From: Gammaproteobacteria bacterium
GTDB taxonomy: Bacteria > Pseudomonadota > Gammaproteobacteria > CAIRSR01
Assembly (NCBI GenBank): GCA_963575715.1
Contig: CAUYTW010000077.1
Coordinates: 1-39,081 of the forward strand
Direction: 5' to 3'
DNA length: 39,081 bases
Shown: positions 1-39,081 of the stretch, piece by piece
Layout of the letters: each line of letters opens with the position of its first letter
Position numbering within the stretch: the first letter of the stretch is position 1
Program-made: the position numbers and the translations under genes
Notes under the pieces: model-generated
What the model was told of the DNA's origin: nothing
Seen by the model: only the letters and a program-made list of their open reading frames with translations
The model's database searches: none

Positions 1-12
1 ATTCTGAAAACC

Positions 13-71
13 GCCCGCTTTCCTCCCTGCCCGGCTAAAGCCGGGGTGGCTCTCTTGCGGGCATTTGGTGA
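13..71 (+). repeat. Family A-like palindromic repeat (variant copy)
   Basis: An outer stem GCCCGC (13-18) / GCGGGC (57-62) encloses a perfect inner hairpin CCCGGC-TAAA-GCCGGG (30-45). It is followed by CATTTGGTGA, which resembles the AATTTGGATGA end of the copies in front of cpoB and lpxC. No gene starts at this copy; the first ATG after it gives only a few codons. The rest of the stretch up to the first gene (72-235) holds nothing I recognise with confidence. Possible origin: the terminus of an IS200/IS605-like element (inference). Confidence 0.5.
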
Positions 72-235
72 CTAATGACGCATGATATCGTAATTTAATG
101 CAATTTCAATCCTTTCCGGTAATTCAATGGCTTCTTTATAATCCAGAAAGGCGATCTGTTTTACTTGAATGAACCAGGCGCTTCGATGCGAAGTGCCCAC
201 GAAAAATGCCAACAAAATTTTTAACTTTTAATCAA

Positions 236-769
236 GTGATTGATCTAGACGGTTATAGACATAACGTGGGAATTATCCTGGCGAACCGGGAAGGCATGGT
301 ATTGTGGGCGCGGCGCATTGGGCAGGATGCCTGGCAATTCCCACAAGGCGGTATTCGGGAATATGAAACCACTGAGCAAGCAATGTTTCGTGAGCTTGCG
401 GAAGAAATTGGCCTTCAGCCTGGTGACGTAATGGTAAGGGGATGCACGCGTGGCTGGCTGCGCTATCGATTGCCGCGGCGCTATATCCGTCACAATAGTG
501 AGCCGGTGTGTGTTGGCCAGAAGCAGGTGTGGTTCTTGTTGAGCTTGATCGGTTCAGATAGCAAGGTCTGTCTGAACCTTTCCGAACGACCAGAGTTCGA
601 CCGTTGGCGCTGGGTTGACTACTGGCGACCACTACAGGAGGTCGTTTCTTTTAAGCGGGGGGTTTATGAATGCGCGTTACGAGAACTCGCCCCGCTGGTG
701 ATCGCCAGTTCCAGCCGCCATCCGCCTCTGGCGGAGCAGCGGCGCGCACGACGCGTTGCCTCTCCTTGA
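236..769 (+). CDS. rppH: RNA pyrophosphohydrolase (Nudix)
   Basis: RppH removes pyrophosphate from 5'-triphosphorylated mRNA and so starts RNase E-dependent decay in the cytoplasm. The protein shows the family's opening ([12 protein letters not shown]), the WQFPQGGI block and the Nudix box with its REL-EE-GL core at about residues 38-60, and the RWRWVDYW segment near residue 130. I chose GTG 236 because known RppH proteins begin at the equivalent of (M)IDxDGYRPNVGI; an in-frame ATG at 206 would add ten residues, and neither start has a clear Shine-Dalgarno. The tail after residue 150 is basic and poorly conserved. ptsP follows in the same direction, the usual pairing in gammaproteobacteria such as E. 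coli. Confidence 0.93.
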
Positions 770-894
770 AAGGATGGTATAAAAATAGACTTAATTAAAT
801 CAATACACTAAAATACCGAAATTCTTATATACGCAATTATGGATTGTTACGGCAAATCAAACCATTCTCGTGGCCCCTTGCAGCCTCCCGTGCC

Positions 895-3156
895 ATGCTC
901 AACTTGTTACGGCGTATTGTCCAAGAGGTCAATATTGCCGGCGACCTGGATGAATCCCTAGCCATCATTGTCTCTCGCGTTCGCGAGGCAATGGGAGCCG
1001 ATGTTTGTTCCGTTTATTTAACTGACCATCAGGACGGCTCACAAGTTCTGATGGCGACCGATGGCCTTAATCCCAGGGCGGTACATCGGGCGCGGTTGGC
1101 ACCGGGTCAAGGCGTGGTCACCCTGGTTGCCGAACGGGCGGAGCCAGTAAACCTGGATCACGCATCCAGTCACCCCAGATTCCTGCTGCTGCCAGAAACC
1201 GACGAAGAACCTTATCAGTCATTCCTCGGGGTTCCCATCATCAATCACCGCAAAGTAATGGGTGTTTTGGTTACCCAGCGACGTCCGGCGCACCGTTACG
1301 ATGATGATCAGGTAGCCTTTCAGGTCACCGCCGCTGCGGCCTTGGCCGGAGCCATTGCCCATGCCGAAGCCAGCGGTGGCATCACCGCCTTGCGGGGAGA
1401 AAAATTGCAAGCCAATCGGCGTTTTGAGGGCCTGGCGGGCGCTCCGGGAGTCGTGATTGGTAAAACATTGGTAATTAATCAACAAATTGATTTTGAAATG
1501 GTTCCGGATCGATGCGTGGAAGATCCACAGGCCGAGATTGCAACTTTTCTCGCTGCCGTCGAAGCGGTTGAGGCGGATATTAGAGAACTGGGTCATGGCT
1601 TGAGCCAGGCATTGTCCACCGATGAAAGCACGCTGTTTGACGCCTATCTGTTGATGCTGGGCAGCGACAGTTTGGTGGGCAAAGCCGTGGAATATATCCA
1701 GGCCGGCAATTGGGCACCTGGATCGCTACGTCAGACCGTTCTTGAGCATGTGCGAATTTTTCGGGCCATGGAAGACCCCTTACTACGGGAACGAGCCAGC
1801 GATATTACCGATCTGGGACGGCGGATCATGGTACGGTTACAAGAAAAAAATCGCCGCTCCTTTCACTATCCACGACGTACCATTCTTGTAGCAGAAGAGG
1901 TTTCGGCCACCATGATCGCCGAGGTTCCCCTGGGTCGATTGGCGGCGGTGATCTCGGTGCATGGCTCGCGTTATTCTCACGCCGCGATCCTGGCCCGGGC
2001 ATTGAATGTACCAGCAGTGATGGGGCTTGCGGATCTTCCCATTACCCATATTGATAATCGGGAAGCGGTGGTGGATGGCTATCGTGGCCACATTTACCTT
2101 GACCCATCACCGACGATCAGGGCGGAATTCATGCGCCTGGCTCGGGAGGAAGCAAAATTCACCGAGGGACTTGCAGAATTGCGGGAGTTGCCAGCCGAAA
2201 CCTCCGATGGTCATCAGGTTGCTCTTTACGCAAACATTGGCCTAATTGCCGACATTGAGTCAGCACGCAACAGCGGCGCAGAGGGGGTAGGACTTTATCG
2301 TACCGAGATCCCGTTCATGATTCGTGATCATTTTCCTGGCGAGGAGGAGCAAGCCTATATGTTTCGGCAGGTTCTTCGTGCCTTTGCTCCACAACCCGTA
2401 ACCATGCGTACACTGGATGTAGGGGGCGACAAATCATTACCCTATTTTCCTATTCAGGAAGCCAATCCATTCCTGGGCTGGCGAGGAATTCGCATCACCC
2501 TGGATCATCCTGAAATTTTTTTGACTCATTTGCGTGCGATGGTGCGCGCGAGCGAAGGTCTGGATAATCTTCAGATCCTACTCCCTATGGTCTACTGCGT
2601 GACCGAGGTCGAGGAAACCTTGTCTTTGTTACGACGTGCTTATTCGGAATTACGGGAGGAAGGAAGAAAGGTAGTAATGCCGAAAATCGGCGTCATGATC
2701 GAAATACCGGCAGCGGCTTACCAAATTAGGGCCTTTGCCCAGCGCGTGGATTTTCTGTCGGTGGGCACAAATGATCTTACCCAGTACCTACTTGCAGTGG
2801 ATCGCAATAACGAGCGCGTCGCGGAAATCTATAATCACCTTCATCCAGCCGTTTTGCGTGTCTTACTCCAGATTACCGATGCGGCGCGCGAATGTCGGAT
2901 GCCAATCGGAGTGTGCGGGGAGATGGCCGGCGATCCGATGCTGGCACTGCTGCTCGTGGGAATGGGAATGGATAATCTAAGTATGAACGCGGGGTGTGTG
3001 CCCCGCGTTAAGAGCAGTATCCGTCACTTTAGTTTTAAACGTATACGTGAATTGCTGGAAAAAGTCTTGAGTTTCGAGGATTGTTCCCTGGCGCGAGTCT
3101 ATTTGGACAGTATTCTGGATCAAGAGGGACTGGGTAATTTAGTACGCCCTGGATGA
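895..3156 (+). CDS. ptsP: Phosphoenolpyruvate-protein phosphotransferase, nitrogen PTS enzyme I
   Basis: PtsP (EI-Ntr) takes phosphate from PEP and passes it to NPr and then EIIA-Ntr, a regulatory chain that reports nitrogen and carbon status. An N-terminal GAF domain (about residues 5-150) is followed by the PEP-utiliser N domain, the swivelling phosphohistidine domain with GSRYSHAAILARA (active His near residue 365), and a C-terminal TIM barrel with LDVGGDKSLPYFP, NPFLGWRGIR, SVGTNDLTQY and VCGEMAGDP. Length is about 753 residues, close to the 748 of E. coli. ATG 895 is chosen because PtsP proteins open at the equivalent of MLxxLRxIV; a TTG at 844 would add 17 residues. No strong Shine-Dalgarno is visible. 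Confidence 0.95.
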   Translation: MLNLLRRIVQEVNIAGDLDESLAIIVSRVREAMGADVCSVYLTDHQDGSQVLMATDGLNPRAVHRARLAPGQGVVTLVAERAEPVNLDHASSHPRFLLLPETDEEPYQSFLGVPIINHRKVMGVLVTQRRPAHRYDDDQVAFQVTAAAALAGAIAHAEASGGITALRGEKLQANRRFEGLAGAPGVVIGKTLVINQQIDFEMVPDRCVEDPQAEIATFLAAVEAVEADIRELGHGLSQALSTDESTLFDAYLLMLGSDSLVGKAVEYIQAGNWAPGSLRQTVLEHVRIFRAMEDPLLRERASDITDLGRRIMVRLQEKNRRSFHYPRRTILVAEEVSATMIAEVPLGRLAAVISVHGSRYSHAAILARALNVPAVMGLADLPITHIDNREAVVDGYRGHIYLDPSPTIRAEFMRLAREEAKFTEGLAELRELPAETSDGHQVALYANIGLIADIESARNSGAEGVGLYRTEIPFMIRDHFPGEEEQAYMFRQVLRAFAPQPVTMRTLDVGGDKSLPYFPIQEANPFLGWRGIRITLDHPEIFLTHLRAMVRASEGLDNLQILLPMVYCVTEVEETLSLLRRAYSELREEGRKVVMPKIGVMIEIPAAAYQIRAFAQRVDFLSVGTNDLTQYLLAVDRNNERVAEIYNHLHPAVLRVLLQITDAARECRMPIGVCGEMAGDPMLALLLVGMGMDNLSMNAGCVPRVKSSIRHFSFKRIRELLEKVLSFEDCSLARVYLDSILDQEGLGNLVRPG

Positions 3157-3167
3157 CTGGCTTAATG

Positions 3168-3319
3168 TTTCAATCCACGTCCGACCTCATCTGCCGAATG
3201 ACAAAGCCATCGACAGGTTGAGGTCGGTGGATTGCCTTCCCGTAAACGAGGAGGCAAAAAGATAACGATACTTACGCATCGTTGTCTAAATTTAACTAAT
3301 CCCCCTGAAGAGGGTGGTC
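3168..3319. repeat. Spacer of stacked inverted repeats between convergent ptsP and DUF2325 genes
   Basis: Three structures sit between the two convergent genes. CAATCCAC + CCGACCTCA (3171-3189) is mirrored by TGAGGTCGGTGGATTG (3219-3234). TTGCCTTCC (3232-3240) pairs with GGAGGCAA (3250-3257) with one bulge. GATAACGAT (3261-3269) pairs with ATCGTTGTC (3278-3286) around an 8-nt loop. The last is a plausible terminator-type hairpin for ptsP, although the run of Ts after it is poor. The first arm begins like a type I-C CRISPR repeat, but there is no second repeat and no spacers. Confidence 0.55.
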
Positions 3320-3712
3320 TCAAACCAGCAAGGAAATTTGATGAGTTTTTACTTTTTTAGCAGCACCACGCGCCGCGCCGTTATCCTCCGGAACGAATTG
3401 TCCGCAACCATTGCAATCGCTACAGTCGCTGGTTTGAATTCGATCCAGCGCCTGTACCAGACTTACCGTGCTCCGTCGACAAGCGACAAAGGGTAGACCA
3501 TGATCCTTTGCCATCTGTTTGAAATTACGGGCAACGTTATGGCCAATGAAATCAGTGAACAATACCATTAATCGTGCTTTACCCAAAGCTCCTGCCATTT
3601 TGCGTTGTGCCCCGGGATTGCGTCCGGCGATGTGCATAGCATCGTTATAACCACGATCTTTCAAAAGCTGTTCAATGTTGCCCAAACGATCTGCGCCTAC
3701 AAGAATGACCAT
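3320..3712 (-). CDS. DUF2325 family protein
   Basis: A small protein (130 residues) whose first 95 residues match the DUF2325 pattern: MVILVGADRLGNIEQLLKDRG, then HIAGRNPG, a hydrophobic strand ending LFTDFIGHNVA, and a conserved KDHGLPFVACRRS segment. The family's biochemical function is not known; the fold suggests a small Rossmann-like alpha/beta domain. The C-terminal 35 residues carry a CSDCNGC cluster that could bind metal, and a basic tail. I chose ATG 3712 because GGAGGCGGG lies just upstream; a longer reading to 3784 adds residues without family support. It is transcribed divergently from the DUF349 gene. Confidence 0.75.
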   Translation of the reverse strand: MVILVGADRLGNIEQLLKDRGYNDAMHIAGRNPGAQRKMAGALGKARLMVLFTDFIGHNVARNFKQMAKDHGLPFVACRRSTVSLVQALDRIQTSDCSDCNGCGQFVPEDNGAARGAAKKVKTHQISLLV

Positions 3713-3732
3713 TCCCGCCTCCAAAAAATTTG

Positions 3733-3762
3733 TTGAGTATTTTACTTTCGTGATGATATAAA
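3733..3762 (+). promoter_or_regulatory. Candidate sigma-70 promoter for the DUF349 gene
   Basis: TTGAGT (3733-3738) and TATAAA (3757-3762) are separated by 18 nt in the AT-rich divergent gap and point to the gene starting at 3810. This rests on motif matching alone; a weaker TTGTCA lies at 3775. Confidence 0.3.
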
Positions 3763-3809
3763 TTCCTATTTTTATTGTCAACATTTATCCTAACAAGATT
3801 CTTAATAAA

Positions 3810-6749
3810 ATGATCCTCAAGAATTTTTTCACGCCTCGCTGGTGGCGCGCTGCTCCTAAAATCCGTGATCAAGCCTTAGAAGATGTTGCTAATGACCACG
3901 AACTATTGCTTCGGATGACGAACCGTACCGCTACTCCGGAGTTACGAATCCTGTCCATCGAACGGATTACTGATCTCGTCACACTAGATGGCATGGCGCG
4001 CACCGACACTGATCCGCAGGTTCGGGAGCGTGCGCTTGGCCGTTTACAGGACGTGTTAAGCGGTACCGTTGATGGACCTTCCCTGGCGGAACGCCTTGTC
4101 TGGATTAAAGAAGTATCTGATCCTGTCCTGCTTGCTCATCTTGCCGGCCACGGGGTGGAATCAAGCCTGCGTAGTGCTGTCCTTGAGCGCATTGACGAAG
4201 ATGAAGTGCTTGCTGCATCAGCGGTTGCGGACCTAGACGCCCGTGTGCGAGCACTGGCGGCCTTCCGATTGCAGGATCGTACTCTCTTGGAAAGAGTCGC
4301 CAAGCTGGCGCGCAATCGTGACAAGAGAGTGTACCGCGTGGCTCAAGAGCGATTGGCTACGATTATCGAAGAGGAAGAACGGCCGCGTCGGCAACGCCTA
4401 ATCCGCATGGAATTTTGTGCGGATGCTGAGGCATTGGCGCGGCGTGGTCACTGGCGTGACGCCACCACTCCCTTGGAGCGTCTAGAGGATCGCTGGGCCA
4501 CCGCCGAGGGCGTGGCAGATCCCGATCTGGCCGAGCGTTTTGCGGCAGCGGTGGCAATCATTCGGCGTGGTTTGGCGGAAGAAGGACAACGTCAACGCGA
4601 ACAGACCCGCGCCGAGGAAAGCGTTGCCACACTGCGCGCTGAAAAAAAATCCCTTTGCATGGCGCTGGAGAACCTGGCCGCAGATTTGGCGGGCCGTATT
4701 CGACTTGAATCCGAAGACATCGCTATGGCGCGGAGCCTACTCCGCACGATTGAAAATGGCTGGACCCAGGGAGGCAAATTGCCACCTGCGGAGGACTCTC
4801 AGTTCAATGCCCGTTTCCAGGCGGCGCGGAGCCTGATTGATGTTCATTTTGGTGACTTGCTACGCCATGCCGAACAGCTCGCCGCCGCTGTTACCCAATG
4901 CGAGCGTATTGAACAATTATTGGTGATGAAACAAGCAGTGGAGGAAAGTACGCTTGATAAATGGAATCGGGAGTGGCAAGCGTTAGGGATAAACAGCGAC
5001 AGTGGCGAATTTGAAGAAAAAGCACTGACGCACAGATTCCAGGAAGTCATGCGCCAGCTACGCGAGCTGGGCCGCATTGAACATGAACGTCGTGAACATT
5101 GCCACACCCAAGCTACGGCGTTGCTGATAGAGCTAGAACAAGCTTTAGAAGAGGGAAAACTAAAGGTTGCCACGGGTATCTTGACCAATGCTCAAACGGC
5201 CATTGAAGGGATGGTGGCTGACGTGCGTGCTGCGGCGTTAAAACCACGCCTTGAAAAATGTGCTACCACTGTTCGTCAACTACAAGAGTGGCAACGCTGG
5301 GCTAATGCCCGTGAATATGATCGATTATGCACCGAAATGGAAGCCCTGGTAGGCATTGAGGAAACGCCAGAGCGGCTGGCGGTCCGGATCCGCGAAATGC
5401 GCGATGCCTGGAATCACTTGGGGCCACCAGAACGTGAAGCCGCCAGCCTAGAAGGGCGCTTCAACTCTGCTTGTGAGGCCGCTTTTGAGCCATGCCGGAT
5501 CCATTTCGCGGAGCAGGCCCGTCAGCGCGAAAAGGCTGCCAAGGTTCGTGAGGTGTTGATTGCCCGAGTTGAGGCATTTACCACCAATGTGGATTGGACG
5601 ACCATGGACTGGAAAGCTACCGACAACTTCCTGCAAGAAATGCGTGCTGCCTGGCGCGATGCTGGATTGGTGGATCGACGGGCAGCGGACCTTTTCCAGG
5701 AACGATTCAGAATCGCTCTGGAGCCAATTGAGCAACGAGTGCGTCAGGAACATCGACGTAACCTCAAGGCTAAGGAAGCTTTGATTGCACGCGCCGAAGC
5801 GGTGCGCAACGAGCAGGATCTACGACTGGCTGCCAACGAGATCAAACGAATTCAATCCGAATGGAAGACTCTTGGGCATGTTCCGCGTCACAAGGAACAA
5901 GCACTGTGGCACAGGTTGCGTGTGGCTGCCGACGATGTCTTCAAGCGTCGTCGCGCTCTGGTGATGGCCCAGGAAACCGAACGCAACGCTGCGCGTGTTG
6001 CGCGGGAAGAACTGTGCGAACAGATCGAATCGCTAACACGGCGGATTAACATCGAAGCGGCCGCGTTCGCAGACGAATTTACCGCCCTTGAGCAGCAATG
6101 GACAACTCTTCCCGTCGCGGCGCGGGATGACGCCAATTTTCTGGACAATCGTTTTAGAAAAGCGGTTACCACCTACCATGAAGCAGTCGTAGCTCTGGGT
6201 CATCAACAGGCCCACGATGCGATGGCAACTTTGGTGGCCCGAGGCGCGCTATGCGCGGAACTAGAGGCGCTAATCGAAACCGGCGATGGCGACCTACAAA
6301 CAATGGTGGAAGCAGCGCGTGTGCGCTGGAATACCTTGGGCAAAGACGACTCCGCCCTGATGAATCGTTTTGAGCGGGCTTGCAGTCGGGCTGAACTCCC
6401 GCAGGATCAACGTCGGCTACCATTGCGCCTTGATCCGCAAGCACTGGAGGCACTAGAGATGATTTGCATCCGTCTGGAAATTTTCACTGGCGTGGAATCT
6501 CCTCCGGAGTCGGCGCGGGCGCGTCTTGCTCATCAAGTGAATCGTCTTGCCAAGGGTTTGGGTCAAGGCACGGAGATTGGCAACCAGGAGCAACGTCGGA
6601 TGCAACTCATGGAACTGTTACGCACCTGGTACGCCAACGGTCCACTACCCATCGAGCTGCGTGCTGTTTTTGATGCACGCTTAAGCCGGATATTGACAGC
6701 GGCTTTTCAAGAATTGACAACCCATAATAATTCGAGTTTTGAAAGATAA
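3810..6749 (+). CDS. DUF349 multi-repeat coiled-coil protein (979 aa)
   Basis: A large, charged, mostly alpha-helical protein without signal peptide or membrane segments. The first 200 residues look like HEAT-type repeats (LAxxDLDARVRALAAFRL, VYRVAQERL). Several DUF349 units follow, each with a W-x(4-6)-LG motif and a downstream RF-x-A: WNREWQALG near 385, MRDAWNHLGPPE near 530, MRAAWRDAG near 610, IQSEWKTLGHVP near 675 and LEQQWTTLP near 755. DUF349 proteins are widespread in proteobacteria but their role is not established. The start ATG 3810 has a poor Shine-Dalgarno. The next gene begins 5 nt after its stop, so the two are probably cotranscribed. Confidence 0.85.
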   Translation: MILKNFFTPRWWRAAPKIRDQALEDVANDHELLLRMTNRTATPELRILSIERITDLVTLDGMARTDTDPQVRERALGRLQDVLSGTVDGPSLAERLVWIKEVSDPVLLAHLAGHGVESSLRSAVLERIDEDEVLAASAVADLDARVRALAAFRLQDRTLLERVAKLARNRDKRVYRVAQERLATIIEEEERPRRQRLIRMEFCADAEALARRGHWRDATTPLERLEDRWATAEGVADPDLAERFAAAVAIIRRGLAEEGQRQREQTRAEESVATLRAEKKSLCMALENLAADLAGRIRLESEDIAMARSLLRTIENGWTQGGKLPPAEDSQFNARFQAARSLIDVHFGDLLRHAEQLAAAVTQCERIEQLLVMKQAVEESTLDKWNREWQALGINSDSGEFEEKALTHRFQEVMRQLRELGRIEHERREHCHTQATALLIELEQALEEGKLKVATGILTNAQTAIEGMVADVRAAALKPRLEKCATTVRQLQEWQRWANAREYDRLCTEMEALVGIEETPERLAVRIREMRDAWNHLGPPEREAASLEGRFNSACEAAFEPCRIHFAEQARQREKAAKVREVLIARVEAFTTNVDWTTMDWKATDNFLQEMRAAWRDAGLVDRRAADLFQERFRIALEPIEQRVRQEHRRNLKAKEALIARAEAVRNEQDLRLAANEIKRIQSEWKTLGHVPRHKEQALWHRLRVAADDVFKRRRALVMAQETERNAARVAREELCEQIESLTRRINIEAAAFADEFTALEQQWTTLPVAARDDANFLDNRFRKAVTTYHEAVVALGHQQAHDAMATLVARGALCAELEALIETGDGDLQTMVEAARVRWNTLGKDDSALMNRFERACSRAELPQDQRRLPLRLDPQALEALEMICIRLEIFTGVESPPESARARLAHQVNRLAKGLGQGTEIGNQEQRRMQLMELLRTWYANGPLPIELRAVFDARLSRILTAAFQELTTHNNSSFER

Positions 6750-6753
6750 CTTC

Positions 6754-8022
6754 ATGCTCAACTTTTTATTTAACGGATCGCGTCCGTTCTTCGCAAATCA
6801 GCACGAAACATGGAGCGAGAAGTGGAAATGGGTTTTTTGGATCACGTTATTTTTTCTGTTTCAATGGCCGGCAGTTGCCGAAAATTTAAACTTGCAAGGT
6901 TTTGGCACTATTGGCCTGGCCCGTTCCACTACGGATAAAGCGGAATTTGTGCGTGATTTATCGCAGCCGGATGGAATCAGCGATGAGTGGTCACCAAAAA
7001 TTGATTCACTGCTGGGGATCCAAGTCAGTTTTCAGGCGACTCCATTGATTGACGCAGTCACTCAAATCGTTAGTCGCCATCATTCCGATGGTACTCATCA
7101 CCCAGAATTAATGTGGGGTTTTATTCGCTACGATCCAAACGCCAATCTGAATTTTCGGTTGGGCCGTCTTGGTAGCGAATTCTATATGCTGTCCGATTCC
7201 CGGTTGGTTGGTTATTCCTATGTTACGGTTCGTCCTTCCAACGATTATTTTGGCGGCTTGCCATTTTCCTATGTAGACGGCGTGGATGCCTTGATTACCT
7301 TGCCATTAGGCAATGGATTGGCTCGGGGAAAAATGATGTCAGGATGGACTCGTGAAGAGGTACCATCAGGAGATTTTCAATTCAATCTCGATAAGTCATT
7401 ATTGTTAGGCGGATACCTGGATTATCAGACCGGATCCTGGCAATGGCGAGTCGGCTACTCACAGCTCCGTTTCCACAACGAAATACCCGCCCTGCCGCTC
7501 CTGGAAGCATTAAAGAATACCGGACTTCCCTCGGCGCAAACAGCAGCGGAAAATTTTTCAGTAGTCGGAAAACTCGTGAAATATTATTCATTCGGAGTAG
7601 TTTATGATCAAGGAGCGTTTAATACACAAATAATGTTGAGTCGAACCAGCTATCAAAGTGCGTTTTTTGAAAATTCCAGTGCAGGTTATCTGCTAGGAAG
7701 TTACCGCATTGGTTTATTCATTCCCTTCATGGGATTGTCATGGACCAAATCTGCACCAAAATTAGCCGTCACTGGACTGCCATCAATTTATCCATTGACA
7801 TTGATTGATAACGCGCTAGCCACCGGTATGCGTGATTCTCATAGTGATCAAAAAACTTTTACTGTTGGTACCCGCTGGGATTTCCATCACAACATGGCGC
7901 TCAAGGCTCAGTGGGATGTAATTCACGGCAAGCCTGATTCGATATTTCCATATCGCTGGGAAGTTCCGGGCTGGTCTGGACGAATGAATGTTTTTAGTTT
8001 TACTCTGGATTTTATATTTTAG
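6754..8022 (+). CDS. Predicted outer-membrane beta-barrel protein
   Basis: About 422 residues. A long N-terminal leader holds a hydrophobic stretch (residues 25-37, WVFWITLFFLFQWP) ending at a likely cleavage after AVAE. Mature repeats of alternating hydrophobic/aromatic strands follow (FRLGRLGSEF, WQWRVGYSQLRF, MALKAQWDVIHG), and the chain ends in phenylalanine (SFTLDFIF), the usual signature of BAM-inserted barrels. The start of the mature part, LNLQGFGTIGLA, resembles porin-like barrels. The substrate is unknown. A TTG at 6739 would overlap the DUF349 gene. The PstS-like gene follows after 13 nt, so the pair probably works at the envelope together; a link to anion uptake is inference. Confidence 0.7.
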   Translation: MLNFLFNGSRPFFANQHETWSEKWKWVFWITLFFLFQWPAVAENLNLQGFGTIGLARSTTDKAEFVRDLSQPDGISDEWSPKIDSLLGIQVSFQATPLIDAVTQIVSRHHSDGTHHPELMWGFIRYDPNANLNFRLGRLGSEFYMLSDSRLVGYSYVTVRPSNDYFGGLPFSYVDGVDALITLPLGNGLARGKMMSGWTREEVPSGDFQFNLDKSLLLGGYLDYQTGSWQWRVGYSQLRFHNEIPALPLLEALKNTGLPSAQTAAENFSVVGKLVKYYSFGVVYDQGAFNTQIMLSRTSYQSAFFENSSAGYLLGSYRIGLFIPFMGLSWTKSAPKLAVTGLPSIYPLTLIDNALATGMRDSHSDQKTFTVGTRWDFHHNMALKAQWDVIHGKPDSIFPYRWEVPGWSGRMNVFSFTLDFIF

Positions 8023-8035
8023 GAGGGATCATGTC

Positions 8036-8467
8036 ATGAAATTTTTTTTTCCAGTCATCATCCTTTCTTGCTTTGTATCGATTGGTTATACACCCGTTTA
8101 TGCGGAAGGAAAAATTGTTGTTGTGATCAATTCTAAAAACGACATTAATAGTTTAACTCGAGACGAGGTAATCAACATTTTTTTGGGACGCTATCGACAA
8201 TTTCCTTCTGGGATGATTGCGCAACCTATCGATCAGGAGGATCAAAATAAGAAATCCCTGTTTTATAAAAAATTAGTGGGTAAGGAATTATCAGAGATCA
8301 ATAGCTATTGGGCACGGCTTGTTTTCTCAGGAAAGACCAGGCCACCTCGACAAGCCCGTGATATTGATGAATTGCTTGTTTTGGTTAATACCCTCCCTGG
8401 TGCTGTAGCTTACGTTGAGATGGATGAAATTAACGCCAATGTCAAAGTCGCCTTTACACTATATTGA
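8036..8467 (+). CDS. PstS-like periplasmic substrate-binding protein (short form)
   Basis: 143 residues with a signal peptide (hydrophobic residues 3-20, cleavage near VYAEG). The mature part IVVVINSKND...LTRDEVINIFLGR...PSG is the pattern of short phosphate-binding-protein-like domains, which hold only one lobe of a PstS fold. FYKKLVGK, YWARLVFSGK and GAVAYVEMDE near the end also fit. The Shine-Dalgarno AGGAGGG (8021-8027) overlaps the stop of the barrel gene and stands 8 nt before ATG 8036, showing translational coupling. No permease or ATPase genes are nearby, so it is unlikely to be a complete transporter; sensing or binding with the barrel protein is inference. Confidence 0.7.
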   Translation: MKFFFPVIILSCFVSIGYTPVYAEGKIVVVINSKNDINSLTRDEVINIFLGRYRQFPSGMIAQPIDQEDQNKKSLFYKKLVGKELSEINSYWARLVFSGKTRPPRQARDIDELLVLVNTLPGAVAYVEMDEINANVKVAFTLY

Positions 8468-8506
8468 GTCCACGATGACTTTCTCACCACGTTCGAGTAT
8501 TAGCTT

Positions 8507-8670
8507 AACCCAAGTTGCTACCTATTATGATAGATAACCAAATAGCCCCTCTCCCTTTGGGAGAGGGTTGGGGTGAGGGACTTTTGACTAATGTTGAGGA
8601 ATTATCCCTCACCCCCGGCCCCTCTCCCAAAGGGAGAGGGGAGAAAGGCAAATAGGTAGCAACTTGAGTT
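8507..8670. mobile_element. MITE-like element upstream of priA
   Basis: 164 bp. The ends are inverted repeats: AACCCAAGTTGCTACCTATT (8507-8526) against AATAGGTAGCAACTTGAGTT (8651-8670), with one mismatch. Both sides are flanked by AGCTT (8502-8506 and 8671-8675), a possible 5-bp target duplication. Inside are two facing palindromic blocks, CCCTCTCCCTTTGGGAGAGGG near 8547 and CCCTCTCCCAAAGGGAGAGGG near 8621, so the whole can fold into a long hairpin. There is no coding capacity. Lone ends of the same type appear at 11084-11096 (TAGCAACTTGAAT) and 26916-26934. Confidence 0.75.
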
Positions 8671-8685
8671 AGCTTATGGTGATCC

Positions 8686-10971
8686 TTGTCTTCGCCTAGC
8701 CATTTAGACGCCGTTGTGTTGCGCATTGCGGTACCTTGCCCTCTGCGCCGCGATTTTGATTATTTACCGCCGCCCAATATCGATAAAAATTTGCTCGTGC
8801 CTGGCGTGCGGTTGCGTGTACCCTTTGGGCGCGCCACACGAATCGGGTTGTTGCTCGCTACCACCGCCAGCGCACGGATTGAACGTCCGCTCCTTGCGGC
8901 GATTGCTTTACTGGATACATCTCCGGTGCTACCCGCTGAGGTATTAAATTTACTGCGGTGGGCTGCCGACTATTACCATCATCCAGTGGGCGATGTGGTA
9001 TGGAGTGCCCTGCCCGCCTGCCTACGTAGTGAAAGTAGTAAACAAGGCGGCGACGTCAGTCCACGTATCGAAGGCTGGCGTCTCACCGCCGCTGGTCATG
9101 CCACCGATCCCGGTCTTTTAGCTCACGCTCCACGCCAAGCGACACTATTTACCTACTTGCGTCAACATCCCGAGGTTCTGTGCAAGGGCATACCCGAGGT
9201 TTTTCCTGCTGAATTGCCGATGCCTGGCAATCCGGGATCCAGCCAGGCCAATGGAATGATCCGGCGTGCCCTGCGTGCCCTGCAAGAGCGGGGTTTGGTC
9301 GAGATCCATCATGAAACCTCAAATTCCCTGGTGTTATCGCCAACAAAATGTGCCGAACCTGGCCCTCCCTTGAGTCTGGATCAACAAGCCGTGGTTGCGG
9401 CGCTGACCAACAGTACGGGTTTTCAGTGTTTTCTCCTGGAAGGGGTAACCGGCAGTGGAAAAACTGAGGTCTACATGGAAGTGGCGCGCCAAGTCCTGAT
9501 GACGGGTCGTCAAGTCCTGGTGTTAGTTCCCGAGATTGGCCTCACGCCGCAATTCGTGGATCGCGTGCATCGGCGACTGGCCGTTCCATTGGCGGTCATT
9601 CATTCAAAGCTTTCCGAGTCCGAGCGTTGCGCCGCCTGGGGTGCTGCCGCCAGTGGGGTGGCGACGGTGGTGATTGGAACCCGTTCCGCGATTTTTACAC
9701 CTCTGCCACGGCTCGGATTAATCGTCGTGGATGAGGAGCATGATTCTTCATTCAAGCAATGGGAAGGCTTTCATTATCATGCTCGCGATCTGGCGGTGAT
9801 GCGCGCGCGACGTATCGAAATACCGATACTGCTAGGTTCCGCAACTCCCGCGCTGGAGAGCCTGCAAAATGCCTGGATCGGTCGTTATCGCCATCTGGCC
9901 CTGCCGCGACGGGCGGGCAACGCGCAACCTCCCGTTATCCGTATTGTTGATCTGCGCTGCCAATCCATGAAGCACGGACTCGCAGAACCCCTATTGAAGG
10001 TAATGGAGGAGCATCTGAACCGGGAAGAGCAAGTACTGATCTTCCTGAATCGCCGTGGCTACGCTCCAATACTGTTATGTCACCAGTGCGGCTGGGGGGC
10101 GGAATGTCGGCGATGCGACGCACGGCTCACCTTTCATCGTGAGGAATGGCGGTTGCGCTGTCACCATTGTGGAGCCGAGACTCCCGCTCCGCGTACCTGT
10201 CCAGACTGCGGCGCGGTTGCCTTGCAACCCGTAGGCACCGGAACCGAGCGTCTCGAACAGGGTCTCATTAATCGCTTTCCGAACTACCCGCTGGTACGCA
10301 TTGATCGCGATAGCACCCGCCGCCGTGGTGCTTTGACTAATTTGCTTACCGAGATACATAGCGGACAGGCGCGGATTTTGGTCGGTACCCAAATGCTGGC
10401 TAAGGGACACGATTTTCCTGAGGTGACTTTGGTAGTGGTGGTGAACGTCGATCAGGGACTCCATGGTTCCGATTTCCGTGACCCGGAACGCCTCGCCCAG
10501 CTTCTGGTGCAAGTGGCGGGCCGGGCCGGACGGGCGGATAAACCCGGCCAGGTTCTACTTCAAACCCATAACCCCGACCATCCCATGTTGCATACGTTGC
10601 TCAATGGCGGCTATCCAGCGTTTGCCAAGATTGCTCTCGTTGAACGCGACCAAGCGGAATGGCCTCCTTTTCACGCGTTGGCCTTGCTACGCGCCGAAGC
10701 AATGGAACGGAGTCTTCCTTTTAATTTTTTGCAAGATGCTCGGGAACAGGCAACGGCCATGATGAAAAATGGCGCGGTCCAGCTTCACGGTCCCCTGCCA
10801 GCACCAATGGAACGTCGCGCCGGACGCTATCGCGCCCAACTTCTCCTTCAAGCACGACGTCGTGGCGATCTACAAAATCTCCTAAATGCTTGGGCACCTT
10901 GCCTCGAGACCCTTACTGACAATCGACGGGTACGTTGGTCACTGGATGTGGATCCGATGGAAATGTTTTAA
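8686..10971 (+). CDS. priA: Primosomal protein N', replication restart helicase
   Basis: PriA recognises abandoned replication forks and loads the replicative helicase. The 3'BH/winged-helix N-terminal part (VPCPLRRDFDYLPP, VPFGRATRIGLLL) is followed by a superfamily 2 helicase core with Walker A GVTGSGKTEVYME near residue 260, the DEEHDSSFKQ Walker B, GSATPALESL, and the zinc-binding insert with CHQCGWGAECRRCDA, CHHCG and CPDCG (about residues 465-510). Motifs VGTQMLAKGHDFP and VAGRAGRA complete it. Length is 761 residues against 732 in E. coli. The start is uncertain: TTG 8686 is the longest reading, and the MITE ends 15 bp before it, so the native 5' end may have been altered. Confidence 0.95.
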   Translation: MSSPSHLDAVVLRIAVPCPLRRDFDYLPPPNIDKNLLVPGVRLRVPFGRATRIGLLLATTASARIERPLLAAIALLDTSPVLPAEVLNLLRWAADYYHHPVGDVVWSALPACLRSESSKQGGDVSPRIEGWRLTAAGHATDPGLLAHAPRQATLFTYLRQHPEVLCKGIPEVFPAELPMPGNPGSSQANGMIRRALRALQERGLVEIHHETSNSLVLSPTKCAEPGPPLSLDQQAVVAALTNSTGFQCFLLEGVTGSGKTEVYMEVARQVLMTGRQVLVLVPEIGLTPQFVDRVHRRLAVPLAVIHSKLSESERCAAWGAAASGVATVVIGTRSAIFTPLPRLGLIVVDEEHDSSFKQWEGFHYHARDLAVMRARRIEIPILLGSATPALESLQNAWIGRYRHLALPRRAGNAQPPVIRIVDLRCQSMKHGLAEPLLKVMEEHLNREEQVLIFLNRRGYAPILLCHQCGWGAECRRCDARLTFHREEWRLRCHHCGAETPAPRTCPDCGAVALQPVGTGTERLEQGLINRFPNYPLVRIDRDSTRRRGALTNLLTEIHSGQARILVGTQMLAKGHDFPEVTLVVVVNVDQGLHGSDFRDPERLAQLLVQVAGRAGRADKPGQVLLQTHNPDHPMLHTLLNGGYPAFAKIALVERDQAEWPPFHALALLRAEAMERSLPFNFLQDAREQATAMMKNGAVQLHGPLPAPMERRAGRYRAQLLLQARRRGDLQNLLNAWAPCLETLTDNRRVRWSLDVDPMEMF

Positions 10972-11118
10972 ATTTCTACAACCTGAAGGGAAGTCCGTCC
11001 TAGAGGTGGCAATCTTTAAGCAGTTGAGTTTTTTGCAATTCACTTTTTAGATAGTTATTTTTATAAAAATTTGATGAAAAATAGATAGCAACTTGAATAG
11101 GAAATATAATTTTGTATC

Positions 11119-11535
11119 ATGAAAAATCAATTTATTTGGCCGGTTCGCATCTATTACGAAGATACAGATGCCGTTGGTGTAGTTTACTATACCAATTACT
11201 TGAAATTCATGGAGCGTGCCCGTACTGAATGGCTGCGTGCCCTGGGTTTTGAACAAGATATCTTACGGCATGAAACCGGCATAATATTCGTGGTGCGTTC
11301 GGTAACCGTGGATTATCTGCGCCCGGCGCGTTTTAACGATCTGCTAGAGGTTGTTTCTTGCGTGGAAGAACTACATCGCGTAAGTTTAATCTTCTCCCAA
11401 AATATTCGCTATTCACAAGCAAACGATCAAATCCTGTGCATGGGAAAAGTTAAGGTGGCCTGTCTGGACGCCACCACCCTGCGCCCTCGCCCCTTACCCG
11501 TAACCCTTATCACGGAGATTCGCAGTGTCGACTGA
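11119..11535 (+). CDS. ybgC: Tol-Pal system acyl-CoA thioesterase YbgC
   Basis: A 138-residue hot-dog-fold thioesterase. The YEDTDAVGVVYYTNYLKFMERARTEWLR stretch (residues 14-41) holds the catalytic Asp of the 4-hydroxybenzoyl-CoA thioesterase type, and VDYLRPARFNDLLEV follows. It is the first gene of the Tol-Pal operon in most gammaproteobacteria, where it hydrolyses acyl-CoA or acyl-ACP at the inner membrane. Its stop lies inside tolQ (11-nt overlap), which implies translational coupling. The AT-rich 147-bp gap after priA should hold the operon promoter, but I see no convincing -35/-10 pair. Confidence 0.93.
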   Translation: MKNQFIWPVRIYYEDTDAVGVVYYTNYLKFMERARTEWLRALGFEQDILRHETGIIFVVRSVTVDYLRPARFNDLLEVVSCVEELHRVSLIFSQNIRYSQANDQILCMGKVKVACLDATTLRPRPLPVTLITEIRSVD

Positions 11536-12199
11536 TCTTTCCATCCTGAGCTTGGTACTCAATGCCAGCCTTGTCGTGCAGCTTGTCATGGGGTTATTAG
11601 TCGGTGTATCGCTAGTATCGTGGACCATGATTTTTACCAAGAGCATGGCCTTGTCACGGGCGCGTAAGGCAGCGGATAAATTCGAGCAACGGTTCTGGTC
11701 GGGTACGGAATTAACCGCACTCTATGGTCAGATTACCGCACGTAAATATGTAACAAGCGGCATGGAAAGTATCTTTGAGGCGGGTTTCAGGGAATTCGCG
11801 CGCCTACGTAAACAACCCAATATTCAACCCATGGCGGTGCTGGAAGGGGCACAACGCGCCATGCGGGTCGCTCTTTCGCGGGAAATCGATGATCTAGAGT
11901 TGAATCTATCGTTTCTAGCCAGCGTTGGTTCGACAAGCCCATATATTGGACTGTTTGGCACGGTCTGGGGCATTATGAATTCCTTCCGCGCTTTGGGAAA
12001 TGTGCATCAGGCAACACTTTCCCAAGTAGCTCCGGGAATTGCCGAGGCGTTGGTTGCTACTGCGATGGGATTATTCGCTGCTATCCCGGCGGTGGTTGCA
12101 TATAATCATTATTCCAATATTTCCGAACGACTTATTAATCGTTATGATACTTTCCTTGAGGAATTTTCCACCATACTTCAACGACAAGCGCATGTCTGA
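11525..12199 (+). CDS. tolQ: Tol-Pal system protein TolQ (proton channel subunit)
   Basis: TolQ forms with TolR the proton-driven motor that energises TolA for outer-membrane constriction at division. 224 residues with three membrane segments: about 12-35, 130-155 (SVGSTSPYIGLFGTVWGIMNSF) and 165-190 (GIAEALVATAMGLFAAIPAVVAYN), the standard MotA/TolQ/ExbB layout. The start is GTG 11525, inside the end of ybgC. In other genomes tolR follows at once; here a foreign-looking gene lies between them, separating the two motor subunits by almost 2.5 kb. Confidence 0.96.
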   Translation: MSTDLSILSLVLNASLVVQLVMGLLVGVSLVSWTMIFTKSMALSRARKAADKFEQRFWSGTELTALYGQITARKYVTSGMESIFEAGFREFARLRKQPNIQPMAVLEGAQRAMRVALSREIDDLELNLSFLASVGSTSPYIGLFGTVWGIMNSFRALGNVHQATLSQVAPGIAEALVATAMGLFAAIPAVVAYNHYSNISERLINRYDTFLEEFSTILQRQAHV

Positions 12200-12256
12200 A
12201 TATTTGTTTTTTTGACTTTTAACTTAATCCATGTGCTGGTTGCAGGAGTTATCATC

Positions 12257-14524
12257 ATGAAATCATTCATAACAAAATATTTATTAATTTTAATAATTTT
12301 TATTCCTTTCCTTTTTTTATCGTGTAATGTGAGTGCTGAAAACATCCTTGCAGGCAAAAGGGCAATCGAGATTAAAGAAGTTTATCGATATGACAATATT
12401 AATAATGGTATTTCAGTATTTAATGGTAGTGATTGGAACAGTACCGACACCGCTATTTTCAAAGACGAAAATTCATATATAATTTATGATTTAGAAAAAG
12501 AATATACTATTCAATCCGTTAAAATTCAAGGAGATAATAACGATTATTATCAAATACTCATTTCCACCAATAATAATAACGACTGGGAAATATTATTTAC
12601 CGCTAAACCTCATTCTTATAGTGGTTTACAATTTAGATCCGGACAAAATCTTAATAAATCTGGTCGGTATATTAAAATCCAGGCATATGGAGGAGATAAA
12701 CTGTACAGCATTTCAGAAATCGGTATTTTTTTAACAAATAGCGATAATGAAAGTAATATGAAAATTATCTCATCTCTTAGTAACACTATAATTATAAAAG
12801 GTAAAATGCTGTTGTTCTGTTTAGCTACAATATTGTTGCTTATTTTCACCCATAAGAATTCACCAAAATGGTGGCTTGTTTCGCTGATTACTATTTCTTT
12901 TATTGGTTTTATAAACTTATTAACATCAATTGTTGAACAATGGCCACCTGATCAGGACCAGATTTCATTTTTTAGGGCTATTATAGCTGGAATAACAGCC
13001 ATTGCGCTGATACGTATTTTTATGATGAATAAAAAATATATTGCACATAGGCTGATTATAAACTATGTGTTAGGATTTATGGCATTATTTTCTTTTCTAG
13101 CTTTCTATAACTTAGGTTACCCACAGTTTTATTATTCAGCGAAAAACAAACCAACTTATATTCATAGTTTAGATTTACGCCAATACTATCCAACCGCAAA
13201 ATATTTTGATGAAATAGGATATCATGATATTTATATTGCTGATATCGCTGCTCTTTTAGAAGATAAACCTAATATTTCTATTAAGGATTTAGAAAATATT
13301 AATATACGCAATCTCAGGACGCATCAGGTTCAAAAGGTCATTGATTTTAAGGATAATATAGCGATAATAAAAAAACGCTTCAGCCCGGAACGTTGGAATG
13401 AATATAAAAGGGATGCAGGATACATAAGGGATTTAATAGGTGAGAGGGAGTATATCAATTACATGATTGATTATGGTGGAAACGCTACTCCCGTCTGGAT
13501 AAGTCAGGCAAAAATTTTGTTCAATGCTTTTGATATCAGTGATAACAATTTAATGGCCATGGCATTAATTGATCCAATTTTATTGATAATCTTGTTTTTT
13601 CTTATTTGGCGTGTATTTGGTTTACAAACCATGTTTATATCCATGATTATTTTTGGAGCCAATGATTTTATTATGTATGGTTCAAACTGGGGTGGCGCTA
13701 TATTAAGACATGATTGGTTAGTTTATTTAGGTTATGGAATTTGTGCATTAAAAACCAAGAAATATTTTCTTGGAGGAGCGATGATAGCTTTATCTGCAAT
13801 GATCAGGGCATTTCCGATCTTCGCGCTTATAGGCGTGGGTATTATACTTTTAAGCTGGATATTTGAATATTTTATCGAAAATAAAAAATTGCCTGAAATA
13901 CATCTTATTTATAAAAATAATATAGCTATTTTTAATGTATTTTTTGGGGCAACGATAATTATTGGTATACTATTTTTCTTGTCATCACTAATTGTAGGTT
14001 TTAGTTCATGGAGTATCTGGTGGGAGAAAGTACATTTATTGCAAGATGAGCCTCATGCCAATCATTTTGGGGTAAAGTCATTAATTGCAGGTTGGGATAT
14101 CAATCAGGCTGAAATCCTTAAATCAAGAATTATTTATTATTATTCTCTTGTCATTGCATTGATTGCGCTGATAACCATTGCCATACAAAAGAAAAACATA
14201 GAAATTGCAGCTATTTTGGGGCTGCTTATCACTTGGATTTTATATTATCCACAAAATTATTACATACATTTTATAATATTTTTGCCATTGCTAATTGATA
14301 CCAGTAAAAGTCAAGCTATAGAAGAAATGTCTATTGAAAAATTATTAATTTGGTTAAGTCTTTTGCTTCTGTGCGTGTTACAGTATTATGCAGTTCCTAT
14401 TAAGGATTTAGGTCAGCATTTTTTCTTGTCAAATATATATTTATTTGGCACTGTTGTAAGCATTTTATTGGTTATGATAAAAAGTCGAGAAAATTTATTA
14501 ATGGATAAATTAGATTCAATTTAA
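12257..14524 (+). CDS. AT-rich polytopic membrane protein with N-terminal discoidin-like domain, inserted in the tol operon
   Basis: 755 residues. A signal peptide (1-27, ending CNVSAE) is followed by a beta-rich domain (about 28-160; NGSDWNSTDTAIF, YTIQSVKIQGDNNDYYQI, GRYIKIQAYGG) that resembles an F5/8 type C carbohydrate-binding fold. About ten membrane segments then follow with a large loop (DLRQYYPTAKYFDEIGYHDI). The pattern suggests a GT-C type glycosyltransferase or a DUF2029-like protein (inference). Codon use is strongly AT-rich (AAT, ATT, TTA, AAA), unlike tolQ and tolR. ATG 12257 has CAGGAG 8 nt upstream; a TTG at 12212 is the alternative. The gene reads in the operon direction, so it may be cotranscribed. 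No terminal repeats mark its borders. Confidence 0.7.
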   Translation: MKSFITKYLLILIIFIPFLFLSCNVSAENILAGKRAIEIKEVYRYDNINNGISVFNGSDWNSTDTAIFKDENSYIIYDLEKEYTIQSVKIQGDNNDYYQILISTNNNNDWEILFTAKPHSYSGLQFRSGQNLNKSGRYIKIQAYGGDKLYSISEIGIFLTNSDNESNMKIISSLSNTIIIKGKMLLFCLATILLLIFTHKNSPKWWLVSLITISFIGFINLLTSIVEQWPPDQDQISFFRAIIAGITAIALIRIFMMNKKYIAHRLIINYVLGFMALFSFLAFYNLGYPQFYYSAKNKPTYIHSLDLRQYYPTAKYFDEIGYHDIYIADIAALLEDKPNISIKDLENINIRNLRTHQVQKVIDFKDNIAIIKKRFSPERWNEYKRDAGYIRDLIGEREYINYMIDYGGNATPVWISQAKILFNAFDISDNNLMAMALIDPILLIILFFLIWRVFGLQTMFISMIIFGANDFIMYGSNWGGAILRHDWLVYLGYGICALKTKKYFLGGAMIALSAMIRAFPIFALIGVGIILLSWIFEYFIENKKLPEIHLIYKNNIAIFNVFFGATIIIGILFFLSSLIVGFSSWSIWWEKVHLLQDEPHANHFGVKSLIAGWDINQAEILKSRIIYYYSLVIALIALITIAIQKKNIEIAAILGLLITWILYYPQNYYIHFIIFLPLLIDTSKSQAIEEMSIEKLLIWLSLLLLCVLQYYAVPIKDLGQHFFLSNIYLFGTVVSILLVMIKSRENLLMDKLDSI

Positions 14525-14691
14525 AATATGAAACGTGAGTATCAGTATAATTTTTAACCAGTTTAGTAGGTAATGTATAGTGATTTAGATCATGAGCAAA
14601 GAAAAATTAAATGCAATATAGTATATTTATCGAGTAAAATATTAAAATTATATAAAAATATTTAGCGAAAACGAATGAAAGAGATATTATA

Positions 14692-15123
14692 ATGGCCCGT
14701 CATCGCTCACGTAAACGTCCTATGTCTCAAATCAATGTCGTGCCGTATATCGACGTAATGCTCGTAATGTTGGTTATTTTCATGATCACTGCGCCGATGC
14801 TCACTGAAGGTGTGCGTGTGAATCTACCGAGTGCTGCTAAATCCGAGCCAGTGGATACGCAAAATAAGGATCCGTTGGTGGTGACAGTAGATCGGGATGG
14901 ACACTATTTCATGGGAAATGAAAAAAATTTGGTAACCAACGAGGAGTTACTGTCCAAAACAGCAGCGATTCTGCGTCATGACTCAAATACGCAAGTATTA
15001 GTGAAAGGAGATCGAAACGTGGATTATGGCGCTATTGTCAACCTTATGGGATTGTTACGTCAGGCGGGCGCTCCCACGGTGGGTCTCATTACTGATCAAT
15101 CTGGTTCTTCTTTCCGAAAGTAA
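14692..15123 (+). CDS. tolR: Tol-Pal system protein TolR
   Basis: 143 residues: a short basic cytoplasmic N-terminus ending MSQINVVPYIDVMLVMLVIFMI (membrane helix about 14-36, with the essential proton-carrying Asp in PYIDVML), then the periplasmic ExbD/TolR domain (DPLVVTVDRDGHYFMG, VLVKGDRNVDYGAIVNLMGLLRQAG). It is the partner of TolQ in the motor. The start ATG 14692 has GAAAGAG upstream. The 167 bp before it are very AT-rich and belong to the inserted tract; they could hold a new promoter, but none stands out. Confidence 0.96.
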   Translation: MARHRSRKRPMSQINVVPYIDVMLVMLVIFMITAPMLTEGVRVNLPSAAKSEPVDTQNKDPLVVTVDRDGHYFMGNEKNLVTNEELLSKTAAILRHDSNTQVLVKGDRNVDYGAIVNLMGLLRQAGAPTVGLITDQSGSSFRK

Positions 15124-15170
15124 GAATCGTCAATTAAATTAAATATTAAAAATATTTTATAGGTAGCCTC

Positions 15171-16679
15171 GTGCTCCGCAAGCTTCTGGATAATGTTCGC
15201 GCCGCCATTTTAGCGATTGCTATTCACCTCGCTTTATTCGGAATGCTTACTCTGAATTTAGATTGGACATCCAAGTCTCGGGAAAAGACTAACATTCCAG
15301 AGGTAGTTGAAGCGGTAATCGTGGACGAAGCCACCATTCAAGCAGAAATGAAACGTTTGCGAAAAGCCGAAGATGAGCGCGCGGCTCATCTTCGGCAAGA
15401 GGAAAAGCAAGCCGAGGCAGCGCGTCAAATTCGAGAGACCGAAGAAAAACGTTTGGTGGAAACGCAACGTCGCAAGGAAGAGGAAGAGCAAGCACGCCAT
15501 CAAGCCACCGAGGAGCGTCGCCGCGCCGAAGAAGAAAAGGCTGCCATTGCCGAGGAAACCCGACGCATCCGTGAAACGGAGGAACGGCGCACCGCAGAGG
15601 CGCGACACCATGCCGAAGAGGAAAAAGCTAATTTAGCCGAAGAACGTCGTCAAGTGGAGGAAACCCGTCGCCAAGCCGAAGAAGTTCGTCGTAAAGCGGA
15701 AGAAACACATCGTCAAGCGGAGGAGGAACGCATTCGCGTGGCTGAGGAAAAACGCCATATTGAAGCGGAACGCCTGCGTGCCGAAGAGGATAAACGAAAA
15801 GTTGCTGAAGAACAGCGCAAAATAGAAGAAAAAGAACGTTTAGAAGAAAAACGCTTGCTTGAGGAAAAACGTCAAACAGAGGACAATAACCGCAAGATCG
15901 AGGAAAAAAAACGTAAGGCTGTAGAAGCTAGGCGTGCCGAAGAAAATAAACGCAAGATCGAGGAAGAAAATCGTAAAAAAATGGAAATTGAGGAAAAACG
16001 CAAGCAAGAAGAAAAGCGTCTAGCAGAGGAAAAACATAAAGCCGAGGTCGCGGCCCGTGAAAAGGCTGAAGCTGAGACAAGTAAACGTAAGCAACAAGAA
16101 GAAAAACGTCTAGCAGAGGAAAAACATAAAGCCGAGGTCGCAGCTCGTGAAAAAGCTGAGGCTGAGGCAAATAAACGTAAGCAACAGGAAGAAAAACGCT
16201 TGGCAGAGGAAAAGCATAAAGCCGAAGCAGAGGAAAATAAACGCAAGATGGCGGAAGAACAACGCAAGGCCGAGGAAGGGCGGCGTAAGGCCGAGGCGGA
16301 ACATGAATTGCAAGATCAACTCGATAGCGAAGCACACGGTCGGTCCGATGCCGCTGCGCGCGGGGAGCAGGTGCGCCAAGATCAAATGGTTCTCGCTCGT
16401 TACCAAACTATCATCGCGGACAAGGTGGAGCGAAACTGGCGCAAGCCACTCAATGCCGAACCCAACGTAGGGTGCGATGTTTATGTCAAACTAACACCCG
16501 GAGGAGAAGTGACTAAGGTCAACGTCAAGCATTGTAGTAGTGGCGATACTGCTTATGCGCACTCAGTCGAGGCAGCGGTCTACAAGGCATCTCCATTACC
16601 GCTGCCATCTGATCCTAGATTGGCGGATAATTTTCTTAGGGAAGAACTCCATTTGAAATTCAAACCACGGGAGAAATAA
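15171..16679 (+). CDS. tolA: Cell envelope integrity protein TolA
   Basis: TolA spans the periplasm from TolQR to Pal/TolB. The protein has one N-terminal membrane helix (about 12-33, ILAIAIHLALFGMLTLNLDW), a very long charged helical domain II (residues 60-400, rich in E, K, R and A), and a C-terminal globular domain III (YQTIIADKVERNWRKP, GCDVYVKLTPGGEV, KHCSSGDTAYAHSVEAAV) with the conserved paired cysteines. At 502 residues it is longer than the 421 of E. coli; the excess lies in domain II, part of which is an exact tandem repeat. The start is GTG 15171. tolB begins 5 nt after its stop. Confidence 0.95.
   Translation: MLRKLLDNVRAAILAIAIHLALFGMLTLNLDWTSKSREKTNIPEVVEAVIVDEATIQAEMKRLRKAEDERAAHLRQEEKQAEAARQIRETEEKRLVETQRRKEEEEQARHQATEERRRAEEEKAAIAEETRRIRETEERRTAEARHHAEEEKANLAEERRQVEETRRQAEEVRRKAEETHRQAEEERIRVAEEKRHIEAERLRAEEDKRKVAEEQRKIEEKERLEEKRLLEEKRQTEDNNRKIEEKKRKAVEARRAEENKRKIEEENRKKMEIEEKRKQEEKRLAEEKHKAEVAAREKAEAETSKRKQQEEKRLAEEKHKAEVAAREKAEAEANKRKQQEEKRLAEEKHKAEAEENKRKMAEEQRKAEEGRRKAEAEHELQDQLDSEAHGRSDAAARGEQVRQDQMVLARYQTIIADKVERNWRKPLNAEPNVGCDVYVKLTPGGEVTKVNVKHCSSGDTAYAHSVEAAVYKASPLPLPSDPRLADNFLREELHLKFKPREK
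16003..16240 (+). repeat. 90-bp in-frame tandem repeat in tolA domain II
   Basis: A 90-bp (30-codon) unit recurs: TAGCAGAGGAAAAACATAAA at 16021 and 16111, and a close third start at 16201 (TGGCAGAGGAAAAGCATAAA). The unit encodes EEKRLAEEKHKAE followed by VAAREKAEAE and a KRKQQ linker. There are about 2.5 copies with few differences, which indicates recent expansion of the periplasmic coiled coil. Confidence 0.9.
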
Positions 16680-16684
16680 TCAAC

Positions 16685-18004
16685 GTGCTTAAACGTCTGT
16701 TTGTATATTTATGCTTTTTTTTGATCGAGCCTGGCGTTATTCCTGTTCATGCCATGACTATTGAAGTCAGTGGTGGCGAAGAAGGCGCAATCCCTATCGC
16801 CATTGTTCCTTTTGGCTTCAATGGTGCCGGGGCAGCACCGGTCGATATTGCTGCTATCGTCGCCGCTGACCTGCGGCGGACCGGACATTTTGCGCCGCTG
16901 ACTAATAAGGACATCATTTCGCAACCTCACTCGGCGGCTGAAGTTCGTTTCGAAGATTGGCGCCTCCTGGGCACCGAAAATCTTGTAGTTGGCTTGGTCC
17001 AGTCCTTGGGAATGGGGAGGTATGGCATTCAATTTGAACTTTTCGATGTCTTTAAGGGCAACCGTTTGACCGGACTTAGTATTGATGTTGGCCCCAACCA
17101 AAATTCGCGTCAGGTTGCTCACCAAATCGCGGATATCATCTACAAACAGCTAACCGGCGAACGCGGTGCCTTTAATACCCGTATCGCCTATGTGGCCGCA
17201 GGCCCAAATCGAGGTAGATATAACAGTAGTTATGCCTTAAAAGTCGCGGATGCCGATGGCGACAACTCACGGACTGTCCTGACCTCTAAGGAACCAATTT
17301 TATCTCCTGCTTGGTCGCCTGAAAGTACTCGTATTGCTTACGTTTCTTTCGAGAATCGTCATCCTTCAATTTATATTCAGGACTTGAGCAGCGGTAAGCG
17401 GGAAGTAGTAGCCAACTATCCTGGTACTAACAGTGCTCCTGCGTGGTCTCCAGATGGGCGTCAACTCGCTGCTTCCTTATCCAAGGACGGCAATTCCGAA
17501 ATTTACATTCTGGATCTTGCCAGCCGTTCTGCCCAACGTTTGACTAATAACACTGCCATTGATACCGAGCCTGCATGGTCACCCGATGGTAGTACCATTG
17601 TTTTTACCTCTGATCGCAGTGGCTCACCACAGATTTATCGAATATCCGTTAACGGTGGCCGCGAGGAACGTCTTACCTTTGAAGGTAAATACAATGCTCA
17701 TCCACAATTTTCTCCTGATGGTCGTCGGCTTGTTCTCGTTCATGGTAATGGGGCACTGAACCATATTGCGATATTAGACTTAGAAAAAGCCGGTAGCCTA
17801 CGTCAAATTACCCGCACCAATCTCGATGAATCTCCTAGTTTTTCCCCTAACGGAACAATGATTATCTATGCCTCTGAAGATAGCGGAGGGAGTATGCTAC
17901 GGGTAGTTTCGGTGGATGGTCGAGGTCCGCAGCGATTAGGTGTACCAGAAAACGACGCTCGTGAACCCACTTGGAGTTCTTTGAACAAAAGATTAGAGGA
18001 ATAA
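16685..18004 (+). CDS. tolB: Tol-Pal system beta-propeller protein TolB
   Basis: A periplasmic protein of 439 residues with a signal peptide (hydrophobic 4-20, cleavage near VHAM). The N-terminal domain (IPIAIVPFGFNG, DIAAIVAADLRRTGHFAPL) is followed by a six-bladed WD40-like propeller with repeated AWSPDG/SPDGR motifs (PILSPAWSPESTRIAY, SAPAWSPDGRQLA, EPAWSPDGSTIVF, HPQFSPDGRRLV, SPSFSPNGTMIIY). TolB binds Pal and OmpA-type proteins and releases Pal through the TolA motor. The start is GTG 16685. The stop overlaps the Shine-Dalgarno of pal. Confidence 0.97.
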   Translation: MLKRLFVYLCFFLIEPGVIPVHAMTIEVSGGEEGAIPIAIVPFGFNGAGAAPVDIAAIVAADLRRTGHFAPLTNKDIISQPHSAAEVRFEDWRLLGTENLVVGLVQSLGMGRYGIQFELFDVFKGNRLTGLSIDVGPNQNSRQVAHQIADIIYKQLTGERGAFNTRIAYVAAGPNRGRYNSSYALKVADADGDNSRTVLTSKEPILSPAWSPESTRIAYVSFENRHPSIYIQDLSSGKREVVANYPGTNSAPAWSPDGRQLAASLSKDGNSEIYILDLASRSAQRLTNNTAIDTEPAWSPDGSTIVFTSDRSGSPQIYRISVNGGREERLTFEGKYNAHPQFSPDGRRLVLVHGNGALNHIAILDLEKAGSLRQITRTNLDESPSFSPNGTMIIYASEDSGGSMLRVVSVDGRGPQRLGVPENDAREPTWSSLNKRLEE

Positions 18005-18006
18005 AA

Positions 18007-18609
18007 ATGGCTATTATTCAATGGTTTCGGATACTGTTCCTGGCCTTGCCGGTGGTGGTGATTGTGGGCTGCTCTACGGATCAGACCAAGGAAAACGCGG
18101 AAAGCGCGGCGGTAGGAGTGGGAGGCACTGGTGGTGGGGAAACAACGGGTATTGGAGAGAATGCCAACCTATCCGCCACAGATTTAGCGGGTGTCAATAA
18201 ATCCGAGCGTGTTTATAACCCTGAGGATCGCATGACTGAGTCCTTTGGTAAGGAGTTCGATGACCCCGCAACCCTTCTATCCAAGCGAGTCATCTATTTT
18301 GACTATGACAATACCGACGTGAGCCTAGAATACCAGCCGATTATTTCTGCCCACGCTGGTTATTTGGCAAAAAATCCAAAAATTACTGTGATTTTGGAGG
18401 GCCATACCGATGAGCGAGGTTCTCGGGAATATAATCTCGCATTGGGTGAGCGTCGTGCTCAAATTGTCCGTCAATTCATGCAACTCAACGTGGCTCCCAA
18501 TCAACTTGAGGTTGTAAGCTACGGTGAAGAACGTCCCGCTTCTATCGGCCATGAAGAAGCGGCTTGGCGGCTTAATCGTCGCGTTGAGATCGTTTACCGG
18601 AGAAAATAA
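18007..18609 (+). CDS. pal: Peptidoglycan-associated lipoprotein Pal
   Basis: 200 residues. The signal peptide ends in the lipobox IVGC (Cys near residue 20), so the mature protein is lipid-anchored in the outer membrane. A Gly-rich linker precedes an OmpA-like peptidoglycan-binding domain: VIYFDYDNTDV, VILEGHTDERGSREYNLALGERRA (binding Asp and Arg present) and RRVEIVYRRK at the end. ATG 18007 is preceded by GAGGA within the tolB stop region; a longer TTG reading from 17971 overlaps tolB and is unlikely. Confidence 0.97.
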   Translation: MAIIQWFRILFLALPVVVIVGCSTDQTKENAESAAVGVGGTGGGETTGIGENANLSATDLAGVNKSERVYNPEDRMTESFGKEFDDPATLLSKRVIYFDYDNTDVSLEYQPIISAHAGYLAKNPKITVILEGHTDERGSREYNLALGERRAQIVRQFMQLNVAPNQLEVVSYGEERPASIGHEEAAWRLNRRVEIVYRRK

Positions 18610-18639
18610 CGAAGACTTTCATCACGGGCTTATGTACTG

Positions 18640-18743
18640 GCAGTCGAGAAAAATCGGCAACCTTTCAAATTTAACTTAAAAAAAACAGGAGGACGGCGCT
18701 TCCTCACCAAACCTAAAGGAGAGGGTTTCAGCGCCGAATTTGG
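18640..18743 (+). repeat. Family A element abutting the cpoB start codon
   Basis: After a CGAGAAAAATCGGCAAC block and an A-rich tract come AGGAGG (18687-18692), a hairpin with outer stem CGGCGC (18694-18699) / GCGCCG (18731-18736) and an inner CCTAAAGG apex, then AATTTGG and the ATG of cpoB at 18744. With the hairpin formed, AGGAGG is 8 nt from ATG; linearly it is 51 nt. The same layout occurs at 20883-20938 and, on the other strand, at 25056-25113. No closer Shine-Dalgarno is present, so the hairpin may serve cpoB translation (inference). Confidence 0.7.
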
Positions 18744-19523
18744 ATGATATTTCCTTGGCGTATTGCTATTGTTTTTGTCGCTGTAGTAATCCTGCATACC
18801 AATACCTTGGCAGCAGATGTGTCCGCCAACATCGAGGGCATCAACCGTACCCTGATGGACACACTGCGCCAAATTAAAACATTACAGCAGGAGGTTCAGG
18901 AATTGCGTGGCGAGGTGGAGCTTCATGCCCATACGCTAAACGCCATGAAAACCCGACAGCAGGAGATGTCACAGGATTCAGATCGACGCATGACCATGGC
19001 TCCGTCGGTAACTGCGTCCCCTCAGTCTCCATCGCTCCCACTGGCACCGATTGTTGCAGAGCCATCGATCGTACAACAACCGCGTCCAGCAGCTGCGGCT
19101 CAACCACCTCGTCCGCTTGCATCAACCAGTTCCGTTTCCAGTAATGCCGAAGGGCAAAGTGCCTACGACAATGCTTTCAATTTGCTACGATCAGGGAGTT
19201 ATGATGAAGCCATCAAGGGATTCCGTGATTTCCTTGCTATCTATCCTGAAGGGCAGCTTGCCGCCAACAGCCAATATTGGATCGGCGAGGCTTACTACGT
19301 AACCCGTCGGTTTAAGGAAGCGATGCCTGAGTTTCAACGTATTATTGATGGATATCCCGATTCTTCCAAAACCGGAGACGCGCTGCTCAAGTTAGGTTAT
19401 ATTCAATATGAATTGAATCAGACAGCTGAAGCGAAAAAATCTTTGGAAGAAGTTATCGCTCGTTTTCCTCAAAGCACCGCAGCTAAACTCGCATCAGCAC
19501 GTTTAGCGAAAATGAAACATTGA
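18744..19523 (+). CDS. cpoB: Tol-Pal associated periplasmic protein CpoB (YbgF)
   Basis: CpoB coordinates PBP1B peptidoglycan synthesis with Tol-driven constriction. 259 residues: signal peptide (hydrophobic 5-20, cleavage near LAAD), an N-terminal trimerising coiled coil (residues 25-75, INRTLMDTLRQIKTLQQEVQEL), a Pro/Ser/Ala-rich linker, and a C-terminal TPR domain (AYDNAFNLLRSGSYDEAIKGF, YWIGEAYYVTRRFKEAMPEF, ALLKLGYIQYELNQTAEAKKSL). It closes the tol-pal operon as in most gammaproteobacteria. The queE gene often found after it is missing. The ATG is the one delivered by the family A element. Confidence 0.93.
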   Translation: MIFPWRIAIVFVAVVILHTNTLAADVSANIEGINRTLMDTLRQIKTLQQEVQELRGEVELHAHTLNAMKTRQQEMSQDSDRRMTMAPSVTASPQSPSLPLAPIVAEPSIVQQPRPAAAAQPPRPLASTSSVSSNAEGQSAYDNAFNLLRSGSYDEAIKGFRDFLAIYPEGQLAANSQYWIGEAYYVTRRFKEAMPEFQRIIDGYPDSSKTGDALLKLGYIQYELNQTAEAKKSLEEVIARFPQSTAAKLASARLAKMKH

Positions 19524-19539
19524 AATTTTTCAAATAGAT

Positions 19540-19579
19540 TACGATATATCGTTCTCCTGATGTGAGAACGTATATCGTA
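19540..19579 (+). terminator. Long hairpin after cpoB
   Basis: TACGATATA + CGTTCTC (19540-19556, one bulged T) pairs with GAGAACG + TATATCGTA (19564-19579) around a 7-nt loop. It lies 17 nt after the cpoB stop. It lacks a T tract, so it may be a processing or weak termination structure at the end of the Tol-Pal operon, or an operator-like palindrome for the next gene. Confidence 0.45.
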
Positions 19580-19600
19580 ACATTTCACATAATATCGGCC

Positions 19601-20557
19601 ATGACTCAGACTGTTTCTCTTTATGTTGGCGAAGAACTTGGCCGCTATGATTTTGGTCACGATCATCCTTTTGGACCCCGTCGCCAAAGCGCTTTTTGGG
19701 ATACCGCCCGTGAATCCAGCCTAGATGCCTGGGTTCGTCTGTGTAACCCGATACAGGCCTCACAACGTGTCATTGAATTATTTCATACTCCAAAATACGT
19801 TTCCTTGGTCAGGGAGCGTTCCGAGGCGGGGCATGGTTATCTTGATTATGGCGATACCCCAGCTTTCAAGGGAATTTATGAGATCGCCACTTTTGTAGTA
19901 GGTTCGGTGTTGCACGCCGTCCAGCAAGTTATGGAAAGGCAGACTCGACGCGCTTTTATTCCGATTGCCGGGTTACACCATGCCCGCCCGGAGCGGGCGG
20001 CGGGTTTTTGCGTGTTTAATGATCTAGGCGTGGCTATCGCCGCCTTGAAACACGACTATGGTCTTTCTCGCATCGCTTACGTGGATATCGACGCTCATCA
20101 TGGTGACGGTATCTATTATCCCTTCGAGGCAGATCCCGCCGTTATTTTCGCTGACACTCATGAAGACGGTCGCTTTCTTTACCCTGGTACTGGTCATGCC
20201 AACGAACAGGGTAAAGGTGCTGCCACTGGTATCAAACTTAACCTGCCACTACAACCTGGTACCCAAGATGAAGATTTTTTCGCGATCTGGCCATCAATAG
20301 AAAAGCTCTTGCGTACCCAACGCCCTGAATTCATCCTCTTGCAAGGAGGAGTAGACAGCCTTGCAGGTGATCCTCTAACTCATTTGGGATTTTCTCCTCG
20401 CGTCCATGCTTTTGTTACCAATCGATTAATTACAATCGCCGAAGATCTCTGCGATGGACGGTTGATCGTCACAGGAGGCGGTGGCTACAACCTATCCAAT
20501 ATCGCTCGGGGTTGGACCGCGATTTTACGTTCCTTGCTGGAGATCGATCTTTCGTGA
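19601..20557 (+). CDS. Histone deacetylase family protein (class II HDAC-like amidohydrolase)
   Basis: A zinc hydrolase of 318 residues acting on acylated amines or lysines; bacterial members include acetylpolyamine amidohydrolases and AcuC-like deacetylases. Visible motifs: GLHHARPERAAGFCVFND (catalytic His pair and substrate channel), YVDIDAHHGDGIYYPF (zinc Asp and His), LQGGVDSLAGDPL (second zinc Asp) and GGGGYNL (catalytic Tyr). ATG 19601 is chosen; the GTG at 19562 lies inside the upstream hairpin. Substrate cannot be told. It stands alone after the Tol-Pal operon with no polyamine or acetoin genes beside it. Confidence 0.88.
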   Translation: MTQTVSLYVGEELGRYDFGHDHPFGPRRQSAFWDTARESSLDAWVRLCNPIQASQRVIELFHTPKYVSLVRERSEAGHGYLDYGDTPAFKGIYEIATFVVGSVLHAVQQVMERQTRRAFIPIAGLHHARPERAAGFCVFNDLGVAIAALKHDYGLSRIAYVDIDAHHGDGIYYPFEADPAVIFADTHEDGRFLYPGTGHANEQGKGAATGIKLNLPLQPGTQDEDFFAIWPSIEKLLRTQRPEFILLQGGVDSLAGDPLTHLGFSPRVHAFVTNRLITIAEDLCDGRLIVTGGGGYNLSNIARGWTAILRSLLEIDLS

Positions 20558-20583
20558 AAATCAACAGATGGACTCATTCTACA

Positions 20584-20747
20584 TAGGAGTTACGCAGTTG
20601 AAATCTGCGCGAAGCGAAGCGGAGTCGCAGAATCTATCTATACTTATAGAGATTCTGCGACTACGGTCGCTAACGCGACCTCCGCGCAGAATGACAGCAA
20701 AAACTCAATCCTTTTATAGAGTAACAAGTTCAACTGCGTAACTCCTA
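20584..20747. mobile_element. MITE sharing the terminal repeats of the IS at 35353
   Basis: 164 bp with perfect 19-bp terminal inverted repeats, TAGGAGTTACGCAGTTGAA (20584-20602) and its complement (20729-20747). It is flanked by CTACA on both sides (20579-20583, 20748-20752), a likely 5-bp target duplication. The interior folds too: GTCGCAGAATCT faces AGATTCTGCGAC, and TCTGCGCG faces CGCGCAGA. The first 17 bases of the ends equal those of the IS at 35353-36404, so its transposase could mobilise this element (inference). Confidence 0.85.
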
Positions 20748-20765
20748 CTACAGTTAAAACTGTAG
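20748..20765. repeat. Perfect 8-bp hairpin next to the MITE
   Basis: CTACAGTT-AA-AACTGTAG (20748-20765) is a perfect palindrome beginning in the MITE's target duplication. A related ACAGTTAAAGCCGT stretch occurs about 45 bp downstream. It may be a terminator stem for the HDAC-like gene, but no T tract follows. Confidence 0.35.
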
Positions 20766-20825
20766 GTTTTCTCGCTAACTTGTGTAAATCACCCGACAGT
20801 TAAAGCCGTAGCGGTTCTGTGCTGT

Positions 20826-20938
20826 TTACGGGCTGGCAGCCTGGAAAGACCGGCAACTGCTCAAATTCAACGTCAAAAAAACAGGAGGACGGCGCTTCCT
20901 TATCACGCTTAAAGGCGGGGTTGCCGCGCCGAATTTGG
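20826..20938 (+). repeat. Family A element abutting the start of the 20939 gene
   Basis: Contains GGCTGGCAGCCTGGAAAGAC, a CAAATTCAACGTC spacer, AGGAGG (20883-20888), outer stem CGGCGC (20890-20895) / GCGCCG (20926-20931), an inner CGCTTAAAGGCG hairpin, AATTTGG, and ATG at 20939. The SD-to-ATG distance is again 8 nt without the hairpin. Outer stem and flanks match the cpoB copy, while the inner stem differs in sequence but still pairs. Confidence 0.7.
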
Positions 20939-21601
20939 ATGACTCTTCTTTTTAGTGCTCAACCTGGCTGCCGCGAAGCCCATCTTGAGCGTCGTTACAA
21001 AAATCCGCTATTTCCCAAGGAAGGGCGGCGAGTTACGCAGGAAGAATTAAATAGGGCGCGTCAAGCTGATGAGGCGGATTGTGTCGCTTTTCAGGAAGAT
21101 CTACGTATCTTGTTGCGCGAAGTCATTGAGCTACCTGCACATGTAGAATCCGATCCAGTCCTGAAACTCAAAGAACGCATTGAATTTCTTTATGAAACTT
21201 GCGCTGGTCTACCAGGAGAACTATCGCGGGAGCGAGAAGGGTTAGAGCGACTTAATCACCTAATCATGCAAAGGATAATGGCAGGAGCAACAGATGACCC
21301 CTACGCTTGTTGGCAATTAAAACAGGAAGAGATAGCGCGGAACCTTCATTGGTGCGCATTACGCCAACCGCTGGTCGCGCATTTGTTGCGCCCTGACTCT
21401 CCTATTTCCTCAGAGGATTTGGTTCCTACTTTGCTGTCCGAGAGTGAGGAATCGATCAGCGCGGTAATGACTATATTAGATCAGGAACAGCAAAATTTAT
21501 TGCGGCTTCAGGCGCGTCAATGGCTAGAACGATTACAGTCTGGAGAGGAGGAAGTGCCAGCTATTGCCTGGCAACGCTTGAAAGTTTTAGAAGAGTGTTA
21601 A
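20939..21601 (+). CDS. Hypothetical protein, mostly helical
   Basis: I do not recognise this 220-residue protein. It is charged and predicted largely alpha-helical, with no signal peptide or membrane segment. Notable stretches are EELNRARQADEADCVAF, LKERIEFLYETCAGLPGE and EEIARNLHWCALRQPLVAHLL. The reading frame continues upstream through the family A element as far as 20819, but the ATG at the element's border is the best start. It converges on the response-regulator gene with a 49-bp gap holding only a weak CCCTT/AAGGG hairpin. Codon use looks like its neighbours, which supports a real gene. Confidence 0.6.
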   Translation: MTLLFSAQPGCREAHLERRYKNPLFPKEGRRVTQEELNRARQADEADCVAFQEDLRILLREVIELPAHVESDPVLKLKERIEFLYETCAGLPGELSREREGLERLNHLIMQRIMAGATDDPYACWQLKQEEIARNLHWCALRQPLVAHLLRPDSPISSEDLVPTLLSESEESISAVMTILDQEQQNLLRLQARQWLERLQSGEEEVPAIAWQRLKVLEEC

Positions 21602-21650
21602 AATTCCCTCAACCCTTCTGAATTAAGGGACTTACTTTGAAGAGAAAATA

Positions 21651-23279
21651 TTACAGTGGTTCTTGTTGCATGGTTGCGATTTTGACCCATGTGCCACGTA
21701 ACCGCTGGAATTTGTCGTCGTGGGCACCCTGAGCGGCGGGAATACGATCAAGGTATTCCTTGGCCCGAGCTAACATGTCTGGACGACGGCCAAGTTTTTC
21801 CATCGCCAATAACAATACCCGTGCTGCGTTCATATTAATAGTGGGATTCTTGGGCATTTCCCGCGCAGACTTTTCCAACAGAAGAATGGCGTCATTCAAG
21901 CGTCCTTCCCGGACCAGACGTACTCCCTCATTATTGGCGGCGGCCACTTTCGACCATAGATTGGTTATCAGCTGCTCACCAGGTTCTGACATGCCCATGG
22001 CGTTGTACGCCTCCTTGGCTTTTTCCATGAGCACGGTATCTTCTACATGCCGATTAACGGTGTCCGACATGATGAGAGCAGCCTGTTTATCATTGCCATT
22101 TGCATGACACAGCTTCGCCAATTCCATGGCTAAATCTGGAGGAAGATCGCTACTAGCGGCATGATAAGCGCTGTTGGCCTCCGCCAAGACCTTAACAGCA
22201 GCATCTTTCAGACCAAGCTGTTGATAGGCAGATGCTTCTGCGATGGAAAGGACCAGACTGGCTTTAGGATCGCCGGAGTATTGCTTGCGCGCTTCCTTAA
22301 TTGTCCGGGCAGCATCCTTAGAGTTACCCCGCTCCATGAATGTCCGTGATAAATGAGCATTATCACTGGGGTCGCGGTAGACCGAAAATCGCCCCAGACG
22401 TACTGCATTACGATAAGCCTGCTCCGCTACGGCGGTATCGCCGACGCGTAAACTTACTGCTCCGAGGGCCTGGGCGCGCAAAATGGAACGAGGAGAGATT
22501 TGAGCAGCACTCGTGAGGGTCTCTTTAGCGGCTTCCGGGTTGCCCGTGGCTTGGTGGACGCGCGCTAGCCAGTCATAGGCCTCGGTATTCATCTTGTTTT
22601 CGGTAATTAACCCTTGAAAAATTTGTGCCGCAGCTGCGTAATTTCCCAGGTAGTAGCGCACTTGGCCGCGACCGAGCTTAATCCAGAAGGTCTCGCGGAT
22701 ACGGGCTGCCGTTTCAAACGTTTCGCCTGCGGCCTCGAATTGTCCTAAACGCAGCAGCAACTCCGATTGTACTCGCAACAAATCCAAAGAATAATTCGGA
22801 TGGGTTTGCATGCGCGCTTTCGCCAGTGCCACTGCCTTGGTGAGGTCACCATCCCGTACTGCTTTTTCAATATCAGCAAGTACGGCCTTGCGTGCGACCA
22901 GTGGATCTAGTCGATCCTCAAGCATTTGACGGGTTATGGGTTTGATGAGGTATTCGTCAGGGCGATACTCGACTACCCCAAGAACCATAGCGAGACTCGA
23001 CTCTCCAGTAATCATGATGAATACTGTGCTTAATCCAGTCAAATGACGTTGCTTTGCCTCCTCGAATACCTGCATTCCGTCGCGTCCCTCTCCCAGGTTG
23101 TAATCACATAAAATAATGTCATAGGGAGTAGATGCCATGCGTCGTAACGCCTCGTCACCCTCAGCGGCAAGATCGACTTTCATCGCTCCCATGGACGCAA
23201 AAATATGACGTAAGGCACTACGTACCGAACTCATGTCATCAATAACTAAGATAGTCTTTGATTTTATATCAGTTTCCAT
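21651..23279 (-). CDS. Response regulator with C-terminal TPR repeats
   Basis: 542 residues. The N-terminal receiver domain (1-130) has ILVIDDMSSVRSALRHIF, the phosphoacceptor Asp in IILCDYNLGEGRDGMQVF, a Thr in MITGES and the Lys in YLIKPITRQML. The rest is a helical TPR array (LLRLGQFEAAGETFETAARI, YYLGNYAAAAQIFQGLI, YDWLARVHQATGNPEAAKETL, DTAVAEQAYRNAVRLG). There is no DNA-binding or enzymatic output domain, so it likely acts by protein contact. No histidine kinase lies in the window. A PilZ gene lies 80 bp upstream in the same direction, hinting at a c-di-GMP or motility link (inference). ATG 23279 lacks a clear Shine-Dalgarno. Confidence 0.88.
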   Translation of the reverse strand: METDIKSKTILVIDDMSSVRSALRHIFASMGAMKVDLAAEGDEALRRMASTPYDIILCDYNLGEGRDGMQVFEEAKQRHLTGLSTVFIMITGESSLAMVLGVVEYRPDEYLIKPITRQMLEDRLDPLVARKAVLADIEKAVRDGDLTKAVALAKARMQTHPNYSLDLLRVQSELLLRLGQFEAAGETFETAARIRETFWIKLGRGQVRYYLGNYAAAAQIFQGLITENKMNTEAYDWLARVHQATGNPEAAKETLTSAAQISPRSILRAQALGAVSLRVGDTAVAEQAYRNAVRLGRFSVYRDPSDNAHLSRTFMERGNSKDAARTIKEARKQYSGDPKASLVLSIAEASAYQQLGLKDAAVKVLAEANSAYHAASSDLPPDLAMELAKLCHANGNDKQAALIMSDTVNRHVEDTVLMEKAKEAYNAMGMSEPGEQLITNLWSKVAAANNEGVRLVREGRLNDAILLLEKSAREMPKNPTINMNAARVLLLAMEKLGRRPDMLARAKEYLDRIPAAQGAHDDKFQRLRGTWVKIATMQQEPL

Positions 23280-23359
23280 GGGAGAAATCGTGGTTCATGT
23301 GAACAAGAAAGGAAATAATGAATTATTGTGCGGCGAATGCGGTACCTGAAAATTCAAGT

Positions 23360-24010
23360 TCACTCATCAAGTACATTCCGTTGAATTGATTCGCGGTCGT
23401 GAAGACGACGCCGTAATTGCGTGGCTTGTTGGTACAGTACATGACGGATGATAATATCCCGGTCGATCTCGCGAATGTGAGAAAAATTCAATGCTACTCG
23501 CCAGGGTAAGCGATAATCATGGTGGTTGCTGTTTTCTCTTTTATGGCAGTGTACCACGGTAGCGTAGGCAAGCACTCCATTATATCGTGGCAATAATACC
23601 ATCTTTAGTTCCATCGTATTTCCAAAAGGAATTTCTTGCTCAACATCGAAGGCAATCCCTCCCCCGCTTAAATTAATTCGTCGTATTGGATAGTCCACAA
23701 TTTCTTTATTGCGCATCATGAAAAAATTAGACAGCAGATTAATTTTTCGATCTAGCGCTTCCAAATAAATAGCGACAGTAGGTTGCGCCACACGAATGCT
23801 GGCAAGGGCATCAGCCATCACCGCGTCGTTATCATTTTCAATAAAATCTCCATTAAAAATGAATTGCCCAAATTTTCCCTCGTAAAATCGCGCCAAGATA
23901 TAATCCAATTGTTCTGCTGGTATAATCTGATAGGCGAGCAAGGCACTGTCGTCAATACGATAATAATTACGACGTTCAGTATCAATGTTCGGGGAGCGCG
24001 GGAATATCAC
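23360..24010 (-). CDS. PilZ domain protein
   Basis: 216 residues. ERRNYYRIDDSALLAYQII near the N-terminus begins a PilZ-associated region; the PilZ c-di-GMP-binding domain itself lies at about 110-200, with RRINLSGGGIAFDVEQ (the N-x-S-x-x-G motif) and a basic IRRIN stretch before it. It probably binds cyclic di-GMP and acts through partner proteins. The start GTG 24010 has no clear Shine-Dalgarno. A 20-codon open frame (24076 to 24014), whose ATG is set by a family A element, stops 3 nt upstream of it and is in the same frame, so coupling to a short upstream ORF is possible. Confidence 0.8.
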   Translation of the reverse strand: MIFPRSPNIDTERRNYYRIDDSALLAYQIIPAEQLDYILARFYEGKFGQFIFNGDFIENDNDAVMADALASIRVAQPTVAIYLEALDRKINLLSNFFMMRNKEIVDYPIRRINLSGGGIAFDVEQEIPFGNTMELKMVLLPRYNGVLAYATVVHCHKRENSNHHDYRLPWRVALNFSHIREIDRDIIIRHVLYQQATQLRRRLHDRESIQRNVLDE

Positions 24011-24073
24011 GTTTTAGTTCGACAAGGATAGGATAGAAAAAAATATAAGCGTGACATTCTGTGTTGTTTTTAT

Positions 24074-24146
24074 CATCCAGCATTTCCGGCGCAAAAACCC
24101 ACGGCTTTAGCCATGGGGAGAAAGCGCCATCCTCCTGTTTGAAATT
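24074..24146 (-). repeat. Family A element directly after lpxC
   Basis: Read on the minus strand: AGGAGG (24131-24136), outer stem TGGCGC / GCGCCG with one wobble pair, an inner CCATGGCTAAAGCCGTGG hairpin, GAAATGCTGG, then ATGATAAAAACAAC. The AGGAGG starts 10 nt after the lpxC stop. Skipping the hairpin, SD to ATG is 11 nt. The sequence after the ATG resembles the first codons of lpxC (ATGATAAAACAAC), so this copy and the one upstream of lpxC flank that gene in the same orientation. Confidence 0.65.
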
Positions 24147-25055
24147 TTAACTAAAGGCAGGTCGAAGAAAAGAACCAGGTGCTTGATAGTAATCATCAAA
24201 CGCTACAATTTCCCAGGCGTGGATATCGGCGGTGAGTGTCCGCAACAATTGATTATTGAGGGCATGACCAGATTTATAACCGCTAAAGGAACCAATCAGG
24301 CCATATCCAAGAAGATAAAGGTCGCCAACGGCATCCAGAATTTTATGCTTGACAAACTCATTTTCATAACGCAGTCCATCTTCGTTGATAACCCGATAAT
24401 CGTCAACGACAATGGCGTTATCAAGGCTGCCGCCAAGAGCCAGATTATTTTCACGTAAACGCTCAATGTCGCGCATAAAACCAAAAGTACGGGCGCGACT
24501 CACTTCCTTAACAAAAGACATGGTGGAAAAATCGACGGTCGCTTCTTGATGCCTTGCCTTGAAAACTGGATGATCAAAGTCAATAATGAAGGAAACCTTA
24601 AATCCATCATAAGGATCAAAACGCACCCATTTGTCGCCATCATGAATTTGTATCGAACGCTTGATTCTGATAAAACGCTTGGAACAGTTTTGTTCTTCGA
24701 TACCCGCCGATTGTATTAGAAACACGAAAGGCCCCGCGCTTCCATCCATGATTGGTACTTCCTGGGCACTGAGATCGATGTAGGCATTGTCAACGCCCAA
24801 TCCTGCCATCGCCGACAATAAATGTTCAACCGTGGAAATACGGACGTTATCCTTTACTAGCGTGGTAGATAAGCGAGCATCTCCGACATATTCGCTACGC
24901 GCCGGAATCTCAACGGGAACATCCAAATCGACACGCCGAAAAATGATTCCAGTATCCGCTGCCGCTGGGCGCAAGGTCATATAGACTTTCTTTCCGGTGT
25001 GCAGCCCAATCCCTGTAGCTCGGATTACGTTTTTCAACGTGCGTTGTTTTATCAT
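24147..25055 (-). CDS. lpxC: UDP-3-O-acyl-N-acetylglucosamine deacetylase
   Basis: LpxC catalyses the committed, zinc-dependent step of lipid A synthesis. 302 residues, against 305 in E. coli. Motifs: [37 protein letters not shown] (zinc His), [34 protein letters not shown] (zinc His and Asp) and [15 protein letters not shown] (catalytic His). It is the last gene of the dcw-type cluster, downstream of ftsZ, as in other gammaproteobacteria. ATG 25055 is fixed by homology ([11 protein letters not shown]) and is the ATG bordering a family A element. Confidence 0.97.
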
Positions 25056-25190
25056 CCAAATTCGGCGCGAAAACCCCACCTTTAGTTATGCTGGGATGAA
25101 GCACCGTCCTCCTGATTGTTTGAGTTACATTTCAAGTTGCCGGTCTTTCCCGGCAGTCAGCCCGTTCAGGGCGGTAACGGAGATTTTCGA
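25056..25190 (-). repeat. Family A element abutting the lpxC start codon
   Basis: On the minus strand: a GCCGGGAAAGACCGGCAAC block, a TTGAAATGTAACTC spacer, AGGAGG (25108-25113), outer stem CGGTGC (25101-25106) / GCGCCG (25063-25068) including a G-U wobble, an inner stem with an ACTAAAGGT apex, AATTTGG, then ATG (25055-25053). The hairpin-skipped SD spacing is 8 nt. The T-to-C change in the outer stem keeps pairing, which favours a conserved RNA structure. Confidence 0.7.
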
Positions 25191-25231
25191 CCAAATCTCA
25201 TCAAAGCCTTCTAGTTTGGCGGTAGGGTGGT

Positions 25232-26363
25232 TTACTCTGACTGACGACGCAAGAAAGCGGGAATATCCAAATAATCCATGTTGCTGGTATCGTTGGGCAC
25301 CACGGTCAGACCAGCTACTCGCCGTCCACCTACGGGACGTTCATGTTGATTTCGTTCACGAATTTGGTTATCAACAACGATATGCGGCTTGATTTCCTGG
25401 CCAAGACCCGTAGCCACCACCGTAACCAGCATTTCGTCGGTTAAGTCTGGCTCAATCACGGTACCTACGACCACAGTAGCGGTGTCGGCGGCGTATTCCT
25501 TGATGATGTTACCTACTTCCTCGAATTCACCGATGGAGAGATTCATGCCGGCGGTGATATTCACCAGCACGCCCCTAGCACCACGCAGGTTGATGTCATC
25601 CAGTAATGGACTCGCTACCGCTGCTTCCGCCGCCAGGCGGGCGCGATCCTCGCCGGTACCTTTGCCAGTTCCCATCATCGCCATGCCCATTTCGGCCATC
25701 ACCGTGCGAACGTCGGCGAAGTCGACGTTAATAAGACCCGGACGCGTGATGAGATCGGAGATACCCTGCACTGCTCCAAGCAAAACATTATTGGCGGCTT
25801 TGAATGCTTCTAATAAGCTCACCCCCTTGCCCAATACGGTAAGCAACTTCTCATTGGGAATGGTAATCAGCGAATCTACATACTGGGTAAGCTGGCGTAT
25901 CCCTTCTTGAGCAATTTCCATGCGTTTACGACCTTCAAAGGGGAAGGGCTTGGTCACTACCGCGACGGTCAGAATGCCCATGTCACGCGCTAGTTGAGCC
26001 ATCACTGGCGCAGCTCCGGTACCCGTGCCACCACCCATTCCGGCGGTGATGAAGAGCATGTCAGCACCATCTACGGCTTCCATGATGCGTTCGCGATCTT
26101 CTCCCGCAGCCTGGCGCCCGACTTCGGGATTGGCTCCCGCGCCCAATCCCTTGGTGAGGTTGGCGCCGATTTGAAGTTGAATCAACCGCTCGGATTTAGT
26201 CAACACCTTAAGGGCCTGGGCGTCAGTATTAACGCAAATGAAGTCGACGCCTTCAATATTGGATGTCAGCATATGGTGGACAGCATTGCTGCCGCCCCCC
26301 CCCCACGCCCATGACCTTGATAACCGCATCTTGGTTGTAAGTATCGGTAAATTCAAATTTCAT
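25232..26363 (-). CDS. ftsZ: Cell division protein FtsZ, frameshifted as given
   Basis: FtsZ is the tubulin-like GTPase that forms the division ring. The true start is ATG 26363 ([20 protein letters not shown]), with GGAG upstream. The frame breaks in the N-terminal glycine loop, at ten Gs (C run 26295-26304 on the plus strand); one G less gives VGGGGSNAV and joins the downstream frame that runs intact to 25232. That part holds the NTDAQAL switch, [14 protein letters not shown] loop, the [11 protein letters not shown] segment and the C-terminal LDIPAFLRR peptide that binds FtsA and ZipA. Total length would be about 376 residues, normal for the family. A sequencing or assembly error in the homopolymer is the likeliest cause. 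Confidence 0.93.
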
Positions 26364-26500
26364 CAATGTCTCCAAGAAACCTCGCCCTTTAGGGCGGAGA
26401 GGAAAGGAGACGGTTTTGCAACCGTCCAGTAAAAACACCGGTCTTTCCCGGCTGCCAGCCCTTACGCGGCCCAAGTGATACACACCTTGCGGTGTGGCTC
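26364..26500 (-). repeat. Family B leader element in front of ftsZ
   Basis: Read toward ftsZ: hairpin CACACC-GCAA-GGTGTG (26481-26496), a CCGGGAAAGACCGG block, hairpin GACGGTT-GCAA-AACCGTC (26409-26426), hairpin CGCCC-TAAA-GGGCG (26383-26396), then a GGTTTCTTGGAGACATTG tail and ATG. The whole order recurs in front of murG and the last part in front of queC. The GGAG in the tail is the Shine-Dalgarno. Confidence 0.7.
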
Positions 26501-27009
26501 CCCTCGCCAATGTTGCAACGCAGCTTTATCCTACGCGCAGTCGCAGGATTTGCAGCAGACCGTTTCGTCGTTACCCGTACCGTGTCTGCATCCGCCGCTT
26601 TCAGCAGCCCTGGAACTGCCTGTCTGCCGACAGGCAGGAGGAAGCATCCCAGGGTGAGTTCCTGCGACTGCGCGCAGGACAAGCTTTTACTTCGTTGCAA
26701 CGTAGTCCGATTTCTCGAACTAAAACTCGTACCAACCTCGGGCTTGTTTTCACAAGCCCCGCCCTTTATCGCGGGGTGATTGACAGATACTCGGTGTGAA
26801 AACCCTTTGATCCCGACCTCGAAGGGTCGAGGAGTTCTTGACTATTGTGCAGGTTGTATGGATTTTACACATTACTGTTAAAAAATGAATCATAATTTGC
26901 TTCTTAAGCAGTTTAAACTCAAGTTGCCACCTATCCTTGGTTACGGAATTTCCGCCACAACACCCAAGATGGAATACGACTTCAGTCGTATAGTGGCAAG
27001 TTTGGCTAC
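26501..27009. repeat. Repeat mosaic filling the ftsA-ftsZ gap
   Basis: No gene is supported here. Visible structures: a long-range inverted repeat, CGCGCAGTCGCAGGA (26534-26548) against TCCTGCGACTGCGCG (26660-26674); GTTGCAACG at 26512 and again at 26694; GGGCTTGT-TTTC-ACAAGCCC (26740-26759); CCCCGC/GCGGGG (26757-26776); a family C block (26810-26841, CCCTTTGATCCCGAC...GAGTTCTTGAC); a 19-base end at 26916 like the priA MITE; and ATACGAC-TTCA-GTCGTAT (26974-26991) 19 nt past the ftsA stop. GGCAGGAGGAAGC near 26632 has a relative at 29153. The layers look like nested insertions. Confidence 0.65.
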
Positions 27010-28236
27010 TTAAAAATTTCCCTGAAACCATCCCTTGATAAGTTGTACCATGCCAGGATTTTTAGGTGGTTCCTTAATAACAGCATTGCGTGCCGCAGCA
27101 CCGAACATTAGCAATCCAACTCCTGTCGAATAAACAGGGTTACTGATGATTTCTTCGCTACCAATTATCTGATTTGGTACTCCAAGACGTACTGGCATTT
27201 TAAATATTTGTTCAGCCAGATCTAGGATTCCCGGCATACGCGAGGTACCTCCGGTTAGTACCAAACCCGCCGGAATAAGATTCTCGAAACCACTACGTTG
27301 CAATTCTGACTGTACTAATCGCAGCAATTCGTCCATGCGCCAGTGAACGACCTCCACCAATGATTGCCGTAATAGATGCCGTGGTGGACGATCTCCGACA
27401 CTTGGAACTTCGATTGATTCCTCGGGAGTAACCAAATTCGTCAGCGCGCAGGCATAACGTATTTTAATTTCTTCAGCGTTTTGGGTGGGCGTGCGTTGAT
27501 GCACGGCGATATCATTGGTGACTTGATCACCCGCAATCGGAATTACCGCCGTATGACGAATAAATCCGTCCGTAAAAATGGCTATGTCGGTAGTACCCCC
27601 ACCGATATCTACCAGACAGACCCCTAAATCCTTTTCATCCTCAGACAACACTGAATAACTCGAAGCTACTTGATCGAGAATGATATCATCTACTTCCAAG
27701 TTACAACGCTGCACGCATTTGATAATATTCTCCGCTGCGCTCGCAGCTCCGGTCACAATATGCACGCGCGCCTCCAGACGCACACCGGACATTCCTACCG
27801 GATCACGAATACCCTCCTGTTTATCAATGATGAATCCCTGTGGGAGAATCTGAAGAACTTTTTGATCTGCGGGAATTGCCACCGCACGCGCAGCATCAAT
27901 GACGCGATCCACATCCAGGGAAGTAACTTCCTTTTCTCTAATAGGCACTACGCCATGAGAATTAAAACTGCGAATATGACTTCCTCTAATTCCTGTATAA
28001 ACCGAGTGAATCTGGCAGTTGGATTTCAACTCAGCATCTTTTATTGCATTCTGAATGCTTTGCACGGTGGATTCAATATTAACCACCACTCCCTTGCGTA
28101 AACCACGCGAGGGCTGCGTGCCGACTCCAATAACTTCCAGTCCTCCATCTTCGTCCACCTCTCCGACAATGGCCATAACCTTGGAAGTTCCGATATCGAG
28201 GGCAACGATAAGCCTTTTTTCAAATTGCCTAGGCAT
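27010..28236 (-). CDS. ftsA: Cell division protein FtsA
   Basis: An actin-like membrane tether for FtsZ. 408 residues, close to the 420 of E. coli. Motifs: VALDIGTSKVMAIVGEV (phosphate 1), the 1C domain (GLRKGVVVNIESTVQSI), VCLVDIGGGTTDIAIF (phosphate 2), VLTGGTSRMPGI (adenosine), and a C-terminal amphipathic helix VQLIKGWFQGNF that binds the inner membrane. It follows ftsQ by 87 bp and precedes ftsZ by an unusually long 646-bp gap, so the normally constant ftsA-ftsZ linkage is loosened here. A hairpin just past the stop may end or process the transcript. Confidence 0.97.
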   Translation of the reverse strand: MPRQFEKRLIVALDIGTSKVMAIVGEVDEDGGLEVIGVGTQPSRGLRKGVVVNIESTVQSIQNAIKDAELKSNCQIHSVYTGIRGSHIRSFNSHGVVPIREKEVTSLDVDRVIDAARAVAIPADQKVLQILPQGFIIDKQEGIRDPVGMSGVRLEARVHIVTGAASAAENIIKCVQRCNLEVDDIILDQVASSYSVLSEDEKDLGVCLVDIGGGTTDIAIFTDGFIRHTAVIPIAGDQVTNDIAVHQRTPTQNAEEIKIRYACALTNLVTPEESIEVPSVGDRPPRHLLRQSLVEVVHWRMDELLRLVQSELQRSGFENLIPAGLVLTGGTSRMPGILDLAEQIFKMPVRLGVPNQIIGSEEIISNPVYSTGVGLLMFGAAARNAVIKEPPKNPGMVQLIKGWFQGNF

Positions 28237-28326
28237 AAGTTTTGCTTTGTATGGAGTGATGACTTAACTATTTTAATTTTTTTGATAACGGTTACCCAAT
28301 TAACTACATCATGCTTGTACGACAAT

Positions 28327-29127
28327 TCATCCCGCCTGTTTCCAGCCTACCGCGAAACCATTTGAATAGCGTAAGTCAACGCGTGCAATACGTTCAGCCT
28401 GGGACCCTAGGGCGGAAGGATATACATGCAGAAACCGCGCCAGCCGATTATCAAGATCTTTTTTTCCCAGTAATAATTGAATCCCATTGCTTAAAGTAAT
28501 GGTCCAAGCGCGTCGTTCATCTACTTGAAGTGTAGTTACAGTAAGCTTAAAAGGTGCAAAGGCCTGGTCCAATCGATGTAAATGATCAAGCATGTCTGCG
28601 GTAGTACCCTGCGTGCCTCCCAGAGTAGGCAAATTATCCGGGTAGGTTGATGGGTCAGGAGTAAAAAGTTCCCCACGACCATTTATCAACCCTCCAGCCA
28701 TCCAACGTGCCACTGGAACTTGTTCAGTCACGGTAACACGCAAGGTATCCGGCCATAACCGCCGCACATGGGCATCTTCTACCCAGGGCAAAGTCAAGGC
28801 TGCCTTGCGTACCTCACGGATATCCACCCGCAAAAATCCCCCAGTGGCCACAGGAATGATAACTTCTTCAAGGGTATTGGGGTTAAGATAGTGAAGTTTT
28901 CCCAACACTTTTACATCCTTGACCGGCAGTGTCATGGGATCGGCGAGCATCCGTACTCCCGTGTCCAGCCCCCAGGTAACCAATGCAACCAATGCAAGTT
29001 CTAACGGAATCCACCAAAATAAAATAACTCGAAATCCACGCCGACGATTCCGTCGACGCTGGAATGGATTCCATTTCTTCCGCGCCTGCGGCGTGGAAGT
29101 GTAGGTGGCATTGATTCTAGGCATCAT
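28327..29127 (-). CDS. ftsQ: Cell division protein FtsQ
   Basis: FtsQ is the bitopic hub that links early and late divisome proteins through FtsB and FtsL. About 266 residues: a basic cytoplasmic tail (RKKWNPFQRRRNRRRG), one membrane helix (about 35-55, ILFWWIPLELALVALVTWGL), the POTRA domain (LPVKDVKVLGKLHYLNPNTLEEV) and the FtsQ domain with PWVEDAHVRRLWPDTLRVTVTEQVPVARW. The start is one of the tandem ATGs at 29127/29124; the frame stays open to 29241 through repeat DNA, which I take as noncoding. No good Shine-Dalgarno is visible. A ddl gene usually precedes ftsQ but is missing. Confidence 0.93.
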   Translation of the reverse strand: MMPRINATYTSTPQARKKWNPFQRRRNRRRGFRVILFWWIPLELALVALVTWGLDTGVRMLADPMTLPVKDVKVLGKLHYLNPNTLEEVIIPVATGGFLRVDIREVRKAALTLPWVEDAHVRRLWPDTLRVTVTEQVPVARWMAGGLINGRGELFTPDPSTYPDNLPTLGGTQGTTADMLDHLHRLDQAFAPFKLTVTTLQVDERRAWTITLSNGIQLLLGKKDLDNRLARFLHVYPSALGSQAERIARVDLRYSNGFAVGWKQAG

Positions 29128-29144
29128 TACTTTGTTTTTTCGTT

Positions 29145-29226
29145 TACCGATAGGCAGAAGGAAACGCCCCAAGGTGAGTCTCAATAAAGACACCCTCGAT
29201 CCCGTAGGGTCAAAGGGTTCTTGACA
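29145..29226 (-). repeat. Family C repeat upstream of ftsQ
   Basis: On the plus strand GGCAGAAGGAAACGCCCCAAGGTGAGT (29153 on) is related to 26632-26658, and the ACCCTCGATCCCGTAGGGT...TTCTTGAC block (29190-29223) is related to 26810-26841. These two spacers in the division cluster therefore carry the same element, both placed downstream of one gene and upstream of the next. It fills the place where ddl is found in other genomes. Confidence 0.55.
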
Positions 29227-29261
29227 TATACATATTAGCACTTTTCCAAATTTTCAAATGT

Positions 29262-30164
29262 CTAGAGGCTATCTCCGACCATATTGACTTCCGGAATTAA
29301 ACGCACCCCATGTAATTCTTCTACCCTGGACTGAATGCGATTGATTAATGTTTCAATATCCGCAGCGGTGGCATTTCCGGTATTGATGATGAAATTGGCG
29401 TGCATTAAGGACACGCATGCTCCGCCTTCTCGCAACCCTTTTAGACCACTCGCTTCAATAAGGCGGGCAGCATAATCACCCTCTGGATTGCGAAAAGTAG
29501 AACCAGCACTAGCCATTCCGATTGGCTGAGTGCGTGAGCGGCGCTCCAACAGAGTCCGAATTCGTTCGGCACCTGCATCATCGGCGGCAGGTTGAAGATG
29601 TAGCATCGCCGCGATGAACCATTCTTCATCATGTATCATCGCAGGCTTTACCTCACGATACGATATTTGATAGTCAGCAGGAGTACGGGTGCGCAATCGA
29701 CCTAGACGGTCGATGGTGGTTACCTCCTCAACCAGCTCCCAAATATGGCCACCAAAAGCCCCAGCATTTGTTGCCAATGCCCCACCCAAGGTTCCCGGAA
29801 TTCCTCCTAGGAATTCACCCCCTGTTAATTGTTGTCGTACAAGAATACGGGCAAGTCGCGCGCAGGTCGCTCCGGCTCCCGCCTGAACCCGCGCCCCGGA
29901 CAACCGCACGATTTCTGCCAACGCACCGTGAAGTGCAATTACCGTACCGCGAAAACCACCATCGCGTACCAGTAAATTACTGCCCAACCCTAGCCAAAGT
30001 AATGGCTCATTGCTTGGCAGCCGTGCCATGAATGCTGCCAGGTCGGCAACATCCACAGGAGAATAAAGTTGATCCGCCGGACCACCCACGCGCCAGGTGG
30101 TATAACCAGAAAGCGGCTCGTTATAGCGTAATTCACCACGCTGGAGACGAGTTTCCTGAGACAT
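29262..30164 (-). CDS. murB: UDP-N-acetylenolpyruvoylglucosamine reductase
   Basis: MurB reduces the enolpyruvyl group of UDP-GlcNAc-enolpyruvate to UDP-MurNAc using FAD and NADPH. 300 residues. FAD-binding motifs TTWRVGGPADQLYSP, LGLGSNLLVRDGGFRG and GGIPGTLGGALATNAGAFGG are present, followed by ISYREV, the catalytic Ser in SAGSTFRNP, and the C-terminal HANFIINTGNATAADIE and RLIPEVNMVG. The short form without the Tyr loop of E. coli (type II, as in S. aureus) fits its length. It starts 1 nt after the murC stop. Confidence 0.96.
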   Translation of the reverse strand: MSQETRLQRGELRYNEPLSGYTTWRVGGPADQLYSPVDVADLAAFMARLPSNEPLLWLGLGSNLLVRDGGFRGTVIALHGALAEIVRLSGARVQAGAGATCARLARILVRQQLTGGEFLGGIPGTLGGALATNAGAFGGHIWELVEEVTTIDRLGRLRTRTPADYQISYREVKPAMIHDEEWFIAAMLHLQPAADDAGAERIRTLLERRSRTQPIGMASAGSTFRNPEGDYAARLIEASGLKGLREGGACVSLMHANFIINTGNATAADIETLINRIQSRVEELHGVRLIPEVNMVGDSL

Positions 30165-30165
30165 G

Positions 30166-31602
30166 TCAGCCCTCAGTCATCCAACGCGACGCCAGGTTCG
30201 CTGCCACTCCTCCGATATCCCCCGCCCCGAGGGTCAGGAGAACATCGCCATCGCGTAGTACTCCCTCCAAGGTGAGGGGAAGATCGCCGATTCGCTCTAT
30301 GAATACCGGGTCAACGTAACCCCGCGACCGTACCGACCGGGATAGAGTACGCCCATCCGCGCCTGGAATAGACACCTCGCCAGCCGAGTAAACCTCGGTG
30401 AGGATCAAAAAATCCACGTCGGAAAGTACCGCCGTGAAGTCCTCGAACAGGTCACGGGTGCGGGTATAACGATGAGGTTGAAATGCCACCACCAGACGGC
30501 GTGTTGGCCAGCCACCACGGATTGCCGCGATAGTCGCGGCCATTTCCCTGGGATGATGGCCATAATCGTCAATGAGCAGTACCTTTCCTGCCGGAGCAAT
30601 CAAATCTCCATAAAGTTGAAAACGCCGTCCGATGCCATCGAATGATGCGAGCGCGGCACCAATGTCAGCGTCCGTCACCCCTACTTCACGGGCCACGGTA
30701 ATCGCCGCCAAGGCATTCAATACGTTATGCCGGCCAGGAAGATTCAAAGTGACCTCCAGTCGTGGCCCTCCTTCGCGGCATAGCACCTGAAAGTGGGTCC
30801 GGGTACCCTCCTGGCGCATTCCTTCGGCCCACAGGTCAGCGCGGTTATCCAGGCCATAGGTTCGCGTCGGGCGTGTAACCTTAGACAGGATGTCACGCAC
30901 CCCAAAGTCATCGATGCACAACACCGCTAAACCATAGAAAGGCAAATGATGGAGGAATTCGACAAAGGCATGACGTAATCGCACAAAATCGCCTCCGTAG
31001 GTTTCCATGTGATCGGTATCGATGTTGGTAACTACCGCCAACATCGGCGTAAGGTACAAAAACGAGGCATCACTCTCATCGGCCTCTGCTACTAGGTAGT
31101 GACCACCCCCCAATCGTGCGTTGGTACCGACGCTGTTGAGTCGGCCTCCGATGACAAAAGTAGGATCAAGCCCTCCCCGCGCCAAAATCGAGGCGATCAA
31201 ACTCGTAGTTGTCGTTTTGCCATGAGTACCCGCTACCGCGATGCCATGGCGGAAGCGCATCAGCTCTGCCAACATCTGGGCACGCGGCACCAGTGGAATA
31301 CGACGCGCGCGCGCCTCAACCACCTCGGGATTGTCGGGCAACACTGCGCTCGATACCACAACCACATCGGCTTGCGTGACCCGAGCCGCACAATGGCCTA
31401 TTTCCACGTTGGCACCTAGCTCTGCCAGACGGCGGGTCATAGCGTTTTCTTTGAGATCCGAACCGCTTATCCGATAGCCAAGGTTAAGCAACACCTCGGC
31501 GATGCCACCCATGCCAGCTCCGCCGATCCCGACGAAATGGATCGCACGAATCCGCCCCATAGCCGGGGGTGCCAATGGGACATCAATCTCTTTTCCAGCC
31601 AT
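30166..31602 (-). CDS. murC: UDP-N-acetylmuramate-L-alanine ligase
   Basis: MurC adds L-alanine to UDP-MurNAc with ATP. 478 residues, against 491 in E. coli. Motifs: [21 protein letters not shown] (UDP-binding N domain), [18 protein letters not shown] (ATP loop), [36 protein letters not shown] and [17 protein letters not shown] 31602 is chosen because GATGGGG lies upstream and homologues begin shortly before this point; a longer frame to 31755 lacks family support. It is followed immediately by murB. Confidence 0.96.
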
Positions 31603-31979
31603 TATTAACCCCATCAACAAAGTAAAAGTAATAGTAGCGCGCTGCCCTCTAAATCGCAAAGTAGGGCCAGACAACCAAAAGCTACGGGCGGTAGGAACGA
31701 ATGTTATGCGTGTGGCGAACGATAGCGAACGATAGTTGTTAATTACCCCAAGCACCGGTTGCGATAGCCAAAACTGGAATGCTGGTGTCCGATGAATCGT
31801 GAACCAAACTAGCTATAGCTAGAGCACCATAAAATGAACATGCCATACCACAGATCTTGCAGATGGTTGCTATATTCCAGGTTCCAGCAGATATCCATTG
31901 GTTGTTTAGCTATATGCGCAGAAGGTCGTCGTGGATGATGACCGACTACGTATTCGGGGCAGGCTCGAAGAATGGTGGA
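31603..31979. other. Non-coding gap between murG and murC
   Basis: 377 bp with no supported gene. It holds a perfect 14-bp palindrome CTAGCTATAGCTAG (31809-31822) and a short direct repeat GCGAACGATA twice near 31717-31736. In most related genomes murG and murC are almost contiguous, so this gap is unusually long. I see no terminal repeats and no family A or B copy. Confidence 0.5.
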
Positions 31980-33104
31980 TTATTTGCCGCGATGCCGTGC
32001 GACCAATACTCGCGCTACTACGTCGGCGGTAGCAGCGGGACGGGCTACAGCATGAGCAGCACGCCCCATGGCGCGTAAACGCTCAGGATTTTCTCCCAAA
32101 TCGCGCAAGACTTCCGCCAGGCAGTGGGGATTCAGCGTTTTTTGAGGGAGTATTTGCGCCGCCCCGGCGTCCAGCAGCAGCCGGGCATTATGAGTTTGGT
32201 GATCATCTACGGCATGGGGATAAGGCACTAGGACCGCCGCTACTCCTGCGGCTGCGATTTCGGCTACAGTTAATGCACCGGAGCGACACAGTACGAGATC
32301 CGCCCACTGATAGGCTGCCGCCATGTCAGTGATGAAGGCATCGATCCGCGCTGTGATTCCTGCCGCGCGGTAAGCGATTTCGGTTTGCTCCAGCAAGCGT
32401 GCTCCGCTCTGATGCCAAACTTCGGGCCGGGCTTGCGGAGATAGTAACGCTAAGGCATCGGGCAATACGGCATTAAGCGCCGCCGCGCCTTGACTACCTC
32501 CCAATACCAGCAACCGCCAAGGTTTGCCAATCTCATCACGTGATTCTCGCGCCAGTTTTGCAATCTCGGGGCGCACCGGGTTTCCGGTAAACACGGCGTT
32601 CACTCTAGGAGGAAAGGTATCGGGAAAAGCCTCTAATACCCGCGTCGCCAAGCGTGCCAACAAGCGGTTGGTGAGTCCAGCCACCGAGTTTTGCTCGTGA
32701 ATCACCAAGGGTCGTCTCAACAGCCACGCAGCCAGTCCACCGGGACCGGTGGCGAAGCCCCCCATTCCCAGCACCACCTCGGGAGCCACTCGTCGCAGCG
32801 CCAGCAGGGCTTCTCCGAGCGCCCGCAGCAGACGCCAGGGAGCCAGTACCCAGTTCATCGCGCCCTTGCCACGTAATCCCGTCACGGTTATCCATTCCAC
32901 GGGATAACCCGCCTCTGGAACTAACCGCGCCTCTAGGCCCGTGCGTGTTCCCATCCATACCACCTCCATCCCTAGCGCTTGTAATTCTTTGGCCACCGCC
33001 AAGGCAGGGAAGACATGACCACCTGTGCCACCCGCCATCACCAGAACCCGCCCTGGCCGTGCCCGATGCGCAGCTCGTGGCTGGGCAGACATCGTATCGC
33101 TCAT
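31980..33104 (-). CDS. murG: UDP-GlcNAc:lipid I N-acetylglucosaminyltransferase
   Basis: MurG makes lipid II at the inner face of the inner membrane. 374 residues, slightly longer than the 355 of E. coli, with a basic N-terminal extension. Motifs: VLVMAGGTGGHVFPALAVAKEL (glycine-rich loop 1), VLGMGGFATGPGGLAAWLL (loop 2), IHEQNSVAGLTNRLLA, TGNPVRPEI, LVLGGSQGAAALN (loop 3), CRSGALTVAEIAAAGVAAVLVPYPHAVDDHQ (donor site). ATG 33104 is chosen with AGGGGA upstream; a TTG precedes it directly. The 130 bp between ftsW and this gene consist of a family B element. Confidence 0.97.
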   Translation of the reverse strand: MSDTMSAQPRAAHRARPGRVLVMAGGTGGHVFPALAVAKELQALGMEVVWMGTRTGLEARLVPEAGYPVEWITVTGLRGKGAMNWVLAPWRLLRALGEALLALRRVAPEVVLGMGGFATGPGGLAAWLLRRPLVIHEQNSVAGLTNRLLARLATRVLEAFPDTFPPRVNAVFTGNPVRPEIAKLARESRDEIGKPWRLLVLGGSQGAAALNAVLPDALALLSPQARPEVWHQSGARLLEQTEIAYRAAGITARIDAFITDMAAAYQWADLVLCRSGALTVAEIAAAGVAAVLVPYPHAVDDHQTHNARLLLDAGAAQILPQKTLNPHCLAEVLRDLGENPERLRAMGRAAHAVARPAATADVVARVLVARHRGK

Positions 33105-33225
33105 CAAGCGTCCCCTAGAAACGCGCCCTTAAGGGCAAGAAAGGGAACGGTTTTGCAACCGTTCAGTAAAAATGCCGGTCTTTCCCGGTGGGCTGAGTGA
33201 CACACACCTTGCCGTGTGGCTCTTC
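33105..33225 (-). repeat. Family B leader element in front of murG
   Basis: Read toward murG: CACACGGCAAGGTGTG-type hairpin (33201-33218), a CCGGGAAAGACCGG block, hairpin GAACGGTT-GCAA-AACCGTTC (33145-33164), GCCCTTAAGGGC (33125-33136), then GTTTCTAGGGGACGCTTG and ATGAGC. The same order and the same sequences occur in front of ftsZ. It fills nearly the whole ftsW-murG gap. Confidence 0.72.
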
Positions 33226-33234
33226 TGCCTAACT

Positions 33235-34374
33235 TCAGGGGGCCGGCACTGGCAAGACTGGTTCCCCTGCCACGCGCAGCAGCAGGGCCACTGCCATGCA
33301 GGTGACCATGACACTGGAACCACCATAACTCATTAACGGCAGGGTCAACCCTTTAGTAGGCAAGATGCCCATGTTGACCCCAATATTGATAAAGGCTTGA
33401 AATCCAATCCACAGCGCCACTCCGTAGCATAGGTAAGCGGCAAAAGGATTGTTTGTCCGCTCCGCACGTTCCGCAATATGGAAAATACGCCACACCACGA
33501 ACGAAAATAATCCAATAATCAGCAGAATCCCCGCCAGCCCTAATTCCTCAGCGAGAACCGAAAGCAGAAAATCGGTATGGGCCTCGGGCAGATAGTGTAA
33601 CTTTTGAACGCTTCCTCCTAACCCTACGCCAAACCATTCCCCGCGTCCAAAGGCAATCAGCGCTTGGGTAAGCTGATAACCCTTGCCAAAAGCATCCTGC
33701 CAAGGATCAAGAAAAGACAGAACCCGTTGTAGGCGGTAGGGAGACACCACTGCCAACACCATTAAGCCTGATATAACAGGAATTAATAAAACCACGAACT
33801 GCCATACCCGCACTCCAGCTAGAAATAATACTCCCATGCTCGTGACCAAAACTACTACGGAAGTTCCAAAATCCGGTTCAAGCAAAAGAAGGAATGCAAT
33901 TAATCCCAATACTAATAAAGGTTTGACGAAACCCCACACCGACCGCCGCACTTCGGTACCACGCCGCACCACATATCCAGATAAATAAATAATCGAAAAT
34001 AATTTTACAAATTCAGAAGGCTGGATGGTCAATGGGCCGAAACCCAACCAGCGAGAACTTCCATTAACATTTCTCCCTATTCCTGGAATTAACACAATTA
34101 CCAATAATCCCATTCCAAATAATAACAGGTGAGGACCAAGCCGTTCCCAAAAACGCAGCGGAATCCGCAATACTTGCCAACCTAACAATAATCCCAGACC
34201 TACATATACTCCCTGGCGAATTAGAAAATAAAAAGGGTTTCCACTTTGATCGGTGGCAATACTAATCGAAGCAGAACCCACCATAATCAAACCCATCAAA
34301 ATCAATCCTAGGACTCCCACCAATAAGGGTGTGTCCAAAGGAGGGCGGCGTAACAAGGTGGAAGCGTTACTCAC
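33235..34374 (-). CDS. ftsW: Lipid II polymerase FtsW (SEDS family)
   Basis: A septal peptidoglycan glycosyltransferase of the inner membrane working with PBP3. About 379 residues with ten membrane segments. Motifs: NVNGSSRWLGFGPLTIQPSEFVKLFSIIYLSGY, LLEPDFGTSVVV (the SEDS catalytic Asp region), PWQDAFGKGYQLTQALIAFGRGEWFGVGLGGSVQKLHYLPEAHTDF-like blocks and GLTLPLMSYGGSSV. GTG 34374 is chosen because AAAGGA lies upstream; TTG 34401 would add nine residues. It is the first minus-strand gene of the cluster; murD, which normally stands before it, is replaced by divergent queC. Confidence 0.95.
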   Translation of the reverse strand: MSNASTLLRRPPLDTPLLVGVLGLILMGLIMVGSASISIATDQSGNPFYFLIRQGVYVGLGLLLGWQVLRIPLRFWERLGPHLLLFGMGLLVIVLIPGIGRNVNGSSRWLGFGPLTIQPSEFVKLFSIIYLSGYVVRRGTEVRRSVWGFVKPLLVLGLIAFLLLLEPDFGTSVVVLVTSMGVLFLAGVRVWQFVVLLIPVISGLMVLAVVSPYRLQRVLSFLDPWQDAFGKGYQLTQALIAFGRGEWFGVGLGGSVQKLHYLPEAHTDFLLSVLAEELGLAGILLIIGLFSFVVWRIFHIAERAERTNNPFAAYLCYGVALWIGFQAFINIGVNMGILPTKGLTLPLMSYGGSSVMVTCMAVALLLRVAGEPVLPVPAP

Positions 34375-34696
34375 AGTTAAATTATCCTTTGTTAGAACCA
34401 ATTAAAATCAGCGATCCAGAAAGGTCAAGGTGATGGTTGACATACGATATTGAACTGGCATCATTCCCTATTACAAAAATTTTTGTATCGCTAAGTATTT
34501 CCCAAGCTCGTCAATCACCCTAGGCTAAAATCATGGCAGCTCTGTGAAACTGGGCCGCAAGATTGACCAGCCCAAGTTCGAGAAATCAGGCTACGTTGCA
34601 ACGCAGTACAGGATTTACCCTGGGGCGCTTCCTCGACTTCAGGCAATTAATAATGGCGGAACGCCCTCAGGGGCGGGATTTCTCTCGGAGACACTG
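34375..34696. other. Divergent ftsW-queC gap with a family B end
   Basis: The 34375-34590 part is AT-rich and should hold the promoters for ftsW and queC, but I see no confident -35/-10 pairs. From 34593 it becomes repeat-like: GTTGCAACGCAG (34600-34611, also near 26512), CGCCC-TCAG-GGGCG (34662-34675), then TTTCTCTCGGAGACACTG and ATGAGC of queC, matching the tail of the ftsZ and murG leaders. I see no preQ1 riboswitch pattern. Confidence 0.5.
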
Positions 34697-35386
34697 ATGA
34701 GCAAGGCACTAGTTGTCTTTTCCGGTGGACAGGACTCAACAACTTGTCTGTACTGGGCGCTACATAAATTTGGCGTAGGTGAAGTGGTGGCATTGAGTTT
34801 TGACTATCACCAACGCCATCGCATTGAATTAGATTGCGCCAGACAAGTGGCCAGTCTGGTCAACGTACCTCATACCCTGCTCCCTATCAATACCTTCGCA
34901 GCATTAGGGGCTAATGCCCTGACCGGAGATCTTCCGGTGGTGGCGGAACCGAATCCGCTCAATGGATTACCTAACACCTTTGTCCCTGGGCGCAATCTCA
35001 TTTTTCTGACTTTCGCCGCCGCCTATGCCTACTCACAGGGTATTAGGCACCTGGTAACGGGGGTCACCCAAATAGACTATAGTGGTTATCCTGACTGCCG
35101 GGCAACAACGTTACACGCCCTAGAGCAGACGCTACGACTAGGAATGGAGTACGACATTACCCTTCATGCTCCACTGATAGATTTATCGAAACATGACGTT
35201 GTATTACTCGCGTCCAACTTAGGGGCGCTGCCGGCCATGGCCTGGACCCATACCTGTTACGAGGGGCGTCGTCCTCCCTGCGGAGAATGTTCCGCCTGCC
35301 GAATCCGTGCTAAGGGTTTTGCCGAGGCCGGGATTATCGACCCCTTGATCGCTAGGAGTTACGCAGTTGACAAAAAATTGCGTTAA
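34697..35386 (+). CDS. queC: 7-cyano-7-deazaguanine synthase, C-terminal codons replaced by an IS
   Basis: QueC makes preQ0, the precursor of queuosine in tRNA, from carboxy-deazaguanine, ammonia and ATP. 229 residues. Motifs: ALVVFSGGQDSTTCLYWAL (ATP pyrophosphatase loop), FDYHQRHRIELDCA, VPGRNLIFLTFAAAYAYS, GVTQIDYSGYPDCR, and the zinc site TCYEGRRPPCGECSACRIRAKGF. ATG 34697 has GGAG upstream; an in-frame GTG at 34544 lies in repeat DNA. The IS at 35353 cuts the gene after IIDPLIA: the present tail RSYAVDKKLR is IS-encoded, while the rejoined site would read SKI and a stop at 36423. The catalytic part is intact, so function may survive. Confidence 0.95.
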   Translation: MSKALVVFSGGQDSTTCLYWALHKFGVGEVVALSFDYHQRHRIELDCARQVASLVNVPHTLLPINTFAALGANALTGDLPVVAEPNPLNGLPNTFVPGRNLIFLTFAAAYAYSQGIRHLVTGVTQIDYSGYPDCRATTLHALEQTLRLGMEYDITLHAPLIDLSKHDVVLLASNLGALPAMAWTHTCYEGRRPPCGECSACRIRAKGFAEAGIIDPLIARSYAVDKKLR

Positions 35387-35395
35387 AATACAACA

Positions 35396-35563
35396 ATGAA
35401 CCATCCCAAATGCAGTGCATACGATTACATCCAGTTTTTAATCGCCACCCCGCGTAATTATAGTTGCACGGAGGCTGCCAAAGTCTCCCCGATAATTAAC
35501 GCTCCTCCCGCGCATGACGCTTTTACACGGCTTTTATCCCGTAAGGAGCCACAATTCAGATGA
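35396..35563 (+). pseudogene. Transposase N-terminal fragment (frameshifted)
   Basis: 55 codons, MNHPKCSAYDYIQFLIATP and CTEAAKVSP...HDAFTRLLSRKEP, the usual opening of this transposase type. The frame ends at TGA 35561. Leaving out a single C near 35553 would continue it as KEP-NSDELWLEVE, which fits the spacing of relatives (EP, four residues, LW). So the element carries a one-base insertion, unless a +1 programmed shift operates. Confidence 0.75.
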
Positions 35564-36398
35564 ATTGTGGCTGGAAGTAGAATCCCTCATCGATAAAACC
35601 AAAGGGATTTTGGTTATCGATGATTCAACTCTTGACAAGCCTTACGCTCGTCAAATCGACCTGGTCAATTATCATTGGTCAGGGAAACATCATGCAACCG
35701 TTCCAGGAATCAACCTGATTACGCTGCTTTGGACGGACGGCGATAGTTACGTCCCCTGTGATTATCGAATTTATAATAAAAGCCTGGATAATATAACCAA
35801 AAACGATCATTTCCGGGCAATGTTGAAAACCGCCCAAGAACGGGGATTTACGCCATCCGCTGTTGTATTTGACAGTTGGTATGGCAGCTTAAAAAATATT
35901 AAGTTCATCCGTGAGTTAGGATGGACTTGGCTGACCCGGTTGAAATGCAACCGGCAAGTTAATCCCGATCGCACTGGGAATCGTGCGATTAACACTATTA
36001 ATCTTTTACCAGGAGGACAGGTCGTCCATCTAAAAGGTTATGGATTGGTCCGAGTATTCCAGATAGCGGCAAAAGATGGCAGCAAGGAATATTGGGCCAC
36101 AAATAATCTTTCCATGACGGAAATGACGCGCCAATCCCTGGCAGAATTGAGCTGGATGATTGAAGTATATCATCGCAGTCTCAAACAGAATTGTGGTGTT
36201 GAGCGTTGCCAGGCACGTAGTACACGTGCTCAACAAAACCATATCGGATTTGCAATCCGTGCCTTTGTGCGCCTGGAACGATTTTTCTTTCGTACCGGGA
36301 TTAGCGAACTGGAAGCAAAAGCTCGCATTATACGAAATGCGGTTCGTGATTATCTCGCGAACCCTCTTTACGTATTACCAGCTCTTCCAACTGCGTAA
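35514..36398 (+). pseudogene. IS4/IS701-like DDE transposase, main part
   Basis: The catalytic core of the IS transposase. GILVIDDSTLDKPYAR holds the first Asp, NLITLLWTDGD and DYRIYNK follow, VVFDSWYGSLKNIKF holds the second Asp, WLTRLKCNRQVNPD continues, and IEVYHRSLKQNCGVERCQAR holds the Glu. The C-terminus YLANPLYVLPALPTA ends 6 nt before the right IS end. Its real start lies in the upstream fragment at 35396 in another frame; the ATG at 35514 lies inside that fragment. A protein from here alone would still contain the DDE triad. Confidence 0.85.
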
Positions 36399-36442
36399 CT
36401 CCTAGATCGCTTCAAAAATCTAACCAGTTTTTAGACCATTTC

Positions 36443-37009
36443 ATGCCTCTTCGTTATATTCCTGCTCCTGGTGCTCCTCGTTGGCTAGGTACTCTATCCT
36501 GTTTTCATCCTAGAATTCCGACAAAATTTGTCCCGTGGTTGATGGATGAGGGATCACTGACCCGGCGCGTGACGCGCGCCTGTGCGGGGCGGGTGCGTGT
36601 GCAGGTGCTGGATCAAAGCTGGGGACGCGCCAGTTCCGATGAGGCGGTCGCCTTGGGTATGAATCGTCATGGCCGGGTCTGGCTGCGGGAGGTGCAACTC
36701 TTATGCGACGATCAACCATGGATCTATGCGCATACCGTGATTCCCATCACTACCCTGACAGGTCCAGCACGCCGCTTGCTTCGCTTGGGAAATCGTCCCT
36801 TGGGCGCGGTGCTATTCGCCGACCCGAAAACAATACGCGGAAAAGTCGAGATTGTCCGCCTTCAACCTCATCACCGTCTTTACCAGCGCGCCACTCATTT
36901 CACAGCGGTAATGCCTGATATCCTTTGGGGACGGCGTTCATTATTTTGGGTGGGAAACCGGCCATTATTGGTGATTGAAGTATTTTTACCCGCATTGCCG
37001 AATAATTAA
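36443..37009 (+). CDS. ubiC: Chorismate lyase
   Basis: UbiC splits chorismate into 4-hydroxybenzoate and pyruvate, the first step of ubiquinone synthesis. 188 residues: WLMDEGSLTRRV near residue 30, the conserved REVQLLCDDQPWIYAHTVIP block (residues 83-102), and RATHFTAVMPDILWGRRSLFWVG with the C-terminal LLVIEVFLP. ATG 36443 lies only 38 bp after the IS, so the IS now stands between ubiC and any upstream promoter. No good Shine-Dalgarno is seen. ubiA follows after 39 bp, as in E. coli. Confidence 0.94.
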   Translation: MPLRYIPAPGAPRWLGTLSCFHPRIPTKFVPWLMDEGSLTRRVTRACAGRVRVQVLDQSWGRASSDEAVALGMNRHGRVWLREVQLLCDDQPWIYAHTVIPITTLTGPARRLLRLGNRPLGAVLFADPKTIRGKVEIVRLQPHHRLYQRATHFTAVMPDILWGRRSLFWVGNRPLLVIEVFLPALPNN

Positions 37010-37048
37010 TTTTAGTCATTTTTCAATTTAGCAGGTGGCTACGCTGAC

Positions 37049-37945
37049 ATGCTCGATATTTCCTTTTCCACCGTCACCCGCCTTGCGCGAGATCGTTTAT
37101 ATCAATATTGGTTACTTACTCGTTTTCACCGTCCTATCGGAATTTTTCTGTTGCTCTGGCCGATGCTGTGGGCTTTATGGATTGCGGGGGAGGGTCAACC
37201 TAGGCCATTTATTGTTATGGTGTTCGTGCTAGGCACTGCCTTGATGCGTGCCGCAGGCTGCGCCATTAATGATTACGCCGACCGCGATTTCGATCCTTTC
37301 GTTCGTCGTACCCGAGAACGTCCGCTGGCCAGCGGTCGAGTAAGCCCCAAGGAAGCGTTGGGTGTATTCATGGTGTTATCGCTGTTGTCCTTTCTGTTGG
37401 TATTATCCATGAATGCACTCACGATTAAACTTTCTGTGGTCGGAGCGTTACTTGCCGCCAGTTATCCTTTCATGAAACGTTATACTCATTTGCCTCAGTT
37501 TTATTTGGGAGTGGCTTTTGGTTGGGCAGTACCAATGGCTTTTGCCGCGCAAACAGGCGCGTTGCCTCCAGTAGCCTGGATAATCTTCGCAGCTACGGTA
37601 TTATGGGCAGTGGCTTACGATACACTCTACGCCATGGTTGATCGCGAGGATGATTTGAAAATCGGCGTAAAATCGACCGCTATTCTCTTTGGCCGTTATG
37701 ACCGTCTGGCAGTGGGTATTGCTCAGGGAGCGGTGCTGTTTTTACTCATGGTGACTGGATTTGAAGCCGAGCGCGGGATTGTGTATTTTCTAGGGCTAAT
37801 TACAGCGGCGGGTTTTTTCGTCCATCAACAATGGCTGGCGCGGAATCGCGATCCTTCCCTTTGTTTTCGTGCATTTCTCAACAATCATTGGTTTGGCTTG
37901 GCAATATTTATTGGCCTGGTTCTGGACTATCGTCACTTTCTGTAA
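37049..37945 (+). CDS. ubiA: 4-hydroxybenzoate octaprenyltransferase
   Basis: An inner-membrane prenyltransferase that attaches the polyprenyl chain to 4-hydroxybenzoate in ubiquinone synthesis. 298 residues with eight to nine membrane segments. Aspartate motifs: [25 protein letters not shown] (first NDxxDxxxD) and [22 protein letters not shown] (second DxxxD), plus [19 protein letters not shown] at the N-terminus. ATG 37049 is supported by AGGTGG about 12 nt upstream. The heptosyltransferase gene starts 6 nt after its stop. Confidence 0.97.
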
Positions 37946-37951
37946 ATTGAA

Positions 37952-39055
37952 ATGCTCGAAGATTCTTTTGATATTTCAAACCTGCGCCGGGTATTGGTGA
38001 TTAAACTCCGTCACCACGGCGACGTGCTGCTCTCCTCTCCGGTTTTTAGTGTGTTGAAGAACCATGCGCCTCATCTGGAAATCGACGCGCTGGTTTACAA
38101 GGACACTGCGGAAATGTTGACCCTGCACCCTGCCATCAGCCAGATACAGACCATTGACCGTAATTGGAAACACCAAGGAATATTGACACAATTCCAAGCC
38201 GAATGGCGATTGCTATCAATCCTGAAAACGCGGCATTACGATTTGGTGATACATCTCACCGACAGTAATCGCGGACTATTGGTGAAACTATTATGTGGAG
38301 CGCGATTTGGAGTGGCCCCAAAATTGCCGAGTAAAGGAAAATTTTGGCGTGCTGGTTTTTCCCATCGTTATCCACTGCATCACGGCAATACGCGCCATAC
38401 CGTGGAGTCCAATCTGGATGCGTTACGGCGAATCGGTATTTATCCTGGATTGACGGAACGCGCCCTTACCCTTATTGCCGGAGTCGAGGCCGAGGCGCAG
38501 GTGATGGATTTGCTCGCCATGCACGGATTAAAGGGCGGAGACTTCATCCATTTCCATCCCGCCTCTCGTTGGTTGTTCAAATGCTGGCCACAAAAAAATT
38601 GTGTTCAATTAATTGAAGAACTCCAGCGGGAAGGTCACCGGATTGTAATCAGCGCCGCTCCCGATCCGCATGAAATTGAACTAGTGGCAGCAATCATCAA
38701 TCCTCTTGCTTGTCCCGTCATCAATCTTGCGGGTCGGCTTACCCTCAAGCAACTCGCGGCGCTTAATGCCCGGGCCAAACTTTTTATCGGGATGGATTCA
38801 GCTCCCATGCACATCGCCGCCGCCATGCGTGTCCCGACGGTGGCGCTTTTCGGACCCAGCGGAGAAAAGGAGTGGGGGCCATGGATGACCCCGCACCGTA
38901 TCCTTCTCTCCGCGCATTCCTGCCGTCCGTGTGGTAATGATGGTTGTGGTGGCGGAAAACGCAGCGAATGCTTAAGCGCGATTGAACCAGACGCTGTCGT
39001 CACCGCTGTTCATCAATTGCTGACAAGTGCTACTGAACGGAATAACCCTGAGTAA
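37952..39055 (+). CDS. Lipopolysaccharide heptosyltransferase, WaaQ/RfaQ-like
   Basis: A GT9 family glycosyltransferase that adds heptose to the inner LPS core at the cytoplasmic face of the inner membrane. 367 residues. Motifs: RRVLVIKLRHHGDVLLSSPVFSVL (GT9 N-terminal acceptor loop), HYDLVIHLTDSNRGLLVKLL, FIHFHPASRWLFKCWP, VINLAGRLTLKQLAALNARAKLFIGMDSAPMHIAAAM (ADP-heptose site) and VALFGPSGEKEWGPW. A CRPCGNDGCGGGKRSECL cluster before the C-terminus is typical of the RfaQ (heptosyltransferase III) type. No other LPS core gene is in the window, so exact specificity is open. Confidence 0.88.
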   Translation: MLEDSFDISNLRRVLVIKLRHHGDVLLSSPVFSVLKNHAPHLEIDALVYKDTAEMLTLHPAISQIQTIDRNWKHQGILTQFQAEWRLLSILKTRHYDLVIHLTDSNRGLLVKLLCGARFGVAPKLPSKGKFWRAGFSHRYPLHHGNTRHTVESNLDALRRIGIYPGLTERALTLIAGVEAEAQVMDLLAMHGLKGGDFIHFHPASRWLFKCWPQKNCVQLIEELQREGHRIVISAAPDPHEIELVAAIINPLACPVINLAGRLTLKQLAALNARAKLFIGMDSAPMHIAAAMRVPTVALFGPSGEKEWGPWMTPHRILLSAHSCRPCGNDGCGGGKRSECLSAIEPDAVVTAVHQLLTSATERNNPE

Positions 39056-39081
39056 ATTGATTATTGCTGTCGTTAGACTCA

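Follow-up and report, generated by a model that had tools for sequence, protein, structure and literature searches.

The window analysed here, 39,081 nucleotides in length, is an entire contig (C77) of the host genome (G000), a 3.70-Mb draft of 363 contigs with a completeness of 99.4% and a contamination of 0.8%. Along the window lie, in this order, priA, a ybgC-like thioesterase gene, tolQ, an inserted gene (hereafter the insert), tolR, tolA, tolB, pal and cpoB, the last three assigned from their translations. TolQ and TolR form one cell-division motor complex and their genes are normally adjacent. In the window both host genes are intact: tolQ (11525..12199, + strand; 224 aa; Pfam MotA_ExbB PF01618, 2e-39) lies upstream of the insert and tolR (14692..15123, + strand; 143 aa; Pfam ExbD PF02472, 4e-27) downstream, with products 90% and 74% identical, respectively, to TolQ and TolR of another species of the genus (G001). 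The insert (12257..14524, + strand; 755 aa), placed by its ORF, structure and fold searches and a family alignment as a predicted GT-C membrane glycosyltransferase with a discoidin/CBM32-like N-terminus, is the sole ORF between them, is itself intact, runs on the same strand as both and is present in a single copy in its genome. We took its start to be the ATG at 12257, which has an AGGAG just 5' of it in the 57-bp spacer that follows tolQ (12200..12256, + strand; 32% GC); the mechanical ORF list begins at a TTG at 12212. A second spacer of 167 bp (14525..14691, + strand; 22% GC) separates the insert from tolR. The presence of an intact gene between a complete tolQ and a complete tolR is confirmed. 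Apart from this foreign gene, which splits tolQ from tolR, the window keeps the order described for the Proteobacterial tol-pal operon, ybgC-tolQ-tolR-tolA-tolB-pal-cpoB (PMC7391070), and because the tol gene order is reported to be highly conserved (PMC7391070; PMC12204202), the insertion is unusual.

Quantification of base composition supported the original prediction of an AT-rich gene here in the direction of the operon: the GC content of the insert was 0.300 vs 0.487 ± 0.065 for sampled host ORFs (n = 153 ORFs of ≥200 aa, from a 331-kb sample of G000), the second lowest value among the 153. GC3 was less extreme (0.261 vs 0.471 ± 0.111; z = -1.9), and the codon-adaptation comparison, which had also been proposed, set the gene apart only mildly (0.778 against the genome table vs 0.796 ± 0.023; 29/153 ORFs equally low). 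A search of both insert flanks for a remnant of the relatives' tolQ-tolR spacer found none above shuffled controls. Since the downstream spacer (14525-14691) has 22% GC and lacks likeness to the spacers of relatives, it probably belongs to the acquired DNA. Composition shifts at both edges of the insert, and in a draft of 363 contigs such shifts could stem from a foreign stretch having been joined into the tol contig during assembly. This would need two false joins, both falling in the short tolQ-tolR spacer with neither gene touched, in a genome of the completeness and contamination given above and in a contig whose flanking tol genes keep the order of relatives, and we regard it as highly improbable. 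Other AT-richer DNA was also seen: within the window, two overlapping genes at 6739-8467 (about 41-48% GC) encode a 427-aa protein without a Pfam match and a short phosphate-binding-like protein, and elsewhere in the host genome a low-GC stretch (L142, 7324-9973 of G000:C350; 0.33-0.39) carries a LAGLIDADG/intein-like gene adjoining a PAS-domain gene.

Next, we compared the tolQ-tolR site across relatives. The insert was absent from this locus in each of 29 other genomes in which tolQ and tolR were both read, with gaps between the two genes of -23 to 100 bp (n = 29; nearly all different genera, covering part of the Proteobacteria, and uniqueness of the insertion is not claimed); the gap was 100 bp in G001 and 62 bp in a member of the same family (G002). 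Because the site is empty in the relatives read, the same-genus and same-family species included, the gene was inserted in this lineage. The insertion is clean and adds a single gene between two whose products form one motor and whose order was kept in every relative read. A homologue was present in only one of 56 relatives, G001, at another locus and with 26% identity overall; none was found in G002 or G003. The G001 gene adjoins folK/pcnB and a cas3 gene, and in this region (L036, 1218-7085 of G001:C216) the homologue and the cas3 gene, of type I-F, are arranged tail to tail. Examination of repeats (including target duplication and mobile-element ends) and tRNAs, together with an Rfam search, gave no integration signature.

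A scan of genome contigs with the single protein gave no matches, and it was a two-row alignment query that opened the family. Homologues were present in 79/237 sampled Myxococcota genomes, about a third (E ≤ 1e-30), in 8/46 genomes of a Bdellovibrionales set, and in only 4/369 genomes of the window's class, Gammaproteobacteria (E ≤ 1e-5). The best match of the insert was in a Polyangiaceae metagenome-assembled genome, with 39% identity across nearly the full length. In the tree, the insert groups with the Polyangiaceae homologue L044 (support 100/94) and is nested inside a myxococcal clade with successive supports of 100/94, 98/92, 96/93 and 100/100, a position whose exact branch is to be read with caution given the unusual residue make-up of the insert. 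The G001 homologue falls in a different clade. The presence of a family member in the same genus might be taken to mean that the gene is ancestral and that relatives lost it from their tol loci; grouping of the insert with the G001 protein was rejected (p-AU 1.7e-54), and with it a single shared origin of the two genes as judged from the tree, while G002 and G003 have no homologue and the composition of the insert is foreign, making an ancestral gene extremely unlikely. The empty site, the scattered distribution of the family and the tree placement make horizontal acquisition in this lineage well supported, in agreement with the original prediction of a foreign gene in the operon. The myxococcal homologue genes nearly all have 62-75% GC vs 30% for the insert, which points to an AT-rich bacterium outside the sampled genomes as the probable immediate donor. 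Neither the protein nor the family matched anything in searches of plasmids, phages and viral contigs. Among viral structures, the resemblance was mainly to the discoidin domain, so no vector was identified.

We then examined the architecture of the encoded protein. Its first 23 codons (12257..12325, + strand) specify a signal peptide, predicted to be of the lipoprotein type, whose lipobox-like FLFLSC ends at Cys23 (PS51257-like pattern); a similar lipobox occurs in several close relatives (L044, L110-L112) and not in L045. Residues ~29-158 (12341..12730, + strand) correspond to an F5/8 type C (CBM32-like) beta-sandwich, which matched PF00754 at 2.4e-5 with 24.9 bits, below the Pfam cut-off of 28.2, and, in a Foldseek search with the full model, many CBM32/CBM47 structures (prob 1.00; TMt about 0.6-0.75). 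The remainder, residues ~176-755 (12782..14521, + strand), forms the membrane domain. AlphaFold2 modelled the full protein from a 31-row alignment with a pLDDT of 89.9 and a pTM of 0.86, and the membrane domain alone with 90.1 and 0.91; the model has roughly 13 long membrane helices. Thus, the signal peptide and discoidin-like domain described in the original prediction held, whereas its count of about ten helices did not. Its proposed resemblance to GT-C enzymes was reproduced by structure comparison: the first nine Foldseek matches of the membrane domain were all of GT-C fold, among them PimE, PIG-U, GPI mannosyltransferase I, ArnT, ALG6 and ALG12, and despite weak E-values (0.02-0.6 for these nine, 0.02-1 overall) the consistency of this list is unlike chance; ALG9 was matched as well. 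The weak E-values and the presence of PIG-U, a member of the fold that is not known as a glycosyltransferase, speak against the assignment. At the level of Pfam the insert did not match GT87 (PF09594), a model matched by 2/31 family members (best 9.7e-4), and the family as a whole has no Pfam or NCBIfam model at cut-off. The insertion also reveals a GT-C family, common in Myxococcota and lacking such a model, that has a discoidin domain at the N-terminus.

The top match of the membrane part, with a probability of 1.00 and a TMt of 0.55, was PimE (PDB 9dm7), the mycobacterial polyprenyl-phosphomannose mannosyltransferase of GT-C type. Identity over the match is 10%, and the insert differs from PimE in having an additional N-terminal CBM-like domain. 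Both proteins have a D-x3-Y motif in the first large loop (PMC12041525), which in the insert is D306-x3-Y310 (13172..13186, + strand), a candidate catalytic Asp and its Tyr partner within that loop, which would be periplasmic, identified from the homologue alignment and the PimE spacing. Altering either D58 or Y62, the catalytic residues of PimE, abolishes its activity (PMC12041525); the equivalence of D306 with D58 rests on motif spacing, not superposition. Position 306 is Asp in 29/31 homologues and Y310 is invariant in the family alignment, and in the model D306 lies in the loop that follows the first block of helices. Invariant or nearly invariant positions comprise D306, Y310, Y311, K315, Y316, E319, D386, D405, N409, D439, R517, Y668 and Y669, and the insert carries all 18 family-invariant residues. 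On the model, the best reading of the insert is a periplasm-facing glycosyltransferase dependent on a polyprenyl-phosphate-sugar, a membrane enzyme that probably attaches sugars to molecules of the envelope. The pairing of a GT-C enzyme with carbohydrate-binding modules has precedents in EmbA/B/C, AftD and ORF12 (GT136; PMC11127046); the insert resembles these in its combination of GT-C and CBM, and differs from ORF12 in that its CBM is N-terminal, not C-terminal. No Pfam, NCBIfam or PDB sequence match indicated kinship of the insert to Emb, Aft or GT136. The N-terminal domain shares the beta-sandwich of CBM32/F5/8 type C structures (e.g., 7d29 and 4a42; profile match to 4a42, E = 0.0014), and its sugar binding is putative.

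To return to the operon, terminator-like sites were absent from both spacers, with in-gene matches at chance level only, and a weak promoter-like site in the insert-tolR spacer (14554-14581) did not rise above chance. Given spacers free of terminator-like sites and a ribosome-binding site belonging to the insert itself, transcription could plausibly run through from tolQ into tolR, and the insert is predicted to be co-transcribed with both genes. The original prediction had also raised the idea that the enzyme acts on surface glycans where the cell divides. On such a reading, an imported CBM-GT-C enzyme kept between tolQ and tolR would couple periplasmic glycan modification to the TolQR motor at septation. 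The position and orientation of the insert fit such a role, and an exbB-exbD-tonB cluster lies about 1 kb downstream of the closest homologue, on the opposite strand (L044, 9488-11342; Polyangiaceae). No TolQ- or TolR-like gene was found near any other locus of the family scan, for which reason this cluster was dropped as a functional hint. The G001 homologue sits by folK/pcnB and cas3, and the neighbourhoods of close relatives share genes only between near-relative pairs, or share common signalling genes, with no conserved neighbours or theme found around the homologues. The position alone ties the enzyme to the Tol motor; with homologues lying outside tol operons, we did not retain work at the division site, and consider partnership with the motor very unlikely. 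As a separate observation, the host genome has a second TolR/ExbD-like gene with an adjoining TolQ/ExbB-like gene (L038, 4604-5388 of G000:C300), a distinct motor pair.

The explanation that we favour, and consider probable, is that a structurally intact GT-C glycosyltransferase gene was acquired horizontally and is tolerated where it landed in the tol operon, without the enzyme being functionally tied to the motor. It might instead be a neutral passenger that entered by illegitimate recombination, is transcribed through its location without benefit and will decay, as the lack of mobile-element ends, target duplication or tRNA, the absence of the family from G002 and G003 and its unrelated places in other genomes would allow. 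The 755 intact codons, the 18 invariant residues together with the D306/Y310 pair, the good Shine-Dalgarno sequence and the confident fold argue against this, as does the lack of decay signs, though a recent passenger would look alike, and we judge a passenger unlikely. That one genus acquired the enzyme twice, independently, suggests a portable and useful envelope trait. For the acquired glycosyltransferase that we favour, the N-terminal domain would be exported to the periplasm, possibly lipid-anchored, and bind an acceptor glycan onto which the membrane domain would transfer sugar from a polyprenyl-phosphate-sugar, with D306 as the putative catalytic base and transcription probably shared with tolQ.

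As sugar donor, polyprenyl-P-arabinofuranose or -ribofuranose is a possibility, weakly suggested because the host genome has genes for making the former. These lie in a row (L148, 3776-8173 of G000:C308) and encode a HAD-UbiA fusion, GtrA, and DprE1-like and DprE2-like proteins, together a route to polyprenyl-P-arabinofuranose. The ORF12, EmbA/B/C and AftD enzymes use polyprenyl-P-pentofuranose. DprE1 was present in 4/4 genomes of the class that have the family vs 68/369 in the background (P = 0.001; by genus, 0.009), and G002 and G003 have neither. Four of the nine genomes holding the closest relatives were without a DprE1 match. In Myxococcota, no such link was seen at the strict threshold when the family was taken as a whole (49% vs 44%); it appeared only in the discoidin-bearing subgroup (76% vs 42%; p = 0.001), which was picked post hoc and assigned by eye. 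In G207, the homologue adjoins a UbiA phosphoribosyltransferase-like gene.
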